This document shows, piece after piece, positions 1 through 64,000 of a stretch of 64,000 nucleotides of DNA. The stretch is from the NCBI GenBank assembly GCA_017515285.1, contig JAFWGN010000008.1, forward strand, positions 1-64,000. Reading direction: 5' to 3'. A model generated the notes under the pieces. That model saw only the letters and a program-made list of their open reading frames with translations. It was not told the origin of the DNA and did no database searches. A program made the position numbers and the translations under genes. How positions within the stretch are numbered: position 1 is the first letter of the stretch; every line of letters begins with the position of its first letter. Source of the stretch: Candidatus Saccharimonadota bacterium. GTDB lineage: Bacteria; Patescibacteriota; Saccharimonadia; Saccharimonadales; Saccharimonadaceae.

Positions 1-132
1 CACCGCCCGTCAAACCATGAGAGTCACCAACACCCGAAGTCCGTCTAGGCGGCCTAAGGTGGGGGAGATGATTGGGGTTAAGTCGTAACAAGGCATCGGT
101 ACGAGAACGTGTCGATGGATTACCTCCTTTCT
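1..132 (+). rRNA. rrs: 16S ribosomal RNA, 3' end (partial)
   Basis: The window opens inside the 3' minor domain of 16S rRNA. It contains the universal CACCGCCCGTC segment, the GAAGTC/GTCGTAACAAGG region around helix 44, and the terminal anti-Shine-Dalgarno sequence GGATTACCTCCTTTCT. The intact CCTCC shows that SD-led initiation is possible here, which fits the AGGAGG sites seen before several genes. No 23S gene follows; a terminator comes about 165 bp later. The 3' boundary is set by analogy with Bacillus (ACCUCCUUUCU) and may be off by a few bases. Confidence 0.97.
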
Positions 133-295
133 TGAGAAGGAACATAGACGCACGAAAGCGTAAGCTCGCGTGTAGTCAGGTCGGTCGTGATTGTGTAGTA
201 TAAGCTTAATACACAATTTTACCCGAAAGGGTGCGACAGGAAGCTTAAACGACGAACTTGAGATGAGATATTAATTGCACAATTAAATTGTTAAT

Positions 296-324
296 AAAAT
301 AATGCCCTTAGGGGCATTATTTTG
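296..324 (+). terminator. Rho-independent terminator after 16S rRNA
   Basis: A perfect stem AATGCCC/GGGGCATT with a TTA loop, flanked by A and T tracts, lies about 165 bp after the 16S 3' end. The intervening 133-295 contains small inverted repeats (for example around ACCCGAAAGGGT) that look like pre-rRNA processing stems, but no tRNA and no 23S start. The 16S gene is therefore its own transcription unit. Confidence 0.85.
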
Positions 325-371
325 TAGATTTTATTTCATCTAAAATCTTAAATTCTTGTTATAATGTTTTT

Positions 372-905
372 ATGGAAGATACGAGAAATTTGGTGGATGA
401 ATACAAAGGTTTAACGAATGAACAAGTTTTTGAGGCACTGAGTATGAAAAGAAATGAGCTTGAGGTTGCGATCGAGAATGTTGAACACGATTTTAATGTG
501 GGGACGATCGTTCGGAGTGCGAATAGTTTTAATGTGCGGAAAGTGCATATAATAGGGAGAAGAAAGTATAATCGAAGAGGCGCGATGTGTACGGATAAAT
601 ATCTCGAGATAAAGTATTGGACGGATTTTAAGGATTTTATTCAGGACCAGAAAGAACGAGGACGGGAAGTGGTCGCTATTGAGAACAATACGCCCAGGGC
701 GACGGGGCTTGTGAGTAAAAAATTTGTTCAGAAAACGACGCTTGTGTTTGGGAGTGAGGGGAATGGAATTACGGCGGAGCTGTTAGAGGAGGCGGGTGAT
801 GTTAGGTTTATCGAGAGTTTTGGTTCAACAAGGAGCGTCAACGTGGGTGTGGCGGCGGGGATTGCGATGTATGAGTGGGCGAGACAGTGCGTCCTTGAAG
901 ATTAG
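372..905 (+). CDS. TrmH/SpoU-family (SPOUT) RNA 2'-O-methyltransferase
   Basis: This 177-aa protein has the three SpoU motifs in order: N-terminal NVGTIVRSANSF (near residue 43), VFGSEGNGI (near 128) and SVNVGVAAGIAMYEW at the C-terminus. These form the trefoil-knot SAM site that methylates a ribose 2'-OH in tRNA or rRNA. It is a minimal catalytic SPOUT domain without an L30e-type RNA-binding extension, so the substrate cannot be assigned. The start is firm: TATAAT at 360-365 ends 6 nt before the ATG, so the mRNA is probably leaderless. The stop overlaps the stop of the convergent membrane-protein gene by 4 nt. Confidence 0.9.
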   Translation: MEDTRNLVDEYKGLTNEQVFEALSMKRNELEVAIENVEHDFNVGTIVRSANSFNVRKVHIIGRRKYNRRGAMCTDKYLEIKYWTDFKDFIQDQKERGREVVAIENNTPRATGLVSKKFVQKTTLVFGSEGNGITAELLEEAGDVRFIESFGSTRSVNVGVAAGIAMYEWARQCVLED

Positions 906-1129
906 CGAGGAAAAATTAGTTTCACGAAGGCGGTTAGAATTGCCGTGTGGAGGTTGGTCATGATGAGAAAACCGAGGGCAATAGCGATAATGCCGGCGAG
1001 CTTTACCTTGTCATAAGAATGAACGCCATGGGCTAGGTTCTCGGCGATTGGACGGTAAAAAACAACGCAGGCGCCACCGCCGGCGAGGATTAGGAGTCCA
1101 ATGAAAAAAGCGCCGAAATCGAAATTCAT
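902..1129 (-). CDS. Small two-helix membrane protein, unknown function
   Basis: A 75-aa product beginning MNFDFGAFF. Two hydrophobic segments are visible (about residues 5-24 and 44-60), separated by a short polar loop with HGVHSYDK, so it should be a hairpin inner-membrane protein. I do not recognise a family. An upstream in-frame ATG at 1153 exists, but ATG 1129 is preferred because a TATAAT (1136-1141 on the minus strand) lies exactly 6 nt upstream, the leaderless arrangement seen at many other genes here. It lies downstream of the tRNA-Ile/Ala genes on the same strand but has its own promoter. Confidence 0.6.
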   Translation of the reverse strand: MNFDFGAFFIGLLILAGGGACVVFYRPIAENLAHGVHSYDKVKLAGIIAIALGFLIMTNLHTAILTAFVKLIFPR

Positions 1130-1185
1130 AAAGATATTATAACAAAAAATCACCTGGATTAAAACAGGGATTTAAAGGCTGAAGT

Positions 1186-1262
1186 TGGTGGGGTTATGTG
1201 GACTTGAACCACAGACCTCGTCATTATCAGTGACGCGCTCTAACCAGCTGAGCTATAACCCC
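1186..1262 (-). tRNA. tRNA-Ile (GAT)
   Basis: A 77-nt cloverleaf with acceptor stem GGGGTTA/TAACCCC, discriminator A, encoded CCA, D-arm AGCTCAGCTGG, anticodon loop CTGATAA (anticodon GAT) and T-loop GGTTCAAGTCC. It is followed directly by tRNA-Ala on the same strand. In most bacteria this Ile/Ala pair sits in the 16S-23S spacer; here it is 1 kb away and antisense to 16S. Confidence 0.96.
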
Positions 1263-1272
1263 GAACTGTTGA

Positions 1273-1349
1273 TGGTGGAGTAACAGGGACTCTAACCCTG
1301 GACCTCCGCCTTGCAAAGGCGGCGCTCTAAACAACTGAGCTATTACCCC
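1273..1349 (-). tRNA. tRNA-Ala (TGC)
   Basis: A 77-nt cloverleaf with anticodon stem CCGCC/GGCGG around loop TTTGCAA (anticodon TGC) and encoded CCA. The acceptor pair GGGGTAA/TTACTCC contains G3:U70, the main alanyl-tRNA synthetase identity element, which confirms the assignment. It is transcribed first in the Ala-Ile pair. Confidence 0.96.
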
Positions 1350-1359
1350 AGTGGTTTAT

Positions 1360-1388
1360 ATTTTACTCTATTTGGTTGAAAATTGCAA
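1360..1388 (-). promoter_or_regulatory. Sigma-70-type promoter of the tRNA-Ala/tRNA-Ile unit
   Basis: Minus-strand TTGCAA (1383-1388) and TAAAAT (1360-1365) are separated by exactly 17 nt. The -10 lies about 10 nt upstream of the mature tRNA-Ala 5' end. Confidence 0.7.
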
Positions 1389-1589
1389 GACCAAGATAAG
1401 ATGAAACCGCCGAGGACTATGGCGGTTTCAAAGGTCAATATTTGAACAACCTCGCAGTTTTCGGTTTGTTCAAATTACGTCTATTATATATCATAAAGCG
1501 AATATTGTAAAGAACCCTAATCGGAAAGATTTCCACAGGGAAGGGGAATAATCCACATATATTATAACATAAAGCGTAAAAATTAATAC
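1389..1589. other. Intergenic region with two strong hairpins
   Basis: No gene is visible. It holds two perfect inverted repeats: GAAACCGCC/GGCGGTTTC at 1403-1429 and TTTGAACAA/TTGTTCAAA at 1441-1474. Neither is followed by a proper T-run on the plus strand. An A+T-rich stretch and a TTTCCACAGG...AATCCACAT segment near 1530-1560 follow. The paired hairpins could be a small structured RNA, but I cannot assign it to a class. Confidence 0.4.
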
Positions 1590-1618
1590 TTGACAAAACG
1601 GAAGCGTTATGGTAAAAT
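1590..1618 (+). promoter_or_regulatory. Consensus promoter for the KGG-domain gene
   Basis: A perfect TTGACA (1590-1595), 17-nt spacer and TAAAAT (1613-1618). It drives the small KGG-repeat protein gene at 1688 through a roughly 60-nt leader with an AGAAGGAGAA ribosome-binding site. The near-ideal boxes suggest strong expression. Confidence 0.8.
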
Positions 1619-1687
1619 AAGCATAATCATCCAAAATAGGGTGGGTTAGTTTAAGATAATAATGGTGGGCAGAAGGAGAATACTAAA

Positions 1688-1888
1688 ATGGCTGGAACTA
1701 AAGCTGGTGGTCTCAAAGCTGCCGCAACTAATAAAGCCAAATACGGTAAGGCTTTCTATGCTAATATTGGCCGCAAGGGCGGTCAAAACGGGCATACGGG
1801 CGGATTTGCCGCAAACCCGGCGTTAGCTAAAATTGCTGGCGCTAAGGGCGGACGCATTTCGCGCCGTGGTCCTGCGAAAAAGCATTAG
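1688..1888 (+). CDS. KGG-domain (YciG/con-10-like) small basic stress protein
   Basis: A 66-aa, Gly/Ala/Lys-rich protein with repeated GRKGGQ.G and GAKGGR motifs, the signature of the KGG/stress-induced (YciG, Con-10) family. Such proteins are small and disordered and are linked to stress or DNA binding, but their exact function is unknown. The strong upstream promoter, an AAGGAG site at usual spacing and a terminator directly after the stop make this a short monocistronic, probably highly expressed unit. Codons are less G-rich than in neighbouring genes, consistent with high expression. Confidence 0.75.
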   Translation: MAGTKAGGLKAAATNKAKYGKAFYANIGRKGGQNGHTGGFAANPALAKIAGAKGGRISRRGPAKKH

Positions 1889-1902
1889 GAAGAATTCAAA
1901 TC

Positions 1903-1932
1903 AAAAAAAGTCACGGGAACGTGACTTTTTTT
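1903..1932 (+). terminator. Rho-independent terminator after the KGG-protein gene
   Basis: A perfect 13-bp stem including AGTCACG/CGTGACT with loop GGAA. It has A7 before and T7 after, so it can work in both directions. Confidence 0.9.
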
Positions 1933-2032
1933 GATGGTTACCGGGCGGGAAGAGAGAAAAACTTATGTTTGCAATAATGGATTTTATCTATATACTAGAG
2001 ATAATTACTAACGAAAGGAGGTAAAAATAACA

Positions 2033-2368
2033 ATGAACGAGTATCAGGACCAAGCAGCCAAATTCGACCTTTTTAGGGCGACGGGGAATTATGATACCGT
2101 AGCTTTTGTCGAGAAAGTCTTGGGGCTCGTTGGGGAGGCCGGAGAGACGGCCGATAAGGTCAAGAAAATACTCCGAGATAAGGAGGGGAGGATTTCGGAG
2201 GAAGATAAACTTGAGATTGTGAAAGAATTGGGGGACGTGCTTTGGTATGTGGCGAACGTGGCGAGATACCTCGATACGCCGCTTGAGAAAGTCGCCAGAC
2301 TCAATCTTGAGAAGTTAGAGGACAGATACCAACGTAACCTTATCCATGGAGAAGGAGATAATAGATAA
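2033..2368 (+). CDS. MazG-like nucleotide pyrophosphohydrolase
   Basis: A 111-aa protein with the all-alpha NTP pyrophosphohydrolase pattern: GLVGEAGETADKVKK (near residue 31) and VKELGDVLWYVANVA (near 63) supply the E..E/E..D metal-binding clusters. Family members hydrolyse (d)NTPs to NMP and pyrophosphate, often for pool cleaning. A promoter (TTGCAA 1969-1974, 16-nt gap, TATACT 1991-1996) and an AAAGGAGG site precede the ATG. Single-domain length fits the MazG-like/dUTPase-like superfamily rather than two-domain E. coli MazG, so substrate is open. Confidence 0.8.
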   Translation: MNEYQDQAAKFDLFRATGNYDTVAFVEKVLGLVGEAGETADKVKKILRDKEGRISEEDKLEIVKELGDVLWYVANVARYLDTPLEKVARLNLEKLEDRYQRNLIHGEGDNR

Positions 2369-2448
2369 TGATTTTTAAGTTCCCACTTTGGACCGTCAGG
2401 ATGATTTGGAATCCGTTTCAGAAGCAGCAACGGGTTTATTGGGCCTAG

Positions 2449-2940
2449 CTACTTTTTATAGAACTTTTGGCAAAAGGGGCAAAAAAGACTCTCTTTCGAG
2501 ACTTCGAGGCAGGAAAGTCCGCAAGTCTTACAGAGGGTTTTTTGGTGGACCCAGTCGCGGTAAGTGTTTAGCTCCGCTTCGGCGAGCTCTTCATCGAAGG
2601 GGACGTTATAGAGTTCGCAGAGTTCGCGAGTTTTTTCCCAGGCGTCGCGTTCGATTTGGAGGCGTTCGAGAGAGCGGTTGAAGGTAAAATGGCCGAGAAG
2701 CGCGTGAGCGAGTTCGTGAAGAAGGAGGAGCCGGAAGTTCTCGTTCGCTTCGAGGTAGGTGATTGAGCGCTTGGGACGGAAGAGGAATTTGCGGCCGGGT
2801 TTAAAGGAGAGGTCGGGATGGTCGGATTTGAGGGTTTCGAGGAAGGCGAGATTTTTTTCCGAGAGAAGGGAGGCTTCCGGCTGGGGGGCGGGGGGAGTTT
2901 TTTGGTTGCGGACATTGTCGGAGAAAACGGAAGCTGGCAT
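2449..2940 (-). CDS. Putative zinc metallopeptidase (HELAH) with C-terminal zinc ribbon
   Basis: A 163-aa protein. The helix LLLLHELAHALLGH (about residues 71-84) carries the HExxH zinc-protease motif in the style of M78/ImmA-IrrE and SprT-like gluzincins. The C-terminus has CKTCG...CPFC (about residues 138-157), a treble-clef or rubredoxin-like zinc ribbon. An acidic stretch (FDEELAEAELNTY) may supply the third zinc ligand. No signal peptide is seen, so it is probably cytoplasmic. A TATAAT lies just upstream of the ATG. It diverges from rpsA. The family is likely, the substrate unknown. Confidence 0.65.
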   Translation of the reverse strand: MPASVFSDNVRNQKTPPAPQPEASLLSEKNLAFLETLKSDHPDLSFKPGRKFLFRPKRSITYLEANENFRLLLLHELAHALLGHFTFNRSLERLQIERDAWEKTRELCELYNVPFDEELAEAELNTYRDWVHQKTLCKTCGLSCLEVSKESLFCPFCQKFYKK

Positions 2941-2963
2941 ATTGGTATTATTATACCAGACAT

Positions 2964-3073
2964 TTACAACTAGTGTCAGATTTGATATAATTTAGGAATA
3001 TTCGGGCTTGCTCAAGAGGAGTTTTTAGAGAGACTTTTGTTGAGTAAGTCCGAAGGAAGGAATAATAACTATA
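2964..3073 (+). promoter_or_regulatory. rpsA promoter and structured leader
   Basis: TTACAA (2964-2969), a 16-nt spacer and TATAAT (2986-2991) form the promoter. The roughly 75-nt leader folds into a 12-bp stem, 3004-3015 with 3040-3051 (GGGCTTGCTCAA/TTGAGTAAGTCC, two G-U pairs), followed by AAGGAAGG and the ATG. A stem just before the S1 start is a plausible autoregulatory target, since S1 represses its own translation in E. coli. That role is inferred. Confidence 0.55.
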
Positions 3074-4141
3074 ATGGCTAATGCCAAAAAAATCAGCTTT
3101 GACGAGCTCCTTGAGAAAAATGAGGGTCTCGCCAAGAAAACCGTGGTTGGAGATACGCTTAAAGGTATCGTGACTTCGGTTAAAAAACACGAAATTTTAA
3201 TCGACCTCGGGGTTCAGGGAACTGGGCTCGTGTCGAGGAAAGAGGCGTCGTTTGCGCGCAATCTTAACGTCGGGGACGAAGTTACGGCTTCGGTTATCGA
3301 CGCGGAAATGCCGGATGGAACCGTGCTTCTTTCGCTCCGTAAGGCCGTGAAAGATAAGGGTTGGGACGAACTTCAAGCCAAGTTTGATAATGCGGAAATC
3401 GTTGAGGTGGTTCCGTTTGACGCGAACCGCGGCGGACTTCTCGTTGAATACGAAGGAATCCGCGGATTCTTGCCGGTGTCGCAACTTTCGGCGGAACACT
3501 ATCCGAGAGTTGGTTCGGCGGACAAGGATGAAATCTTGCAACGTTTGAACTCGCTCGTTGGGCAACCGATTAGGGTCCGAATTCTTGACGCGAATAAGAG
3601 AGAAAATAAACTTATTTTCTCCGAGAAGGAAGCGATTAAAGACGGCCTCGCGGCGAGATTTGCCGAACTTAAAGTTGGCGACGTCGTTAAGGGTGTCGTT
3701 ACGGGAGTTGTTGATTTTGGCGTGTTCGTTAATGTGGACGGAATCGAAGGACTTATTCACATTTCCGAGATTTCTTGGGAAAGAGTGAACAGTCCGTCGG
3801 ATTACGTCAAGGTTGGCGATACGGTTGACGCGAAGATTATTGCGATTGACAAAGAGCGCTTGTCGCTTTCGATGAAACAACTAGTGGAAGACCCGTGGCT
3901 TAACGAGGTCGAAGGACTCAAGAAAGGGTCGAAGGTTGAGGGAACTGTAACGAGAATTACTCCGTTCGGAGCGTTCGTTCAGATTTCTCCGGCAGTTGAG
4001 GCCTTGGTTCACGTTTCGGAACTCGGTGAGGGAAGCGACGTTGACCCAGAGAAGGTCTTTACGCTTAACGAGCGCAAGAGCTTTAAGGTCCTCGATATTG
4101 ATAAGGAAGGTCGAAAAATCTCTCTTTCGATTGCGAGATAG
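3074..4141 (+). CDS. rpsA: 30S ribosomal protein S1
   Basis: A 355-aa protein made of four S1/OB-fold repeats. Repeat starts are visible as VGDTLKGIVTSVKKHEILIDLG, a divergent second copy, VGDVVKGVVTGVVDFGVFVNV and KGSKVEGTVTRITPFGAFVQI; the last two carry the FGxFV and hxLIHISE cores. Four repeats match the shorter S1 of Gram-positive and CPR bacteria rather than the six of E. coli. The protein binds mRNA and helps load it on the 30S subunit. The gene is monocistronic, with a structured leader and its own terminator. Confidence 0.93.
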   Translation: MANAKKISFDELLEKNEGLAKKTVVGDTLKGIVTSVKKHEILIDLGVQGTGLVSRKEASFARNLNVGDEVTASVIDAEMPDGTVLLSLRKAVKDKGWDELQAKFDNAEIVEVVPFDANRGGLLVEYEGIRGFLPVSQLSAEHYPRVGSADKDEILQRLNSLVGQPIRVRILDANKRENKLIFSEKEAIKDGLAARFAELKVGDVVKGVVTGVVDFGVFVNVDGIEGLIHISEISWERVNSPSDYVKVGDTVDAKIIAIDKERLSLSMKQLVEDPWLNEVEGLKKGSKVEGTVTRITPFGAFVQISPAVEALVHVSELGEGSDVDPEKVFTLNERKSFKVLDIDKEGRKISLSIAR

Positions 4142-4146
4142 TCTTG

Positions 4147-4175
4147 AAAGCCCCTACCTTATAGATAGGGGCTTT
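4147..4175 (+). terminator. rpsA terminator
   Basis: A hairpin AAGCCCCTA/TAGGGGCTT followed by TTTTT lies 5 nt after the rpsA stop. Confidence 0.85.
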
Positions 4176-4195
4176 TTGATGTTTTTTTGATAATA

Positions 4196-4214
4196 GAAAA
4201 AGACCCTAAAGGGT
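4196..4214 (-). terminator. Terminator for tRNA-Asn
   Basis: On the minus strand, GACCC-TTTA-GGGTC followed by TTTTTC lies about 10 nt after the tRNA-Asn CCA end. Confidence 0.65.
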
Positions 4215-4223
4215 CGATTCTTG

Positions 4224-4298
4224 TGGCTCCCGGGACTGGGCTCGAACCAGCAACCTCGAAGTTAACAGCTTCTTGCTCCACCATTGAGCTACCCGGGA
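4224..4298 (-). tRNA. tRNA-Asn (GTT)
   Basis: A 75-nt cloverleaf with acceptor TCCCGGG/CCCGGGA, discriminator G, encoded CCA, anticodon loop CTGTTAA (anticodon GTT) and T-arm GGTTCGAGCC. The 27-43 position of the anticodon stem is an A-G mismatch, a minor oddity. A minus-strand promoter (TTGAAT, 17 nt, TATAAT) lies just upstream of its 5' end. Confidence 0.93.
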
Positions 4299-4414
4299 TT
4301 ATCAAGGAACATTGCTATTATATCTCAAAAGAAGATTATATTCAAGGGGAATCTTGGCAGAAATTAAGGTTTGTGGTAAAATGGAAAGATAAGTAAAAGA
4401 AAGGAGCGTTTTTG

Positions 4415-6190
4415 ATGGCAGGGGCAGAAACAAAAGTGATTCAGATTGCCGGTTCGATTACGGTGGATGAGCTCGCAAAGGCGCTCGGACTTTCGGTAAC
4501 GTCGCTGATTGGGGAACTCTTTAAGGAGGGGATTGTGGCGACGATAAACCAGCGACTCGATTTTGATACGGCGGCGTTGATTTTGGATGAACTTGAGATT
4601 AAGGGGGTGAAACTCGAGAAAAAGAATACAACGACGCAGATTTCTGAACATAAGCGGGAGCTTTCCGATAAAGCGGTGACGAGACCGCCGGTGGTGGCGG
4701 TTATGGGGCACGTCGATCACGGAAAGACGACGTTGCTCGACACACTGTTTCATAAGAAAACGGTTGAGGGGGAGGCCGGGGGTATTACGCAGCATATTTC
4801 CGCTTATCAGCTTGAATATCAGGACCGGAAGATTACTTTTCTCGATACGCCGGGACACGAGGCTTTTGCGGCGATTCGACAGCACGGGGCAATGCTTACG
4901 GATATTGTCGTTATTGTCGTTGCGGCGGATGATGGGGTGAAACCGCAGACAGTCGAGGCGATTAAATTTGCGCAGGGGGCGAATGCAAAAATTATCGTGG
5001 CGATCAATAAAATTGATCGGGAGGGGGCGGATATTCCGCGGACGATGGCGGATCTTTCGCAACACGGACTACAACCGGAAGAGTGGGGCGGAGACATTAC
5101 TATGGTTCCGATTTCTGCGAAAAGGGGAGATAACCTTGAGAAGTTGCTCGATATGATTCTTTTAACTTCGGACATTGAGGAACTTAAAGCGGACGTGGAA
5201 ATTCCGAGCGAGGGGCTCGTGATTGAAAGCCATATGGAGATGGGAAAGGGGAGCGTGGTTAATCTTCTCGTTACGGGAGGGGAACTTAAGACTGGAGAAT
5301 TTATCGTTGCGGGGACGACGTATGCGAAAATTCGGACGATGCTCGACTTTAGGGGCAAGCCCAAGGGAAAGGCGACGCCTTCGACACCGGTTACGGTAAC
5401 CGGATTTAAGGAGCTTCCGAACTTTGGCGATTCGTTCGTTGAGGTTAAAGATGAGAAGACGGCAAGGAAGATGGCGCTACTTAACGCGCAAGCGGCGCAG
5501 AATGCCAATGCAAGTGCGAACGTTACTTCGACGGATTTGCTACGAATGATGAACGTGGCGGATAATTCAAAAGTCTTTAACGTCATCATTAAGGGCGACG
5601 TACTCGGGTCCGTGACTTCGGTGGTGGATTCGTTGAAGATGATTGATACGAACGGGGAGATTACGCTGAATATTGTCGCGGCGGGAGTGGGGGACGTGAC
5701 GGAGAATGATGTTTATATGGCCGAGGGGGGAGAGACGGTGATTTATGGATTTAACGTTAATGTGCCGACGAATATTGCAAAGATGGCGGCGAGAGATAAG
5801 GTTAAAATTAAGAATTATCGTGTGATTTATGAGCTGCTTGACGATGCAAAGTCGGAAATGGAAGAATTGTTGCCGGCGGAAGTCGTCGAGGAAGAGAAGG
5901 GGGAGATGAAAGTGCTTGGGGTCTTTAGGACCGAGCGAACGGCGATTATTGCGGGGGGCGAAGTGCTTCGCGGAGAAGTGAAGCCGAAGATGCTTGCAAG
6001 AGTGATGCGGGGGAAAGAACTTGTTGGGGAAGTTGAAGTTGAGAGCGTCCAAAAGGAGCGCATGGCGGTTGACTCGTTAGCGGCGGGAGAGACGGGGGGA
6101 ATTGCGCTTAAACTCGAGAAGCGACTGGTTGTCGAAATAAATGACCGATTGAAATTCTTTACAAGAGAATTGAAAAAGCGGAAATTGTAA
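4415..6190 (+). CDS. infB: Translation initiation factor IF-2
   Basis: A 591-aa GTPase. A short IF2_N domain (ITVDELAKALG, about 15-60) is followed by the G domain: G1 GHVDHGKTT, switch II DTPGHEAF, G4 NKID and G5 near PISAKRGD. Domains II-IV include the C-terminal fMet-tRNA-binding barrel (VLGVFRTERTAIIAGG...). It brings fMet-tRNA to the 30S subunit and promotes subunit joining. It lacks the long charged N-terminus of E. coli IF2, as in other reduced bacteria. ATG 4415 is chosen over an in-frame TTG at 4412 because AAGGAG (4401-4406) gives 8-nt spacing. Confidence 0.96.
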   Translation: MAGAETKVIQIAGSITVDELAKALGLSVTSLIGELFKEGIVATINQRLDFDTAALILDELEIKGVKLEKKNTTTQISEHKRELSDKAVTRPPVVAVMGHVDHGKTTLLDTLFHKKTVEGEAGGITQHISAYQLEYQDRKITFLDTPGHEAFAAIRQHGAMLTDIVVIVVAADDGVKPQTVEAIKFAQGANAKIIVAINKIDREGADIPRTMADLSQHGLQPEEWGGDITMVPISAKRGDNLEKLLDMILLTSDIEELKADVEIPSEGLVIESHMEMGKGSVVNLLVTGGELKTGEFIVAGTTYAKIRTMLDFRGKPKGKATPSTPVTVTGFKELPNFGDSFVEVKDEKTARKMALLNAQAAQNANASANVTSTDLLRMMNVADNSKVFNVIIKGDVLGSVTSVVDSLKMIDTNGEITLNIVAAGVGDVTENDVYMAEGGETVIYGFNVNVPTNIAKMAARDKVKIKNYRVIYELLDDAKSEMEELLPAEVVEEEKGEMKVLGVFRTERTAIIAGGEVLRGEVKPKMLARVMRGKELVGEVEVESVQKERMAVDSLAAGETGGIALKLEKRLVVEINDRLKFFTRELKKRKL

Positions 6191-6213
6191 AATAAAACAG
6201 TAGGAGGTAAAAA

Positions 6214-6504
6214 ATGGAATTTGACGAGGCTTTTCTTAAAGAAGTGGGGCTTGCGGTGATGCCGGAAACGCAGAGAAAAGCGTTTCTTGACTATGTTCAG
6301 GAAGAACTGGAGGTGAGAGTGGGGGAAGAGATTGCGGCAGGGTTGACGGAAGAGAAGATGCGCGAATTTGAGGCGGCAAAGACGGACGAAGAGACGGAGA
6401 AATGGCTTAATGAGAATAAGCCAAACTATCGCGAGATTATTGAACAACAAATTCGTCAGCTTAAAGACGAGATTTCGAGAAATCGAGAAAGGATTCTTGA
6501 TTAG
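6214..6504 (+). CDS. DUF5663-type small alpha-helical protein
   Basis: A 96-aa, highly charged helical protein with an AGGAGG site 7 nt before the ATG. It shows the pattern seen in CPR DUF5663 proteins: an LPE..R..FL....EELE.RVG.....GL....M.EFE segment, then a WLNENKPNYREII segment ending in a coiled-coil-like C-terminus (about residues 70-96). It is probably cotranscribed with infB 23 nt upstream. The function is unknown. The family assignment comes from remembered pattern and is moderately sure. The protein at 15728 shares the first half of this pattern. Confidence 0.6.
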   Translation: MEFDEAFLKEVGLAVMPETQRKAFLDYVQEELEVRVGEEIAAGLTEEKMREFEAAKTDEETEKWLNENKPNYREIIEQQIRQLKDEISRNRERILD

Positions 6505-7319
6505 CCTTTGAGGCCGTTTAGAAAGCTCCTCGCGTCCATGGGCTTTCTGGAGAGTGGCTGCAACTTGTCGATGACGACGAAATTATTGTCGGCACATTTG
6601 ATGAATAAAGATTTTTTTGCGTCCGGACAAGAGTTTTCAATATGGGCGGAGAGAATTATTACGTCTTGAGCAAAAAAATTATACTTTGGCTTTGGGAAAC
6701 CTTGGAAGGCGACGATTTTTCTTAAAGTTTTTTCGGCGGAATCGGTTTCGGGAGAAAGGAAGGACATTGATTTGTCTAGTTTTTGAGTGAAAGTTGCGGC
6801 ATCGTCAACCTGTTCGCGGTATTCTGGAAAAAGATTTTGATCGGGGGAGGTATGAAATGACTCGAAGGTTGGAAGATTTTTAACCAGCCAAGAAGCGCCG
6901 GCGGTGGCGAGAGCTTCGTAGATTGCGGACTTGTCGAGCGGGAGGCTTTCACAAGTTTCTTGGTGGTAAATTGGGCCAGCATCCATTTTTTTGACAAGTT
7001 TCATTATAGAGACAGAGAAATCGGAATCGCCGGCGAGAATTGCGGACTCGATTGGGGAAGCGCCACGGTATTTGGGTAGTAGGGAAGGGTGGAGATTCAA
7101 AATCCCTTCGGGTTCAAAGAGGCTTAAAACGTCTTCTTTAATTAGGACGCCGAACGAGGCGAGGATGCCGAGGGCGTCGGGATGTTCGCGTTTTAGGGAT
7201 TTGACGGTTTCTAGGTCCTCTTTGGTGCGAGCATGAAAAAGGAGTTCGGTGCTTTGCTCGAGGACTTTTAGGGTTGTGTCGGCGAGAGGGCCATTTCCGA
7301 AGAAGATTATTTTAGGCAT
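6501..7319 (-). CDS. fmt: Methionyl-tRNA formyltransferase
   Basis: A 272-aa enzyme that formylates initiator Met-tRNA using 10-formyl-THF. It shows the N-terminal Rossmann core (MPKIIFFGNGPLA), the catalytic loop with LNLHPSLLPKYRGASPIESAIL (Asn, His and downstream Asp) and MDAGPIYHQE. The C-terminal OB domain appears shortened and diverged. The start is ambiguous among 7328, 7325 and 7319; MPKII fits the family best. It overlaps the end of def by 8 nt, the usual def-fmt pairing, with priA upstream on the same strand. Confidence 0.92.
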   Translation of the reverse strand: MPKIIFFGNGPLADTTLKVLEQSTELLFHARTKEDLETVKSLKREHPDALGILASFGVLIKEDVLSLFEPEGILNLHPSLLPKYRGASPIESAILAGDSDFSVSIMKLVKKMDAGPIYHQETCESLPLDKSAIYEALATAGASWLVKNLPTFESFHTSPDQNLFPEYREQVDDAATFTQKLDKSMSFLSPETDSAEKTLRKIVAFQGFPKPKYNFFAQDVIILSAHIENSCPDAKKSLFIKCADNNFVVIDKLQPLSRKPMDARSFLNGLKG

Positions 7320-7890
7320 CTTCATCACCCCAGAGGGATTGGTTGTTTTTGATTTCTTTTTCGTAATCGACCGGGTCGAGGTCGCCTTTTTCGTTCATAC
7401 GGAAGAAGGCGTCTTTTTGGTCCTTGATGTGGTCAATGAAGAGAATCCCGTTTAGGTGGTCGATTTCGTGAAGAATGGTGCGGGCGAGGGAACCTTCGGC
7501 TTTAACGCGGACTGGAGTCCCGTCTTCTAAAAGGGCCTTTATTTTAACCTTTTTCGGGCGGGGGACTTTGCCGTAGATTGAGGGGACGGAAAGGCAGCCC
7601 TCGAAGTCTTCTTCGAGTTCGCCATCGGTTTTTATTACTTCGGGGTCGATGAATGCGGTGAAACTCGCGTTTTTCTTGTCATCTAAATCGTCGCGAACGA
7701 TAATGATTCGGCGATCGAAGCCGAGTTGAGGGGCGGCCATGGCGGCGGAGAGCTCGAAAGGGTGGTCTTTTTCCCATTTGAGGGAGGCTTCGCGCATTTT
7801 TGCAATCATGTCGGTTATTTCCGGTGTGATTTTGTTGACTTTCCGGCATTTTTGGCGGAGACGTGGATCGGGAGTTGTGACGATGTTCAT
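7312..7890 (-). CDS. def: Peptide deformylase
   Basis: A 192-aa metalloenzyme that removes the N-formyl group from nascent proteins. All three motifs are present: the motif-1 equivalent AAMAAPQLG (near 50), EGCLS (near 97, cysteine metal ligand) and HEIDHLNG (near 140, two His and the catalytic Glu). Motif 1 is usually GxGLAAxQ, so the leading Gly are changed. TATAAT (7898-7903, minus strand) ends 7 nt before the ATG, so a leaderless def-fmt mRNA is likely. A family A palindromic element fills the gap up to the priA stop. Confidence 0.95.
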   Translation of the reverse strand: MNIVTTPDPRLRQKCRKVNKITPEITDMIAKMREASLKWEKDHPFELSAAMAAPQLGFDRRIIIVRDDLDDKKNASFTAFIDPEVIKTDGELEEDFEGCLSVPSIYGKVPRPKKVKIKALLEDGTPVRVKAEGSLARTILHEIDHLNGILFIDHIKDQKDAFFRMNEKGDLDPVDYEKEIKNNQSLWGDEDA

Positions 7891-7912
7891 AATATCAATT
7901 ATACCATATTAT

Positions 7913-8040
7913 TGCTCGCTTGCGGTCGATAGCTCGTTCGCCGACACGGGTCGCGCCCGCCCGCCGTTGCGGGGGTCGCGCCCTAATACTCGGCCGTAGC
8001 CTCCGTGTTGTCGGCGAGACGAGGCTATCTCCCCGCTCGC
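7913..8040 (-). repeat. Palindromic element family A, copy A1 (intergenic)
   Basis: A 128-bp G+C-rich element between the priA stop and the def promoter. Read on the minus strand it starts GAGCGGGGAGATAGCCTCG, has the core CAACACGGAGGCTACGGCCG and ends CGACCGCAAGCGAGCA. The ends are imperfect inverted repeats that meet at CGCCG/CGGCG, so the whole can fold as a long hairpin. It aligns along its length with copy A2 inside priA, and its core with A3 inside leuS. The minus-strand frame that reads GGYGRVLG is still open through the core. Confidence 0.85.
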
Positions 8041-8046
8041 TCCGTA

Positions 8047-10083
8047 CTAGAGTAGGCTTAAAGGGTCTAAGGAGATTTTGCAATCGTCTTGGAAGTTTTT
8101 GAGGAGGGTGGTGAGGTCTTTGCGGTTTTTGCTTTTTAGGATGAGTTGCCAGGAGTAGCCGGAGGAGGTGCGTTCGTGGAAGCAGGGGGTGGGAGAGGAG
8201 ATTTTAATAGAGGTGAAACCAAGTTGAACAAGTTTTTTGTTCAGGTTTTTTGAAAGGGTGCGAACCTTTTTTAATGTTGTTTGTTCAGTTTTGTAGGTGA
8301 CGGTGAGTTTGGCAAGGTAGGAGAAGGGAGGGAAAGCGGTTTTCTTGCGCTCCTTGACCTCGAAGTTGTAGAACCCGAGATAGTCGGCGTTTTTCGCGAA
8401 GTTGATGACGGGGGAAGAGGGTTTGTAGGTTTGGATGATAACGGAGGCGGTATTGAGGTGGCCGCGACCAACGCGGCCGATGACTTGGGTCAGGAGTTCG
8501 AAAGTCTTTTCTTCGGAGGAAAAATCGGGGAGAGAAAGACCAGAGTCGGCTTGGACGATGCCGATAGAGGCGAGGTGGGGGAGATCGAGACCGCGAGAGA
8601 CGGTTTGGGTACCGATGATGATTTTGATTTCGCCGGATTTAACTTCGTCGTAGAGTGCGTCGAGAGATTCGCCTTTCTTGTTGTCGGCGTCGAAACGAGC
8701 GATTCGGACTTCGGGGAAGAGTTTTTTTAGTTCGGATTCGAGGAGTTTGGTACCGAAGCCTTTATGAAGGATTGAGGGGTGATGGCAATCTGGGCAGGAG
8801 GGGGGGATTTTCTCTTCGTGTCCGCAAGTGTGACAGAGGAGAGAGAAAGAGTCAGAGTGGAGGGTTAGGGGGAGAAGGCAATTCGGACAGAGGGCTTGCC
8901 AGCCACAGTTTTCGCAGAGGGTGACAGGGGCGGAGCCACGACGGTTGTGGTAAATTAGGGTTTGGTGGCCGTTTTTGAGGTTGGCTTTGATGGTTTCGAG
9001 GAGTGCGTCGGAGAAATAGCGGTTTTTAGAGAAAGAGTCGCGAGAGGTGGAGTCAATGACCTTGATTTCGGGTTTGATGGCGGTTTCTTTGGCTTTTTCG
9101 GTTAGGGAGACGACGGCGTTTTTGGATTTTGCGAGGTAAAAATCCGAGACGAGAGGGGTCGCCGAGCCGAGAATACAAGGGATTTTTAGGGTTGTTGCGA
9201 GGAAGGAAGCGAGGCGAAGGGCGGAGTATTTTGGAGTGTTTTCTTGGTAATAGGTTGATTCGTGCGCCTCGTCGATTAGAATGAGGCCGAGGTTTTTTAG
9301 GGGAGCAAAGAGGGCCGAGCGGGGGCCGATGACGATTTGAGGGGTTTTTGAGAGGAGAAGGTCCTCCCAGATTAAGTGGCGTTCGGATTCGGTTTGTTTT
9401 GAGTGGATTAAGGTGACTTGGCGAGAGAAGGTTGATTCGAAGATTTGGACGAGTTGGGAGGTGAGGGCGATTTCGGGGACGAGGAGGATTACGGACTGGT
9501 CGTTTTCGAGGGCTTCGGAGGCGAGCTTTAGGTAGATGTTTGTTTTGCCGGAGCCGGTGACGCCGAAGAGAAGGCGGGTCGAGCTTTTGATGGATTTTAG
9601 GTCTTTTAAGGCTTGGTATTGGTAAGAGTTTAGTTGAATGGTGCTCGCTTGCGGTCGACAGCTCGTTCGCCGGCCGCCGTCCTCGCTCCCGTCGTTACGG
9701 GGCTCGGCGGCTAATGCTCGGCCGTAGCCTCCTCGTTGCCGGCGAGACGAGACTGTCTCCCCGCTCGCAAATCGACGATGCTTCTCAACTCCGACAGGGA
9801 GGAGGAGGGAGGCGGTGGAGGGGAGGGGGGAGAGGTAGTAGGCGGAGAGCCAGAGGGCGGCTTTTAAGAGGTGGTTGGGGAGAGGGGTTTTATAGAGGAG
9901 TTTTTCGATGTTTTTGCATTTGAACGGGGGTTGTTTGACTTTTTTTAGGACAATTCCGTTGCTAAAGGAGTGGCCGAGGGGGATTTTGACGATATTGCCA
10001 GGGGTGAGGGAGAGGTCGGAGGTGTAGGTTAGGGTCGTGGCGCCGGAGCGGAAGATTTTGGTTGGGATTACCTCGTAAAACAT
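8047..10083 (-). CDS. priA: Primosomal replication restart helicase PriA with an in-frame repeat insertion
   Basis: A 678-aa superfamily-2 helicase that reloads replication forks. It shows the N-terminal 3'-end binding domain, Walker A GVTGSGKT, DEAH box IDEAHEST, and the zinc-binding region CENCGWQ...CPNC...CHTCG...CPDC. The start at 10083 (MFYEVIP) is chosen over an upstream ATG at 10200 because TATACT ends 6 nt before it and the upstream residues are not family-like. Residues about 106-147, between the N-terminal domain and the helicase core, are encoded by palindromic element A2 (peptide GGYGRALAAEPRNDG). The element does not break the frame. Confidence 0.93.
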   Translation of the reverse strand: MFYEVIPTKIFRSGATTLTYTSDLSLTPGNIVKIPLGHSFSNGIVLKKVKQPPFKCKNIEKLLYKTPLPNHLLKAALWLSAYYLSPLPSTASLLLPVGVEKHRRFASGETVSSRRQRGGYGRALAAEPRNDGSEDGGRRTSCRPQASTIQLNSYQYQALKDLKSIKSSTRLLFGVTGSGKTNIYLKLASEALENDQSVILLVPEIALTSQLVQIFESTFSRQVTLIHSKQTESERHLIWEDLLLSKTPQIVIGPRSALFAPLKNLGLILIDEAHESTYYQENTPKYSALRLASFLATTLKIPCILGSATPLVSDFYLAKSKNAVVSLTEKAKETAIKPEIKVIDSTSRDSFSKNRYFSDALLETIKANLKNGHQTLIYHNRRGSAPVTLCENCGWQALCPNCLLPLTLHSDSFSLLCHTCGHEEKIPPSCPDCHHPSILHKGFGTKLLESELKKLFPEVRIARFDADNKKGESLDALYDEVKSGEIKIIIGTQTVSRGLDLPHLASIGIVQADSGLSLPDFSSEEKTFELLTQVIGRVGRGHLNTASVIIQTYKPSSPVINFAKNADYLGFYNFEVKERKKTAFPPFSYLAKLTVTYKTEQTTLKKVRTLSKNLNKKLVQLGFTSIKISSPTPCFHERTSSGYSWQLILKSKNRKDLTTLLKNFQDDCKISLDPLSLL
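9642..9768 (-). repeat. Palindromic element family A, copy A2, in frame inside priA
   Basis: A 127-bp element embedded in priA. On the minus strand it begins TGCGAGCGGGGAGACAG and ends CGACCGCAAGCGAGCA, with inner arms CGCCGGC/GCCGGCG. It is the same length as A1 within 1 bp, shares both ends and the core GGAGGCTACGGCCGAG, and contains no stop codon in the priA frame. Base composition is richer in C and G than the surrounding gene, which marks it as an insertion. Confidence 0.9.
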
Positions 10084-10180
10084 AGTATAAGTATAGCAAT
10101 AAAAAACCAAAAAGTCTGTTGTTAAAAATACATTTTTGATATATAATCTCTTGTAGAAGTAAAGAGAGGTAAAAAAATAG

Positions 10181-10480
10181 ATGCTAGACGTTTTCATCAC
10201 ATCGAGAGTGCGGCGAAAAATCTTGGTTGTGTTCGCGAAGTATCCGGATTTTAAGACGCACGTGAGGGGGCTTTCGAAACTGATTAAGGAAGACCCGGGG
10301 AATATTCAGCGGGAATTGAACCGGCTAGAGAAGGGGAAGTTTTTGATAATGACGAAAAAGGGGAACACGAAAATCTATCAGACGAATAAACAGTTTCCGA
10401 TTCTCAAAGAGCTTCAGAGTATGGTGATTAAGAGCCAACAACTTTCTGCTAATAATAAACCTAATAAAACTATTGGTTGA
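10181..10480 (+). CDS. Winged-helix DNA-binding protein (ArsR/MarR-like), unknown target
   Basis: A 99-aa basic protein. Residues about 5-70 read as a winged helix: SRVRRKILVVFAKYP (helix 1), HVRGLSKLIKEDPGNIQRELNRLEKGKF (helix-turn-helix) and LIMTKKGNTKIYQTN (wing). This is the pattern of small transcription regulators that sense or select promoters. No ligand-binding domain is visible. Its stop overlaps the recJ ATG (TGATG), so the two are translationally coupled; a role in regulating recJ is only a guess. Confidence 0.65.
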   Translation: MLDVFITSRVRRKILVVFAKYPDFKTHVRGLSKLIKEDPGNIQRELNRLEKGKFLIMTKKGNTKIYQTNKQFPILKELQSMVIKSQQLSANNKPNKTIG

Positions 10481-12126
10481 TGAGCAGATTATTTGAGGAG
10501 CTCGTTTTGAAACGGGGATTTTCGCCAAGTTTTTTGAACCCGAAATACGAGGATTTGCCGAGTCCGAAGTTGCTCCCGGACATGGAGAAAGCGGTCTCGA
10601 GGATTAAAAAGGCGGTTTCGAGTAAGGAAAAGGTGATTATTTATGGGGATTATGATGCGGATGGAGTGACGGCGAGTACGGTGATGCTCGATGCGCTTAA
10701 ACTCGCGGGGGCGACGGAAGTCCAGACGATGCTTCCGGACCGATTTTTGGACGGGTATGGGATGAGCCGGAGAGTGGTTGAATCCGCTAAAAAGACTGGG
10801 GCGACGCTCGTGATTACGGTTGATTGCGGGAGTGCGAACGGGGAAATTATCAAAGAACTCAAAGAGGCGGGGGTGGAGACGATTGTAACGGACCACCATG
10901 AGTGTCCAGAGATAATGCCGGAAGCGGTTGCGATTGTAAATCCGAAGCGGAAGGACGTTGCGAAGGTGGTCCCGGAATTCGAGAGTCATATTGAGGAACT
11001 GATGGGACTTCGAGAGCTCGCGGGGGTTGGGGTGGCGTTTATGGTGGCAAGAGGAATGATGGAGGAGGGGATGATTCCGGAGGGACAAGAGAAGTGGATG
11101 CTTGATTTGGTATTAATTGGGACGATTTGCGACTCGATGAAGATGAGCGAGATAAATCGAATCTTATGTTTTTACGGAGTAAAAGTGTTGAAAAAGACGC
11201 GGAGAGTGGGACTTTTGGAGTTGATGCGGACGGCGGGAGTGAAGGAGATTACGGCCGACGCGATTGGATTTCAGATTGGGCCGAGGCTTAATGCGGCGGG
11301 GAGGATGACGAATGCAGAGGTGGCGCTCAGGCTACTCCAGGAAAAGTCGAAAGTTGAGGCGGCGAAACTGGCGGAGGAAATTGAGAGGCTTAATGCGGAG
11401 AGGAAACGACAGCAAGCACTTGCGGTTGATGAGGTGCATGAGAGAGGGGTGTCGGAAGAGCCGGTGCTGGTCACGACGGGGGAATGGCACGAGGGGGTGC
11501 TTGGGATTATTGCGGGGAGATTGGTTGAGGAGTATTTTCGGCCGACGTTCGTGCTTTCCGAAGTCGAAAAGGGAATTTTGAAGGGGTCCGGGAGGAGTTT
11601 TGGAGATTTTAACCTTGCGGAGGCGCTGAAAGCCGTCTCTTCGACGATTATTGGCGGAGGTGGACACGCCGGCGCGGCGGGGGTAAAACTCAAGAGAGAG
11701 GCCTTAGAGACGTTCAAAGCGCAAATTAATGATTATTATCGGTCGCTTGGGCTTTCCAACCAGGAGAGATTTCTTGAGAAGAGGCCGGACCTTGAGGTGC
11801 GGGACGTGGGGGAGTTTACGTTTGAGTTTCTTGAGGAACTTAAAATGCTCGAGCCGTTTGGGGTGGGGAATGAAGTGCCGATTTTTGAGATTCCGGATGC
11901 GTTGATTGTCGATACGCTTACGATGGGGCCGGAAGGGAAACATTTGAAGTTGATGATTCGGGGGGAAGACGGGAAAATCCTTAAACTGATTGCGTTTAAC
12001 GTGCCGAAAGAATGGCTCGAGTTTAGGAGCGGGGAAAAAGTAGATATTCTTGTTAATATTGAGGAAAATGAGTGGGATGGGTTCAAAAATATAGAGGGGA
12101 GGATTCTTGATTTAAGGGGTTGTTAA
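10480..12126 (+). CDS. recJ: Single-stranded-DNA-specific exonuclease RecJ
   Basis: A 548-aa DHH/DHHA1-family 5'-3' exonuclease acting in recombination and mismatch repair. Visible motifs are GDYDADGVTAS (motif I), VDCGS (motif II), DHHECPE (motif III, the DHH), the DHHA1 segment ending GGGGHAGAAG, and a C-terminal OB-fold. Length is close to the 550-580 aa of typical RecJ. The ATG at 10480 overlaps the previous stop by 1 nt; an in-frame TTG at 10477 is less likely. Confidence 0.93.
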   Translation: MSRLFEELVLKRGFSPSFLNPKYEDLPSPKLLPDMEKAVSRIKKAVSSKEKVIIYGDYDADGVTASTVMLDALKLAGATEVQTMLPDRFLDGYGMSRRVVESAKKTGATLVITVDCGSANGEIIKELKEAGVETIVTDHHECPEIMPEAVAIVNPKRKDVAKVVPEFESHIEELMGLRELAGVGVAFMVARGMMEEGMIPEGQEKWMLDLVLIGTICDSMKMSEINRILCFYGVKVLKKTRRVGLLELMRTAGVKEITADAIGFQIGPRLNAAGRMTNAEVALRLLQEKSKVEAAKLAEEIERLNAERKRQQALAVDEVHERGVSEEPVLVTTGEWHEGVLGIIAGRLVEEYFRPTFVLSEVEKGILKGSGRSFGDFNLAEALKAVSSTIIGGGGHAGAAGVKLKREALETFKAQINDYYRSLGLSNQERFLEKRPDLEVRDVGEFTFEFLEELKMLEPFGVGNEVPIFEIPDALIVDTLTMGPEGKHLKLMIRGEDGKILKLIAFNVPKEWLEFRSGEKVDILVNIEENEWDGFKNIEGRILDLRGC

Positions 12127-12158
12127 AGTCGGGGAAATTTGGTATAATAATGAGTAAT

Positions 12159-12377
12159 ATGGCAATTAAAGTTACTAGAAAAGATCAGTCCGAGGCGAAT
12201 GAGAACATTATCCGCCGTTTTAACCGCAAGGTTCTTCAGAGCGGGGTGATGCCGCTTGCGAAGTCGCAACTTCGCTTTACTAAACCGATTTCGAAGCGAG
12301 AGCGTAGAGTGAAGGCGATTCTCCGCGAACAGCGCAAGGCAGAAAAGACCGAAAAGATTAAATTAGGTTTAAGATAA
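12159..12377 (+). CDS. rpsU: 30S ribosomal protein S21
   Basis: A 72-aa basic protein starting MAIKVTRKDQSEANENI, with the S21 pattern LRRFNRKVLQSG...R.F.KPS.KR. TATAAT (12143-12148) lies 10 nt before this ATG; a second in-frame ATG at 12150 is too close to the -10 box to be used. The product binds the 30S platform near the anti-SD helix. The gene's last codons form the left arm of an 18-bp terminator hairpin. Confidence 0.9.
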   Translation: MAIKVTRKDQSEANENIIRRFNRKVLQSGVMPLAKSQLRFTKPISKRERRVKAILREQRKAEKTEKIKLGLR

Positions 12378-12410
12378 TAAAATAGAGCCTATGGCTCTAT
12401 TTTATTATCT
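12372..12410. terminator. Bidirectional terminator overlapping the rpsU stop
   Basis: A perfect 18-bp stem, AGATAATAAAATAGAGCC with GGCTCTATTTTATTATCT, and a 3-nt loop. The A/T-rich outer half gives a U-tract on either strand. It ends rpsU and probably also the convergent adk transcript. Confidence 0.85.
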
Positions 12411-12431
12411 TGAGTTGCTGCTCTAGAATAG

Positions 12432-12548
12432 GAAATTCCAGATTTAGCGAATTTCTGCGTCAGCAGGTGCGTTACTCATTCGCCGTACTGTTAGTACGGC
12501 TCATTCCGTTACTCCTGCTTCCTTGAACTTCATCTAAATCTGAAATTT
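12432..12548. repeat. Palindromic element family B, copy B1
   Basis: A 117-bp element between convergent rpsU and adk. Outer arms AAATTCCAGATTTAG/CTAAATCTGAAATTT differ at one base. Inside is a conserved order: GCGAATTTCT, CGTCAGCAGGTGCGTTACTC, a CCGTACT...AGTACGG hairpin, TCCGTTACTC and GAACTTCAT. It matches B2 (51349-51469) inside while the outer arms differ in sequence but still pair. It supplies the last codons and stop of adk. Confidence 0.85.
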
Positions 12549-13105
12549 GTACCGGCAGAAGGTCTCCGGATTTTTTGGCGATTCTTTTTGAATAGGCTTC
12601 GCTCTAATCTTTTTGTGACGGTTTCGACGGGGCCGAGGCCGGAGACGTGGATGACGTTGACGCCTTTTTTCTCGAGTTCGCGGACGATTTTTTTGAGGTT
12701 TGTTTCGACGATTTCGAAGCGTTTTTCGACGGCTTCACGAGTGTCATCTTCGCGGCCGCGGGATATGATGCGGACGAGGAGTTCGTCCTTCGGGACTTCG
12801 AGGATGACGGCGCTAGAGACGTCCGCAGCGAGGTGTTTTGCGGCCCACTTAGCTTGGTAGGCGTCGCGGGGAAAGCCGTCTAAAATGATGTCTTTGCCGG
12901 AGTTTTTAACGGCGGAGATTTTTTCGGACATGATTTTTATAACCTCGTTGTCATTGACGAGTTCGCCTTTTTCGAGGGTTTTGTTGAATTTTCCGGTGTC
13001 GCGGAGGACTTGTCCGACGGAAAGCCAAGCGAAGCCGTGTTTTTGGGCGAGGATTTGGCCTTGAGTTGATTTTCCGCTACCGGCGAGTCCAAAAAGCATA
13101 ATCAT
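12530..13105 (-). CDS. adk: Adenylate kinase
   Basis: A 191-aa P-loop kinase (ATP + AMP to 2 ADP). It has Walker A GLAGSGKS, the NMP-binding region with LSVGQVLRD, and DGFPRDAYQA. It is a short-LID type: after SRGREDD there is no zinc or beta-hairpin LID insertion. The last residues (TNFRFR) and TGA stop lie inside palindromic element B1, so the C-terminus was probably altered when the element arrived. A minus-strand TATAAT lies 9 nt upstream of the ATG at 13105. An in-frame ATG at 13099 is also possible. Confidence 0.9.
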   Translation of the reverse strand: MIMLFGLAGSGKSTQGQILAQKHGFAWLSVGQVLRDTGKFNKTLEKGELVNDNEVIKIMSEKISAVKNSGKDIILDGFPRDAYQAKWAAKHLAADVSSAVILEVPKDELLVRIISRGREDDTREAVEKRFEIVETNLKKIVRELEKKGVNVIHVSGLGPVETVTKRLERSLFKKNRQKIRRPSAGTNFRFR

Positions 13106-13190
13106 AATGCAGCTATTATAACACGAAAAATGTATAAATAAATGGTTTTGGTTGAATAAAATAGTGGAAGAGTATATAATATATGTTTAT

Positions 13191-13949
13191 ATGAATGAAC
13201 AAAAAAATAGTGCGATGAGAGAGGGGGGAAAGATTCTTGGGGGTGTTCTTCGGGATGTGCAAGAATATGTCAAACCGGGAATGACGGGGAAAGAGATTGA
13301 CGCTTGGGTGAGGGCGGAAATCGTCCGGAGAGGGGCGGGGGTGGCTTATGATATGCTACCTAAAAATGAGAGTTTTCCGGGAGCGATTTGTATCTCGGTG
13401 AACGACGCTGTGATTCATGGGACGCCGAATGATGAGGAACTTTCGGAGGGGGATAAGGTTTCGTTTGATCTTGATGTTTATTATAAGGGGTATTTTACGG
13501 ATTCGGCGGTAACGATGATTGTCGGGGGAAAGGAAAAGGGGGCACCGGCGGTTCGGAAGATGCTTTCCGTGACAGAGGCGGCAATGTGGGAGGGGATTGA
13601 ACAAGTCAAGCCCGGGGCAAGGATTGGCGACATTTCGGCGGCGGTTGAGAAAGTGCTTCGCAAGGGTAAACTCGGGGTTATCGAGAATTATGTTGGGCAC
13701 GGAATCGGTAAGTCGATGCACGAAGACCCGGAGGTACCAAATTATGGAAAAAAGGGGCACGGGTATAAACTTAAAGTGGGGGACGTTATCTGTATTGAGC
13801 CGATGAGTTGCCTCGGGAAGCCGAAGAATTATGTTGATGAGTCGGACGATTGGACCGTGCGGCTCAAAGACGGGTCAATTGGGTGCCACTTTGAACATAG
13901 TATCCTAGTTACGGAGACCGGATATGAGGTTTTGACGCTTCCAGAGTAG
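13191..13949 (+). CDS. map: Methionine aminopeptidase, type I
   Basis: A 252-aa pita-bread metallopeptidase that removes the initiator Met. Metal and active-site residues are in their expected contexts: VIHGTP (His), DLDVYYKGYFTDSA (two Asp), GHGIGKSMHEDP (His), and CIEPM and EHSILVTE (Glu). The start at 13191 (MNEQKN) is preferred because TATAAT at 13175-13180 lies just upstream and the extra upstream residues are not conserved. It diverges from adk and converges with ftsA (4-bp gap). Together with def and fmt it completes N-terminal processing in this window. Confidence 0.94.
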   Translation: MNEQKNSAMREGGKILGGVLRDVQEYVKPGMTGKEIDAWVRAEIVRRGAGVAYDMLPKNESFPGAICISVNDAVIHGTPNDEELSEGDKVSFDLDVYYKGYFTDSAVTMIVGGKEKGAPAVRKMLSVTEAAMWEGIEQVKPGARIGDISAAVEKVLRKGKLGVIENYVGHGIGKSMHEDPEVPNYGKKGHGYKLKVGDVICIEPMSCLGKPKNYVDESDDWTVRLKDGSIGCHFEHSILVTETGYEVLTLPE

Positions 13950-13953
13950 GGGA

Positions 13954-15162
13954 TTAGAACTTGAATTTCTTGAGAAGAGAGCCGAAAAAGCTCTTCTTTT
14001 CTTTTTTGGACTTTTGGGCCGGGCGAGAGTCAGATTCGGAGGCGAGGAGCATGAGGCCGACGGCGGCGGAGTATTCGGTTTTTTCGACGGAGGAGCTGAC
14101 ACCGCCGAGGGATTTCGGGACGCCGATTTTGACGCTCATTTCGAGGACTTCCTTTGCGAAGACTTCGAGGTCGCGCATCTTGGCGCCACCGCCAACGAGG
14201 ACGGCGCCTTCGGGGAGACGCTTTTCGTAGCCGGCTTTTTTGAGTTCTTTTTTAACGTGTCCAAAAATCTCTTCGAGGCGGGCTTTGACGACCTCGTTGA
14301 CGCGGTCGCGTTCGAAGGTTAGCTCTTCGCGGTTAACCTTTAAGGTAATTGCTTTGTCGGACGAGAAGGAACCAGTAACGTAGCGTTTTTTGATTTCTTC
14401 GGCGATTTCGGTGTTGATTTCGAGGCAGATGGCGAGGTCGTTGGTTACGTTGTTCGAGCCGGCGGGAATGACGCCGACGTATTGAAGGTCGCCTTCCTCG
14501 AAGATGGCGACGCTGGTCGTGGCGGCGCCGAAGTCGATTACGGCGACACCGTTTTCGCGTTGGCGATCGTCCAGGACGGCTCTGGCAGCGGCGACGACGG
14601 ACGGAACGAAGCGTTCGACGCCGACCTTGGCACCTTCTAAAGATTTTCTCAAGTTGTCACAGTTAGGTTGGAGGGCGGAGACGACGTTGGCGCGCATTTC
14701 AAGACGAGCGCCGGTCATTCCGACGGGGTCGCGGACGGCTTCGCCACCGTCAATAGAGTAGCCGAAGGGAATTACGTCGAGAATTTCGCGATTGGCGGGG
14801 ACACGACCGGTAACGGCGACGTCCTCGACGCGCATTAAATCTTCTTCGTTGATTTCGTGTTCGACGGTGCCGACAGCGATCATTCCTTCGGTTTTGGTGG
14901 TTAAGAGGCCGGAACCGTTGACACTGACGAAGGCGGAGCGGATTTCGAAGCCGGACATTCGCTCGACTTCGCCGAGTAAGCGATCGACGGCGTCGGCGGG
15001 GCCGGCGAGATTGGCGGGAATCCCCTTTCTCATCCCGAGGCTGCGCGATTCGTTATAGCCCACGACGGAGATTTTTCCGTCTTTACCGAGACTTGCGACG
15101 ACAGCCCTTACGTTTTCTGTTCCTACATCGAGCCCTACGGCGTATCTAACAGTTTCATCCAT
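13954..15162 (-). CDS. ftsA: Cell division protein FtsA
   Basis: A 402-aa actin-fold protein that tethers FtsZ to the membrane. It shows the phosphate-1 segment GLDVGTENVRAVV, the SHS2/1C domain with VSVNGSG, phosphate-2 VIDFGAATTSVAIF, and the adenosine motif LVGGGAK. The C-terminus ends in a basic amphipathic helix (SFFGSLLKKFKF) for membrane binding. The -10 box TAATAT ends exactly 6 nt before the ATG. ftsZ is not next to it: the downstream gene is map on the other strand. Confidence 0.93.
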   Translation of the reverse strand: MDETVRYAVGLDVGTENVRAVVASLGKDGKISVVGYNESRSLGMRKGIPANLAGPADAVDRLLGEVERMSGFEIRSAFVSVNGSGLLTTKTEGMIAVGTVEHEINEEDLMRVEDVAVTGRVPANREILDVIPFGYSIDGGEAVRDPVGMTGARLEMRANVVSALQPNCDNLRKSLEGAKVGVERFVPSVVAAARAVLDDRQRENGVAVIDFGAATTSVAIFEEGDLQYVGVIPAGSNNVTNDLAICLEINTEIAEEIKKRYVTGSFSSDKAITLKVNREELTFERDRVNEVVKARLEEIFGHVKKELKKAGYEKRLPEGAVLVGGGAKMRDLEVFAKEVLEMSVKIGVPKSLGGVSSSVEKTEYSAAVGLMLLASESDSRPAQKSKKEKKSFFGSLLKKFKF

Positions 15163-15233
15163 AGGTTTATATTAGCATTAAGGTAATAAAAAGTAAATAT
15201 TTGACATTTTTTGAAAATAAAGCATAAACATTA

Positions 15234-15262
15234 TTGACAAAAATGAAAAAGTATGCTAGAAT
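15234..15262 (+). promoter_or_regulatory. Promoter for the small-protein gene at 15338
   Basis: TTGACA (15234-15239), a 17-nt spacer and TAGAAT (15257-15262). A roughly 70-nt A-rich leader with AACAAAAAT-type repeats follows. Confidence 0.75.
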
Positions 15263-15337
15263 GAAAATAAGTTAGGAAACAAAATAAAAAACCTAGCAAA
15301 CAAAAATAAAAAATATAATAAACAAAAAGGCAAATCA

Positions 15338-15571
15338 ATGAGCGAGCAAACACAAAAATTAACGGAAGGAGGCGGGGAAGAGGAATTTATTATCCCCAAC
15401 CAAAAAAATAATTCCGCTCTTGATAGTGTCAAGGTCGAATTCGAAGATTTTGAGCCAAAGCCTATAAACGAAGAAGCTGATCCAGCGACAATGGATAAAA
15501 TTAGATTATTTCGGTTGAGGATGGCGGGAATCGGCGGAAAGACCTTAAATGTTTATAGAAAGGTAGCTTAA
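15338..15571 (+). CDS. Small hypothetical protein, unknown function
   Basis: A 77-aa acidic protein starting MSEQTQKL. The N-terminal half is disordered-looking and acidic (GGGEEEF, FEDFEPKPINEEAD); the C-terminal half is a basic helix (DKIRLFRLRMAGIGGKTLNVYRK). I recognise no domain. Support comes from the strong promoter upstream and a terminator at 15643, which make it a separate short transcript. The ribosome-binding site is weak (AAAAAGGCAAATCAATG). It stands at the head of the envelope locus, but whether it is functionally linked is unknown. Confidence 0.5.
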   Translation: MSEQTQKLTEGGGEEEFIIPNQKNNSALDSVKVEFEDFEPKPINEEADPATMDKIRLFRLRMAGIGGKTLNVYRKVA

Positions 15572-15642
15572 TCCAATGTAAAAAACAAAAAGTATCTTCA
15601 AATGCAATAGACTAGGAAAGTGAGGTAGATTATAAGATGATG

Positions 15643-15673
15643 AGAGTCGGGTGAAAAAACCCGGCTCTTTTTT
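15643..15673 (+). terminator. Terminator after the 77-aa ORF
   Basis: Stem AGAGTCGGGT/ACCCGGCTCT (one G-U pair) with an A-rich loop, followed by TTTTTTT. Confidence 0.8.
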
Positions 15674-15727
15674 GTTGAAAAAATATTACAGTTATGGTAA
15701 GATTAGATAAAATAGGGAGATAATACG

Positions 15728-16105
15728 ATGAAAATAAACAATTCTGAAGGGGGAGAAGAAAAAACCCGCGAGTTTATCGCTTCGTTGGTCGTCCGCGCGA
15801 AGGTGCCGGAAGGGGAAAGAGCGGCAGAAGAGGAGAGGCTCGAAAAAATGATTCTTGACCGGATTTTTGAGGAGGCGCTCGCGACGCTTCCGCAAGAGGA
15901 ACTTGACGAGATGCAAAAATCACTCGACGAGACGGGGGATTTTTCGGAAGATAAGATTTACGCGGCGATGTTTAAAATGGGGGTGAAGCCGGAGAGTATT
16001 GTTTCGAAGGTTTTGCGTGAAATTGAGCGAGAATATCTTGGCGCGGAAAACGTCGAGTCGGAAGAAACTTTAATCGAGGCAGAGGAGGAAAAAGATGCTC
16101 GGTAG
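15728..16105 (+). CDS. Hypothetical acidic helical protein (DUF5663-like segment)
   Basis: A 125-aa acidic alpha-helical protein. Residues about 28-60 (ERLEKMILDRIFEEALATLPQ..) resemble the first half of the DUF5663 pattern seen at 6214. The rest is charged and ends in EAEEEKDAR. A GGGAG site precedes the ATG. Its 3' end overlaps the next ORF by 11 nt, so it is cotranslated with the PTP-rich membrane protein and may be its cytoplasmic partner (inferred). I do not recognise a clear family. Confidence 0.55.
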   Translation: MKINNSEGGEEKTREFIASLVVRAKVPEGERAAEEERLEKMILDRIFEEALATLPQEELDEMQKSLDETGDFSEDKIYAAMFKMGVKPESIVSKVLREIEREYLGAENVESEETLIEAEEEKDAR

Positions 16106-18452
16106 GAGAACTGACGGGGGAGCGGATGTTGCGGATTTTCTCAAGTATGAGAACGATGAGCCGGAGTTTGAGACTTATACTCCGTCGGGGGCGAGGAAAT
16201 CTGGCGAGAGGGTAATAGAACACGCGCGGAGGAGGAACCGGGTTTATGATACGGTGGAGAATAACGAGGGAAGAGCCCGCGAGCGAGTCCACGATAGCGT
16301 TCCGGAAGTGAAGAGCACGCCGAGGAGTGTTAGCGAGGCGGCGGAACGAAGCCCGAAGGCGAAGTCACGAAAGAGGGGGATTGGAAAGACGTTGCTTACG
16401 ATTGCGCTTTCGGCCGGTCTTGCAGTTGGGGGGACGCTTTATATTAGCGACCAGATTAATGCTCGGAAAGAGAATAAGGAGCCGGAAGGGCCGGAGACGA
16501 AGATTGAGGAACAGGGCCTTGCGCCGAGCTTGGAAAATAATATTGCGGTTGAGGACGAGACAATTCTGTATGGTGAGAATGGGGCAGATTCGTTTGTCGA
16601 GCCGACGCCAACGCCTACACCAACGCCGACGCCGGATGCTCCGACTGCGACACCGACGGTTGCTCCGACGCCGACGCCAACGCCTACGTCTATGCCAACG
16701 GCTACTGCAGCGCCGTTTTATAACCACAATGTCAATGCTGGGGCTAGTGCGGCGGCGTTCTATAATGGTGCGAATACTTATACTGGCGCCGCCAATGCGG
16801 AGGCTACTACACCGGCGGCTTTGCCGACGGTGGGGGAGACAACCGAGCAAAATCAAGAGCTGCTTGAACAATCGGCAATGCTTAGGGGTTGGAAAGTGCC
16901 AGAGGAAGTTTTGAATGATGCTATGAATGGAAAGGCAGAGGGGGCAGAGGAGGAGGGCGCGGGATTGCAATACGGAGAAACGATGGAGAATGTAGAAGAA
17001 CGACACGGAGAATTTGTGGAACTTGGAAAGATGAAGATAGGTAACCTCAAGGGCGAAGTGACGATGTTTGAATACCACGGTGGGTATATTCCGGAGGATG
17101 AGACGTATTACGAGGAGTCCGAAAAGAAAAAATCACCGACGGCTTACTCGACTCCGCTTGAGGGAGATTTGTATGCACGAAAGATTGAGGATTGGACGAA
17201 GAAGTTAGCGAGGTCACCGAAAGCGTTTGCGGCGTTTATTATGGAGCATGATTACGAGTCGGTGCTTGGAATTGACGAATTTATGTCTATGGAAGAAGCT
17301 GAGGCTTGGGCTAACGAAATAGCGGGGATGCCGGCGGACGAATACGATACGATAATTAACAAGGGGCTTTCGACATGGTATTCGAGAGTGAAGGAAGCGA
17401 AGTTCAATAACGAATGTGGACTTGCGCTTGATATGCACGATGATACTGAGTCGCCGACAGGGGGAGCGCAAGATGAGATTAGGCTATTTGGCCTTTATCG
17501 CGGTAACGACGGACAAAAACAGGTGACGTTTGTCGGAAAACTAAATGACGGAACGACGGGGTATATGACGAAGAACGACCAGGCGTATAAAAACGTGGTC
17601 GAGTCGGCGAGAAACGAAAATTTGGCAAAGGGAAAGTTTAGTAAGGTGGCTTGGCTTAATATAGAGCGGGGGAACTGGGAGTATAAGCTCGGTGATAAAA
17701 AAGCCAATACGCCTAAGATGACGGCTAATCCGACGCCTGTAACGACAGAAGCTCCGACCGTGGCTCCGACAGTTGCTCCGACACCGACGCCAGAGGTGAC
17801 TCCGGCTCCGACGAGTGCGCCAACACCAGGAGCGACGGAAGCTCCGACGCCAGAAGCTACCGCAACCCCGACAGTTGCTCCGACGCCGGAAGTAACTCCG
17901 ACACCGTCCGCAACGCCAGAAGCAACGGTGGTCCCAACTCCAACCGCAACGCCGGAAGTAACTCCGACACCGTCCGCAACGCCAGAAGCAACGGTGGTCC
18001 CAACTCCAACCGCAACGCCGGAAGTAACTCCAACTCCAACGCCCAATATAACGCCTGTAGCGACGAATATACCGGAGTCGACGCCGATTCCGGTGGCGAC
18101 GAAGAATCCAGAGAATGAAGTGCGGGGGGTCAATACCGGAAGAGACAATACGGTAATTGAGGCGACGGCTAGCGTTGAGGCCGAACAAGGTGGTCCGACA
18201 ACGGAAGAAAGTCTTAATAAGAGGCCTTCGGAGGTAAACGTGGTGGTTGATAATACCGGTAGTGGAGGAGAAAACGCTACGAGTGCAGTAAATCAGCAAG
18301 GCGAAGGGATATTGAATATGACCGGAACTTCGGAAGAGGTGGCTACACAATATGCAGCGGATGCGGCGGCAGAACAACTTAACGAGAGTACAACGGCGGG
18401 GAATGAATTTACAGCCGAGGAGCTTGCTCAAATGCGAGCGGATGGATTCTAA
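16095..18452 (+). CDS. Large PTP-rich single-pass surface protein
   Basis: A 785-aa protein. Residues 1-95 are charged and basic, presumably cytoplasmic; about 97-115 (TLLTIALSAGLAVGGTLYI) is the only transmembrane helix. A PTPTPTP linker (about 175-205), an Ala/Asn-rich stretch and a central folded domain (about 260-535, no family recognised) follow, then a second long PTP/ATPE linker (about 540-680) and an acidic tail. Type-II topology puts the Pro/Thr stalks outside, where they could span the wall. AGGAGG lies 6 nt before the ATG. It is followed by the LPNTG protein 12 nt downstream, so the two probably form one envelope operon. Confidence 0.7.
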   Translation: MLGRRTDGGADVADFLKYENDEPEFETYTPSGARKSGERVIEHARRRNRVYDTVENNEGRARERVHDSVPEVKSTPRSVSEAAERSPKAKSRKRGIGKTLLTIALSAGLAVGGTLYISDQINARKENKEPEGPETKIEEQGLAPSLENNIAVEDETILYGENGADSFVEPTPTPTPTPTPDAPTATPTVAPTPTPTPTSMPTATAAPFYNHNVNAGASAAAFYNGANTYTGAANAEATTPAALPTVGETTEQNQELLEQSAMLRGWKVPEEVLNDAMNGKAEGAEEEGAGLQYGETMENVEERHGEFVELGKMKIGNLKGEVTMFEYHGGYIPEDETYYEESEKKKSPTAYSTPLEGDLYARKIEDWTKKLARSPKAFAAFIMEHDYESVLGIDEFMSMEEAEAWANEIAGMPADEYDTIINKGLSTWYSRVKEAKFNNECGLALDMHDDTESPTGGAQDEIRLFGLYRGNDGQKQVTFVGKLNDGTTGYMTKNDQAYKNVVESARNENLAKGKFSKVAWLNIERGNWEYKLGDKKANTPKMTANPTPVTTEAPTVAPTVAPTPTPEVTPAPTSAPTPGATEAPTPEATATPTVAPTPEVTPTPSATPEATVVPTPTATPEVTPTPSATPEATVVPTPTATPEVTPTPTPNITPVATNIPESTPIPVATKNPENEVRGVNTGRDNTVIEATASVEAEQGGPTTEESLNKRPSEVNVVVDNTGSGGENATSAVNQQGEGILNMTGTSEEVATQYAADAAAEQLNESTTAGNEFTAEELAQMRADGF
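17883..18030 (+). repeat. 66-bp tandem repeat in the second PTP linker
   Basis: Two identical 66-bp units (17883-17948, 17949-18014) and the start of a third encode 22-residue blocks of TPEVTPTPSATPEATVVPTP type. Exact identity implies a recent duplication, so stalk length is likely to vary between strains. Confidence 0.9.
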
Positions 18453-18464
18453 AAGGAGATATAA

Positions 18465-19817
18465 ATGAAGGACAATAAGAATAAAAAGAACAAAAAAAGG
18501 ATTTTCGTTAGCGCGGTTGCGTTGGCGATACTTGGGGGAGCACTAGTGAATGTTGTAAAATTTACAACAGTTAGTGCGTGGGGGCCGGAGAGGCAAACTT
18601 ATACGAACGCCAGTCCGGCGTCGCAAGCGGTCTTTAACTCGATTACGGACAATGCGGGGGTGGGGGACGAGCGCGACTTTGTTCGGATTGTCGAGATTAG
18701 CAAGGACGGAACGAAGAATGTTTATTCGAACGACGTAACGATTCGAGGGGGGTATGACTATGACGTTTGGATTTATTTCCATAATAACGCGAGTTCGACC
18801 TATAATACGGTGGAACAGAATTATGCTGGGGTGGCGAGAAACGTGAGGGTGTCCGCGGCGTTTCCGAGCAGCCTGAAGGCGGGGGAGAAGGGGCAAGTTG
18901 ACGCTTATATTACTTCGAACCGGACGCTAGTGGATAAGGTTTGGGACGAGGCGTATATCACCGCGGCGGAGAACGTTAATCTTGCTTACGTTGCGGGGAG
19001 TGCGAAAATCTTGAACCAGGGGGCGGCGAACGGGACTGTGCTTTCGACAGACCTCTTTACGGAGGCGGGGACGTTGATTGGGTATAATACGCTGAACGGG
19101 ATTGTTTATGGGTGCGACGAATATGCGGGGCAAGTGGTTTATACGATTCGCGCGACGACGGTGGTTGAACCGAGCTCGACGTTTGAGATTGATAAAAAAG
19201 TTTCGACGGACGGAGGGGCGAATTGGAATGACGATACGGCGCTCAAGCCCGAGACGGAAGCGGAGTTTAGAATTACCTATAAGAATACGGGGACTTTGTT
19301 GCAGGCCGTTACGGCGTTTGATACGTTGGAAAATGGCGTGGGGATGGAATATGTTGCGGGAAGTACGAGGATTGTTGCGAACGGAACGGAGATGATTGTT
19401 CGAGACGAGAACGGCGGAAAATTATTTAACGGTGGCGTCGAGGTTGGTGAGATTAAGCCGGGAGAGACGGCGGAAATCTATTATAAGGTCAAGATTAAGT
19501 CGGCAGAGAGTTTTACGAGTTGTGCAAAAACTGTGCTTTATAACCTTGCAGGGGTGAGCGCGAAGGCGACGGGGGAGGGCGTTGGAGCGAATACGGGGGT
19601 AGCGACACTACACGATAAAGTCCGAATCGAAGTTGATAATACGGGGAACGGTTGCGGAGGGGGAGTGATTCCGACGATTTTGCCGAACACCGGGCCGGCG
19701 GAGTGGATTTTGGCCGGGGTGATGGGGACGGGGCTTGTTATGGGAATCATATATTATATTAGTAGTAAGAGAACGCTAAAAAGACTACAGGAACAGACGA
19801 AGGGTAACGAGCCCTAG
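18465..19817 (+). CDS. Sortase-type LPNTG surface protein
   Basis: A 450-aa secreted protein. Its signal peptide has basic n-region MKDNKNKKNKKR, a hydrophobic core to about residue 30 and a likely cut after VSA. The extracellular part looks like two Ig/DUF11-like beta domains (the second has DTLENGVGMEYVAGSTRI and IKPGETAEIYYKVKI). The C-terminus is a classic cell-wall sorting signal: LPNTG, a hydrophobic helix, then KRTLKRLQEQ. A sortase would join it to the wall; none is in the window. A GGAGAT site precedes the ATG. The 19-bp palindrome at 18551-18569 falls within the end of its signal peptide. Confidence 0.8.
   Translation: MKDNKNKKNKKRIFVSAVALAILGGALVNVVKFTTVSAWGPERQTYTNASPASQAVFNSITDNAGVGDERDFVRIVEISKDGTKNVYSNDVTIRGGYDYDVWIYFHNNASSTYNTVEQNYAGVARNVRVSAAFPSSLKAGEKGQVDAYITSNRTLVDKVWDEAYITAAENVNLAYVAGSAKILNQGAANGTVLSTDLFTEAGTLIGYNTLNGIVYGCDEYAGQVVYTIRATTVVEPSSTFEIDKKVSTDGGANWNDDTALKPETEAEFRITYKNTGTLLQAVTAFDTLENGVGMEYVAGSTRIVANGTEMIVRDENGGKLFNGGVEVGEIKPGETAEIYYKVKIKSAESFTSCAKTVLYNLAGVSAKATGEGVGANTGVATLHDKVRIEVDNTGNGCGGGVIPTILPNTGPAEWILAGVMGTGLVMGIIYYISSKRTLKRLQEQTKGNEP
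18551..18569. promoter_or_regulatory. 19-bp palindrome TGTTGTAAAATTTACAACA, copy 1
   Basis: A perfect inverted repeat inside the LPNTG gene, encoding NVVKFTT. An identical 19-mer occurs in ftsI and a 1-base variant in murG, in the same reading frame each time. It is A/T-rich in otherwise G-rich coding sequence. It looks like a protein-binding site, identity unknown. Confidence 0.6.
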
Positions 19818-19881
19818 TAGGCTCTTGCGCCTTTCGCTGGAGTGTGGTATAATTGGTGGGATTTAATAAATAAAGGAAATC

Positions 19882-20190
19882 ATGAAACAAGCAGTCATTT
19901 TAGTAGGTGGCAAGCAATACGTTGCTACTGAAGGTGAGACCCTACGGGTGGACCTCCTCCCGGAAGGAACGAAAGAGCTCGAGATTGACGCTTTGCTTCT
20001 CATTGACGGCGAAAAAACGACCGTCGGGACGCCGACCGTGAAGGGCGTCAAGGTGAAAGCGAAGGTGAGCGAGCCGGAGGTTAAGGGAGATAAGGTCCGC
20101 GTCATTCGCTACCACTCCAAGAAACGCGTCCATAAGGAAAACGGACACCGCCAACGCTACTCCGAAATCAAAATCGAAAGCATTAAGTAA
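19882..20190 (+). CDS. rplU: 50S ribosomal protein L21
   Basis: A 102-aa protein with the L21 pattern: AVILVGGKQYVATEGETLRVD at the N-terminus and the RNA-binding C-terminal segment VIRYHSKKRVHKENGHRQRYSEIKI. A TATAAT box near 19850 and an AAAGGAA site precede the ATG. In most bacteria rpmA (L27) follows; here a terminator and convergent parB follow instead, so L21 and L27 are unlinked. Confidence 0.92.
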   Translation: MKQAVILVGGKQYVATEGETLRVDLLPEGTKELEIDALLLIDGEKTTVGTPTVKGVKVKAKVSEPEVKGDKVRVIRYHSKKRVHKENGHRQRYSEIKIESIK

Positions 20191-20194
20191 AACG

Positions 20195-20223
20195 AAAGCT
20201 CTAGGAAAACCTAGAGCTTTTTT
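20195..20223. terminator. Bidirectional terminator between rplU and parB
   Basis: A perfect 11-bp stem AAAGCTCTAGG/CCTAGAGCTTT with an AAAA loop and a T-run. The right arm overlaps the parB stop region, so both convergent transcripts can end here. Confidence 0.9.
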
Positions 20224-21050
20224 AGTAGGCCTTCAAGCTCCTTGTTGTTTTTGAAGGTGATGGTGATGGATTTGCTGGTGATTTTGACCTTTTTGGCGGA
20301 CCACTTTTTGGCGAAGGATTGTTCGCGGTCGTAGTTTAAGCTAGCTTTGACGGCGGCGGCGGAGGACTTGGGCTTCTTGGCCTTTAAGTAGGCTTCAACT
20401 TCGCGGGCGGTCCAGGATTCGGCGAGGATTTTTTTGAGGACCTCGGCGACTTTTTCCTCGGGGAGGGGGATGAGTGGGCGCATGACGGCTTCGCTTAAAT
20501 TGTTCTCGACCATGGCCTTCTTGGCGAAGTCGGGGAGGTTGAGGAGGCGAAGGGTGTTTTCGACGCTGGACTCGGACTTTCCGATTCGCTCGCCGATTTC
20601 TTTGGAGTTCAAATTAAATTCGCTTTGCAACTTTGCGTAGGCAGTTGCGAGCTCGAGGGCGTTCAAATCTTCACGCTGGGCGTTTTCGATGATGGAGAGT
20701 TCGAGGCGATTTTGGGCGTCCAACGTTCGGACGATGGCGGGGATTTTTTCTAGTCCGGCGAGGGTGGCGGCGCGGAAGCGACGTTCGCCGGCGACGATTT
20801 GGTAGTTTTTCCCGGTTCGGACGACGACGATGGGTTGGAGAACGCCGTTTGCGCGGATTGAGTCGGCGAGGGCGTTTAAGGATTCTTCGTCGAAGCTCTT
20901 TCGGGGTTGGTCGGGGTCGGGGACGATTTTTTCGAGCGGAAGTTCTTCCAGGCTTGAGAGTTTTTTGTCTTCGATTGCGGTTGGGTCGAACTCGGCGTCG
21001 ATTAAATCGGTCGGGATTAGACTTTCAAAACCTTTACCTAAACCTTTCAT
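20211..21050 (-). CDS. parB: Chromosome partitioning protein ParB
   Basis: A 279-aa protein with the CTP-binding N-domain (LPLEKIVPDPDQPRKSF, then GERRFRAATLAG box II), the central HTH (LNSKEIGERIGKSESSVENTLRLL) and a C-terminal dimer domain ending in NNKELEGLLKKL. It spreads from parS sites and works with ParA to segregate origins. It starts 4 nt after parA, so the two are cotranscribed. No classic parS (TGTTTCACGTGAAACA) is visible in the window. Confidence 0.93.
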   Translation of the reverse strand: MKGLGKGFESLIPTDLIDAEFDPTAIEDKKLSSLEELPLEKIVPDPDQPRKSFDEESLNALADSIRANGVLQPIVVVRTGKNYQIVAGERRFRAATLAGLEKIPAIVRTLDAQNRLELSIIENAQREDLNALELATAYAKLQSEFNLNSKEIGERIGKSESSVENTLRLLNLPDFAKKAMVENNLSEAVMRPLIPLPEEKVAEVLKKILAESWTAREVEAYLKAKKPKSSAAAVKASLNYDREQSFAKKWSAKKVKITSKSITITFKNNKELEGLLKKL

Positions 21051-21054
21051 GGAA

Positions 21055-21828
21055 TTATTTTTCTCCTCTTGTTCTTAATTCGACTTCGCGGGCGAGTTCC
21101 TTGTACGCGCGGGCGCCTTTGCTGAATTTGTCGTAGTCGCCGACGGGGGCGCCGTGGCTCGGGGCTTCGGCGATGCGGACGTTGCGGGGGATTGTCGTCT
21201 CGAAAGTCTTGTCCTTAAAATATTTTTTAATTTCGGCGAGGACCTGTGCGGAGAGGGAAGTGCGTTTGTCGTACATGGTGGCGAGGACGCCGAGGAGTTG
21301 GAGCCCGGGGTTCATCGCTTTTTTGACGAGTTTCATGCTGGTTAAGAGTTGGGCGACGCCTTCGAGGGCGTAGAACTCGGTTTGGACGGGGAGAAGAAGG
21401 TAATTTGAAGCAATCATTCCGTTGACGGTTAAGAGCGAAAGGGAAGGAGGGGAGTCGATGATGATGTAATCGTAGTCGCTGGCGACGCGGGAGAGAGCGG
21501 ATTTTAGGATTGAGAACTTTCCCTTGAGGTTTACGAGTTCGACTTCGGCGTTGGCGAGGTCGGGGGTTGTTGGGGCAAGGTCGAGGTTTTTGTATTTGGT
21601 CGGAATGATGGCGCCTTCGAGGGCGACGCGGCCGGACAGGACGTCAACCATGGTGGCCTCAAGGTCGGATTTTTCGACGCCGAGGCCGGAAGTTGCGTTG
21701 CCTTGCGGGTCGAAATCGACGATTAAAGTTCGGTATTTGTCTTTTGCGAGATAATAGCCAAGATTGACCGACGTCGTTGTTTTCCCGACACCTCCCTTTT
21801 GATTCGTAACACAAATCACGATAGCCAT
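21055..21828 (-). CDS. parA: Chromosome partitioning ATPase ParA (Soj)
   Basis: A 257-aa deviant-Walker ATPase: KGGVGKTTTSVNLG at the N-terminus, DFDPQGNATSGLG, IIIDSPPSLSLLT (Walker B-like) and a C-terminal DNA-binding region. It dimerises with ATP on the nucleoid and carries ParB-bound DNA. A TATAAT box ends 7 nt before the ATG, so the parAB mRNA is probably leaderless. Length is typical for chromosomal Soj. Confidence 0.95.
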   Translation of the reverse strand: MAIVICVTNQKGGVGKTTTSVNLGYYLAKDKYRTLIVDFDPQGNATSGLGVEKSDLEATMVDVLSGRVALEGAIIPTKYKNLDLAPTTPDLANAEVELVNLKGKFSILKSALSRVASDYDYIIIDSPPSLSLLTVNGMIASNYLLLPVQTEFYALEGVAQLLTSMKLVKKAMNPGLQLLGVLATMYDKRTSLSAQVLAEIKKYFKDKTFETTIPRNVRIAEAPSHGAPVGDYDKFSKGARAYKELAREVELRTRGEK

Positions 21829-21875
21829 ATACGTTATTATAACACATTATTGGATAAATTCATTAAAATTATTAA

Positions 21876-21927
21876 GTTTTGGGACTAAGAGTCTCACGCA
21901 AGCAGCGTAAAAAATCATCAGCCTATT
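21876..21927 (+). repeat. Palindromic element family C, left-half remnant C3
   Basis: AGTTTTGGGACTAAGAGTCTCACGCAAGCAGCGTAAAAAATCATCAGCCTATT matches the left half of C1 and C2 (34.7-35.1 kb); the right half is missing. It lies between parA and relA, so it looks like a decayed or deleted copy. Confidence 0.75.
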
Positions 21928-21940
21928 AAGTAAGACCTAT

Positions 21941-23398
21941 TCAAGAGCCTCTAGACAATAATTGTTTTAACTTTTGGCGGGCGTGGGAGGTGAAGATTTT
22001 GTCGAGCCAGGATTCGCGGGGGACTTGGTTTTTTGAAGTCAAAATTTCGACGACGTCGCCTTGCTCGAGCTTGCGGTTTAGGTTGCTCATCTTGCCGTTG
22101 ATTTTGACGCCGGAGACGTGACCGCCGATTTCGGAGTGAAGGCGGAAGGCGAAGTCTAAGGGTAAGGAACCGTTCGGGAGGTCGATGATGTCGCCCTTGG
22201 GGGTGTAAACAAAAATCTTGTCGGCGAAGAGGTTGAGGCGGAGTTTTTTCAAATCGACCTTTTTGCCTTCTTTCAGTTTCGCGGCGGCGTCTTGGAGTTC
22301 GGTAATCCAGAGGAGGTTGGTGGGGAGGTGTTCGATTTTGCCTTGTTTGTAGTTTTCGGTGAGTTTTTGCTCGTTGTAATAAAAGCTGGCGGCTAACCCA
22401 CGTTCGGCGTATTCGTGCATCTTGTCGGTGCGGATTTGGAACTCGACGATTTTCTTGTTCGGAGTGATGACGGTGGTGTGGAGGGATTGGTAGCCGTTTT
22501 GCTTGGGTTTGGCGATATAGTCTTTGATACGGCCGTTCATGGGGGTATAAAGGGAGTGGAGAAGTCCGAGAGTGAGGTAGCAACTCGTGATGTCGGGGAC
22601 GATGATGCGGAGGGCGGTTAAATCGTAAATCTCGCCCATGTTTTGGTTGTGTTTCGCGAGCTTTTTGTGAAGGGAATAAACGGATTTGATGCGGCCGGAG
22701 ATTTTGAAGTCGAGTTTTTCTTTCTTTAGTAAATCGGAGACTTCGTCTTCGATTTGTTTGAGGGCCTTGGCGGCTTGTTTGTTGTTTTCTTCGATGAGGT
22801 TTTTTAAGTATTCGAAACGCTTTGGGTTGACGTAGGAGAAGGCGATATCGGCGAGTTCGACGCGGAGGCGACCCATATTCAAGCGGTCGGCGAGAGGAGC
22901 GAAGATTTCTAGGGTTTCGAGGGCGATTTTTCGTTGCTTGTCGGGCGGGAGAGCGGAGAGAGTGCGGGCGTTATGAAGGCGGTCGGCGAGTTTGATGATT
23001 AAAACGCGGATGTCGTTGCCGGTGGCAATCATTAAGCGGAGAAAATTGTCCTTGGTTTCGGGGAGGTAAGTGTCGAGGCCGCCCATGTTCTTGCGGATTT
23101 TGCCGAGTTTGGTAACGCCGTCAACGAGGAAGGCGACGGATTCGCCAAATTCGTTTTTGATTTGTTCGAGGGTAATGTCGGTGTCTTCGACGGTATCGTG
23201 GAGAATGCCGGCGATAATAGTATCTTCGTCCATTTGCCAATCTTCGAGGATTTTTTTCACGGCGAGAGGGTGGTTAATGTAGGGTTCGCCGGTTTTTCGG
23301 AGTTGGCCTTCGTGCGCCTTGGTGGCGATTTCGACGGCTTTTAAGATTCGGGGCGAGTCCTCGGTTCTTTCTTCTTTCGGTTTTTTATTCTTGGACAT
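21941..23398 (-). CDS. (p)ppGpp synthetase/hydrolase RelA/SpoT, short form
   Basis: A 485-aa stringent-response enzyme. The N-terminal HD hydrolase domain has KAHEGQLRKTGEPYINHP and ILHDTVEDTDIT; the synthetase domain has IAKPKQNGYQSLHTTV; a TGS domain follows (VYTPKGDIIDLPNGSLPLDFAF...). It stops soon after TGS and lacks the helical, zinc-finger and ACT regulatory domains of the roughly 700-aa enzymes. Hydrolase and synthetase motifs look intact. The -10 box ends 6 nt before the ATG and nearly coincides with the divergent rnhA -10 box. Confidence 0.93.
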   Translation of the reverse strand: MSKNKKPKEERTEDSPRILKAVEIATKAHEGQLRKTGEPYINHPLAVKKILEDWQMDEDTIIAGILHDTVEDTDITLEQIKNEFGESVAFLVDGVTKLGKIRKNMGGLDTYLPETKDNFLRLMIATGNDIRVLIIKLADRLHNARTLSALPPDKQRKIALETLEIFAPLADRLNMGRLRVELADIAFSYVNPKRFEYLKNLIEENNKQAAKALKQIEDEVSDLLKKEKLDFKISGRIKSVYSLHKKLAKHNQNMGEIYDLTALRIIVPDITSCYLTLGLLHSLYTPMNGRIKDYIAKPKQNGYQSLHTTVITPNKKIVEFQIRTDKMHEYAERGLAASFYYNEQKLTENYKQGKIEHLPTNLLWITELQDAAAKLKEGKKVDLKKLRLNLFADKIFVYTPKGDIIDLPNGSLPLDFAFRLHSEIGGHVSGVKINGKMSNLNRKLEQGDVVEILTSKNQVPRESWLDKIFTSHARQKLKQLLSRGS

Positions 23399-23417
23399 TA
23401 TGTTATTATAATAACAT
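23399..23417. promoter_or_regulatory. Back-to-back -10 boxes of relA and rnhA
   Basis: In the 19-bp gap TGTTATTATAATAACATAT a palindromic TTATTATAATAA gives TATAAT on both strands. Each is 5-6 nt from its ATG, so both mRNAs should be leaderless and the two promoters mutually exclusive. Confidence 0.6.
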
Positions 23418-23870
23418 ATGATGAAAATTTTGTGGACAGACGGAAGCGCGGACCCGAACCCGGGGCCAGGCGGTTACGCGGTGCTTGACCAAAACGGAAA
23501 CCCGGTTAGGCTCGGGCGGGCGGACGAGACGACCAATGTAAGAATGGAGGGGACGGCGATTATCGAGGCGATGAAATATGCGGGGGAGGAGGGGTGCGAA
23601 ATACATACGGATTCGCAACTTTGGGTGAATATCTTGACGCAGTGGGCGCAGGGTTGGGAGCAGAGATGTTGGACGAAGAGGAACGGAAAGATTAAAAATC
23701 TCCAGATGGTCCGGGAGGCGTGGCGACTATATAATAAATATCCGGTCAAATTGTGTTTCGTGCGCGGGCACATGGGGACGGAGCTGAACGAACTGGCGGA
23801 CATTTGGGCGAACCGGGCGAGGGAGGGGGAGACAATAAAAGGAGAGAAAGATGAAAAAAGTAATTGTTAA
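23418..23870 (+). CDS. rnhA: Ribonuclease HI
   Basis: A 150-aa RNase H-fold nuclease that cleaves the RNA of RNA-DNA hybrids. Catalytic residues are in order: TDGSADPNPG (Asp), RMEGTAIIEAM (Glu), IHTDSQLWVN (Asp) and NELADIWAN (Asp), with the RGHMGTELNE handle-adjacent loop. It begins with two ATGs (23418, 23421); either fits the -10 spacing. The end overlaps the CYTH gene by 20 nt. Confidence 0.93.
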   Translation: MMKILWTDGSADPNPGPGGYAVLDQNGNPVRLGRADETTNVRMEGTAIIEAMKYAGEEGCEIHTDSQLWVNILTQWAQGWEQRCWTKRNGKIKNLQMVREAWRLYNKYPVKLCFVRGHMGTELNELADIWANRAREGETIKGEKDEKSNC

Positions 23871-24396
23871 GATGAAACTGAAGAGTCGAGAGGAGTTTGA
23901 GAATACGCTCACGTCGCTCGGAATGGATTTTTCGCCGATTTTTTGGCAACATGACCGGGTTTATGTCCCGAGGAATTATCGACGAGGGGCGGGATTTCCG
24001 CGGATGATTATGCGGACGGAGATGAAAGCGGTGGACCGACCGCCGAAATATAGCCTGATTTTAAAGCGGCACATTGAGGATTCGAACATTGAGATTGTTG
24101 ACGAGACCGTGGTAAAAGATTATACCGAGGCGGCGAATATCGTTTTACAACTTGGATTCAAGCAGATTGCGGAAATTTCTCGGAGGCGGCAAGAGATAAG
24201 AATGGGCGAGGGGACGGTGATGTATCTTGATAAAATTGAGGGGACGAATGGGTACTTTGCGAAGATTGAGGCGGAGATTTCCGAAAAGGATTCGGCGAGT
24301 GCGCAGAGAAACGAAATCTTGAAAACGTTTGAGAGCCTTGAGCAGAAAAACGAAGTGCCGGAGACTTACGCTGAAATATTGCACGGGGTGATTTAG
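23851..24396 (+). CDS. CYTH-domain protein
   Basis: A 181-aa protein built like a CyaB/thiamine-triphosphatase tunnel: an N-terminal VIVKMKLKSREEFENTL strand-helix, then MRTEMKAVDRPPKYSLILKRHIED, then RRRQEIRMGEGTVMYLDKIEGTNGYFAKIEAEI, the charged strands that bind polyphosphate. Family members hydrolyse or cyclise NTPs or polyphosphates; the substrate here is unknown. The usual N-terminal ExExK is reduced to VKMKLK, so activity is uncertain. An AAAGGAGAG site lies in the end of rnhA, giving a coupled pair. Confidence 0.7.
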   Translation: MKKVIVKMKLKSREEFENTLTSLGMDFSPIFWQHDRVYVPRNYRRGAGFPRMIMRTEMKAVDRPPKYSLILKRHIEDSNIEIVDETVVKDYTEAANIVLQLGFKQIAEISRRRQEIRMGEGTVMYLDKIEGTNGYFAKIEAEISEKDSASAQRNEILKTFESLEQKNEVPETYAEILHGVI

Positions 24397-24413
24397 GGTG
24401 ATATAATTGGGAG

Positions 24414-25970
24414 ATGAAACGAAAGAGTGAGAGGCATAATACTTATAAGCAGCGGATTGGGCGCGCAGTAGAGAAAGCGCGGCTCGAGAAAGGCTGGACG
24501 CAGGCGGAGCTTGCCGAAAAGGTGGGGACGAGCCAGTCGGCAATTCACCGTATCGAAAAGGGCGAACAGAACGTCTCGCTCGACATGATTAAACGACTTT
24601 CCGACGTGTTCGGGAGACAAATTCTTGCGGTGGCGGACGACGCTTCGCAGTCGTATGTTATTAACGGCGGGAAAGAACTTAAAGGTTCGATTGACGTTAA
24701 TACGAGCAAAAATGCGGCGGTGGGGCTGCTTTGTGCGTCGCTTTTAAACGAGGGGACGACGACGCTTCGGCGGATTGCGAAGATTGAGGAAGTTTATCGG
24801 ATTATTGAGGTTTTGGAGTCGATTGGAGTGGGGATAAACTGGGTGAATGACGGGAAAGACCTCGAAATCGTCCCGCCGAGTGAGCTTGGGCTTGATAAAA
24901 TTAACGTCGAGGCGGCGAGAAGGACGCGGTCGATTTTGATGTTTATGGGGCCACTTTTACACGAATTTTCTGAGTTTGAACTTCCTTACGCGGGGGGGTG
25001 TTCGCTCGGGACGAGGACGATTGAGCCGCACCTCAAAGCGCTTTCGCAATTCGGGATGACGGTTGACGCGAGGGGGAAGAGTGGGTTTTATAAAATCTCC
25101 GTTAATGAGGAGGCGCTCCGCGCGAATAGTGGGGAGAAGAAAATCGTGCTCGTCGAGAGGGGAGACACGGTGACGGAAAACGCGTTGATGGCGGCGGCGA
25201 AGTTCCCGGGGAAGACGCGGATTGTTGGGGCGAGTCCGAATTATATGGTCCAAGACCTTTGCTTTTTCTTGCAAAAGCTCGGCGTGAAAATTGAGGGGAT
25301 TGGAACGACGAATCTCGTGGTTACGGGAGTTCCGAAAATTGAGAAAGATGTCGAGTATTTTCCGGCGGAAGATCCGATTGAGGCGATGAGTTTAATTGCG
25401 GCGGGGATTGTTACGAAGTCGGAGATTGAAATCCGACGGGCGCCGATTGAGTTTCTTGAAGTTGAACTTGAAGTGTTGAAAAATATGGGGGCTCAGATTT
25501 CCCGGAGCGAAGAATATAAGTCGCGAAACGGGAAAACCAGGTTGGTTGACCTTCGGCTCAAGAAGGCGAGGCTCAAAGCGCCGGCGGACAAAATCCATCC
25601 GATGCCATTCCCGGGGCTCAACATCGACAACTTGCCGTTCTTTTCTGTGATTGCGGCGACGGCGAAGGGGAGGACGCTGATTCACGATTGGGTGTTTGAG
25701 AACCGGGCGATTTATATCACCGAACTTTCCAACCTTAACGTTAAAGTTGAGCTTCTTGATGCGCACCGAGTTTATGTCGAGGGGGAGACGAACTTTAGGC
25801 CGGCGGAGATGATGGCGCCACCGGCGCTTAGGCCGGCGGTGGTGATTTTGCTCGCGATGTTGGCGGCCCCGGGGACGTCGATTTTGAGAAATGTTTATAT
25901 GATTAAGCGTGGGTATCAGGATTTTTCCGAAAGGTTGAAGACACTCGGCGCGGAAATTGAGGCGCTTTAA
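24414..25970 (+). CDS. murA: HTH-MurA fusion: UDP-GlcNAc 1-carboxyvinyltransferase with N-terminal XRE-type DNA-binding domain
   Basis: A 518-aa protein. Residues about 10-75 form a Cro/CI helix-turn-helix (RLEKGWTQAELAEKVGTSQSAIHRIEKGEQNVSLDMIKRL). From about 80 it is a full EPT-fold MurA: NTSKNAAVGLL (catalytic Lys/Asn), YAGGCSLGTRTIEPH (the fosfomycin-target Cys is kept), and C-terminal ALRPAVVILLAMLAAPG. MurA makes the first committed peptidoglycan precursor; the HTH suggests it also binds DNA, perhaps its own promoter. TATAAT ends exactly 6 nt before the ATG. The stop overlaps the pcrA ATG (TAATG). Confidence 0.92.
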   Translation: MKRKSERHNTYKQRIGRAVEKARLEKGWTQAELAEKVGTSQSAIHRIEKGEQNVSLDMIKRLSDVFGRQILAVADDASQSYVINGGKELKGSIDVNTSKNAAVGLLCASLLNEGTTTLRRIAKIEEVYRIIEVLESIGVGINWVNDGKDLEIVPPSELGLDKINVEAARRTRSILMFMGPLLHEFSEFELPYAGGCSLGTRTIEPHLKALSQFGMTVDARGKSGFYKISVNEEALRANSGEKKIVLVERGDTVTENALMAAAKFPGKTRIVGASPNYMVQDLCFFLQKLGVKIEGIGTTNLVVTGVPKIEKDVEYFPAEDPIEAMSLIAAGIVTKSEIEIRRAPIEFLEVELEVLKNMGAQISRSEEYKSRNGKTRLVDLRLKKARLKAPADKIHPMPFPGLNIDNLPFFSVIAATAKGRTLIHDWVFENRAIYITELSNLNVKVELLDAHRVYVEGETNFRPAEMMAPPALRPAVVILLAMLAAPGTSILRNVYMIKRGYQDFSERLKTLGAEIEAL

Positions 25971-27931
25971 TGGACGGATTAAACGAACAACAACTTGAGG
26001 CGGTTAAGACGCTCGAAGGACCGCTACTTATTCTTGCGGGGGCGGGGTCGGGAAAGACGAAGACGCTGACTTGTCGCGTGGCAAATCTTTTGAAGCACGG
26101 GGTTTTAGAGTCGAACATTCTCGCCGTAACATTTACGAACAAGGCGGCGAACGAGATGCGCGAGAGACTTTGGAAAATTCTGAATCCTGTTGGCGAACCG
26201 CCGCGGAGTTTTATGCCGTATATGGGGACGTTCCACGGGATTTGTGTAAGAATTTTACACCTTGAATACGAAGCGGCGGGGCTTGATAGAAACTTCGTGA
26301 TTTATGATACGGAAGACCAAGGAAGTCTAGTTAAAAGAATTATACGAGAGCTTAAAATCGAGGATAAGAGCCTTAAGCCGCGAACGGTGCTTTCGATGAT
26401 TTCTAAAGCGAAGAACGAAGGGCGGAGTCCGGAGGAATATGCGCACGAGGCGTATTATCCGATGCAGAAAAATGTTGCGAAAATCTTTGAGAGATATGAA
26501 AAAGAGAAAGAGGCGGCGGCTGCGCTTGACTTTGACGACCTTTTGCTTAGAGCCTTGAAACTTTTTCGGGAAAATGCAAGCGTAAGGGAAAAATGGCGGG
26601 AGAGATTCCATTATATTCTTATCGACGAGTATCAGGACACGAACCGGGTGCAATACCAGCTCGTGCGGTTGCTCGTTAATGATAAACATAATATTTGCGT
26701 GGTCGGGGACGATTGGCAGTCGATTTATTCTTGGCGAGGGGCGGATTTTACGAACATTTTGAACTTTACGCGGGATTTTCCCGAGGCGAAGGTGATTAAA
26801 CTTGAGCAAAATTATCGCTCGACGGGCAACATTTTGGACGCGTCGCAAAAAATCATCACGCAGAATAAACAGAGGTCCGACAAAGTGCTTTACACGAAAG
26901 CAGGGGAGGGCGACCCGGTGACGATTAAGACGACCAGGGACGAGTCGGACGAAGCGAACTATGTCGCGAGGCAGATTATGCGGATGAGTGAGAAGCGAGG
27001 ATTTTCCGATTTTGCGGTGCTTTATCGAACGAATGCGCAGAGTTATGCGTTTGAGAAGGCGTTTATTAACGCGAGAATACCGTATAAAATCGTTGGCGGG
27101 GTGCGGTTTTATGACCGGAGGGAAGTTAAGGACGTTCTTGCGATTTTGCGATTGGTCCTTAATCCGAAAGATAGGATTAGTTTTGAGAGGGTGGCGAAGA
27201 ATGTGCTTTCGGGGATTGGGGAGAAGACGCTTTCGAAGATTTTTGCGTATCTTGACGCTGGCGGGAGAATCGGCGACGCGGAGGTTGGGGCGGAACTTAC
27301 GACGAGAGCGCGGAATGCGGTCGCGAGGCTCGCGAACTTTCTTGCGGAAATTCAACACGCGGGAGGAGGGGACGAAGAAAGTAGCCTCACGCCGCAAGAG
27401 ATTGTCGAGCGGACGGTGAATTATTTTGATTTTGCGACGTTGCTTGACGACGGAACGCCGACAGGGAAGGAGAGAATCCGGAACTTGGCGGTACTCGCCG
27501 ATAACGCGTCGAAGTCCGAAACGCTAGAGGAGTTTCTCGCTGAGACGGCGCTGATGTCGTCGGCGGACGAGACGGCGGGGAAAGATTCGGTGACGCTGAT
27601 GACGTTGCACGCGGCGAAGGGGCTTGAGTTTCCGGTGGTCTTCGTGGTTGGGCTTGAGGAAGGGTTGTTTCCGAGTTCGCGAGCGGACGAAGAAGCGACG
27701 CTCGAGGAAGAGCGGCGGCTGGCGTATGTTGGGATGACGAGGGCGATGGAAGATTTGTTTCTTACCTGGGCGCAGAGTAGGTTTACGTTTGGGGGAAGGA
27801 ATTTTTCGATGCCGTCGAGATTTTTGCTCGAGCTTGGGTTTGATCCGTATGCGGGGAATGATTTTGATGAGTTTTCGGATTCGAACAGCTTTAATCCGTT
27901 TCCGGATGATGATCTGCCAGTGTGGACATAG
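25970..27931 (+). CDS. pcrA: ATP-dependent DNA helicase UvrD/PcrA
   Basis: A 653-aa SF1A helicase. Motifs: Q-motif LNEQQLEAV, Walker A AGAGSGKT, Ia FTNKAANEM, II IDEYQDTN, III GDDWQSIYSWRGA, IV LEQNYRS, V TLHAAKGLEFPVVF and VI EEERRLAYVGMTRA. It unwinds 3'-5' in repair and replication. It is shorter than the roughly 720-aa PcrA and lacks most of the basic C-terminal tail. It is translationally coupled to the HTH-murA gene. Confidence 0.95.
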   Translation: MDGLNEQQLEAVKTLEGPLLILAGAGSGKTKTLTCRVANLLKHGVLESNILAVTFTNKAANEMRERLWKILNPVGEPPRSFMPYMGTFHGICVRILHLEYEAAGLDRNFVIYDTEDQGSLVKRIIRELKIEDKSLKPRTVLSMISKAKNEGRSPEEYAHEAYYPMQKNVAKIFERYEKEKEAAAALDFDDLLLRALKLFRENASVREKWRERFHYILIDEYQDTNRVQYQLVRLLVNDKHNICVVGDDWQSIYSWRGADFTNILNFTRDFPEAKVIKLEQNYRSTGNILDASQKIITQNKQRSDKVLYTKAGEGDPVTIKTTRDESDEANYVARQIMRMSEKRGFSDFAVLYRTNAQSYAFEKAFINARIPYKIVGGVRFYDRREVKDVLAILRLVLNPKDRISFERVAKNVLSGIGEKTLSKIFAYLDAGGRIGDAEVGAELTTRARNAVARLANFLAEIQHAGGGDEESSLTPQEIVERTVNYFDFATLLDDGTPTGKERIRNLAVLADNASKSETLEEFLAETALMSSADETAGKDSVTLMTLHAAKGLEFPVVFVVGLEEGLFPSSRADEEATLEEERRLAYVGMTRAMEDLFLTWAQSRFTFGGRNFSMPSRFLLELGFDPYAGNDFDEFSDSNSFNPFPDDDLPVWT

Positions 27932-27954
27932 GATTCGCTCCGGCGACGGTTAGA

Positions 27955-28938
27955 CTAGCCTCTTGGGGGTTCGCCGCCGTCGGGTTCGCCCATGAGTTTT
28001 TTGGACTTGATTTCGTAGCGGAGACCGGTGACGGGGGAGACGTAGTAGTCTTCGTTCAGGAGGTTGACGAAAGTGGTTAAATCTTTGTCGTCCATGATGA
28101 TAATGGACTTGTCGTCGTCGGTCATGAGGTCGAGTTGCATCTCGTCGGAATAGTCGAGCATTTGTTCCTGGGTCATGGCTTCGTTTATGTCGAGGTTTTG
28201 GATTTTTTTAAGGAGAGGTTTTCTGTCTTGGAGAAGGGCGTTTAGAGTCAAGCCTTCGGCAAAACTTAATTTGTATTTTTCTTGGAGTTCTTTGGCCTTG
28301 GCGTCGGCGAGGACTTGGGACTTGTAATCGTATTGGAAGAGGGCTTCGAACTTGGTTTGGTTGAAGACGATGATGTTGCCGTCGATGATGGCGACTTGGT
28401 TGTCTTCCGGCATCTTGATGGCGACCTCGGCAGAGAACGGTTCAAAACTCTCGCCGTTCAGTTCCCAACTGGTTGCGCCTTTGAGAGCGCTCGAAGCGGA
28501 AAGACCTTTGGCGATATAGAAAGTCTTGGTTCCGTCGTCGCCACCGGGGTAACTAAACTTGGCGATGATACCCTTGACTTTCTTAAATTCGTATTCGTTG
28601 TCGCTGAAGAAATCGATGTCTTTGTATTCGTTTTCGATGAGGTGGATTAGGGTTTCGGCACGACCGACGTTTTCGAGCTTCGTTCGGTAGATTACCTTGT
28701 CCTCGCCGTCGCTCTTTTCGTATTCGCGACACTCGAGACCCTTGTCAGCCTCTTTGATAATGTAAGAAATCGCCTCTTGCATAAACATCGCCTTGACCGA
28801 GCTTGTCAGCTTGTCGGAGTAGCGGACTTTGAAGGGGGTGTAGTTTTTATTGAATAAAAACAGCTCAACCGAAACGTTGTTTTTTACTTCGTCGATTTCG
28901 TTCGCCCACTGGAAGACGTCGAAAGTGTTATTTTCCAT
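27955..28938 (-). CDS. DUF4868-like protein, resembles KwaB of the Kiwa defence system
   Basis: A 327-aa soluble acidic protein. The segment VAIIDGNIIVFNQTKFEALFQYDYKSQVLADAKAKEL (residues about 205-240), after a region of alternating strands, resembles the DUF4868 core found in KwaB. KwaB acts with the membrane protein KwaA against phage. No KwaA-like four-helix gene is adjacent, so this is a solitary relative or a different function. The start has a GAGGTAAC site and a TATAAT box upstream; it is not leaderless. The family call is from pattern memory and is tentative. Confidence 0.45.
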   Translation of the reverse strand: MENNTFDVFQWANEIDEVKNNVSVELFLFNKNYTPFKVRYSDKLTSSVKAMFMQEAISYIIKEADKGLECREYEKSDGEDKVIYRTKLENVGRAETLIHLIENEYKDIDFFSDNEYEFKKVKGIIAKFSYPGGDDGTKTFYIAKGLSASSALKGATSWELNGESFEPFSAEVAIKMPEDNQVAIIDGNIIVFNQTKFEALFQYDYKSQVLADAKAKELQEKYKLSFAEGLTLNALLQDRKPLLKKIQNLDINEAMTQEQMLDYSDEMQLDLMTDDDKSIIIMDDKDLTTFVNLLNEDYYVSPVTGLRYEIKSKKLMGEPDGGEPPRG

Positions 28939-28980
28939 AGTTACCTCACTTAAGTTTCTTACATTATATCATACAATAAG

Positions 28981-29039
28981 AAGTTTTACTTCCGCAGGAC
29001 TGTGGAAGTAAAACTTTTCCACAGGGTTGTGGAAAAGTT
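28981..29039. promoter_or_regulatory. Two overlapping perfect hairpins with DnaA-box-like arms
   Basis: Hairpin 1 (28981-28993 with 29004-29016) has 13 bp; hairpin 2 (29012-29023 with 29028-29039) has 12 bp. They share 5 nt and cannot both form. Arms contain TTTTCCACA, TGTGGAAAA and CTGTGGAAG, near the DnaA-box consensus TTWTNCACA. It lies between the divergent DUF4868 gene and the RNA/rsmH unit. Role unknown. Confidence 0.5.
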
Positions 29040-29072
29040 TTAGGAGGGCGAAAAAAATGTTTAAAAAAGGTC

Positions 29073-29101
29073 TTGCATTTTATCGCGAAAGTGGTTATAC
29101 T
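29073..29101 (+). promoter_or_regulatory. Promoter of the structured RNA upstream of rsmH
   Basis: TTGCAT (29073-29078), a 17-nt spacer and TATACT (29096-29101). rsmH has its own -10 box at 29465, so this promoter probably serves the RNA at 29165-29450. Confidence 0.7.
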
Positions 29102-29164
29102 AATAGCAAGTAGAAGTCATAAATAAAAACGAAAAACAAAAAACTATCTACGAAAAGCACATTA

Positions 29165-29450
29165 ATAGCGTTTGAGAACGATTAACAGGGAGTTTTGGCG
29201 CGCGGTTAAATTTAGCGATACGCGTCACCAAAATCGTCGGTTCTTTCTAAAACTAACACCTCCCAATTAAAACTCTGGAGATTTCTACAAAAAAAGAAAT
29301 CTGCAACCATTTACACAATAATCTCTCAACGGCCGCGATATGACTTGGGACTATCCCAGGAGATCGTGGTAGATCTAGTGTAATTGAACAAACAAAAATC
29401 GAACAAACACAAAAACGCTGAAATTTCTTGTTAAGCGTTCTCAAACATTA
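29165..29450 (+). ncRNA. Candidate structured non-coding RNA closed by a long terminal stem
   Basis: No protein is encoded here. Ends 29170-29187 and 29429-29446 pair in an 18-nt stem with one mismatch (GTTTGAGAACG.TTAACA). Inside are a TTTTGG..CGCG/CGCGTCACCAAAA hairpin, a perfect AGATTTCT/AGAAATCT hairpin (29279-29302), and CCGCGAT/ATCGTGG enclosing CTTGGGA/TCCCAGG (29333-29367). I see no RNase P CR-I/CR-V, no tmRNA T-arm or CCA end, and no SRP motif. 6S RNA is conceivable but unusually long. The class is unknown. Confidence 0.55.
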
Positions 29451-29479
29451 GAAGAAGCATATGATATAATATATATCAT

Positions 29480-30355
29480 ATGGAAGAACTTCATAAACCT
29501 GTATTATTATCGGAAGTGCTCGAGGTTCTTAAACCGCGACCGGGTGAATCGTATTTAGATTTGACGGCGGGATTTGGAGGGCATGCGAGCGAAGTTTTGG
29601 ATTTAACACAGAACTATAAAGACTCGGTTTTAGTCGACCGGGACCAGGTGGCGATGGAGTACCTTAAAGGGAAGTACGAAAGTGAACCTTTGGGTTTCGT
29701 CAACAAGGATTTTTATAGTGCTATGTTAGAGTTTGTAGATTGTGGTAAAAAATTCGATATGATACTTGCGGATTTTGGAGTTTCTTCCCCGCAATTAGAC
29801 CAAGCAGAAAGAGGGTTTTCTTTTCTTCGAGATGGACGGTTAGATATGAGAATGGACAGGACACAAGAGCTTACAGCTTCCCGAGTTGTCAACCGGTATC
29901 CGGAGGGCAAGCTCGCGGAGATTTTCGAGAGATATGGAGAAGAGAGACCTGGGAATGCGAAGAGATTGGCGCGAGAAATCGTCCATAATCGTCCGTTCGA
30001 GACGACGATGGAGCTTTCGGAGTTTATCCGGCGACACTCGCGGTATTCGAAGACGCATCCGGCGACGAAGATTTTTCAGGCGATACGCATTGAGGTTAAT
30101 GACGAACTTTCGATTATCGAAAAGACGTTACCGTTAATCCCGAAAGTGCTGAATCCTGGAGGGAGAGTCGCGATTATCACGTTTCATAGCTTGGAAGATA
30201 GGCTCGTCAAACAGTTTTTCAGAAGCGCAAGTAGCTTCGGAGAAGAGTCGGAACTTTCGATTTTGACGGAGAAGCCAATAGTTGCGGGCGAAATGGAGTT
30301 GTTATCGAATCCGCGGTCTCGTTCTGCGAAACTCAGAGCGGCGCAACGGAATTGA
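29480..30355 (+). CDS. rsmH: 16S rRNA (cytosine1402-N4)-methyltransferase RsmH (MraW)
   Basis: A 291-aa SAM-dependent methyltransferase that modifies C1402 in the ribosomal P site. It shows HKPVLLSEVLEVL, the SAM loop YLDLTAGFGGHASEVL, ADFGVSSPQLDQAERGFSF and VAIITFHSLEDRLVKQFF. It normally heads the dcw division cluster; here it is followed by a micro-ORF and an FtsL-like gene, and mraZ is absent. A palindromic ATATGATATAATATATATCATATGG overlaps the start, with TATAAT 9 nt before the ATG. Confidence 0.95.
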   Translation: MEELHKPVLLSEVLEVLKPRPGESYLDLTAGFGGHASEVLDLTQNYKDSVLVDRDQVAMEYLKGKYESEPLGFVNKDFYSAMLEFVDCGKKFDMILADFGVSSPQLDQAERGFSFLRDGRLDMRMDRTQELTASRVVNRYPEGKLAEIFERYGEERPGNAKRLAREIVHNRPFETTMELSEFIRRHSRYSKTHPATKIFQAIRIEVNDELSIIEKTLPLIPKVLNPGGRVAIITFHSLEDRLVKQFFRSASSFGEESELSILTEKPIVAGEMELLSNPRSRSAKLRAAQRN

Positions 30356-30405
30356 TAAAATAAAAACAAAATAATAAAAAATAAAAACAAAAAGGAGTTA
30401 TTACT

Positions 30406-30471
30406 ATGCCAAAGCAAATCGTGGTTTCCAACAAAAGCCGTGCACAAAAGGTCAAAGTTAAATTTTACTAG
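30406..30471 (+). CDS. 21-residue basic micro-ORF with a strong ribosome-binding site
   Basis: ATG to TAG encodes a peptide of 21 residues starting MPKQIVV and ending VKVKFY, with six Lys/Arg and no acid residue. AAAGGAG lies 7 nt upstream in an A-rich leader. It sits 50 nt after rsmH, before a strongly structured RNA. It could be a leader peptide or a small RNA-binding protein; I recognise no family. The spacing and site quality argue against chance. Confidence 0.45.
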   Translation: MPKQIVVSNKSRAQKVKVKFY

Positions 30472-30476
30472 AATTT

Positions 30477-30624
30477 AGCCGCTAAAAAAATAGAGACTAC
30501 ATGGCCCGAAAAGGGCTGCCACAACTAGAATGGTTGCGGAGTCTTATGAGAGTGTGTTAAATTTATGACCTTCCCGAGACGGAGCCTAGATTACTTATAG
30601 CTCTGTCTAGGCTACCCGTCTCGG
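30477..30624 (+). ncRNA. Structured RNA between the micro-ORF and the ftsL-like gene
   Basis: Two folds are clear. The first is a three-way junction at 30494-30544: AGACT/AGTCT closes two arms, GGCCC-GAAAA-GGGCT and CCACAAC/GTTGCGG. The second is a long hairpin at 30574-30624: CCGAGACGG/CCGTCTCGG around GCCTAGA/TCTAGGC. No T-run follows the second stem, so a simple terminator is not convincing. It may be a processed RNA, a cis-regulator of the ftsL-like gene, or a palindromic repeat. Confidence 0.45.
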
Positions 30625-30704
30625 CCTTGAGTTTTATAAATTAGCCCAATATGAAACTAATTTTTAATATCTAAAAAAGGAAAACCAAAAAGGAAAAATA
30701 AAAA

Positions 30705-31022
30705 ATGCGAGAATCTAGTTCGACTTGGGTCCGAAATCGGAACATTGTTAGGCATACCCCGAAGACGTTGGGGAGTGTATCGCAAAGCGTGATTCTCGGG
30801 ATTTTGGTTTTGGTGATTGGGTTGATTTATGTAACTCAAGGGACGAGGGCGACGAGCTATGATTATGAGTTGTCGAAAGTTGAGGAAGAGATTGCGGAGC
30901 TTGAGGCAAGAAAAGAAGACCTTGCCGTGGAGCGAGCTCGATTGACAAGCATCGCGGCGCTAGAGAATAACGAAGTAGCGGCGAAGATGGCGAATGGCGT
31001 TGTCAGCGGATACGCGGAGTAA
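30705..31022 (+). CDS. FtsL/DivIC-like small bitopic division protein
   Basis: A 105-aa protein with a basic N-terminal tail, one transmembrane helix (about residues 28-48, SVILGILVLVIGLIYVTQG) and an extracellular coiled coil (about 53-90, SYDYELSKVEEEIAELEARKEDLAVERARL). This is the topology and length of FtsL or DivIC. Its place downstream of rsmH is the conserved place of ftsL, which favours FtsL. Sequence identity across this family is always low. The 3' end overlaps the convergent phosphoesterase gene by 20 nt. Confidence 0.7.
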   Translation: MRESSSTWVRNRNIVRHTPKTLGSVSQSVILGILVLVIGLIYVTQGTRATSYDYELSKVEEEIAELEARKEDLAVERARLTSIAALENNEVAAKMANGVVSGYAE

Positions 31023-31938
31023 GACGTATCTCGGTCACCTCGGCGGCTTTGAGGAAGTTGAGGTTTTGGAGGTAGGCGGGGGCGGAGGCCTGGGCCAAGA
31101 CCATGCCGGTATTGACGATGAGCGAGGCGCCGGTTTTTAGGGTTTCTTTTCCGCGCATTTCGCGAGAGGGGAACCAACGGCCGAAGGGGGCGATGATGCC
31201 GCCGTGAAAATGAACGGCGTCGGCAAGGAGGTCGAGGCCGAGGGGGAGAGCGCCACCGTGGGTGTGGCCGAAAGAGAAGACGTCGAAGGACTTTAGGGCG
31301 GGGAGGGAGTAGAGGTTGTTTATCGGAGCGTGCGCGGCGAACCAGTGGACGTAGCCCGGCTTTTTTGTGAGGATGCCCGCTTGGTCGAGTTCGCGCAAAC
31401 TTCTTTTCATGGCGGAGAAATTTTCGCCCTTTTTGCCGGGACGTTGGTAGTAGGCTTCGGGACCTTGGAGAAAGCCGAAAATTCGGAGGCTGCCAATTTC
31501 AAACCAACTATTCAAGAGGAGTTTGACGCCGGATTCGCGGCAGAGACGGCGCCAATTTGTTAGGGCGTCTTTTTTAATACGGGAATTATAGTCCGCGAGG
31601 GAGGAGGGGGCGGAGTGGACGGGTTCGACTTGATCGTGGTTCCCGAGGACCATGACGGTTGGGGCGATTTTGGCGCAGGCGGTTAGAGATTGCTTGAGTT
31701 TGAGGCAAAGCCGGGAGCTATTCAAAGAAATTGGGGTGTCGAAGAGGTCGCCTTGGAGAATGATGAGGTCGGGGGAGATGGCGGTGAGGCGGGATTTTAG
31801 GAAAGACAGTTGCTTTTCGGTGACGATGTCGCTGACGTGCCAGTCGCCGGTGAGGGCGATGGTGAGGGGGTCGGCGAGATGGTCAAGCTCGAGGGTATAG
31901 ACGGGCTTGCGGCAAAAAATTGGCTCCTTCAAAAACAT
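31003..31938 (-). CDS. Calcineurin-like metallophosphoesterase
   Basis: A 311-aa protein with all metallophosphoesterase motifs: GDWHVSD (D-x-H), QGDLFD (GD), LGNHD (GNHD), and SFGHTHGGALPL (GHTH). The pattern resembles the YkuE/LpxH-like subgroup that acts on envelope lipids, but the substrate cannot be told. ATG 31938 is chosen because a TATAAT box ends exactly 6 nt upstream; a second ATG lies 6 nt further upstream at 31944. The longer ORF to 32130 overlaps the divergent gene and is not credible. Confidence 0.85.
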   Translation of the reverse strand: MFLKEPIFCRKPVYTLELDHLADPLTIALTGDWHVSDIVTEKQLSFLKSRLTAISPDLIILQGDLFDTPISLNSSRLCLKLKQSLTACAKIAPTVMVLGNHDQVEPVHSAPSSLADYNSRIKKDALTNWRRLCRESGVKLLLNSWFEIGSLRIFGFLQGPEAYYQRPGKKGENFSAMKRSLRELDQAGILTKKPGYVHWFAAHAPINNLYSLPALKSFDVFSFGHTHGGALPLGLDLLADAVHFHGGIIAPFGRWFPSREMRGKETLKTGASLIVNTGMVLAQASAPAYLQNLNFLKAAEVTEIRLTPRIR

Positions 31939-31975
31939 AAACATATTATAACGCAAAATGTAGTATAATGGAAAG

Positions 31976-32572
31976 ATGAATTTGGCGAAATTTTTCGACG
32001 ATTTTGCGATTGCAGGGAGGGGAGTGTTGCTTGCGACGAGGAGGAAGGATTTTTGGACTGCGTTTCTTGCGACGTTTTTTATCTTCGGAACACTACTTAA
32101 TCTTCTTTCTAACGGGACGACGGGGTTCATGTTGTTACTTCACGGGAACTTCGAGATACTTGGAAAGGCGGTGGTTGCGAACTTTGGGGTTGGGAAGGAA
32201 GCGCTTGATTTTATGGTTAATTTTATTTTGACGGTGTTTCAGGCGGTGTTGGTGGGCTTGGTTGTTATCGTATATAAACATAATCGAGAAGGAGTTTCGG
32301 CGGGTGCAGGGATTGCGGCGGGGTTGATGGTGCTCGGGTCGGGGTGTCCGACGTGCGGAACGACGCTTCTTACACCGGTTGTTGCGACGATTTTTTCGGG
32401 GGCGACGGGGGCGGTTGGTGCGGCAGGGACGGTGTCGATGGTGTTGAATATACTCGCGATTGTGGTTGCGATTTTGGTGTTTCGGAAACTGGGGACGGAA
32501 GTCTATGCTATAATAGTGAGTGAAAAATTTAGAAAAAAAGGAGAAGTGGAGAAGAATGAAAAGAGCAGGTAG
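31976..32572 (+). CDS. Polytopic membrane protein with an intramembrane CPTC motif
   Basis: A 198-aa protein with about four hydrophobic segments (about 25-45, 62-92, 105-125 and 138-168). A GSGCPTCGTTLLTP motif (about residue 122) sits at the end of a membrane helix. It overlaps the DsbA-like gene, suggesting the CxxC takes part in thiol exchange, as DsbB and VKOR do for DsbA-type partners. The sequence is not clearly either of those. TATAAT ends exactly 6 nt before the ATG. Confidence 0.6.
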   Translation: MNLAKFFDDFAIAGRGVLLATRRKDFWTAFLATFFIFGTLLNLLSNGTTGFMLLLHGNFEILGKAVVANFGVGKEALDFMVNFILTVFQAVLVGLVVIVYKHNREGVSAGAGIAAGLMVLGSGCPTCGTTLLTPVVATIFSGATGAVGAAGTVSMVLNILAIVVAILVFRKLGTEVYAIIVSEKFRKKGEVEKNEKSR

Positions 32573-33242
32573 GATTGTCGCGTTGGTGTTGGTGTTTGGG
32601 GCGGTGTTTTTTGCGATTGTTTTTAGTAGCGTGAAACCGGCGGAAGTGGCGGGGAAAGTTTGGACGGAGAGTATGGTGGTCGGGGACCCGGAGACGGCGG
32701 TGAGGCATTATGTGGTTTATACGGATTTGATGTGTCCGTATTGTAATTACTATGCGAAAGTGATTATGGATAATGATTCCGAGTTTAGGGATTATCTTTC
32801 GAGAAATAAAATTGCGTATGAGGTTCGGGTGACGGATATGCTTTATGAGTCGTCGGGGGTGGAGCTTTCGAGGCCGGCGGCGGAGGCGGCGTATTGCGCC
32901 GGACGAGAGGGGAAGTTCTTTGAATTCTATCACGGGTTTTTGGTCGCGATTTTTGAGGATTACTATGAGAAGGGAATTGGTAATTCGAAAACGGCGGCGC
33001 CGATAAAAGACATTGAGAACGCGTATTTTGAGGAGATTGCTGAGGAGGTGGGGGTTAGCGCGGAGTTTAAGACGTGCCTTGAGAACGAGGAAACGGTGGC
33101 GGAGGTTCAAGAAAAGACTAGGAAGGCGGCGACGGTTGCGCAAGGATTGCCGTATTTTGTGTTTGGGAAAATGCAGACGGGGGGATTTGACCCGAGTTGG
33201 GGGTGGAGCGTGGTTCGAAGTATGTTTGATAGCGGGCTTTAA
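32556..33242 (+). CDS. Membrane-anchored DsbA-like thiol oxidoreductase
   Basis: A 228-aa protein: an N-terminal signal-anchor (about residues 5-25), then a thioredoxin-fold domain with active site MCPYCNYYAKV (CPYC), a helical insertion, and the cis-Pro loop QGLPYFVFGK. It should form or shuffle disulfides outside the membrane. ATG 32556 is chosen over an in-frame GTG at 32520. It overlaps the CPTC membrane protein by 17 nt, so the two probably act together. Extracellular Cys in the DGR target (a C near its C-terminus) could be a client, as an inference. Confidence 0.85.
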   Translation: MKRAGRIVALVLVFGAVFFAIVFSSVKPAEVAGKVWTESMVVGDPETAVRHYVVYTDLMCPYCNYYAKVIMDNDSEFRDYLSRNKIAYEVRVTDMLYESSGVELSRPAAEAAYCAGREGKFFEFYHGFLVAIFEDYYEKGIGNSKTAAPIKDIENAYFEEIAEEVGVSAEFKTCLENEETVAEVQEKTRKAATVAQGLPYFVFGKMQTGGFDPSWGWSVVRSMFDSGL

Positions 33243-33264
33243 GGCCGCGGGTTTTGACAAAAGA

Positions 33265-33297
33265 AATCTCGCCCGCTATCTTTATAGGGGCGAGATT
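33265..33297. terminator. Bidirectional terminator between the DsbA-like gene and tRNA-Phe
   Basis: Stem AATCTCGCCC/GGGGCGAGATT with a 12-nt loop. The flanks give short A/T runs on both strands. Confidence 0.65.
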
Positions 33298-33328
33298 ACT
33301 ATCACTTCGTGTTAGTTGTTTCAACAAC

Positions 33329-33404
33329 TGGTGGCTCCGGTCGGACTTGAACCAACGACACAAGGCTCTTCAGGCCTCTGCTCTACCAGCTGAGCTACAG
33401 AGCC
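33329..33404 (-). tRNA. tRNA-Phe (GAA)
   Basis: A 76-nt cloverleaf with acceptor GGCTCTG/CGGAGCC, discriminator A, encoded CCA, D-arm AGCTCAGCTGGTAGAGC, anticodon loop CTGAAGA (anticodon GAA) and T-loop GGTTCAAGTCC. It is divergent from hisS, and the promoters overlap in a 41-bp gap. Confidence 0.96.
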
Positions 33405-33445
33405 AACCTTCTTTATTTTATCACAAAGTGTGCTAAAATAAAAGC

Positions 33446-34717
33446 ATGAAAAAGCTAAATACTTCCCCAATCTCCGGCATGCAAGAACTTTTGCCCGAAA
33501 AGCAGGCCATTTTTAACCAAATGAAACGCCAAATTGAGGAAGTATATCGGCTCCACGGATTTTTGAACATCGAAACGCCCATGATTGACCGAACGGAAAT
33601 CCTGTTCGCGAAGGCGGGTGGAGAAACCGAAAAGCAGATTTATCGAGTCTATAAAACCGGTGAGAGCGCGGAGGAATCGCGCGAAGCGTTGCGTTTCGAC
33701 CACACGGTTCCGCTCGCTCGCTACGTCACCGAACACGAGACTGACCTTGCCTTTCCGTTCCGCGTTTCTCAAATCGGTCGTAACTTCCGCGGCGAACGCG
33801 CGCAAAAGGGGCGTTTTCGCGAATTTTACCAATGCGACATTGACGTCGTTTCTAGGAACTCTTTGCCGATTGAATATGACGTTGACGTTATTTTGACGCT
33901 TTTTGAGGCGCTCGAGAAAATCTTGCCTAGGAAGCGGAAGCTCGTCCGCATTTCGAACCGCAAAATCCTTTCCGGGTTTTTGGAAGAGCTAAACTTGCAG
34001 GAAGTTAAGGACGAAATCTTTTCTATTATCGACCACGCCGAAAAGGTCTTGCCGGAAAAAACCCGCGAGAACCTTGAGTCGCTTAATATCGGCGAAGAGC
34101 GCGTCGCGCAGGTTCTCGCTTTCATCAATCTTTCCGGAAAAAGGGAAGCAGTCCTCGCCGCTCTGCGGGGCTTTGGATTTGAGAACGAGACGTTTAAGGA
34201 AGGACTCGAGGAACTCGACCGAGTGTTCTCACTCCTTGAGTCGCAGGGGCTTGAAAAATCGATTATTCTCGACATGAAAATTATCCGCGGGCTTGATTAT
34301 TATACCGGTACCGTGTTCGAAACGATCCTTCCCGACTTTCCGAAGCTCGGCTCGGTTTGCTCCGGCGGGCGCTATGAAAACCTTGCCGAACTCTATTCAG
34401 AGCAGAAATTCCCCGGCGCCGGGGGGTCGATTGGGCTTACGCGTCTCTTCTCCGTGCTAGACGACAGCGGAATCTTACCGGAAAGCGAAGTCAAAAAACC
34501 GGTTGACCTCGCGATTATTCCGGTTTCTGCTAGTGAAGTTGATTATTGCTTCGGACTTTCGGAGGAGTTGCGGGAAGAGGGAAAAAACGTTGACCTCGTT
34601 CTGGCCGATAAGAAGCTGGGCGATAAATTAAAATATGCTTCTAAAATCGCTGCTTCTGCCATCGTCATCGGTCCAGATGAAGTGGCCTCCGGGAATTATT
34701 CGATTAAGACATTTTGA
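33446..34717 (+). CDS. hisS: Histidyl-tRNA synthetase
   Basis: A 423-aa class II synthetase. Visible are SGMQELLPEKQ, motif 1 around HGFLNIETPM, motif 2 RNFRGERAQKGRFREFYQCDID, the HisA-type loop RGLDYYTGTVFE and motif 3 GGSIGLTRLFSVL. A short C-terminal anticodon-binding domain ends at SGNYSIKTF. Codons are richer in C-ending triplets than neighbouring genes, which may mark separate history or expression level. TAAAAT lies just upstream of the ATG. Confidence 0.95.
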   Translation: MKKLNTSPISGMQELLPEKQAIFNQMKRQIEEVYRLHGFLNIETPMIDRTEILFAKAGGETEKQIYRVYKTGESAEESREALRFDHTVPLARYVTEHETDLAFPFRVSQIGRNFRGERAQKGRFREFYQCDIDVVSRNSLPIEYDVDVILTLFEALEKILPRKRKLVRISNRKILSGFLEELNLQEVKDEIFSIIDHAEKVLPEKTRENLESLNIGEERVAQVLAFINLSGKREAVLAALRGFGFENETFKEGLEELDRVFSLLESQGLEKSIILDMKIIRGLDYYTGTVFETILPDFPKLGSVCSGGRYENLAELYSEQKFPGAGGSIGLTRLFSVLDDSGILPESEVKKPVDLAIIPVSASEVDYCFGLSEELREEGKNVDLVLADKKLGDKLKYASKIAASAIVIGPDEVASGNYSIKTF

Positions 34718-34732
34718 TAGATTTACTAGCTT

Positions 34733-34887
34733 AAAGATAATAATTTTTACGACTAAGAGTCTCACGCAAGCAGCATAAAAAATCATCAGCCTATTTTCTC
34801 CGCGCGGAGACAAGCTCGTGCTCGAAAATGGTGATGATTTTTTATGCTTTTGGTTCGACTCCAAAAGTCGTAAAACTTATTATCTTT
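34733..34887. repeat. Palindromic element family C, copy C1
   Basis: A 155-bp element with nested arms. Outer: AAAGATAATAA...TACGACT with AGTCGTA...TTATTATCTTT. Inner: GCATAAAAAATCATCA with TGATGATTTTTTATGC (perfect 16 bp). Centre: CTCCGCGCGGAG. It lies just after hisS and could also stop its transcript. Confidence 0.88.
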
Positions 34888-34978
34888 AAGCCTCTAATCT
34901 TGCACAACCAACCTAAAAAATCTGATAATTTGCTTTTATGCCTTTCTCGGACACAGCGTCTCGCTGATCCGTCTGCCT

Positions 34979-35135
34979 AAAGATAATAGAGTTTTAGGGC
35001 TATGAGTCTCGCGTCATCAGCCTAAAAAATCATCAGCCTATTTTCTCCGCGCGGAGGCAAGCTCGTGCTCGAAAATGGTGATAATTTTTTAGGCTGTTGG
35101 CTCGACTCCGGAAGCCCTAAAACCCTACTATCTTT
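34979..35135. repeat. Palindromic element family C, copy C2
   Basis: A 157-bp element, direct-repeat partner of C1 about 90 bp away. Outer arms AAAGATAATAG.GTTTTAGGGCT / AGCCCTAAAAC.CTACTATCTTT and inner arms AGCCTAAAAAATCATCA / TGATAATTTTTTAGGCT. Compared with C1, stem bases changed on both sides (ACGACT/AGTCGT versus AGGGCT/AGCCCT; GCAT/ATGC versus GCCT/AGGC), so pairing is conserved. Confidence 0.88.
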
Positions 35136-35211
35136 AAGCTCCAATCTCCGTCGAGTTCTTGAAGGGCGCAAAAGCAAATTATAACCAAAAGCAAAGCAAA
35201 TTAAAAGTGGG

Positions 35212-35240
35212 TTGACGGCGGGAAACGTAAGGATTATAAT
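35212..35240 (+). promoter_or_regulatory. Promoter of the DGR target gene
   Basis: TTGACG (35212-35217), a 17-nt spacer and TATAAT (35235-35240), then AGGAGG (35256-35261) 4 nt before the ATG at 35266. This gene has a conventional leader and strong SD, unlike the many leaderless genes. Confidence 0.8.
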
Positions 35241-35265
35241 AGTGCTTATGAACATAGGAGGACAA

Positions 35266-37860
35266 ATGAGCCACAACCATAATTTAGGCAAAATTAATGA
35301 AACCGAGATTTTTGGGCGGCTTTTGCGCGGAACGATCGCAGCGTCGCTTGTTTTTGCGCTCGGTTTCTTAATTGTGCCATATATATTAACAGAAGTTTCG
35401 GCGACGACGGCGTCAACGGACGTAACGTGGGCGGGGATTTCGCTAGAGCTCGACCCAGATTATGCGGCGACGCAAGGTGGGGAATCGCCGACAGCGTTGA
35501 CGCACGGGGACGTCGCGTTCGGTGAGGTTACGCCGACGAGTCGCGACACGACTACCGGCGCTTACGGGACGCAAAAGGTCGCGAAAAAGACGATTCGGGT
35601 CGTTACGAACGGAAAATATTATAACGTTTTCCTTTCGATGGGCGACGATGAGTCAAACTCGCTCAAGATTGAGGCGAACGATTCGGACCAGACGATTCCG
35701 GCGACACTCGGAACTTGGAGCACGCCGGCGGCGTTTAGCCAGAGCGGGTGGGGATACGCGGTGCCGGGTTCGACCGTTACGGGAGCGGGTTTCGCGACAC
35801 TTGCGACCTATAATGCGTATGACGACAATCTCGCGGGGTCGAGTAGCGACAACTTGACCAAGACCGGGACAGGGTCGGGATTTTATAACACGGGGACTTG
35901 GGCGGCGGTGCCGACGTTCGGGAATGCGCAACAAATCTGGAAGGCGAGTAACGCGTCCGGATTCTCTTCCGGCTCGACGTTTGACGTCTATTATTCCTTG
36001 ATGGCGGACGCGAGTGTCATGTCCGGGGTCTATGAAAACACGATTGTCTATACGGCGATGGCGTCTTCTTCCGACCTTGATACGGTTTCGACGAACCTTT
36101 CGAGGAGCGAGGAAATCGTTACTTCGGGGACGGTCGAGACGATTAAAATCGACTTTACGACGACCGAAACCTTGGCTTCGAACGACGTTAAAGTCTATCT
36201 CGTTCCACACAAGGTTTTTGCCGGGTCGAACGGTTACACGGTAAACAGCCTTTCGACAACGGATTATAACCAATGCGCGGTTACCGCGGTGACGACGGGG
36301 ACGGGGGCGGCGACGATTACCTGTACGATGCCGAACATCGGAGCGACTGCGACTGGCGACACGATTGCGGTGGCGGGAGATAACAGTAGCCTTGCTGCGG
36401 ATAATGCGAACGTGAAGGGGGAATATGACTTTTGGGTCAGGGTTTCCACTATGGACCAGACGCTTGATTATATCTCCCAATACAAACTCAATTCGGTGAA
36501 TGCGCCGGCGGCGACGTATATCGGGTTGCAATCAAAGAGAACTTCGACGAATGGTGGTGGCTACTACGTTTCTACTATGCAGGAAATGACTACGAGTGTT
36601 TGCAAAAACACCAACATGTGGGGTACCGGTGTATTAACCTATGATTCTACAACTCTAGCGGCTAATGGCAACGACGCCCGCGTCTATGACTATACTGGTT
36701 CTGGCACTCCTCTCGCTTCGACAGCAAACGCTTCCGCCGCGATTGGTGTTGGTACCTTCCTCCTCGGTGACAATCGCGAGACGGTGACTTCCGGTGGACA
36801 GAGCGGGACAAACTATAAAACTTACCTTGTTCGGAGACTCGCAGACGGGCACTGTTGGATGGTTCAGAACCTCGACCTTAACCTCGCGGACTTTACGAGC
36901 GGGAAGAGTAAGCGCCTCACCTCCGAGAACACCAATCTTAACACCAAGGACATTTGGATTCCTGACGCAAAAATGACGGCGGCAAAGACTACGCTTGAAC
37001 CTGGTCCTTCCGGCGGTCTCTCGGGTCTCTCCGTCTCCACTTACCAATTCCAATCCCGCAATAGCTTCGGCCCGAACCTTTACTGGGGAAGTAGGTATCA
37101 AGCAAATACTACCACCGACAACACCGGCACCGCTAATAATAACGGTCTCGTCATCGCAAACAACGCCAACTCTAACTTCGCTCGTTCCTATAATAACGAT
37201 TACGCCTACCTTACCGGCACGCAAAACGTTAAGAACGTCGCGGAATGTGCCAAAATCACGAATAATGAGGCGGTCTGGAGCGGTTACTGCCAACAGAACG
37301 GCCAAATCGGAAACGCTGGCGGTTCCCTTACTTCCGCCACTTCAAGCGACGGCACCACGCAGGACACCACCTGGCAACCAAGTAGTATCACTAGCGACAC
37401 TGCCACTACCTTCACTATGCGCGGTTCGAATTATCTCGGTGATTATTACAACTGGTATGCCGCTACCGCGGAGACCGGAAGTTACACCACCACTTCCGGC
37501 AACATCCAAGACGACATCTGCCCCAAAGGTTGGCGATTACCTACCAACTCCGGCGAAGGTTCTTGGGACGACCTCATTAAGACTACCTACCAATTAACAA
37601 CAAGCTACGGATACACGGCCAATAACCGCAAAGCTCTTAACAAAATCATGCAGCTTCCGCTCTCTATTCCGTTCGCCGGGAACTATGAGTGGGCTAACGG
37701 CGCACTTAACAATAGGGGCAGCAACGGGGTCTATTGGTCCTCTACACCGTATTCTGCTGGAGGAGCGCACGCCCTGGGCATGAATTATGGCGGCTACTTG
37801 TCTGCGCAGCTCGGCAACGATAAGGTGGGCGGCTTTACTATCCGTTGCGTCGCCGAGTAG
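35266..37860 (+). CDS. DGR target: secreted protein with diversified C-terminal lectin-like (FISUMP-type) domain
   Basis: An 864-aa exported protein. A hydrophobic segment (about 24-42, TIAASLVFALGFLIVPYIL) followed by SATTAS is the signal peptide or anchor. The middle (about 50-420) is Thr/Ser/Gly-rich beta sequence, possibly pilin- or Ig-like. The C-terminal part (about 430-864) has the C-type-lectin-like pattern GHCWMVQNLD...CPKGWRLPT...YWSSTPY...IRCVAE seen in FISUMP proteins and DGR variable proteins. The VR encodes the last 66 residues. ATG 35266 is set by AGGAGG. It is likely a surface-displayed ligand-binding protein; the ligand is unknown. Confidence 0.88.
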   Translation: MSHNHNLGKINETEIFGRLLRGTIAASLVFALGFLIVPYILTEVSATTASTDVTWAGISLELDPDYAATQGGESPTALTHGDVAFGEVTPTSRDTTTGAYGTQKVAKKTIRVVTNGKYYNVFLSMGDDESNSLKIEANDSDQTIPATLGTWSTPAAFSQSGWGYAVPGSTVTGAGFATLATYNAYDDNLAGSSSDNLTKTGTGSGFYNTGTWAAVPTFGNAQQIWKASNASGFSSGSTFDVYYSLMADASVMSGVYENTIVYTAMASSSDLDTVSTNLSRSEEIVTSGTVETIKIDFTTTETLASNDVKVYLVPHKVFAGSNGYTVNSLSTTDYNQCAVTAVTTGTGAATITCTMPNIGATATGDTIAVAGDNSSLAADNANVKGEYDFWVRVSTMDQTLDYISQYKLNSVNAPAATYIGLQSKRTSTNGGGYYVSTMQEMTTSVCKNTNMWGTGVLTYDSTTLAANGNDARVYDYTGSGTPLASTANASAAIGVGTFLLGDNRETVTSGGQSGTNYKTYLVRRLADGHCWMVQNLDLNLADFTSGKSKRLTSENTNLNTKDIWIPDAKMTAAKTTLEPGPSGGLSGLSVSTYQFQSRNSFGPNLYWGSRYQANTTTDNTGTANNNGLVIANNANSNFARSYNNDYAYLTGTQNVKNVAECAKITNNEAVWSGYCQQNGQIGNAGGSLTSATSSDGTTQDTTWQPSSITSDTATTFTMRGSNYLGDYYNWYAATAETGSYTTTSGNIQDDICPKGWRLPTNSGEGSWDDLIKTTYQLTTSYGYTANNRKALNKIMQLPLSIPFAGNYEWANGALNNRGSNGVYWSSTPYSAGGAHALGMNYGGYLSAQLGNDKVGGFTIRCVAE

Positions 37861-37877
37861 GTGTTCCGCCCCGCGTA
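37659..37877 (+). repeat. DGR variable repeat (VR)
   Basis: 219 bp at the 3' end of the target gene, including the stop codon and 17 bp beyond. It matches the TR (40035-40253, minus strand) at 200 positions. All 19 differences are at TR adenines: 10 to G, 5 to T, 4 to C. They fall in 13 codons and change 12 amino acids, nine of them Asn (AAY) in the TR. No insertion or deletion is seen. The last roughly 50 bp, including GTGTTCCGCCCCGCGTA, are unchanged and should contain the IMH. Confidence 0.97.
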
Positions 37878-37905
37878 TTCCCCGGAAATGGGGCAATAGG
37901 CGGGG
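37869..37905 (+). promoter_or_regulatory. GC-rich hairpin at the VR 3' end (DGR target hairpin)
   Basis: Nested stem CCCCGC / TATT CCCC - GGAAAT - GGGG C AATA / GCGGGG. It starts in the identical VR/TR tail and continues 28 bp past it. DNA hairpins just after the VR are known to help retrohoming in the Bordetella phage DGR. The TR copy lacks the right arm, so the hairpin marks the recipient only. Confidence 0.75.
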
Positions 37906-37959
37906 AGGTCGCAAGAAAAATTAACAAATAAGCTCAAAATGATGAAAGGAGAGCGAAAG

Positions 37960-38781
37960 ATGGCTGAACAACCAAGCCTCAGTAATTACAACAAACGTAA
38001 AGAACGCAAAGAATACTTCGAAAGGAAGGAGAAAGTCCAGGAACAGGAGAAGGGGAACTTCGACCGAATTATCTTCATTAGGGGAACGGGAGGATTTTGG
38101 GTCGTGATTGGACACTCCGCGGTGATTCTCGCGAACAAAATCGGAAAGGACCTCAAGATGCGCGTTCCGCTCAGGAACGACTCGGACTATGACTTTAAGT
38201 CCAAGGAGGGGAAGATTTCGATCAGGAACCTTGAGTTCTACAAGAAAAAACTTTTGGAATCGGGACTTGTGACGGAGAAACGGGGAACTAGCGATATTTA
38301 TGAGCTTCAGCTCGTCAAACCGATTTCTCCGACGGAGTTTGAAGTGCTTGCGCAGGCGAAAGAGCTCAAGAAGAAACAACTTGAGGAAGAGGTTTTAAAG
38401 AGTGTACCAATGCCGAAGACGCACGCGAACATTACGGAAGTGGTCCGAGCAGCGCTTAAAATATATTCTAAATATACCAATAAAGATGCGAAGGAAATAT
38501 TTGGGAGTAAAGTGATGAATGAGCTTCGCTCGGCGCAAAAGGTGCTCCTTATGACGTGTCTTGAGGATTTGCCTTTCGCCTTTGGATTGCAGAAAATTAA
38601 AACGTATCTTTCACACGCACAAGCCGGAGTGATGCAAATGATGGAACTCGGGATTTGGAACGTGGAGGATGCGGCCGCGATTGCTACGGGGATTATTGAG
38701 ACAAGAACGTCGCTTGAACGAGAAGAAAAACAAGCGATTGAAGATATGAATAAAAGAGCGGAGGATTCTAGTGATGAATAA
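37960..38781 (+). CDS. DGR accessory protein: MutS domain-I-like N-terminus with helical (Avd-like) C-terminus
   Basis: A 273-aa basic protein. After a charged helix (about 10-35), residues about 38-135 (IIFIRGTGGFWVVIGHSAVILANKIGKDL...FYKKKLLESGLV) resemble the mismatch-recognition domain I of MutS, a module remembered from some CPR DGR accessory proteins. Residues about 145-265 are purely helical, like the four-helix Avd that binds TR RNA and the reverse transcriptase. AAAGGAG sets ATG 37960. Its end overlaps the RT start by 8 nt, so the two are coupled. The split into two known modules is an inference. Confidence 0.65.
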   Translation: MAEQPSLSNYNKRKERKEYFERKEKVQEQEKGNFDRIIFIRGTGGFWVVIGHSAVILANKIGKDLKMRVPLRNDSDYDFKSKEGKISIRNLEFYKKKLLESGLVTEKRGTSDIYELQLVKPISPTEFEVLAQAKELKKKQLEEEVLKSVPMPKTHANITEVVRAALKIYSKYTNKDAKEIFGSKVMNELRSAQKVLLMTCLEDLPFAFGLQKIKTYLSHAQAGVMQMMELGIWNVEDAAAIATGIIETRTSLEREEKQAIEDMNKRAEDSSDE

Positions 38782-39946
38782 GAAGATAAAGTGTAATCAC
38801 CGATTAGAATTCACCTATTCCGAAGAGTGGAAAAATTTAGTTGGCCCGAAGGAAAATATTGAAAGTTGGCTCCTCGCAGAACTTTATAAAGCGTTTTATA
38901 ATGCGCGGAAAGCGAAACGAGGAACAAACGACGAGCAGAGGTTCGAAAATAGGTTGGACGCGAACCTCTTGCTCCTTCGGGAAGAGATTTTGGATCGGAG
39001 CTATAAACCGAAATGTGGAATTGCGTTCATTATTCACGACCCGGTGATGCGCGAGATTTTCGCGGCGCCGTTTCGGGACAGAGTGATTCATCATTTCCTT
39101 TATAATCAAGTGGCGGAGTGGTGGGATCGGAGACTGATACACGATTGTTATTCATGTCGAGTCGGGAAAGGAACGCTGTTTGGGATTAAACGATTTTCCC
39201 ATCACATGAAGAGCGCGTCGAAGAACTTTCAGAAGAAGACGTATGTGATTAAAATGGATGTTCAAGGGTATTTTATGAGCCTTCCGAGGAAGAAACTTTA
39301 TGAGAGAGTATGCTGGGGGCTTAAACGACAATTTCCATACGGCGGGCCGAAATATCAGATTATCAAGTTTCTTTGGAAACAAGTGATTTTCGACGACCCG
39401 ACGAGGGGAGTGGAGAGGCGGGGCAACCTTAAAGAGTGGGACATTTTACCGAAGACGAAAAGTTTATTCGCGCAACCGCCGGGGAAAGGAATCGTGATTG
39501 GGAATCTTTCGTCACAACTTTTGTCGAACATTTATCTCGACCAGCTCGACCGGTTTGTTAAATATGACCTCGGGTATAAACACTACGGGAGGTATGTGGA
39601 CGATTTTTATGTTATGGTGACGGAGGAGGAGCTCACGCGGGCGAAACGGGATATTGAGAGGATTGCGATGTTTCTGACGACGTTGGAGCTTCGGATGCAC
39701 CCGAAGAAAACGAAGGTGCAGGAAATTCACCGGGGGATGGCGTTTCTTGGGAGCGTGGTTTATCCGGGGAGGACGGTCCCGGGGCCGAGGGTGACGAAAA
39801 ATTACATGAAGGCGGCGATTGAAGTTGAGAGTGGGATTAGGGGGATTGACTCGCTCGTATCTTATATGGGGCTTTTTAAGCACTTAAATGCTAGAAAAAC
39901 GCAAAAAGGTATTTTCAAAAAGGTTGGGTGGGAGTATAATATATAG
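38774..39946 (+). CDS. DGR reverse transcriptase
   Basis: A 390-aa group II-intron-like RT without maturase or endonuclease domains. Fingers/palm motifs are in order: FRDRVIHHFLYNQ, KRFSHHMK, VIKMDVQGYFMSLP (first catalytic Asp), KGIVIGNLSSQLLSNIYLDQLD, HYGRYVDDFYVMV (YVDD catalytic Asp pair) and MAFLGSVV. The IGNLSSQ variant of motif 4, in place of QGxxxSP, is diagnostic for DGR RTs and linked to adenine-specific infidelity. It copies TR RNA into mutated cDNA. A bidirectional terminator follows the stop. Confidence 0.96.
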   Translation: MNKKIKCNHRLEFTYSEEWKNLVGPKENIESWLLAELYKAFYNARKAKRGTNDEQRFENRLDANLLLLREEILDRSYKPKCGIAFIIHDPVMREIFAAPFRDRVIHHFLYNQVAEWWDRRLIHDCYSCRVGKGTLFGIKRFSHHMKSASKNFQKKTYVIKMDVQGYFMSLPRKKLYERVCWGLKRQFPYGGPKYQIIKFLWKQVIFDDPTRGVERRGNLKEWDILPKTKSLFAQPPGKGIVIGNLSSQLLSNIYLDQLDRFVKYDLGYKHYGRYVDDFYVMVTEEELTRAKRDIERIAMFLTTLELRMHPKKTKVQEIHRGMAFLGSVVYPGRTVPGPRVTKNYMKAAIEVESGIRGIDSLVSYMGLFKHLNARKTQKGIFKKVGWEYNI

Positions 39947-39961
39947 TGCTTATGTCCATAT

Positions 39962-39994
39962 AAAAACCGGGTTCGATGAGAGCCCGGTTTTTTT
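39962..39994. terminator. Bidirectional terminator between RT and TR transcripts
   Basis: Perfect stem AAAAACCGGG/CCCGGTTTTT with T7 on the plus strand and T5 on the minus strand. It can end the target-accessory-RT transcript and the convergent TR RNA. Confidence 0.88.
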
Positions 39995-40468
39995 GTTGGT
40001 TGTTGGGTTTTGAGGTTTTTATCTCGCGGGGGAGTACGCGGGGCGGAACACCTACTCGGCGACGCAACGGATAGTTAAGCCGTTCACCTTATTGTTGCCG
40101 TTCTGCGCATTCAAGTTGCCGCCATAATTCATGTTCAGGTTGTGCGCTCCTTCAGCAGAATACGGTGTAGAGGACCAATAGTTCCCGTTGTTGCCCCTAT
40201 TGTTAAGTGCGCCGTTAGTCCATTCATAGTTCCCGGCGAACGGAATAGAGAGCAAAGGAGCTCGGTGCAGCCAAGAGAAGCGTCTTTCGGGCGACCGTGA
40301 GCTGTCGCTCTCGGTCGATATTATGACCTCGCCTAGTTTATGCTGAACTTTGGGGTTGATTCCTCGGGTCGCACGAATTCGGCAAGGGCGCTTCTGTATT
40401 CCCCGTTGAGGAACCGAAAGAAAAGGGAATTTCAAGGGGGTCATCCTCGACCTCCGGCTTAGCCTCTA
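39995..40468 (-). ncRNA. Template RNA of the DGR (TR transcript)
   Basis: Defined by the promoter at 40475-40503 and the terminator at 39962-39994, giving an RNA of about 475 nt with a roughly 215-nt 5' leader before the TR. The leader is G+C-rich and structured (for example GACCGAGAGCGACAGCTCACGGTCGCCCG). An ORF runs through it in the TR frame, but it is explained by TR being a copy of coding sequence. Ends are inferred. Confidence 0.7.
40035..40253 (-). repeat. DGR template repeat (TR)
   Basis: 219 bp, minus strand, 89 bp past the RT stop and inverted relative to VR and RT. It reads as VR with Asn codons (AAC/AAT) at the diversified sites, giving for instance NNGNYWSS where VR has SNGVYWSS. 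Just past the shared tail (GCGTA) TR has C where VR has T, then TCCCC in both; such IMH/IMH* differences give direction to retrohoming. Confidence 0.97.
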
Positions 40469-40474
40469 TATATT

Positions 40475-40503
40475 ATTATACACAAGCGAAATGGAAAATG
40501 CAA
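40475..40503 (-). promoter_or_regulatory. Promoter of the TR RNA
   Basis: Minus-strand TTGCAT (40498-40503), a 17-nt spacer and TATAAT (40475-40480). It lies about 220 bp upstream of the TR and points through it, so TR RNA is made independently of the RT mRNA. Confidence 0.75.
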
Positions 40504-40597
40504 GGGGTGCGGAGCGTGAGAGAATACGGATTGCGGGGGCTATGGAATGTGGATTGCGGATTGTGAGGGCGGTGCGGGACAAAACAAGAGAGCCTTT

Positions 40598-40680
40598 GGA
40601 TGAAGAAAAATTGAAAGGAGACTTGAGGCCGGTTGAACAGTAACCTCAAGCCGAAGTTCTTCATCCTCGAACTCTCTATG
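40598..40680 (-). ncRNA. Small hairpin RNA candidate next to the TR promoter
   Basis: Minus strand: GGATGAAGAA pairs perfectly with TTCTTCATCC (40598-40607 with 40657-40666), enclosing CTTGAGG/CCTCAAG (40622-40650) and a TTACTGTTCAACCGG loop. It starts a few bases after its own promoter (40686-40714). A 62-codon ORF runs through but has no good RBS and low-complexity product, so an RNA is more likely. Confidence 0.5.
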
Positions 40681-40685
40681 TAGTC

Positions 40686-40714
40686 ATTTTAGCACGCGGA
40701 AGGGGAAATGTAAA
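40686..40714 (-). promoter_or_regulatory. Promoter of the small RNA upstream of TR
   Basis: Minus-strand TTTACA (40709-40714), a 17-nt spacer and TAAAAT (40686-40691). The start region ACATAGAGAGTTCGAGGATGA resembles that of the TR promoter transcript (ATATAGAGGCTAAGCC..GTCGAGGATGA), suggesting a duplicated or co-regulated promoter pair. Confidence 0.65.
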
Positions 40715-40759
40715 AGTTAAGCGGGATGGGGATGGCGAAGGTGGGCGGGGTATAAAAAA

Positions 40760-40836
40760 TGGTGCGAATGAAGAGACTCTAACTCTCGACCTCTTCCTTG
40801 GCAAGGAAGCGCTCTAAACAACTGAGCTACATTCGC
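40760..40836 (-). tRNA. tRNA-Gly (GCC)
   Basis: A 77-nt cloverleaf with acceptor GCGAATG/CATTCGC, encoded CCA, anticodon stem CTTCC/GGAAG around TTGCCAA (anticodon GCC), and T-arm GAGAGTTAGAGTCTCTT. A promoter TTGCAA-17-TACACT lies upstream on the minus strand. tRNA genes are common borders of mobile or variable regions; this one flanks the DGR, but no attachment-site repeat was seen. Confidence 0.95.
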
Positions 40837-40915
40837 ACGTTTAGATAAAAATAGTGTATCAAATCTTTACAATTTTTGCAAGTGTATATATAATCATATA
40901 CATAAAGGAGATAAA

Positions 40916-41494
40916 ATGAATACTGGAACAATTGTTCTTATCATCATATTATTAATTGCCTTGGTTATTATTGCGGCGTTTTGGACGACGTATAACGGGC
41001 TAGTTAAGCTCGACGAGCGAGTCAACGAGGCGTGGTCGGACATTACCGTTCAACTTAAATATCGCGCGGATTTGATTCCGAATGTCGTCGAGACGGTCAA
41101 GGGCTACGCGAAGCACGAAAAGGAAGTCTTCGAAGGCGTTACGCAAGCGCGGAGCGCAGTGATGGGGGCGAAGAGCGTAAAGTCGGCGGCGCAAGCCGAG
41201 GCGGACATGACACAGGCGCTGTCGAGAGTGTTTGCGATTGCGGAAGCGTACCCGCAACTCAAGGCGGACTCGAATTTCGTTAAACTCCAAGAGCAACTCC
41301 AAGACGTCGAGGACAAAATCCAAGCGTCGCGCCGGTTCTATAACGCGGGGGCGAAAGAACTTAACACGAAAGTTAAGACTTTCCCGACCAACATTATCAA
41401 CAAGATTATCGGCCATTTTAAGACGCGAGATTATTTCGAGGTGGCGGAAACTGAGCGCGCGAAGATTGCCGAAGCACCTAAAGTTAGTTTCTAA
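40916..41494 (+). CDS. LemA family protein
   Basis: A 192-aa protein with one N-terminal transmembrane helix (about 5-25) and the LemA helical-bundle motif: YNGLVKLDERVNEAWSDITVQLKYRADLIPNVVETVKGYAKHE, then PQLKADSNFVKLQEQLQDVEDKIQASRRFYNAGAKELN. The family is common in CPR; function is unclear. It precedes htpX by 2 nt, a frequent LemA-HtpX pairing that suggests a membrane-protein quality role. A TATAAT box and AAAGGAG precede the ATG. Confidence 0.93.
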   Translation: MNTGTIVLIIILLIALVIIAAFWTTYNGLVKLDERVNEAWSDITVQLKYRADLIPNVVETVKGYAKHEKEVFEGVTQARSAVMGAKSVKSAAQAEADMTQALSRVFAIAEAYPQLKADSNFVKLQEQLQDVEDKIQASRRFYNAGAKELNTKVKTFPTNIINKIIGHFKTRDYFEVAETERAKIAEAPKVSF

Positions 41495-41496
41495 AA

Positions 41497-42375
41497 ATGT
41501 ATAAGAATATCGCGGCGAATAAGCGGAATACCGTATTTATCATGATCGGGTTTGTTCTGGTTATCGCCGCGATTGCGCTAGCGATTGCTTATGTATATCA
41601 AGACGCGTGGATTGCGGCGTGGGCGATGGGGGTGGCGGCGGTCTATGCGATTTTTCAGTATTTTTTGGCGTCGAGAATTGCGGTCGCCATGACGGGGGCG
41701 AGAAAAATTGAGAAAAAGGACAACCGAAGACTTTATAATACCGTCGAGAATCTTACGCTGACGGCGGGGCTTCCCATGCCGGAAGTGTATATTATTGAGG
41801 ATGCGGCGCCAAACGCATTTGCGGCGGGGAGGGACCCGGAGCACGCGCTCGTTTGCGCGACGACGGGACTGCTCGATATTATGAACGACAAGGAGCTGAC
41901 GGCGGTGATGGCACACGAGATTTCGCACGTCAAAAATTACGATATTCGGGTTTCGACGATTGTGTTTGGGCTTGTTTCTATGATTGGGTTTATCGCGGAC
42001 GTTGGGTGGAGAATTGCTTGGAGAAGTTCGAGACGGGACCGGGAGGAAAACAGCCCCGTGGGGATGATTATTTTACTTATCACGATGATTGTGGCGCCGA
42101 TTGCGGCGGCGATTGCGCAGATGGCGGTTTCGAGACAGCGCGAGTATCTTGCGGATTCGAGTGCGGTGATGATTACGCGGTATCCGGAAGGGATGATTAG
42201 TGCGCTTAAAAAACTCGAGACGCACACGCGACCGATGGCGCAACAAAATCCGGCGACGGAGGCGATGTTTATTGCAAACCCGCTTTCAAAGAAGGGGGTG
42301 AATGGGCTGTTTTCGACGCACCCGCCGATTGAGAAGAGAATTGAAAGGCTTGAGAATGCGAAGTTCAAGTTTTAG
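41497..42375 (+). CDS. htpX: Membrane zinc protease HtpX (M48 family)
   Basis: A 292-aa integral membrane metalloprotease. It has two N-terminal helices (about 10-55), EVYIIEDAAPNAFAAGRDPEHA, zinc motif MAHEISHVKNYD, two further helices, and the third ligand segment SRQREYLADSSAVMIT. It ends with STHPPIEKRIERLE. It degrades damaged membrane proteins. It is cotranscribed with lemA upstream and with the membrane protein downstream, overlapping the latter by 20 nt. Confidence 0.94.
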   Translation: MYKNIAANKRNTVFIMIGFVLVIAAIALAIAYVYQDAWIAAWAMGVAAVYAIFQYFLASRIAVAMTGARKIEKKDNRRLYNTVENLTLTAGLPMPEVYIIEDAAPNAFAAGRDPEHALVCATTGLLDIMNDKELTAVMAHEISHVKNYDIRVSTIVFGLVSMIGFIADVGWRIAWRSSRRDREENSPVGMIILLITMIVAPIAAAIAQMAVSRQREYLADSSAVMITRYPEGMISALKKLETHTRPMAQQNPATEAMFIANPLSKKGVNGLFSTHPPIEKRIERLENAKFKF

Positions 42376-43312
42376 AAGGGCTTACCGAGAGGATTACGTT
42401 CGGGAACTTTCCGTTCCGGGGCTTTTGCACCACGCGGCGGACACGTTTTCGATTATTTTTAAGAACTGGAAATTGTTTTTGCCGCTCGTGATTTTTATTG
42501 TTCTTTTTAACGTGATTTTTGTTGGGATTATGAGCGAGGAGACTTATGTTCAGTTCCAGAAAACGCTCGACGCGACGAACGCGGAAATTGCGGGAGGGGA
42601 AATTGGAAACTTTGCGAAGTCGGGGCTTCTTTTAGTTTCGACGGTGACAACGGGCGGACTTTCGGGGGGACTCGGCGAGGCACAGACGGTGTTTGCGGTG
42701 ATTAGTTTTCTTTTGATTTGGCTCGTGACGATTTATTTGCTTCGACACCGAATGGCGGGGAAGAAAGTTAAACTTCGGGACGGGCTTTATAACGCGTTAA
42801 CGCCGCTTATTTCGACGTTCGTGGTTTTTATTATTGCGATTTTGCAGTCGATTCCGATTTTTGTCGTCGTCTTTACTTATTCGGCGGCGGTTCAGACGGA
42901 TTTTCTTTCGACGCCGTTTTATGCGCTAGTTTATTTTATCTTTGCGGCGTCCATGCTTCTTCTTTCGGGGTATTTGCTCGCTTCGACTTCGATTGCGCTG
43001 GTGGCGGTTTCGGCGCCGGGGCTTTACCCGATGACGGCGATGAGGACGGCGAGCGAACTTATTGCGGAGAGAAGGATGAGATTTGTCGTCCGGCTATTGT
43101 TTTTAATTCTCGTTCTTGCGGTTTTATGGGTCGTCGTCATGCTGCCTTTGATGACGCTTGACCTTTGGCTTAAAGCCACGTTTGATTGGCTCGCGGGATT
43201 TCCGTTTGTTTCGATTTTGCTTCAGATTATGACGAGTTTTTCTTGCATTTATGCGACCGCGTATTTATACTTATTTTATCGGAGGATGTTAGATAATGAA
43301 AAAAGTGAGTAG
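42356..43312 (+). CDS. Polytopic membrane protein, unknown function
   Basis: A 318-aa protein with about six hydrophobic helices (about 43-63, 100-150 as two, 170-195, 205-230 and 255-300). After a basic N-terminus comes SVPGLLHHAADTFSIIFKNWKLFLPLV, like the N-terminus of glycerophosphoryl-diester-phosphodiesterase-membrane-domain or DUF975-type proteins, but I cannot assign it. ATG 42356 lies inside the end of htpX. The end overlaps ligA by 17 nt, so lemA-htpX-this-ligA look like one operon. Confidence 0.65.
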   Translation: MRSSSFRRAYREDYVRELSVPGLLHHAADTFSIIFKNWKLFLPLVIFIVLFNVIFVGIMSEETYVQFQKTLDATNAEIAGGEIGNFAKSGLLLVSTVTTGGLSGGLGEAQTVFAVISFLLIWLVTIYLLRHRMAGKKVKLRDGLYNALTPLISTFVVFIIAILQSIPIFVVVFTYSAAVQTDFLSTPFYALVYFIFAASMLLLSGYLLASTSIALVAVSAPGLYPMTAMRTASELIAERRMRFVVRLLFLILVLAVLWVVVMLPLMTLDLWLKATFDWLAGFPFVSILLQIMTSFSCIYATAYLYLFYRRMLDNEKSE

Positions 43313-45299
43313 AGAAGAAGCCGAGAAGCGAATTGCGAAACTTCGCGAGGTAATTGACGATTATCGCTATCATTACCATGTGCTTGACGAATCGACGATG
43401 AGTGAGGCGGCGGCGGATTCTTTGAAACATGAGCTTTCGCAACTCGAGGAGATGTTCCCGGAGCTTATTACACCAGATTCGCCGACGCAGAGGGTGGCGG
43501 GGAAGCCGCTTGATAAGTTTGAGAAAGTCCGGCACGAAAGGCGAATGATTAGTCTCGCCGACGTGTTTTCGAAAGAGGAAATTCGGGATTGGATTTCTCG
43601 AAACGAGAAGTTGATTCCGGGAGGGGAGATTAAGGAATTTTTCACGGACATCAAAATGGATGGGCTCGCCTCGGCGCTTAAATATCGCGACGGGTTGTTT
43701 TATCAGGCCGTAACGAGGGGGGACGGGATGGTTGGGGAGGACGTAACGATGAACGTCCGGACGATCCAGAACATTCCTTTGAAAATTTCCGAGCCGGGGG
43801 AAGTGGAAGTGCGCGGAGAAATCATACTTTTTAAGAAGGATTTTGAGGAAATTCAGGAGAGGCAGAGAAAGATGGGGGAGAAGGAGTTTGCGAACCCGAG
43901 GAATTTGGCGGCGGGGACGATTCGTCAGCTCGACCCGAAAGTGGCGGCAAGTCGGAATTTGAAGTTTATGGCGTATGACCTAGTGAAGCCGAACCTCGAG
44001 AAACATTCGCTGGCTTATCAAAAACTTCGAGAGATGGGGTTTCGGACGAGCGGGGAAGATAAGGTTTTTTCACGGGACGAGATTTCGGAAATGTTCCGGT
44101 ATATTGAGGCACTTGACGAGTATCGAAAGGGGTTGCCGTTTAACACGGACGGGATGGTGATTAAAATAAATGACCGCGAGATTTACGACCGGCTCGGGAT
44201 TGTCGGGAAGACGCCGAGGGCGGCGGTGGCGTTTAAGTTTCCGGCGGAGGAGTCAACGACGAAAGTGCGGGACATTGTTATTACGCTTGGACGGACGGGG
44301 GCGGCGACGCCGGTGGCGATTTTGGATCCGGTTGAGGTCGCGGGGACGGTGGTGCGACACGCGAGCGTGCATAATGTGGATGAGATTGGGCGGCTTGATT
44401 TGCGGATTGGGGACACGGTGATTGTTTATAAGGCGGGAGATATTATTCCGCAGATTAAAAAAGTTATTCTTGAGCTTCGACCGGAGGAGAGCCAGGCGTT
44501 CGACTTTGAAAAAGCACTTAAAGAGCAATATCCGGAGCTTGAGTTTGAGCGGCCGGAGGGCGAAGTGGTTTATCGAGTCAAGGGGGAGACGTCGGATTTT
44601 ATTCTTAAACGAGCGCTTCAATATTACGCGTCGAAGCCGGCGCTCAATATTGAGGGACTTGGGGAGAAAAATGTCGAATTTTTGGTTGATACGGGACTTG
44701 CCAAATCAATTCCGGACCTTTATCGGCTTTCGGTTAAGAAACTTTTGGAGCTTGAGGGGTTTGGGGAGGTGTCGGCGAGGAAGTTAGTCGAGAACATTAA
44801 CGCTTCGAAGACGGCGGAGCTTTCAAAGTTTATCACGGCGCTCGGGATTCGGCACGTTGGAACACAGACGGCGAGGTTACTTGCGGACAAATTCAAGTCG
44901 ATTGAGAGGCTTGCGGTGGCGGAGAAGGACGATCTTATTGCAATTCCGGACGTTGGGGAAGTGGTTGCGGAGTCGATTTTGGCGTTTTTTGCGGATGAGG
45001 ATAATTTGTCGATGCTTAGGGAGCTTCGGGAGCTTGGAGTGGCGCCGACGTACGCCGATTTGTCGAAAGCGAAGCTCAATGGGCAAAGTTATATTATTTC
45101 CGGGACGATTGAAGGGTTTTCGCGAGAAGAGGCGGAGGAAAAGTTGCGGCAACTCGGGGCGACGGTGACGAGTTCGGTGACGAAAAATACGACGGCGCTA
45201 ATCGTTGGGGAGAAGCCGGGAAAAAGCAAGTTAGAAAAAGCTAATAAATTAAATATAAAAATTTTAAATCAAAATGATTTTTTGAAGTTAATTTCATAA
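43296..45299 (+). CDS. ligA: NAD-dependent DNA ligase, cysteine-free
   Basis: A 667-aa ligase with domain Ia (DDYRYHYHVLDE), adenylation KxDG as TDIKMDGLASALKYRDG, the nucleotidyltransferase core to about 310, an OB-fold (IVITLGRTGAATPVAILDPVEVAG), HhH repeats and a C-terminal BRCT domain. It seals nicks in replication and repair. The four cysteines of the zinc finger are missing: the stretch between RPEE and NIEGLG holds no Cys, and the whole protein has none. Otherwise motifs and length are normal, so it is probably active. Confidence 0.94.
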   Translation: MKKVSREEAEKRIAKLREVIDDYRYHYHVLDESTMSEAAADSLKHELSQLEEMFPELITPDSPTQRVAGKPLDKFEKVRHERRMISLADVFSKEEIRDWISRNEKLIPGGEIKEFFTDIKMDGLASALKYRDGLFYQAVTRGDGMVGEDVTMNVRTIQNIPLKISEPGEVEVRGEIILFKKDFEEIQERQRKMGEKEFANPRNLAAGTIRQLDPKVAASRNLKFMAYDLVKPNLEKHSLAYQKLREMGFRTSGEDKVFSRDEISEMFRYIEALDEYRKGLPFNTDGMVIKINDREIYDRLGIVGKTPRAAVAFKFPAEESTTKVRDIVITLGRTGAATPVAILDPVEVAGTVVRHASVHNVDEIGRLDLRIGDTVIVYKAGDIIPQIKKVILELRPEESQAFDFEKALKEQYPELEFERPEGEVVYRVKGETSDFILKRALQYYASKPALNIEGLGEKNVEFLVDTGLAKSIPDLYRLSVKKLLELEGFGEVSARKLVENINASKTAELSKFITALGIRHVGTQTARLLADKFKSIERLAVAEKDDLIAIPDVGEVVAESILAFFADEDNLSMLRELRELGVAPTYADLSKAKLNGQSYIISGTIEGFSREEAEEKLRQLGATVTSSVTKNTTALIVGEKPGKSKLEKANKLNIKILNQNDFLKLIS

Positions 45300-45367
45300 C
45301 CTCCGTGTTGTCCAGCAAAATACCTTTCGCCTCGTCGACCTTATGCTTTTATGATATAATAGCATAA
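45300..45367 (+). promoter_or_regulatory. ftsI promoter region
   Basis: TATAAT (45355-45360) ends 7 nt before the ATG, inside the inverted repeat ATGCTTTTATGATATAATAGCAT. A short CCTCCGTGTTGT at 45301 resembles the core of family A elements but is too short to call a copy. Confidence 0.5.
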
Positions 45368-47110
45368 ATGGAATCGAATCCGAGATTGAAGTTTTTTAAG
45401 TATGCGCTTTACGCTGTCGTGGCGGTGATTTTGGCGAGGTTGTTTCAGATTCAGATTTTGCAAAAAGAGACGTGGGTGGCGAAGGCGGAGGCGCAACATA
45501 CGCTTGAGAATACGATAAAGGCGAAGCGGGGGGAGATTTTTATGATGGACGGGGAAGAGCCGGTGGCGGTGGTGATGAACGAGAAGGTTTATACCGTGAT
45601 TGTGGACCCGATGACGGCGGAGGAGGAAGAAATCCGGGAAGTGCTGTATAATGATAATGTTGTAAAATTTACAACATTTGAGATTGAGGACGTGTTTTCG
45701 GACCGGACGAGAAGGTATTTTGTTGCGGCGAAAAATGTTCCGAGGGAACTCGCGAAGAAAATTCAAGAGGTCGAGCCGAAGGGGGTTTATCTTCAGGAGA
45801 CAACCAAGCGGGTTTACCCCGAGGGAACGATGGCGGCGAGGCTGCTTGGGTTTGTTAACGTGGACGGGGAGGGGCAATACGGGGTTGAGGCGGCGATGGA
45901 TGAAGAGCTTAAAGGTAAGGACGGGCTTCTTAAAACCGTTGCGGACATTAATCATGTCGCGCTTTCGATTGGGAATGCGAACGTGAAGATTGCGGCGGAG
46001 GACGGGAAGGACGTTGTTCTCACGGTTGATCGGAATATTCAGGCGGGGGTCGAGAAAATCCTCGCGCAGAAAATGGCGGAGTTTGGGAAGGACCAGGCTT
46101 CGGCGCTCGTCATGGACCCGCGGAACGGGGAAGTGCTTGCGATGGCGAATTTGCCGAGTTATGACCCGGCGGATTATGGGAATGTCGAGGGGGCGGAGGT
46201 GTATGTTAATCGAGTAACGAGCGACCCGTATGAGCCGGCGAGCGTGTGTAAGGGGTTTACTTTTGCGACGGCGATTGAACTTGGGGCGATTACGCCGGAG
46301 ACGGTTTTTTATAACAAGGGTTACGAAATCGTGGACGGGTGGACGATAAAAAACTCGACTTGGGACCGGGCGGATTTGCTCGGGCCGACGTCGATTCAAA
46401 ATGCGTTTAATTGGAGCCTTAACACGGGGAGTATGTTTGCGTTAAGGAAACTTGGTGGAGATGAAACGGCGATAAATGAGAAAGGGCGGAAAATACTGTA
46501 TGATTATTATGTTAATCATTTTGGGCTTGGGAAACTTACGGGGATTGAACTATTTGAGAGTAAGGGGCTGATTAACGACCCGGTCGAGGGAGACGGGCGA
46601 GATTCTTTATACGCGAACATGACGTTTGGGCAGAACTTGCTCGTGACGATGATTCAAGTGGCGAGCGGGTATTCGGCGATGATAAATGGGGGAGAGTATT
46701 ACCGGCCGTATATTGTTAAGGGGTATATGGAGAATGGGAAGTTGGTTCCGGTTGAGCACGAGGGGGCGGCTTGGCGGGCGGTGAGTGAGAATACGAGCGC
46801 GACTATGCGCGAGATGCTTTGGGGGACGAGGAGTTTGATGCGGACGAGCGGAGTTGACCCGGTGGGGTATTATATTGGGGGGAAGACGGGGACGGCGCAG
46901 GTGATTCGGAACGGGGCGTATTCGATGGATGAGTGGGTGGCGACGTATATCGGGTTCGGGGGGGCGGAAGGGCAGATGCCGGAGTATCTTGTTATGGTTA
47001 GGATTTGGAAGGATGGGGAGACGACGGGCGCGGAGCAATATGCGCAGCCGGTGTTTAATGAGATTTCGAATTTCTTGATAGACTACCTTAAGATTAAGCC
47101 CGGCGCCTAG
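45368..47110 (+). CDS. ftsI: Peptidoglycan D,D-transpeptidase FtsI/PBP2-like
   Basis: A 580-aa class B penicillin-binding protein. It has a cytoplasmic tail, transmembrane helix (about 11-30), a dimerisation/pedestal domain (RGEIFMMDGEEP; RVYPEGTMAARLLGFV) and a transpeptidase domain with SxxK as SVCK (in YEPASVCKGF), SxN as SLN and KTG as GGKTGTAQ. It cross-links septal or side-wall peptidoglycan. The position before mraY-ftsW-murG favours FtsI. It carries copy 2 of the 19-bp palindrome. It is convergent with mraY (4-nt overlap). Confidence 0.92.
   Translation: MESNPRLKFFKYALYAVVAVILARLFQIQILQKETWVAKAEAQHTLENTIKAKRGEIFMMDGEEPVAVVMNEKVYTVIVDPMTAEEEEIREVLYNDNVVKFTTFEIEDVFSDRTRRYFVAAKNVPRELAKKIQEVEPKGVYLQETTKRVYPEGTMAARLLGFVNVDGEGQYGVEAAMDEELKGKDGLLKTVADINHVALSIGNANVKIAAEDGKDVVLTVDRNIQAGVEKILAQKMAEFGKDQASALVMDPRNGEVLAMANLPSYDPADYGNVEGAEVYVNRVTSDPYEPASVCKGFTFATAIELGAITPETVFYNKGYEIVDGWTIKNSTWDRADLLGPTSIQNAFNWSLNTGSMFALRKLGGDETAINEKGRKILYDYYVNHFGLGKLTGIELFESKGLINDPVEGDGRDSLYANMTFGQNLLVTMIQVASGYSAMINGGEYYRPYIVKGYMENGKLVPVEHEGAAWRAVSENTSATMREMLWGTRSLMRTSGVDPVGYYIGGKTGTAQVIRNGAYSMDEWVATYIGFGGAEGQMPEYLVMVRIWKDGETTGAEQYAQPVFNEISNFLIDYLKIKPGA
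45658..45676. promoter_or_regulatory. 19-bp palindrome TGTTGTAAAATTTACAACA, copy 2
   Basis: Identical to copy 1 at 18551. It lies in ftsI, reading NVVKFTT in the same frame. The surrounding codons are less A/T-rich. Confidence 0.6.
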
Positions 47111-48138
47111 GCGATCCCGGAGGCGGAGGCGATGAAGAGGCCGAGGACGGCGGCGATGCCGGCGATGACCCAGAAGCGCATGACGATTTTGGCTTCGCCC
47201 CAACCTTTGGCTTCGTAATGGTGGTGAATGGGGGCGGAGATGAAGATTTTTCTATGGAAGAACTTTTTGGAGGTCATTTGGAGGAGGGAAGAGCCGGCTT
47301 CGATGACGAGCATGACACCGATTACGGGGAGGAGGAGGAAAGAGTTGGTCATCATCGCGACGACGCCGAGGCCGGCGCCGAGGGCGAAGGAGCCGGTGTC
47401 GCCCATCATGAAGCGGGCAGGGGGAACGTTAAACCAGACGTAGGAGAGGAGCCAACCGACGACGGTGAGGCAGAAACCGAAGAGCATCCATTGGCCTTGG
47501 AATAGGGCGATGATGCCGTAGGCGCCGTAAGCGATCATTGCGAGGCCGCCGGCGAGACCGTCGAGACCGTCGGAGATGTTGACGGCGTTGCCAGTGGCGA
47601 CGACGGCGAAGGTGAACAACAAAATCATTCCGATAATTCCGAGGTCGAATTGGCCGACGAAAGGAATGGCGACTTCGGTCCAACCGAGTTTGACGGTGAA
47701 GAACCAACCGAGGACGGCGCCGACGATGGTGATGAGGAGCATTTTCATGGGGGCGCGGAGACCGGCGGCGCCTTCGCCAGAGCCGAAGATGTTGATTAAA
47801 TCGTCGATGAAACCGACGGCGGCACCACCGAGAAAACCGGCGAGCGGGAGCCAAGTTTGCCCGCGGTCGAGGTTGCAGATTAGGGTTACGACGGCGACGA
47901 CAACGACGCCGATAATTCCGGCCATGGTCGGGAAGTGGCGCTTGAATTTGTGCGCGTGGAGCTTGGTCATTATCGGGAGGGCGCTTCCGTCGGCGGTCGT
48001 CTTTTTTTGCTTTTTCCAGAATTTGTATTTGTAGGCGAAATAGGTGTAAACAGGGGTCAAAAACATTGCGAGAAGGAAAGCGCCGAGGGTTAGAATAAGT
48101 CCGAAGAACATTTCGTTGTTAAGTTCAGTCTTCCACAT
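47107..48138 (-). CDS. mraY: Phospho-N-acetylmuramoyl-pentapeptide transferase
   Basis: A 343-aa membrane enzyme with about ten helices that transfers phospho-MurNAc-pentapeptide to undecaprenyl phosphate (lipid I). It shows TKLHAHKFKRHFPTMAGI, FIDDLINIFGS (catalytic Asp-Asp), NAVNISDGLDGLAGG, MMGDTGSFALG and the C-terminal PIHHHYEAKGWGEAKIV. A minus-strand TAAAAT lies 8 nt before the ATG. It is divergent from ftsW, the next pathway gene block, which is an inverted arrangement compared with the usual dcw order. Confidence 0.95.
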   Translation of the reverse strand: MWKTELNNEMFFGLILTLGAFLLAMFLTPVYTYFAYKYKFWKKQKKTTADGSALPIMTKLHAHKFKRHFPTMAGIIGVVVVAVVTLICNLDRGQTWLPLAGFLGGAAVGFIDDLINIFGSGEGAAGLRAPMKMLLITIVGAVLGWFFTVKLGWTEVAIPFVGQFDLGIIGMILLFTFAVVATGNAVNISDGLDGLAGGLAMIAYGAYGIIALFQGQWMLFGFCLTVVGWLLSYVWFNVPPARFMMGDTGSFALGAGLGVVAMMTNSFLLLPVIGVMLVIEAGSSLLQMTSKKFFHRKIFISAPIHHHYEAKGWGEAKIVMRFWVIAGIAAVLGLFIASASGIA

Positions 48139-48199
48139 ATGTATCTATTTTACAACATTTTCTTTTAGAATTAAAGACTCCTTGTGGTATAATAAACTT

Positions 48200-49450
48200 A
48201 TGCGTAAACACCGTGGAGATAGAATTATCGTGGGGATGATGATGGTTTTGCTTATCGCGGGGCTGATTATTATTTATGCGATTGGGCCGATGCGTGCGAA
48301 CTTTTTGAATGCGGCGTATGACCAGGATACGATTTCGGAAAATCATTTTTTTGTGCGACAACTGGTTAACGTGATTATTTCTATCGGGGCATTTGTGGCC
48401 GCGTTTAAGTTTCCGTATGAGAAGATGAGGAAATTTTCGAAGTGGATTTTATTACTCGGGATTGTGCTTTCGGCGGGGCTGTGGATTTTGGCGAAAGCGG
48501 GGTCGTCGATTGCGAAATGTGAACTTGGGGCGTGTCGGTGGATTAACCTTGGGAGTTTCGGGAGTTTGCAACCGGCGGAGTTTCTTAAACTCGGGCTTTT
48601 ATTATATCTTTCACAACTCGCGGCTTCGAGGAAGGCGGAGGGAAAACTTTCGAAGTCGGATTTTTGGCTTCCGGCGGGAGTAGCGTCGGTGATTTCATTG
48701 GCGCTCGTCGTCGTCGTGCAACAGGACATGGGGACGGGGGTGGTGTTGATTGCGATTATACTTTCAACGATATTGGCGAGCGGAGTGCCGTTGAAACAAT
48801 TTATCTTGGTTGTTGCCGCGATTTTGGTCGCGGGGGTTGGGGCGATTGTCGTCGCGCCGCACAGGTTGAAGCGGGTTGAGACGTTTCTCAATGGCGAGGA
48901 GGCAGATTCGTATCATATTGAAAATGCGATGATTGCGATTGGGACCGGGGGGATGTTTGGGGTTGGGGTCGGAAATTCAGTGCAGGCGACGGGGTATTTG
49001 CCGGAGTCGATTAACGATTCGGTGTTTGCGGTGATGGGGGAGACGTTTGGATTTGTTGGGCTTGCGGCGGTGGTGATGATTTTTGTGGTTTTACTCATGC
49101 GGATTTTGAGGGTGGCGGGGCTGGCCAGAGATACGGAGCAACAACTGGTTGCGACGGGGGTGTTTGCGTGGATTGCGGTGCAGATGGCGGTGAATGTGAT
49201 GGCGATGACGGGGTTGATTCCCTTGACGGGGATTACGTTGCCGCTACTTTCGTATGGCGGGACGAGTATGATGTTTATTGCGATTGCGCTTGGGCTCACG
49301 TTCCAACTTTCTTGCTTTACACGGAGGGAAAAAGAGATTTCCAACATAAAGTTTTCAAATAGTCATTTGAAACGGGGTCGGCTCAAGGAGGGAGCGGCGA
49401 GGCGGAATTTTAAGGGTGGGCGAGGGCTCAAAAAGGAGGCTTTGTCGTGA
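48200..49450 (+). CDS. ftsW: Lipid II glycosyltransferase FtsW (SEDS family)
   Basis: A 416-aa polytopic protein with about ten helices. SEDS signatures include GACRWINLGSFGSLQPAEFLKLGLLLYLSQ, VVVQQDMGTGVVLI and the C-terminal GLIPLTGITLPLLSYGGTSMM. It polymerises glycan strands with FtsI. ATG 48200 is chosen: TATAAT (48188-48193) ends exactly 6 nt before it, and the longer ORF from 48116 overlaps mraY. The stop overlaps murG's GTG start (GTGA). A SpoVE or RodA role is not excluded by sequence alone. Confidence 0.94.
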   Translation: MRKHRGDRIIVGMMMVLLIAGLIIIYAIGPMRANFLNAAYDQDTISENHFFVRQLVNVIISIGAFVAAFKFPYEKMRKFSKWILLLGIVLSAGLWILAKAGSSIAKCELGACRWINLGSFGSLQPAEFLKLGLLLYLSQLAASRKAEGKLSKSDFWLPAGVASVISLALVVVVQQDMGTGVVLIAIILSTILASGVPLKQFILVVAAILVAGVGAIVVAPHRLKRVETFLNGEEADSYHIENAMIAIGTGGMFGVGVGNSVQATGYLPESINDSVFAVMGETFGFVGLAAVVMIFVVLLMRILRVAGLARDTEQQLVATGVFAWIAVQMAVNVMAMTGLIPLTGITLPLLSYGGTSMMFIAIALGLTFQLSCFTRREKEISNIKFSNSHLKRGRLKEGAARRNFKGGRGLKKEALS

Positions 49451-50733
49451 AAATACTAGTGGTTGGGGGTGGAAGCGGGGGACATATTACGCCGGCGATT
49501 GCGGTGGTTCGGGAAATTCTTGCCATCAAACCGCGAGCGAGAGTGGAATTTTGGACCGACCGGAAGTATTATGGGAATGTTGTAAAAATTACAACACTTG
49601 GTAAGGGGGATGTGAATATGAAAGTTCGAAAGGTGTGGTCGGGGAAGTTCAGGCGGTATGCGGGGTGGAAACTGCGCGACTATTTTGTTGCGTGGAGAGT
49701 AACGCTTTTGGACCTTATACTCAAGAACATTTTAGGGTTTTTTGGGTTTATTGCCGGAATCGTGCAGTCGTTTTTTAGGCTTGCGTTTTCTAAAGAGCGG
49801 CCGGACGTGATTTTTCTTAAAGGCGGGTTTGTCGGGCTTCCGGTGGGGATTGTTGCGAAGTGGCTCGCGATTCCGTATGTGATTCATGAGAGCGACGCAA
49901 CGCCGGGGCTTGCGAATCGAATACTCATGAAAGGGGCGACGAAGGTGGCGATGGGGATGAAATTTGAAACTACACGGGTGGTGCCGGTGCTTTCGAAGAG
50001 TGGGAAGCCGATTTTGAACGAGGACGGGACGGAGCAGACGCGAGTGGAGGAGATTTTGGGGAGGGAAAAGTGGGTTTTTACGGGGACGCCGATTTCTTAT
50101 GAGTTTAGGAAAGTGTCGGACGCGAGGAGGGAGAGTCTTAAAAAGGTGTTTGGGTTTACTTCTAAAAAACCGTTGGTCGTGGTTACGGGCGGGAGTCAAG
50201 GGGCGGTGCATATAAATAAGGCGGTCGCGGAGATTTTGCCGAAACTTTTGGAGTTTGCGCAGGTGGGGTTAGTGGCGGGGAGAAAACATTATCTTGAGAT
50301 GACGGAGCTGAAAAAATACGAGGTTTGGGAGGACGCAGAGCTTAAAAGTGGGTTTAGGATGTGGGAGTTTAATTCGAATATGAGCGAGCTTTTTGGGGCG
50401 GCGGACGTGGTTGTTTCGAGGGCGGGGGCGACGACGATTGCGGAACTGGCGTCGCTTGCGAAGCCGGTGATTCTTATTCCGTTTGGGGAGCTTGCGGGCG
50501 GGCACCAGACGAAGAATGCGGAGAGGCTTGAGGGGATTGGGGCGGCGAGGTGCATTGACGACGCGGAGATGGTGGCTAAACCGACGCGACTCTTAAATGA
50601 AATTCGGGATTTGGCGGGGGATGCGAAGGCGAGAGAACGGCTCGCGGAGAAGTTGCACGAGGAGGCGAAATTGGACTCGGCGAAGCAGCTTGCAGAGATT
50701 ATATTAGAGGTGGTAGAACATGAAAAGGCTTAA
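49447..50733 (+). CDS. murG: Lipid II synthase MurG (UDP-GlcNAc transferase)
   Basis: A 428-aa GT-B enzyme with GGGSGGHITPAIAV at the N-terminus, HESDATPGLANRIL, VTGGSQGAVHINKAV and SRAGATTIAELASLAKPVILIP with GGHQTKNAE. It adds GlcNAc to lipid I. It is about 70 residues longer than usual; extra length sits at about 55-110 (with a hydrophobic stretch LILKNILGFFGFIAGIV, a possible membrane-contact helix) and at 175-205. The start is GTG, coupled to ftsW. It contains copy 3 of the palindrome near its start. Confidence 0.94.
   Translation: MKILVVGGGSGGHITPAIAVVREILAIKPRARVEFWTDRKYYGNVVKITTLGKGDVNMKVRKVWSGKFRRYAGWKLRDYFVAWRVTLLDLILKNILGFFGFIAGIVQSFFRLAFSKERPDVIFLKGGFVGLPVGIVAKWLAIPYVIHESDATPGLANRILMKGATKVAMGMKFETTRVVPVLSKSGKPILNEDGTEQTRVEEILGREKWVFTGTPISYEFRKVSDARRESLKKVFGFTSKKPLVVVTGGSQGAVHINKAVAEILPKLLEFAQVGLVAGRKHYLEMTELKKYEVWEDAELKSGFRMWEFNSNMSELFGAADVVVSRAGATTIAELASLAKPVILIPFGELAGGHQTKNAERLEGIGAARCIDDAEMVAKPTRLLNEIRDLAGDAKARERLAEKLHEEAKLDSAKQLAEIILEVVEHEKA
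49578..49596. promoter_or_regulatory. 19-bp palindrome, copy 3 (one central change)
   Basis: TGTTGTAAAAATTACAACA in murG, arms TGTTGTAA/TTACAACA perfect, encoding NVVKITT in the same frame as copies 1 and 2. Confidence 0.55.
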
Positions 50734-50787
50734 TTGTCAAGTATTAGAGCGCGTGTGGAAAATGCGACAAAATAGGGAAGGGAAGTG

Positions 50788-51351
50788 ATGCAAGTAGGGA
50801 AGACGATTGGGGTGAGACGGGAAAAAATGGTTACTGATTCGGAGAGGGAACGGGTCAGGCGGGTTTATCGGAAGCGGAGACTCGTTGGGTTTTTTTCGGC
50901 GATGTTATTCTTTTTAGCGCTGGTTTATCTTGGGGCGAGAGCGGTGCAAGAGTGGTTGAAATGGACGGAGACGAAGGAGCAGGTAATCGTGTTTGCGAAA
51001 GAGCCGAGCGTGAAGGTGATTGACGAGGTGACGGGACAGACTTTCTCCGATTCGGCGACGCAGAGTTCGCGGAAATTGAGTTCGAGAATGAAGGAGTTTA
51101 TTGCGGAACTTGAGGAGGAGTTTTCGATACAGGGGTATAAAGTGGTGCTGGCGAGGATGCCGGCGGACAAGACGAGGGAAGTGGACCTTGAAATCCAGGA
51201 TGTTCCGGGGGTGATAAAAACGACGATCGACCGAGGGGCGGCGGTAAGTGCGGAGGACGGGGCGAGGATGATTCGGTATCTCCAGGGGCAGGGAATTACG
51301 GAGTATCAATACATTGATGTTAGGGTAGCAAGAAAAGGTTATTGGCGGTAA
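50788..51351 (+). CDS. FtsQ/DivIB-like division protein (short)
   Basis: A 187-aa bitopic protein with a basic N-terminal tail (RRVYRKRRL), one transmembrane helix (about 35-55) and an extracellular domain of about 130 residues. Topology and its position after murG match ftsQ. The extracellular part is shorter than in FtsQ (about 200) and a POTRA domain is not obvious, so the call rests mostly on context. ATG 50788 follows GGGAAG; an in-frame GTG at 50785 is possible. The stop lies in the left arm of element B2. Confidence 0.6.
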   Translation: MQVGKTIGVRREKMVTDSERERVRRVYRKRRLVGFFSAMLFFLALVYLGARAVQEWLKWTETKEQVIVFAKEPSVKVIDEVTGQTFSDSATQSSRKLSSRMKEFIAELEEEFSIQGYKVVLARMPADKTREVDLEIQDVPGVIKTTIDRGAAVSAEDGARMIRYLQGQGITEYQYIDVRVARKGYWR

Positions 51352-51469
51352 AGCCCGTATTTTGGCGAGCTTCTTCGTCAAGGTCTGCGTTGCTCGCTCT
51401 CCGTACTTAAAGTACGGTTCGCTCCGCTACTCAACCTTTCCTCGAACCTCATCCAAAATACGAGCTTTA
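51349..51469. repeat. Palindromic element family B, copy B2
   Basis: A 121-bp element with outer arms TAAAGCCCGTATTTTGG/CCAAAATACGAGCTTTA (16 of 17 pair). The interior GCGAGCTTCTTCGTCAAGG, TGCGTTGCTC, CCGTACTTAAAGTACGG, TCCGCTACTC and GAACCTCATC matches B1. Its left arm holds the ftsQ-like stop; its right arm encodes the last 12 or so residues and stop of the ksgA-like gene. Confidence 0.88.
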
Positions 51470-52017
51470 CACTCTAGCAATACGGTGGGGACGGCGGGAG
51501 GAGGAGTGAAATCGGTGGGTTTTAGGGGGTATTTGATTTTGATGTCGTATTTTTCTTGGAGTGCGTAGCCGAGCTTGGAGGTGTAATGGCGGTCGGTGGG
51601 GATGAGTTTGAGGGCGAATTGTTTTTGAAGGATGAGGTAGATGGATCTAGGAGGGTTTTTCGAGGCTAAAAGAGCGTGCAGGATTTTTGAGGAGAGGGAA
51701 AAAGGTGGGTTCGAGAAGATTTTGTAGCCCGCTTCGAGAGTTTCGAGGTTGAAAGATTCGAAGTCGGTTTCTTCGACGCGGACGTTTTTGATGTTTCTTT
51801 TCTTGAGGTTTTCGCGGAGTTTTTCCGCGGTTTTTGCGTCGGGTTCGAGGGCGACGACTTCGCGACAACGACGGGAAAGGGCGCTCGTAATGACGCCGGA
51901 GCCGGCGCCAATCTCGAGGACTTGGTCGCGCTTTTTGATGTTGGAGTGGCCGATTAAAAATAGGGCAAGGCGGGGGCTTTTGAGGAAGTGTTGGGAGAGG
52001 AGGTGGTTGCGGGACAT
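51427..52017 (-). CDS. KsgA/Erm-family rRNA adenine dimethyltransferase, C-terminally shortened
   Basis: A 196-aa Rossmann methyltransferase: LSQHFLKSPRLALFL, SAM loop LEIGAGSGVIT, acidic loop ALEPDAK, and the catalytic FSNPPFSLSSKI (NPPF). The TPPPAVPTVLLEC strand that ends the catalytic domain is present, then the protein stops. KsgA has about 270 residues and Erm about 245; the helical C-terminal domain is absent. The last residues (KARILDEVRGKVE) are encoded by palindromic element B2, so the element probably truncated the gene. Activity is uncertain, but the catalytic core is complete. Confidence 0.82.
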   Translation of the reverse strand: MSRNHLLSQHFLKSPRLALFLIGHSNIKKRDQVLEIGAGSGVITSALSRRCREVVALEPDAKTAEKLRENLKKRNIKNVRVEETDFESFNLETLEAGYKIFSNPPFSLSSKILHALLASKNPPRSIYLILQKQFALKLIPTDRHYTSKLGYALQEKYDIKIKYPLKPTDFTPPPAVPTVLLECKARILDEVRGKVE

Positions 52018-52277
52018 ATATAGTATATATTATAGCACGTTTCTGGTATATTTCCCTATTTTGTTCGGTTTTTGTTCTAGCGTGAAATGAAATGTAGAGA
52101 AGGAGCGGTTTTTAGTTTTTGAGTTTGGCCGCGAGTTTGCGCAAAAAATGGCAGGGAAACGGGGAAAAGCGAAATTTGGCGGATTTTATGGATTTTGGCG
52201 AAAAAAATGGTGAAATTTGGGGATTTGGGGCGGATGTTCGGGAGGAGTTCGGGAAAAGGCTAGGAAGAAGCTCCGAA

Positions 52278-52463
52278 TGGTCTAAATAGGTTCTTTTCTC
52301 GACGGGGTCGCCACCGTCGCTAGCGCGACTTCGCCGCAGTCGTCAAAAATACCTTAATAGTCGGATTCTCGACATCGGACCTTCGAGTCTCGAATCCGTA
52401 TCAAGGTATTTTCGACTGCTGGGCGTGGCTCTTTAATGTCTCAAAAAGAACCTATTTAGACCA
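52278..52463. repeat. Large nested palindrome, element D
   Basis: 186 bp. Outer arms TGGTCTAAATAGGTTCTTTT with AAAAGAACCTATTTAGACCA pair perfectly over 20 bp. Inner arms CAGTCG..AAAAATACCTT / AAGGTATTTT.CGACTG; centre CGGATTC/GAATCCG. Same nested design as family C, unrelated sequence. It sits in the 580-bp gap between the ksgA-like gene and a small ORF; the rest of this gap shows only a 10-bp hairpin GTGGAATGTC/GACATTCCAC (52520-52557). Confidence 0.85.
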
Positions 52464-52597
52464 ATTGCGTGTATCCGCGTTAGATACTGGATGATTATTC
52501 TATCGTCTTATAAGCATAAGTGGAATGTCTTAAAAGAGTTATTGTGCGACATTCCACATGTGGTTAAAATTGGACGTTGATGGATGATGGTGGGTGG

Positions 52598-52753
52598 CTA
52601 CTTTTTGGATTTTTGGAGTTGCTTTTCGATTCTTTCGAGGAGTTCGGTTTGTTTCTCCAGGTTTAGGTTGATTTTTTCTAGGGTTTCGCGGGCGAGTTTA
52701 AGTTCGCCGAGGCGGGTGCCGGGGCTTCCGGCGGGTACATAGGTTAAAGGCAT
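52598..52753 (-). CDS. Small coiled-coil protein, unknown function
   Basis: A 51-aa protein starting MPLTYVPAGSPGTRLGEL, then a heptad-like helix (LARETLEKINLNLEKQTELLERIEKQLQKSKK) likely to form a coiled coil. AAGGAGG lies 5 nt before this ATG, which decides the start over an upstream in-frame ATG. No family is recognised. It lies about 60 nt downstream of the nuclease/TM gene on the same strand and may be cotranscribed. Confidence 0.55.
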   Translation of the reverse strand: MPLTYVPAGSPGTRLGELKLARETLEKINLNLEKQTELLERIEKQLQKSKK

Positions 52754-52816
52754 TTTCCTCCTTGATTTTTTACTATTATACAACAGGGGTGCAACAGAGG
52801 TAAAGCATGGGCGATT

Positions 52817-53893
52817 TTAGAAATAAATGTTCATGCAGTTCGTATTGAGGTTTAGTTTATAGCCGCCATCATTTTTCGAATAAAGCATAACCCAAGTCGA
52901 ATAAACAGGGTAGTTAAAAGACGTTCCCGAGGTTGCGGTCGTTTTGTTAAAATTTGAGAGTGAGTAAACGTGGCTTTCGGAAGCGCCTGGATTAAGGGTC
53001 GGAGTCATTTCTTGAGCCAATGTACGTAGTTCGTCGTAGGATGAGGACTCGGCGTAGATGCGGTGAGAATTACCGTCTGTACCGTTGCAACTGATAATCC
53101 AGATTTCACCATTAGCGAGATTGCCATGTTTAGCTATGGCTGATTGGCCGGCGTAGGTGTTAGTTTTTCTATAATCGGGGCTTGATGAATCGAAAATGTT
53201 GGTTTCTGTTAAGGAGGTTATTGGATTGGAAGCTACTTGATTGTAGTTGTCAACAATACCATCAATATATGTTTTTTGGGTATTAATATATTCGTTTTGA
53301 GTTGAATGGCTTGCTGTATTGACAATCGGCCGTGAGGACGAAAGGATTTTGAAACCGAGATTCAACACAAGAAAAAGTAGTATCGGGCTTACACACGATA
53401 AAATGACTTCGAGCACCTTTTTACGAAGTTTGGCTTGATGTAGAAATTTCTTTGAGGCGGAATCATCCCATTCTATTGGGGTGTTTAATGCGGTTTTAGA
53501 AATAGGAAAGTTTATTCTTCTCGAAAGTTCACATCTCACGCTGACTGGGTGATTTTTGACTTTATTATAGGAGAAACGAATCAGCTCGTAGCCTTGGCGG
53601 ATTATTTCGTTCGTGCGTTCCTCTTGGCGGTCGAATTCGGCGGCGGATAGCCTTCCGTGATAATTGTAGCCGTCGAGTTCGATTGCATATTTTTTGTTCC
53701 CTTCCCTGATGACAAAATCTATAAAGTAGCAGCGGTGTTTAACACTATCATATATTCTCTCTTGATACGTGAGATGTTCGAGTCCTTCGTCGCCGTAAGA
53801 CGGGTAAAATACATTTTCTAAAAACATCCGTTCGAGATAAGCCTCGCGCGCGTGGAGTTTTGGGTTGCGACGGTAGTAATCTTGCAATGTCAT
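52817..53893 (-). CDS. PD-(D/E)XK (DUF559-like) nuclease domain fused to a TM helix and extracellular domain
   Basis: A 358-aa protein. Residues about 15-125 have the DUF559/Vsr-like core: FIDFVIREGNKKYAIELDGYNYHG (D...ExD) and RTNEIIRQGYELIRFSYN. A transmembrane helix (about 162-185, VILSCVSPILLFLVLNLGF) follows. The rest (about 190-358) is Ser/Thr/Asn-rich with two Cys and should be extracellular. The start at 53893 has a TATAAT box nearby. Lower G+C and G-poor codons compared with neighbours hint at separate origin. A nuclease tied to a membrane and surface domain is unusual; the function is unknown. Confidence 0.65.
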   Translation of the reverse strand: MTLQDYYRRNPKLHAREAYLERMFLENVFYPSYGDEGLEHLTYQERIYDSVKHRCYFIDFVIREGNKKYAIELDGYNYHGRLSAAEFDRQEERTNEIIRQGYELIRFSYNKVKNHPVSVRCELSRRINFPISKTALNTPIEWDDSASKKFLHQAKLRKKVLEVILSCVSPILLFLVLNLGFKILSSSRPIVNTASHSTQNEYINTQKTYIDGIVDNYNQVASNPITSLTETNIFDSSSPDYRKTNTYAGQSAIAKHGNLANGEIWIISCNGTDGNSHRIYAESSSYDELRTLAQEMTPTLNPGASESHVYSLSNFNKTTATSGTSFNYPVYSTWVMLYSKNDGGYKLNLNTNCMNIYF

Positions 53894-54077
53894 GAATAAT
53901 ATTATAACATAAAAATCGAATACGCGCAAACAAAATGTCAATCCAAAAAACCACCCGTTAGCCGACGCGTGGATTTTTGAACATATAAGCTCTCAACTTT
54001 AATGTGTGTAATTGACTCGCAGTTAGCTTTAGTTCAAAGCAAACTTGTTATTAGTATAAGCGATTTGGTGGAGTTTG

Positions 54078-54827
54078 TCAAGGTTTTTGGGCGGGTTTTT
54101 GGAACTTTTTGCGACTGAAGAGGTGGGGGTAGGCGGCTTTGATTTTCTCGATTCCCTGGCGAGCGGCTTCGGTTTGGGCGATTTGTTTGGAATGGCCGAC
54201 ACCGACGCCATAGGCGGTTTTGCCGGTGTAAACGGCGACGGTGAAGGTTTTGTCGTGATCCGGGCCTTCTTCCTTGATGGTATGATAGACTGGGGTTTCG
54301 TTTTCGGCGCGTTGGGCGAGTTCTTGGAAATAGGACTTCGGGTCGCGCCAAGAGCCTTCCTCGAGGATTTCGTCGATTTTGACGAGAATGTGCTTTTCGA
54401 TGAACTTTTTGGCCTCATCATAGCCCTTATCGAGGTAAATGGCGCCAGTTAGGGCTTCGAAACAGTCGGCGATGATGACGGCGTGAGCGCGGTCGGTGCC
54501 ATTGCGCTCGCCGTGAGAGAGGCGGATGAGGGGTTCGTAACCGAGTTCGTAGCCGGCGGAGCTGATTGATTCCGTGCGGACGAGGGCGGAGCGCCAAGCG
54601 GTCATGATTCCTTCCGGTTTATCGAAGTTTTTGAAGAGGAAATCCGAGGTTACGAGTTCTAGGACGGCGTCGCCGAGGAATTCGAGGCGTTCGTTGTGGT
54701 TTTGGTGGGCGGTTTTGTGTTCGTTGACGTAGCTGCGGTGAGTTAGGGCGGTCACGATGAGGCTAGGGTCGTCAAATTTGAAGCCGAGTTTTGCTTCGGC
54801 AAATTCTTGATAAGGTTTTGGGTCCAA
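54078..54827 (-). CDS. rnc: Ribonuclease III
   Basis: A 249-aa double-strand-specific RNase. The catalytic domain has THRSYVNEH, signature NERLEFLGDAVLELV, and DCFEALTGAIYLD (catalytic Glu/Asp); the C-terminal dsRBD has DPKSYFQELAQ and GVGHSKQIAQTEAARQGIEKI. It processes rRNA precursors and structured mRNAs, and may cut the long palindromic elements when transcribed. It starts 1 nt after the Nudix gene ends, in the order rpmF-nusB-Nudix-rnc. Confidence 0.95.
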   Translation of the reverse strand: MDPKPYQEFAEAKLGFKFDDPSLIVTALTHRSYVNEHKTAHQNHNERLEFLGDAVLELVTSDFLFKNFDKPEGIMTAWRSALVRTESISSAGYELGYEPLIRLSHGERNGTDRAHAVIIADCFEALTGAIYLDKGYDEAKKFIEKHILVKIDEILEEGSWRDPKSYFQELAQRAENETPVYHTIKEEGPDHDKTFTVAVYTGKTAYGVGVGHSKQIAQTEAARQGIEKIKAAYPHLFSRKKFQKPAQKP

Positions 54828-54828
54828 T

Positions 54829-55434
54829 TTAGTAATCTCCTGAACGTATTTTTTTCTTTGCTATTAACATGAGTTTTTCGATGTCTTCGTATTCGATGGC
54901 ATCGAGCGCGTCGGCAAACCGGAACCACTTAATTCCGTTCATCCATTTTTCCTTGGTCGGGGTTTCGCGGGGGTCGAGAGAATGGACGAGGTAGATTTGG
55001 GTGGTCATTAAGACGAGTTTGTCGAGGCGGCGGTACTTAAAGTGGATTTTTCCAAGCCAACACAAGGTGTTGATATGGAAAAGACCCGCTTCTTCACCGA
55101 TTTCGCGAATCGCGGTTTGCTTTGCGGTTTCGCCGGGTTCGATATGCCCCTTTGGGATTGTCCAACGGTTTTTTGAATCTTGGATTAAGAGGATCTCGAT
55201 GTCCCTTTTGTCCTTCGAGAGGCGAAAAACGATACCGCCGGCGGTTGGCTCGCGAACTATTTCTTGAATTACCGGCTTCTTGCGGAAGACGGTTTCGCGA
55301 AATTTGTCGATTGGGGAGGGCTTGTATTGCTTCGGAAGAGCTTCCGGAACTTTAAGGTTACTTCCCTTCCGGATTGCTCGCGGTCGTCGGTTCGTCGTTC
55401 GGTTCGCGTGATTCTTCGGTTGGTTTTGGTTCAT
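54829..55434 (-). CDS. Nudix hydrolase
   Basis: A 201-aa protein with a basic N-terminal extension (about 60 residues) and a Nudix domain. Its box [23 protein letters not shown] fits GX5EX7REUXEEXGU exactly. Such enzymes hydrolyse X-linked nucleoside diphosphates; the substrate is not evident. Its first 77 nt overlap the end of nusB in another frame. An internal start would shorten the N-terminal extension, so the true start is uncertain. Confidence 0.85.
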
Positions 55435-55888
55435 GGTGGTTGTTATCGTCGTCGCTCTCTAAACCGAGGTTTCGAAAAGCGGTCCCAAGGACGCCGTTGA
55501 TGAACTTTGAAGAGTTCTCGGAGCCGAAGGCTTTGGCAAGCTCGACGGATTCGTTGATGGCGACTTTCGGGGGGACGGATTCGTTAGAGTATTTTAATTC
55601 GTAGAGTCCGATGCGGAGGACGTTGCGGTCAATCGCGGCAATTGAAGAAATTGGCCATTCCGGCGCAAGCGGCGCCAGCTCGCGGTCAAGATCGTCCGTT
55701 TTCTCGACGACGCCACGAGAGAGTGTATAGACAAACTCGGTGTCGCCGAGGGCTTTTTCGTAAGGGACGATGTTTTTAGCGACGATATGGTCAATGTCGG
55801 CTGTTTGGTCGCCCGCCTTGCTACGAAACTCGTATTCGTATAAGCTCTGTAGCGATATGATTCTACCTAAATGCCGATTTGAAGCCAC
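55358..55888 (-). CDS. nusB: Transcription antitermination factor NusB
   Basis: A 176-aa protein. Residues 1-140 are the NusB fold ([66 protein letters not shown]). About 36 extra acidic residues ([16 protein letters not shown]...) follow. It binds boxA RNA with NusE during rRNA transcription. It follows the L32-like gene by 1 nt. The acidic tail is the part overlapped by the Nudix ORF. Confidence 0.9.
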
Positions 55889-55889
55889 G

Positions 55890-56132
55890 TTAGTCCTTCT
55901 TGTTTTTAGATTTTTTAGCGAGTTTAGCTTTCGTTAGGGCTTTTTTGCGGTTCTTAACGGAAGTTTCGGCCGCCGGCTTTGCGGTTTTGACCTTTAAGCG
56001 CGGGGTTTGCTTCTTGGTTTCGAAGGCTTTAACGGGGGAAAGTTTGTTCACGGCACGAGCGAGGTCAAGACGGATGTGGCTCCGGCGGAGACCCGTTTTT
56101 CTCGGGCTGCTCTGTTTTTTAGGTTCAGGCAT
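55890..56132 (-). CDS. rpmF: 50S ribosomal protein L32-like protein, cysteine-free
   Basis: An 80-aa very basic protein. The start [22 protein letters not shown] matches the L32 N-terminus (xVPKKKxSxSRRxxRRSHxxL). The zinc-binding C-terminal CxxC pairs of standard L32 are absent and replaced by a Lys/Ala-rich tail. L32 without zinc ligands is known as the C-minus form. Context before nusB and rnc supports a ribosomal/RNA operon (rpmF-rnc linkage is common). An AGGAGCTAT site precedes the ATG. The assignment is likely but not certain. Confidence 0.6.
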
Positions 56133-56185
56133 ATAGCTCCTTTAATAATAGTATACTTTTATTTATAATATCACGTTTTCTCTAT

Positions 56186-58522
56186 TTACGCAACAAGATT
56201 TAAGAGTTTAGCGCGTTCGACGTAGATGATTTTCTTGGGCTTTCCGGGAACGAACTTTTGGACGTTCGGGTCGGAAAGAGCAAGTTCTTCGATTTTGGCT
56301 TGGTTTTTTAAGTCGTCGGCGGGGACATTTAGCTTTGCGCGGAGTTTGCCGTTGACTTGGACGATAATTTCGACGGTGTCGGCGACAAGGTATTTTTCGT
56401 CATATTCCGGCCAGGTGTCGTCGGCGTTTAGCTGTTCGAGCATTTCGGAGGCGAGGTGAGGGGCGAAAGGCTTGAGGAGTTTTCCGAGCGTGATTAAATC
56501 TTCCTCGGAGGCTCCGACTTTATAGAGTTCGTTGACGTATTCCATCAGGCTCGAAATAGCCGTGTTGAAGGCGGCGCGCTCGATGTCGTCGGTGACTTTT
56601 TTAACGGTTTTGTTTAGCAGCGCCTTGCGCGAAGGTTCACTTACGTCGCCGGTGTCCTCGCGCCCGTCGTTACGGGGCTCGGCACCTAATACTCGGCCGT
56701 AGCCTCCGTGTTGCGCCGCAAGCGAACCGTTCGCTCCGGCGCCATCGCCAAAGACGAGCGTCCAGCACCGATTTAGGAATCTATAGACTCCGCCGACGGA
56801 GCGGGGGTTCCAGGCGGCGTCTTGGTCATAGGGGCCGATGAACATTTCGTAAGTACGGAGGGTGTCGGCGCCGTAGCCGTCGTTGATGACGTCGAGTGGG
56901 TCGATGACGTTGCCTTTGCTCTTTGACATTTTTTTACCGTCGGGCGCGTTGATGTAGCCATTATAAAGCAGCTTCATGATAGGTTCGCGGAAGGGGAGCT
57001 TCCCTTCGTCGGCGAAGAATTTACACCAGAAGCGGACATATAATAAGTGCGCTACGGCGTGGTCGCCGCCACAGTAGATGTCGAGCGGTTCCCAATAGTT
57101 GATAGCCTTTTCGTCCCAAGCGGCAGTCGCGCAGTGGGGCGAGGCGTAGCGCCAGAGATACCAACTCGAGCAGGCGTAGCCATCTAATGTGTCGGTTTCG
57201 CGGGTCATTTCTTCCCCGTCGATTGTTACTTTTAGCCAGTCGGTAGCCTTGGCGAGGGCGGAGCGGCCGGAATTGTCGGGTTTGAAATCTTCCACTTCGG
57301 GAATCATGACGGGGAGTTGGTCTTCGGGAATAGGGTGAGGGTTGCCGTCGCTATCGTAGGCGATGGGGATGGGGCAGCCCCAGTAGCGTTGGCGAGAGAT
57401 GAGCCAGTCGCGCATGCGATAGGTTGTTTTTGGGGTACCGAAAGGCGTTTCGGGGACTTTGGTAATCTCTACGATGGGCAAATTGAACTTTTCGGCAAAT
57501 TCGCGGTCTCTCTCGTCGCCGGCCGGGACTGCCATAATCGCGCCAGTGCCATAGCCCATCAAAACGTAGTCGGCGACCCAGATGGGAATCTTCTCCTTTG
57601 TCGCCGGATTTGTTGCGTAAGAGCCGGTGAAGACACCGGTCTTTTCCTTGTTTTCTTGGCGTTCGATTTCGCTCTTCTTGATTGCGTTTTTGCAGTATTC
57701 TTCAACTTCTTTTCTGGTTTTGTCGGTAACGAGGTCCTTAATCAAAGGATGCTCAGGAGCTAAAACAAGGAAGGTGGCGCCGTAAATCGTGTCTGGGCGA
57801 GTGGTAAATACGGTAATGTTGTCGAAATTGATTTCAGCGCCGACGCTTTTTCCGATCCAGTTTTTCTGCATGGTCTTGATTTTGTCGGGCCAATCGAGGG
57901 CATCGACGTCACTCAAAAGCTCGTCGGCGTAGGCGGTGATTTTGAAGAACCATTGCTTCATTTTTTTCTTTTCGACCTCGCTACCACAACGCCAACAGTG
58001 GCCGTTTTCGACCTGTTCGTTCGCGAGGACGGTTTGGTCAACGGGGCACCACCATTGGTAGGATTCTTTTTGGTAGGCCAGGCCCTTTTTGTAAAGCTCC
58101 AGGAAGCACCATTGGGTCCATTTGTAGTATTCGGGGGAGGAGGTGTTTATTTCCCTGCTCCAATCGATTGCGTAGCCGAGTTTTTTGAGTTGGTTTCTGA
58201 AGTTTTTAACGTTAGTGTCAGTCGCGACCTTGGGGGAGACGCCGGTTTTGATGGCGTAGTTTTCGGCGGGGAGGCCAAAGGTGTCGTAGCCGAAAGGACG
58301 GAGGACGTTATAACCCTTTTGTGAGTAGTATCGCGCAAGAACGTCAACGATGGTGAAGTTTCTAACGTGCCCGACGTGGAGGCCGGCGCCGGAAGGATAG
58401 GGGAACATTTCGGCGAGGAACTTTTTAGGCTTTTTAGAAGTGTCGTCGGCCTTAAAAGCGTCGGAATCTTCCCAGATTTTTTGCCATTTACTTTCGATTG
58501 CAAGGGGATTATAACGGTTCAT
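56186..58522 (-). CDS. leuS: Leucyl-tRNA synthetase with an in-frame repeat insertion
   Basis: A 778-aa class I synthetase. HIGH-type HVGHVRN, zinc CPVDQ...CWRCGSE, editing domain with TTRPDTIYGATFLVLAPEH and GYGTGAIMAVPAGDERD, KMSKS as KKMSKSKGNVIDP, and anticodon domain (FNTAISSLMEYVNELY). Residues about 597-626 (containing GGYGRVLGAEPRNDG) are encoded by a family A palindromic core, in the linker before the anticodon domain. TATAAT ends exactly 6 nt before the ATG (leaderless). Confidence 0.95.
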   Translation of the reverse strand: MNRYNPLAIESKWQKIWEDSDAFKADDTSKKPKKFLAEMFPYPSGAGLHVGHVRNFTIVDVLARYYSQKGYNVLRPFGYDTFGLPAENYAIKTGVSPKVATDTNVKNFRNQLKKLGYAIDWSREINTSSPEYYKWTQWCFLELYKKGLAYQKESYQWWCPVDQTVLANEQVENGHCWRCGSEVEKKKMKQWFFKITAYADELLSDVDALDWPDKIKTMQKNWIGKSVGAEINFDNITVFTTRPDTIYGATFLVLAPEHPLIKDLVTDKTRKEVEEYCKNAIKKSEIERQENKEKTGVFTGSYATNPATKEKIPIWVADYVLMGYGTGAIMAVPAGDERDREFAEKFNLPIVEITKVPETPFGTPKTTYRMRDWLISRQRYWGCPIPIAYDSDGNPHPIPEDQLPVMIPEVEDFKPDNSGRSALAKATDWLKVTIDGEEMTRETDTLDGYACSSWYLWRYASPHCATAAWDEKAINYWEPLDIYCGGDHAVAHLLYVRFWCKFFADEGKLPFREPIMKLLYNGYINAPDGKKMSKSKGNVIDPLDVINDGYGADTLRTYEMFIGPYDQDAAWNPRSVGGVYRFLNRCWTLVFGDGAGANGSLAAQHGGYGRVLGAEPRNDGREDTGDVSEPSRKALLNKTVKKVTDDIERAAFNTAISSLMEYVNELYKVGASEEDLITLGKLLKPFAPHLASEMLEQLNADDTWPEYDEKYLVADTVEIIVQVNGKLRAKLNVPADDLKNQAKIEELALSDPNVQKFVPGKPKKIIYVERAKLLNLVA
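56646..56733 (-). repeat. Palindromic element family A, copy A3, in frame inside leuS
   Basis: The core CAACACGGAGGCTACGGCCG, then AGTATTAGGTGCCGAGCCCCG and TAACGACGGGCGCGAGGAC, matches A1 and A2 closely over about 70 bp. The flanks differ: GGCGCCGGAGCGAAC/GTTCGCTTGCGGCGC forms a palindrome on one side. No stop in the leuS frame, which is the same element frame as in priA. Confidence 0.85.
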
Positions 58523-58529
58523 TTGCTTA

Positions 58530-59114
58530 TTATAACACTTTTAGGTCGCCTTGGCGAATTATTTTCGGGGTTCTTCCGGTTAAGTCGACGACGGTCGAGG
58601 GGAGTTTTCCCTCCACGGTCCTTCCCTCGACGATTAAATCGACTTTGGGGAGGGTTCTTCTGACTTCGTCGGAAGAGATTGCGGGTTGGTCGCCACGGGG
58701 GTTGGCGCTAGTCAAGAGGAGAGGGCCGGTGTCTTTTAATAGCGTTTCAAAAAGCGGGGAGGCGGGGATGCGGATTCCGACGGTTGTAAAGTGGTTGAAA
58801 TAAGGGTGCGAAAAATCGGGGTTTTTGTTCAATATGAGGGTAATTTCGCCAGGGATGTATTTTGAGATGTATTCGCGCGCGGTTTTGCTCAAAATGGCGT
58901 ATTTTTCGATGTCGGCGCGGGATTCGGGGACGAGGGTGAAGACTTTTCCGGATTTCAAATCGCGACGTTTTAGAAAAATCAGTTTCTCGAGCGCTTTGGC
59001 GGAGTTCAAGGAAATCGCGAGGCCAAAAACTGTTTCGGTCGGGAGCGCGACAACTTGGCCGCTGGTGATGGCTTTCATAATTTCAGAAACGTGTTCTGGG
59101 GCGGTTTGAATCAT
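58530..59114 (-). CDS. tsaC: L-threonylcarbamoyladenylate synthase (Sua5/YrdC/TsaC)
   Basis: A 194-aa YrdC-fold protein: GQVVALPTETVFGLAISL, FLKRRDLKSGKVFTLV, PGEITLILNKN, VGIRIPASPLFETLL and LLLTSANPRGDQPAISS, the nucleotide and threonine/bicarbonate pocket. It makes threonylcarbamoyl-AMP for t6A37 in ANN-decoding tRNAs. It lacks the Sua5 C-terminal domain, as in TsaC. It lies 7 nt upstream of leuS on the same strand. Confidence 0.92.
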   Translation of the reverse strand: MIQTAPEHVSEIMKAITSGQVVALPTETVFGLAISLNSAKALEKLIFLKRRDLKSGKVFTLVPESRADIEKYAILSKTAREYISKYIPGEITLILNKNPDFSHPYFNHFTTVGIRIPASPLFETLLKDTGPLLLTSANPRGDQPAISSDEVRRTLPKVDLIVEGRTVEGKLPSTVVDLTGRTPKIIRQGDLKVL

Positions 59115-59162
59115 AATTCATGACTATTGTATCACGTTTTCTTGCGAAAATGAAAACGGGGG

Positions 59163-59936
59163 TTATTTTTCGAGGTTATTGAGACGCTTTTCTTTGACTT
59201 CGGCGTCGTCGATTGGGGTCTTTTCAAGAAATTCGTAGTAACCGGCTTCGGTTTTCTCAAAAACGTAGAGGAAGTGGGGGAAATCTTCGAAGTTTTCGGC
59301 GGTGACTGTTTGGGCAGTGGTTACGGAAGATTGCGCTGAAGAGTCGAGGGCGCCGTTTAGGACGATTGGCGCGGAAGGGACGGCGACGCTGTATTGAATA
59401 AACTCGTGGTCGTCAGTCTTTTTGTGGGTGCGGCTGAAGATGTAGTAGTTCCCTTCTTCGCCGTCATAGACGGTGGTGAAAAGTTTGTCGATTTCGGCGA
59501 TTAGTTCTTCGTCGGTGAGGGGAGTTTCTTCGTAAGACGGGAGGACGATGGCGGACGAGGCGGACTTTTTAGCGAAGAGGTTCAAAGGGTTTTCGATAAT
59601 CCCCCGTTCGACGAGGACGCAGAGGACGACGGCGGCAAGAGCGAGGGCGAAAAGGACGATGAGGACGACACGACCGGCGTGGGAGGTCTTTTTCGGCTCG
59701 GTTGAGAGAGGTTCGGCGTTAGAGTCGACGTTGATGTCCTCCGAGTTTAGACGGCTTAAAGCCGCTTCGACTTCGGGAGAATACTTTTTAGCACGGGTCG
59801 GAGATTCATTGAATGAGACTTCGGAGCTTTCTTTGACTTCCGGTTCCGGGACGTTCGATTCCGGTTCGTCCACCGGGGGATTGTTATTAGTGTTTATTTC
59901 GAGATTTTTAGATAAATTGCGCAATTTTTCTTCCAT
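59163..59936 (-). CDS. Bitopic membrane protein, unknown function
   Basis: A 257-aa protein. A Pro/Glu-rich, acidic cytoplasmic part (about 1-90) is followed by one transmembrane helix (about 92-113, VVLIVLFALALAAVVLCVLV) and an extracellular domain of about 140 residues with LTDEELIAEIDKLFTTVYDGEEGNYYIFSR. No family is recognised. It starts 49 nt from the divergent dnaE. Similar tail-helix-domain proteins recur in this window (16095, 52817). Confidence 0.6.
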   Translation of the reverse strand: MEEKLRNLSKNLEINTNNNPPVDEPESNVPEPEVKESSEVSFNESPTRAKKYSPEVEAALSRLNSEDINVDSNAEPLSTEPKKTSHAGRVVLIVLFALALAAVVLCVLVERGIIENPLNLFAKKSASSAIVLPSYEETPLTDEELIAEIDKLFTTVYDGEEGNYYIFSRTHKKTDDHEFIQYSVAVPSAPIVLNGALDSSAQSSVTTAQTVTAENFEDFPHFLYVFEKTEAGYYEFLEKTPIDDAEVKEKRLNNLEK

Positions 59937-59985
59937 GGTTACTTTAATTTTAACATAAAAGGTTTAGAAGTGGTATAATGTTTTT

Positions 59986-62900
59986 ATGGAAAATGTGGAG
60001 GAAGAGAAAAATATTGTTCTAAAACCGAGTGATTTTGTTCATCTTCATAATCATACGCACTATTCGCTACTTGATGGGCTAACGAAAATCCCGGAGCTTG
60101 TGCAGTTCGTGAAGGAAAAAGGCATGGAAGCGGTCGCCGTGACGGACCACGGGACGATGTCGGGGCTCGTTGAGCTTTATAAAACGTGTAAAGACGAAGG
60201 AATTAAGCCGATTTTGGGGCTTGAGGCGTATGTAGCGGCGCGGAATTTGGAAGACCGCGACCCGGCGCACGATAAACAGAGGTTCCATATCACGCTTCTT
60301 GCGATGAACGACAAGGGGTTTGAAAACCTTTGTCGGTTGATGAGCAATGCCGAGATTAACGGTAAATATTACAAACCGCGAACCGACCATAAGGACATGG
60401 AAAAGTACAGCGAGGGGATTATTTGTCTGTCGGGGTGTGCGGGTTCGGAGATTAGCGAAGCGATTCGGGCGGGAGACGACAAGAGAGCGCTGGAGCTGAT
60501 TGGATGGTATAAAAAAGTGTATGGCGACCGGTTCTATCTCGAGATGCAAGACCACGGACATCCCGACTCGCCGACGCATTGGGACGAACAGAGGAAAATT
60601 AACGAGTGGCACATGACGCATGCGAAAGAACTCGGCGTGCCGCTCGTTGTAACGTGCGACGCGCACTACTTGAAGCACGAAGACCAAGACACACACGAGG
60701 TGTTGCTTTGCGTCGGGACGGGGTCGAATTTGTCAGACACGAACAGGATGAGTCTCAAGGAGTTTCAGCTTCATGTGATTCCGCCGGAAGAAATTATTGC
60801 GAGGTGGCAGAAGACTTGCCCCGAGGCGGTGCTGAACACGAAACGGATTGCCGAGAGATGTAACGTTGAACTTCAGCTGGGGCGGATTTTGATTCCGAAG
60901 TTCCCGGTGCCGGAGGGCGAGACTGATAAAACATATCTTGATAAATTAGTGTTTAGGGGGCTAGTGTTTAGATATGGCGGGAAAACCGAGGCGGAGGCGG
61001 CAGAGCTTTCCGTTGAGCAGTGTCGGGAGATTTTGGCGGAGGTTGATAAGGAGAGAGACGAGCTACATAAATTGCTACCGAGGATTGACTATGAGCTTTC
61101 GGTGGTAGATAAAATGGGGTATAACGGCTACTTCCTGATCGTTTGGGACTTCATTAACTGGGGGAAGCGAAAAGGGATTATTTATGGGCCGGGGCGTGGG
61201 TCGGCGGCAGGAGCGCTACTTGCATATGCGATGAGGATTACCGAGCTTGACCCGATGAAATATGACCTGCTGTTTGAGCGGTTCTTGAACCCGGATCGTA
61301 TCTCGATGCCGGATATTGATACCGACATCCAAGACACGCGGCGGGATGAGGTAATTGAGTATTGTACCGAGAAATACGGTAAGGGGAGAGTGTCGAACAT
61401 CGCGACGTTTGGTAAGATGATGGCAAAAAACGCCGTTCGGGACGTTGCGCGCGTGCTTGAAGTTCCCTACTCGGAGGCAGACAGGTTGGCGAAGATGGTG
61501 CCGGATCCGGTGATGGGGCACCATGTCCATCTTCCGGACGCGATTCAAAACGTTCCAGACCTCAAGAATGAATACGAAACTAATCCAACTTCGAAGGAAG
61601 TGTTGGATTTTGCGTCGAAACTCGAGGGGACAATTCGGGGGCACGGGGTGCACGCTTGTGGCGTGGTAATTGCGCCGGACGACTTGGTTAAATTTGTTCC
61701 GCTCGAAGTGTCGGCTAAGGGACCGATTGCGGCACAGTTTCCGATGGGAACGATTGAGGAGCTTGGGCTTCTTAAAATGGACTTTCTCGGGCTTTCTAAC
61801 CTTTCCGTGATTAACAATGCGCTTAGGATGGTGCGGAAAGTGTATGGTGAAGATATTGATATGTATTCGGTGCCACTAGATGACCCGCTGACGTATAAGT
61901 TGCTTCAAAATGCGGAGACGACGGGAGTGTTCCAGTTGGAGTCGGCGGGAATGAAACGGTACCTGAAAGACCTGAAAGCCGACCATTTCGAAGACATTAT
62001 CGCTATGGTCGCGCTTTATCGCCCGGGACCGATGCAGTTTATCGATTCGTTTATTAAGCGAAAACATGGCGAGGAGCCGATTACCTATCTTCATCCGGGG
62101 CTTGAGAACTCGCTTAAAAGCACTTACGGAATTATGATTTACCAGGAGCAGTTCATGCAGATTTCTCGGGAATGGTGCGGGTTTACCGGCGGGCAGGCGG
62201 ATACGCTCCGCAAGGCGGTTGGGAAGAAGAAAATTGACCTCATGAAGAAAGTGAAGCCGCAGTTTATTGAGGGGGCGGTCAAGATCGGTGGGGCAACGGA
62301 GGAGATTGCGGAGACATTTTGGTCGCAGCTGCTTGACTTTGCGAACTATTGCTTTAACAAGTCGCACGCGGCGTGTTATGGGCTGGTTTCTTATTGGACG
62401 GCATACCTTAAGGCGCACTACCCGGACGCGTACATGGCAGCGCTGATGACTGCGGATATGAGATGGACCGACAGGCTTGCGATTGAGATTGCGGAGTGTA
62501 AAAGAATGGGGCTGAAAGTTCTCGGTCCCGATATTAACGAGTCGTTCGGGGATTTTGGTATCGTTAAGGGGGAGAAGACGATTCGGTTTGGGCTTTCGGG
62601 TATTAAGGGGGTCGGGAAGGCGCTGGTCGAGGAAAAGGTGATTCCGGAGCGGAAGGCGAACGGACCGTTCAAAAGCGTGTGTGACTTTGCGAAGCGGGTG
62701 GATTCGACGAAGTTCAACAAGAAGGCTTGGGAATCTTCGATTAAAACCGGGGCGTTTGATAGGTTTGGAACGCGGAGCGATATTCTCTATAATCTAGAGG
62801 CGGTTCAAGCGTATGGGGCGAAAATGCAGAAGGATAAGGCGAGTGGACAGACCGACCTCTTTGGGATGCTTGGGGAGGCGGCGGCGATTCCAGAGGTGGA

Positions 62901-63777
62901 GATTAAGCCGGCGCCGACGCAATTTTCCGAGAAAGAACAGCTTTTATGGGAGCGGGACCTTATGGGGCTTTATATTTCCGCGCATCCGCTGGATAAATAC
63001 GACAAGTTCTTTGAGGAGCAGACGCATCCGTTTGCGGCGGTTTCGCTCGAAAATGACGGGAAAACGGTGGTCGTCGGGGGGATTATCACGGGTGTTCGGA
63101 CGATTTTGACGAAAAATAATACGAAGATGGCGTTCGTAAAAATTGAAAATAAGACCTCGGAGCAGGAACTCGTGGTCTTCCCTTCAGTTTTTGAGGAATA
63201 TGGGGGGAAGTTGGTGCAAGATAACGTGATTAAGGCGGTTGGGAGGGTGAATGCGAGAGATAAAAACGGGAACGCCACTTCCGAGGTTAAGGTGTTGATG
63301 GACTCTTGTGAGGTGATTTCTGACGATATGCTCAAGAATTATCACGAGACGGGGACGCATCTTGAACCACCGAAGGAGATTCAGCGCGGTTTTAGGCGTT
63401 CAAGGGGGGCCGGGGAGGGCGTTTCCTCGGCGCGTGGCGGTTATAGGGCCGGAGGGGCAAGTTTTGGGGGGTCCGGGGCTTCTGGGGCTTCCTCGGGGGG
63501 TTCAGCGGCGTTTGAGACGGTTCGAGTTGTTAATCCGCCGAAAGATACGCGACATGACCGGGTTTATATTCTCGTTAAAGAGCCGGAGAATGTTAGATTG
63601 CTCTCTTCTATCAAGCGGGTTTGCGACCGCAATCCGGGGTTTAATGACGTGATTTTGGTTTTGCAAGAGAAAGAGACAAAAAAAGCCCTCAAGATGCCGT
63701 TTAGGGTGGAGCCGTGCGAGGAGTTTATGACCGATATGCAGAAGGTGGTGGGGGAGGAGTGCCTCAAAGTCAAATAA
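59986..63777 (+). CDS. dnaE: DNA polymerase III subunit alpha
   Basis: A 1263-aa replicative polymerase. The N-terminal PHP domain starts FVHLHNHTHYSLLDG; catalytic Asp are in MPDIDTDIQDTRRDE with FATFGKM, then the fingers (LYRPGPMQFIDSFIKRKHG; NKSHAACYGLVSYWTAYLKAHYP), tandem HhH, the OB domain (VVVGGIITGVRTILTKNNTKMAFVKIEN) and a C-terminal domain. A Gly/Ser-rich stretch (about 1140-1180) separates the OB and C-terminal parts. TATAATGTTTTTATGGA places -10 exactly 6 nt before the ATG. A terminator follows. Confidence 0.97.
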   Translation: MENVEEEKNIVLKPSDFVHLHNHTHYSLLDGLTKIPELVQFVKEKGMEAVAVTDHGTMSGLVELYKTCKDEGIKPILGLEAYVAARNLEDRDPAHDKQRFHITLLAMNDKGFENLCRLMSNAEINGKYYKPRTDHKDMEKYSEGIICLSGCAGSEISEAIRAGDDKRALELIGWYKKVYGDRFYLEMQDHGHPDSPTHWDEQRKINEWHMTHAKELGVPLVVTCDAHYLKHEDQDTHEVLLCVGTGSNLSDTNRMSLKEFQLHVIPPEEIIARWQKTCPEAVLNTKRIAERCNVELQLGRILIPKFPVPEGETDKTYLDKLVFRGLVFRYGGKTEAEAAELSVEQCREILAEVDKERDELHKLLPRIDYELSVVDKMGYNGYFLIVWDFINWGKRKGIIYGPGRGSAAGALLAYAMRITELDPMKYDLLFERFLNPDRISMPDIDTDIQDTRRDEVIEYCTEKYGKGRVSNIATFGKMMAKNAVRDVARVLEVPYSEADRLAKMVPDPVMGHHVHLPDAIQNVPDLKNEYETNPTSKEVLDFASKLEGTIRGHGVHACGVVIAPDDLVKFVPLEVSAKGPIAAQFPMGTIEELGLLKMDFLGLSNLSVINNALRMVRKVYGEDIDMYSVPLDDPLTYKLLQNAETTGVFQLESAGMKRYLKDLKADHFEDIIAMVALYRPGPMQFIDSFIKRKHGEEPITYLHPGLENSLKSTYGIMIYQEQFMQISREWCGFTGGQADTLRKAVGKKKIDLMKKVKPQFIEGAVKIGGATEEIAETFWSQLLDFANYCFNKSHAACYGLVSYWTAYLKAHYPDAYMAALMTADMRWTDRLAIEIAECKRMGLKVLGPDINESFGDFGIVKGEKTIRFGLSGIKGVGKALVEEKVIPERKANGPFKSVCDFAKRVDSTKFNKKAWESSIKTGAFDRFGTRSDILYNLEAVQAYGAKMQKDKASGQTDLFGMLGEAAAIPEVEIKPAPTQFSEKEQLLWERDLMGLYISAHPLDKYDKFFEEQTHPFAAVSLENDGKTVVVGGIITGVRTILTKNNTKMAFVKIENKTSEQELVVFPSVFEEYGGKLVQDNVIKAVGRVNARDKNGNATSEVKVLMDSCEVISDDMLKNYHETGTHLEPPKEIQRGFRRSRGAGEGVSSARGGYRAGGASFGGSGASGASSGGSAAFETVRVVNPPKDTRHDRVYILVKEPENVRLLSSIKRVCDRNPGFNDVILVLQEKETKKALKMPFRVEPCEEFMTDMQKVVGEECLKVK

Positions 63778-63779
63778 AA

Positions 63780-63800
63780 TCACCCCGGAGGCCGGGGTGA
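63780..63800 (+). terminator. dnaE terminator hairpin
   Basis: Stem TCACCCCGG/CCGGGGTGA with a 3-nt loop, 3 nt after the dnaE stop. The T-run is weak on the plus strand; A-rich on the upstream side makes it better for the convergent gene. Confidence 0.6.
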
Positions 63801-63814
63801 AGGGTATCTGTGAA

Positions 63815-64000
63815 CTAACGGAGGTAGCCTTCGGCGCGCATGAAGGCGGCGAGGTTTTCCTCGCTGTAAATCGGGTGGAAATTCCGGTCGTCGATGACGA
63901 CGGAAGTTCCGTCCGGAATTTTGTCGAAAATCCAATTCGCGACGTAACTCGGGACGCGGATTGAACCGTCGGAGACATGGGCGCCGAGGATTTGATTATC
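63815..64000 (-). CDS. L,D-transpeptidase (YkuD)-like protein, C-terminal end (partial)
   Basis: The last 61 codons of a gene that continues past the window. The segment GAHVSDGSIRVPSYVANWIFDKIPDGTSVVID aligns with the YkuD active-site end, usually SHGCIRM..x..WLYd.V..GTpVvI. Here the catalytic Cys position is Ser and the SHG His is Asp (SDGSIRV). It could be a serine variant or an inactive paralogue. The remainder (HPIYSEENLAAFMRAEGYLR) is not recognised. Judged from 61 residues only. Confidence 0.5.
   Translation of the reverse strand, partial: DNQILGAHVSDGSIRVPSYVANWIFDKIPDGTSVVIDDRNFHPIYSEENLAAFMRAEGYLR

Follow-up and report, generated by a model that had tools for sequence, protein, structure and literature searches.

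In the diversity-generating retroelement (DGR) of Bordetella phage BPP-1 (mtd-avd-TR-brt), TR lies between avd and brt within one transcript, and its folded 3′ spacer recruits bRT-Avd and primes cDNA synthesis (PMC12875486); efficient homing additionally requires a hairpin of the type described below, a GRNA-loop version of which occurs in other phage DGRs (PMC3240598). DGRs are also known in Patescibacteria, where they constitute DGR clade 2 (Roux et al. 2021, PMC8144416), in a text that mentions neither TR strand nor accessory and in which clade-2 targets are usually without recognisable transmembrane or conserved domains. Inverted cassettes have been described as group G5, which is rare among isolate and human-microbiome DGRs and is outnumbered more than 20-fold by canonical cassettes (Yan et al. 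2019, PMC6642488). The mere presence of a DGR in this host group is not new, because DGRs in Patescibacteria are already known. A clade-wide detached template, a leader and a fused accessory are features for which we found no description in the literature covered, which leaves out Wu 2018 and Paul 2017 (the latter reportedly on Patescibacteria/CPR DGRs), and the inverted layout may have been reported earlier in CPR.

Here we analyse a DGR in the window, a 64,000-nt stretch of a Candidatus Saccharimonadota contig. The host is described as a tiny, gut-dwelling member of Ca. Saccharibacteria, an assignment based on named loci among those collected with the RT profile, Ca. Nanosyncoccus alces being one of them. 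By the sequence features tested the element is a DGR, and its layout departs from that of the BPP-1 cassette (Table 1). Like BPP-1, it has an error-prone RT of that family and an Avd, a record of TR-to-VR copying specific to A, an IMH towards the 3′ end of VR, a GC hairpin of the GRNA-loop type 3′ of VR, and a lectin-like target tip. It differs in that avd carries an added N-terminal domain and sits directly against RT, TR is a unit of its own 3′ of RT in antisense orientation, and in the Saccharibacteria clade the conserved fold lies 5′ of TR, whereas in BPP-1 it is the 3′ spacer. With the Patescibacteria/CPR DGRs, of which clade 2 is set beside it by description, it shares the host group, a cellular setting and the occurrence of several elements per genome, whereas its target, unlike the usual clade-2 target, begins with a hydrophobic stretch and matches FISUMP. 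As in G5 cassettes, RT is inverted relative to the canonical cassette, but here the inversion is clade-wide in Saccharibacteria and is accompanied by a leader and by fusion of the accessory. A first-pass annotation had called the element a ‘complete’ DGR; its TR, VR, RT and target are real, and the accessory gene and the unusual TR placement had gone unrecognised. The antisense orientation of TR to RT, the 280-aa ORF, the VR-side hairpin and the TR leader with its promoter were all absent from that annotation.

Table 1. Positions of the element's features in the window, with predicted features marked as such
Feature	Position	Strand	Description
Putative promoter of the target-accessory-RT run	35212..35240	plus	sigma-70-like TTGACG-17-TATAAT, 11/12 matches; consensus match only
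DGR target gene	35266..37860	plus	864 aa; predicted exported, FISUMP/C-type-lectin-like C-terminus; AGGAGG ahead of ATG
VR	37659..37877	plus	219 bp; holds target stop codon and invariant A-poor 3′ end (IMH)
Hairpin 3′ of VR	37866..37907	plus	GC-rich, GAAA loop (GRNA class)
Accessory protein	37939..38781	plus	280 aa; N-terminal domain and C-terminal Avd-like domain (~residues 160-265)
DGR RT	38774..39946	plus	390 aa; IGNLSSQ and YVDD
Terminator-like hairpin	39962..39992	both	13-bp stem, T run on each strand; minus-strand stretch folds at z = -3.3
TR	40035..40253	minus	219 bp; 3′ of RT, antisense to RT
Predicted TR leader, structured core	40276..40395	minus	P1 (AGAAGCG/CGCTTCT) around hairpins P2 and P3
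Candidate TR promoter	40474..40502	minus	TTGCAT-17-TATAAT, read off the sequence; weak -35

The TR/VR pair and the target protein

TR and VR align without gaps over 219 bp and differ by 19 mismatches, 19/19 of which lie at TR adenines (A>G 11, A>T 5 and A>C 3, with 0 at TR C, G or T), for which the hypergeometric P is 8.8e-13 given an A content of 58/219. These mismatches fall into 13 VR codons, alter the residue in 12 and sit in AAC or AAT codons of TR in 9/13. Re-alignment and recount thus reproduce the earlier claims of a gapless pair of equal length with 19 differences, all at TR A, and of 13 codons hit and 12 altered, mostly AAY. Beyond the 219 bp the match runs 6 nt more (225-nt alignment) with one non-A difference at the first base past the 219 bp (C in TR, T in VR), followed by five matches. 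Genome-wide (850 kb), good matches to TR were TR itself, the VR at 37659-37877 and, on contig C17, the end of a single diverged paralogous gene; no copy of the TR end was found in IMG/VR. The IMH was identified from position and composition only. The hairpin at VR is predicted to be stable as DNA (-16.8 kcal/mol, z = -4.4) and as RNA (z = -4.3), and DNA folding of the region 3′ of TR formed no such hairpin (-4.4 kcal/mol, z = -1.2).

The target matches TIGR02145 (FISUMP, residues 723-863, E = 2e-9) and PF09603 (5e-7), each slightly under the curated cut-off, and a hydrophobic segment can be read off the N-terminal sequence. The lectin-like fold of the tip comes from its sequence family only; PDB, queried with the target sequence, returned no match. 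Together with the position of VR, the two family matches support the earlier description of a DGR that diversifies the lectin-like C-terminus of an exported 864-aa protein. Across the clade of related loci introduced below, VR likewise lies at the target C-terminus and most complete targets begin with a hydrophobic stretch; the changed codons include 700 AAC and 147 AAT in TR (847 in total), and the changed adenines are distributed over codon positions 1/2/3 as 718/471/57. The A-directed changes of the element, mainly in Asn codons of the lectin-like tip, probably alter what the cell binds, and the ligand of the exported target may be a host cell or a phage. The C17 paralogue encodes 891 aa with a related tip that lacks the IMH end, and its 77% match to TR, with 26 A and 20 non-A differences, marks it as what we take to be a former or remotely edited target.

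A reverse transcriptase of the DGR family

The RT matches PF00078 (RVT_1) at E = 1.2e-11 and phrog_1423 at 3e-76, and the residues of its IGN..SQ and YVDD motifs are kept in 26 aligned relatives. The same genome carries a phage-type DGR RT on another contig, which also matched phrog_1423. When a profile built on the RT relatives was compared with PDB, the top match was 8ub7 (8.9e-41), which we take to be the BPP-1 DGR RT (its title in the PDB table is ‘Reverse transcriptase’), followed by group II intron-type RTs from 3.6e-13 and by weaker retron RTs. The profile check that the first-pass annotation had proposed therefore comes out for the BPP-1 DGR RT (in round figures 9e-41, compared with 4e-13 for group II intron RTs and weaker values for retrons), and the IGxxxSQ motif that it named is seen here as IGNLSSQ. 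An Rfam search of positions 33000-43000 gave no intron match, and the profile ranking and this search together rule out a group II intron or retron identity for the RT. Because RVT_1 is common to all these RT families, one could still imagine that there is no DGR here, with TR and VR a chance duplication or with a group II intron or retron RT lying beside a repeat; against a P of ~9e-13 for A-only differences and a profile that favours the BPP-1 DGR RT over group II intron-type RTs by ~28 orders of magnitude, we regard this as vanishingly improbable. Judged by its profile matches, the protein encoded at 38774-39946 is a DGR RT.

An accessory protein with a fused Avd domain

A homologue of the accessory ORF lies immediately 5′ of RT in 78/80 related loci, the other 2 starting at or near a contig end. 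The 280-aa ORF has no significant match in Pfam, PADLOC, NCBIfam or PHROG, and the window protein gave no direct match to the Pfam bAvd family. However, a profile of the accessory matches, over its C-terminal columns ~155-271 only, ~127-aa ORFs of outside DGRs (2e-10 to 1e-9), which stand alone in the Avd position and are called bAvd (PF22296) by Pfam at ~1e-13. Profile-profile comparison with a second group of long accessories likewise aligns the C-terminal part alone (E = 7e-6). Because these matches to bAvd ORFs and to other long accessories are confined to the C-terminus, the accessory is, as far as homology indicates, an Avd (C-terminal ~110 aa) with an added N-terminal domain; set against the known accessories Avd, HRDC and MSL, it is Avd-like C-terminally and has an extra ~150 aa at its N-terminus. 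The accessory expected of a DGR is thus present through this Avd-like domain, as seen via relatives. A MutS-like (MSL) identity for the whole 280-aa protein was considered and dropped, since the C-terminal part is Avd-like and PF01624 (MutS domain I) was not among the matches listed for 24 accessory members; one accessory relative matched MutS domain I marginally (E = 0.079).

An antisense TR is shared by the Saccharibacteria clade

The window element does not have the BPP-1-type cassette, in which TR lies between avd and RT on the same strand with a 3′ spacer running into RT. We collected 80 loci, nearly all from Saccharibacteria, with the RT profile, and 63 of these yielded a TR/VR pair with a custom A-tolerant ungapped scanner. 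In 60/63 resolved loci TR directly follows RT on its 3′ side and runs antisense, a count made after inspection of the apparent exceptions, of which L066 is a repeat artefact that fits the rule and L062, L081 and L096 are real variants; L033 looks like a further one. The loci with the antisense layout have RTs that are only ~50% identical to each other. In contrast, among 46 IMG/VR relatives outside the clade (RTs 33-42% identical), scanned at a slightly lower score threshold, TR lies 5′ of RT on the same strand in 41/42, the remaining one being 3′ on the same strand, and the antisense layout occurs in 0/42. The Saccharibacteria loci form one group in the RT tree (support 100/100), and the antisense label requires 3 changes on this tree versus 31.7 for shuffled labels, which can be read as one gain and two losses of the antisense TR; L062, where TR is antisense yet 5′ of the accessory, was scored as antisense in this test.

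Within the same family, members of genera g1, g83, g33 and g35 have the long accessory and, where TR was located, no TR between accessory and RT, whereas genera g60, g31 and g39 have a ~130-aa stand-alone Avd-like ORF, with TR just 5′ of RT on the same strand in L228, L229 and L231. For L232 and L234, from the stand-alone-Avd group, the scanner returned antisense pairs. One IMG/VR DGR group combines 260-312-aa accessories with a canonical TR, so that the coupling between long accessory and moved TR is loose outside the clade.

These placements bear on whether the element is simply an ordinary DGR whose cassette has been shuffled, such that the inversion of TR is neutral, the leader described below has no role, and priming and docking are done much as in BPP-1 by a short 3′ element or by RT-gene antisense. 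Inversions are on record in surveys (group G5, PMC6642488), and TR place or strand does vary in the four exceptional loci named above. A neutral shuffle sits poorly, however, with a layout held in 60/63 loci across RTs this divergent and explained by a single gain with two losses, with a leader fold that covaries and travels with TR in exceptional loci, and with the ~43 nt between TR and terminator, which would offer scant space for a 3′ spacer scaffold. We consider it unlikely, while keeping it as the foremost alternative to a template with an RNA gene of its own.

TR as a probable RNA gene of its own with a predicted structured leader

We infer the promoters, the terminator, the transcribed leader RNA and the transcription units from sequence. 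The candidate TR promoter was not among the matches of the promoter scan that lists the one at 35212..35240. Among the relatives, 25/64 have an exact TATAAT at a distance of 100-260 nt on the 5′ side of TR (4.0 expected, at most 10 in 100 shuffles), mostly 174-242 nt before TR, versus 9 loci for the opposite strand of the same region. At the other end, ~43 nt separate TR from the stem of the terminator-like hairpin in the window, and this hairpin may serve the convergent RT and TR transcripts in common.

The predicted TR RNA begins with a leader of ~200 nt, whose core in the window folds with z = -4.55, for a region picked after the fold had been seen. In the leader fold a P1 helix of 6-8 bp encloses a P2 hairpin followed by a further hairpin, whose loop is C(YANG)G in 21/64 leaders (against 1.0 expected and a single case for the reverse strand) and, in the P3 of the window, GACA. 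The arms of P1 vary between loci (AGAAGCT/AGCTTCT, AGATGCG/CGCATCT, GTAAACT/AGTTTAC), and once P2 and P3 set the geometry, pairing with the own partner beats permuted partners (mean weight 14.0 vs 10.1, p <= 5e-5), whereas a partner search without this geometric restriction was uninformative (p = 0.11). Covariation was judged by this permutation, MAFFT having aligned the leader cores poorly; picking P1 as the most stable long-range stem was abandoned, as unrelated helices were chosen in many leaders. A strict P1-P2-P3 arrangement occurs in 18-24/64 leaders (18/64 vs 2.1 in shuffles in the three-helix search), so that, with the C(YANG)G loop at 21/64, the fold is demonstrated for some of the loci and not for all. 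All of these motifs were noticed in the same sequences in which they were counted, and the figures describe that set without independent replication. Rfam has no family for the leader (positions 33000-43000 searched). The leader accompanies TR in L062 and L081, loci with another TR place or strand, which argues that it belongs to the template.

Copying in related genomes

The pair L090 and L092, whose RT DNA is 96% identical, provides a record of recent copying. Their VRs differ at 29 positions. Of these, 26 are TR adenines and the remaining 3 coincide with the only differences between their TRs (T/C at 9, 207 and 209), from which it follows that each VR tracks its own TR and is randomised at A only. 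TR-to-VR copying in nature is thereby shown in these related genomes, as far as comparison of their sequences can show it, and made on this pair of genomes the population check that the first-pass annotation had proposed agrees with its reading. The best pairs in 63 relatives contain 1301 A mismatches vs 57 others, and over all pairs A changed to G 614, to T 514 and to C 149 times. Identical VRs occur in the near-identical pair L120 and L121, which has 7 differences over 3.6 kb; activity is therefore not constant. The same identity, along with the diverged, IMH-less VR copy on contig C17, is what a decayed or dormant DGR would predict, a defunct system with an old A-only record; with all genes open, RT catalytic motifs intact, 0 non-A changes in the 219-bp VR-TR match and the recent copying in L090/L092, such decay appears very improbable.

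A model for the Saccharibacteria DGR

We conclude that the element is very probably a chromosomal Saccharibacteria DGR with its template as a separate RNA gene. One promoter would drive the target, the fused accessory (N-terminal domain and Avd) and RT, and a convergent promoter would produce a TR RNA of ~0.5 kb, with the terminator common to both units. The RT-accessory complex may then bind this RNA in trans by way of its folded 5′ leader, start an adenine-mutagenised cDNA on the short segment that lies 3′ of TR, and have the cDNA replace VR under guidance from the IMH and hairpin. We place docking at the 5′ leader, and the RNA in trans, because there is no cis spacer before RT and only ~43 nt to the terminator; the leader would accordingly stand in for the canonical 3′ spacer as docking scaffold. 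A broader proposal, which we offer tentatively as a serious possibility somewhat short of probable, is that each TR in the clade is a small RNA gene in its own right, which the fused Avd recognises in trans via a conserved three-helix 5′ leader that replaces the BPP-1 3′ spacer in docking. If true, a leader of this kind would lead to the copying of any TR that follows it.

Knowledge of DGR mechanism comes largely from one phage system, with a shared transcript and a spacer before RT as docking site. A large clade with the same chemistry and what is probably a separate TR RNA gene, a fold on the opposite side and an enlarged accessory would constitute a natural experiment on the RNA parts that the process requires, and a separate TR RNA gene hints at a more modular template for protein engineering. 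For the bacteria themselves, the element is a concrete candidate for surface variation in ultra-small, host-dependent cells.

Related loci in the same assembly

The assembly that holds the window encodes a second, phage-type DGR of canonical layout (locus L011), whose 135-bp TR and VR differ at 20 adenines and at no other position, and whose target adjoins a collagen-like tail-fibre gene. Its 33-kb contig, C7, represents either a phage infecting the window bacterium or a binning error. A paralogue of the window target on contig C17 has a VR-like end that lacks the IMH and differs from the window TR at 26 A and 20 non-A positions; it is probably a retired or remote target. The split of the retron-type RT reflects either a frameshift or a sequence error.

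Close upstream of the window target promoter, lie two direct copies of a REP- or MITE-like repeat with long inverted repeats. The 28 nt with which the copies begin, CCGCGCGGAGGCAAGCTCGTGCTCGAAA, are found again at six further genome sites.

Features of the assembly beyond the main DGR
Feature	Location	Strand	Details
Second DGR, RT	C7:8213-9307	-	L011
Second DGR, TR	C7:9401-9535	-	L011
Second DGR, VR	C7:10168-10302	-	L011
Target paralogue	C17:9648-12320 (L045:5649-8321)		891 aa
AbiP2-type antiphage RT (third RT)	C3:21309-22901 (L003:976-2568)		PADLOC E=6e-128
Retron-type RT, split	C14:81131-81618 (L004, L005)		two overlapping frames
Direct repeats	window 34745-35139		132 nt each, 87%

Record labelling and mismatch repair

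Contig JAFQGP010000146.1 (L121), labelled Clostridia, differs from the Saccharibacteria DGR locus L120 at only 7 positions in 3.6 kb, so that its public label is a probable binning error. MutS domain I exceeded the Pfam cut-off in none of 16 same-family genomes, whereas 11 of 14 control genomes were positive; classical mismatch repair thus seems absent from these bacteria, which, if true, would leave DGR mismatches unrepaired.
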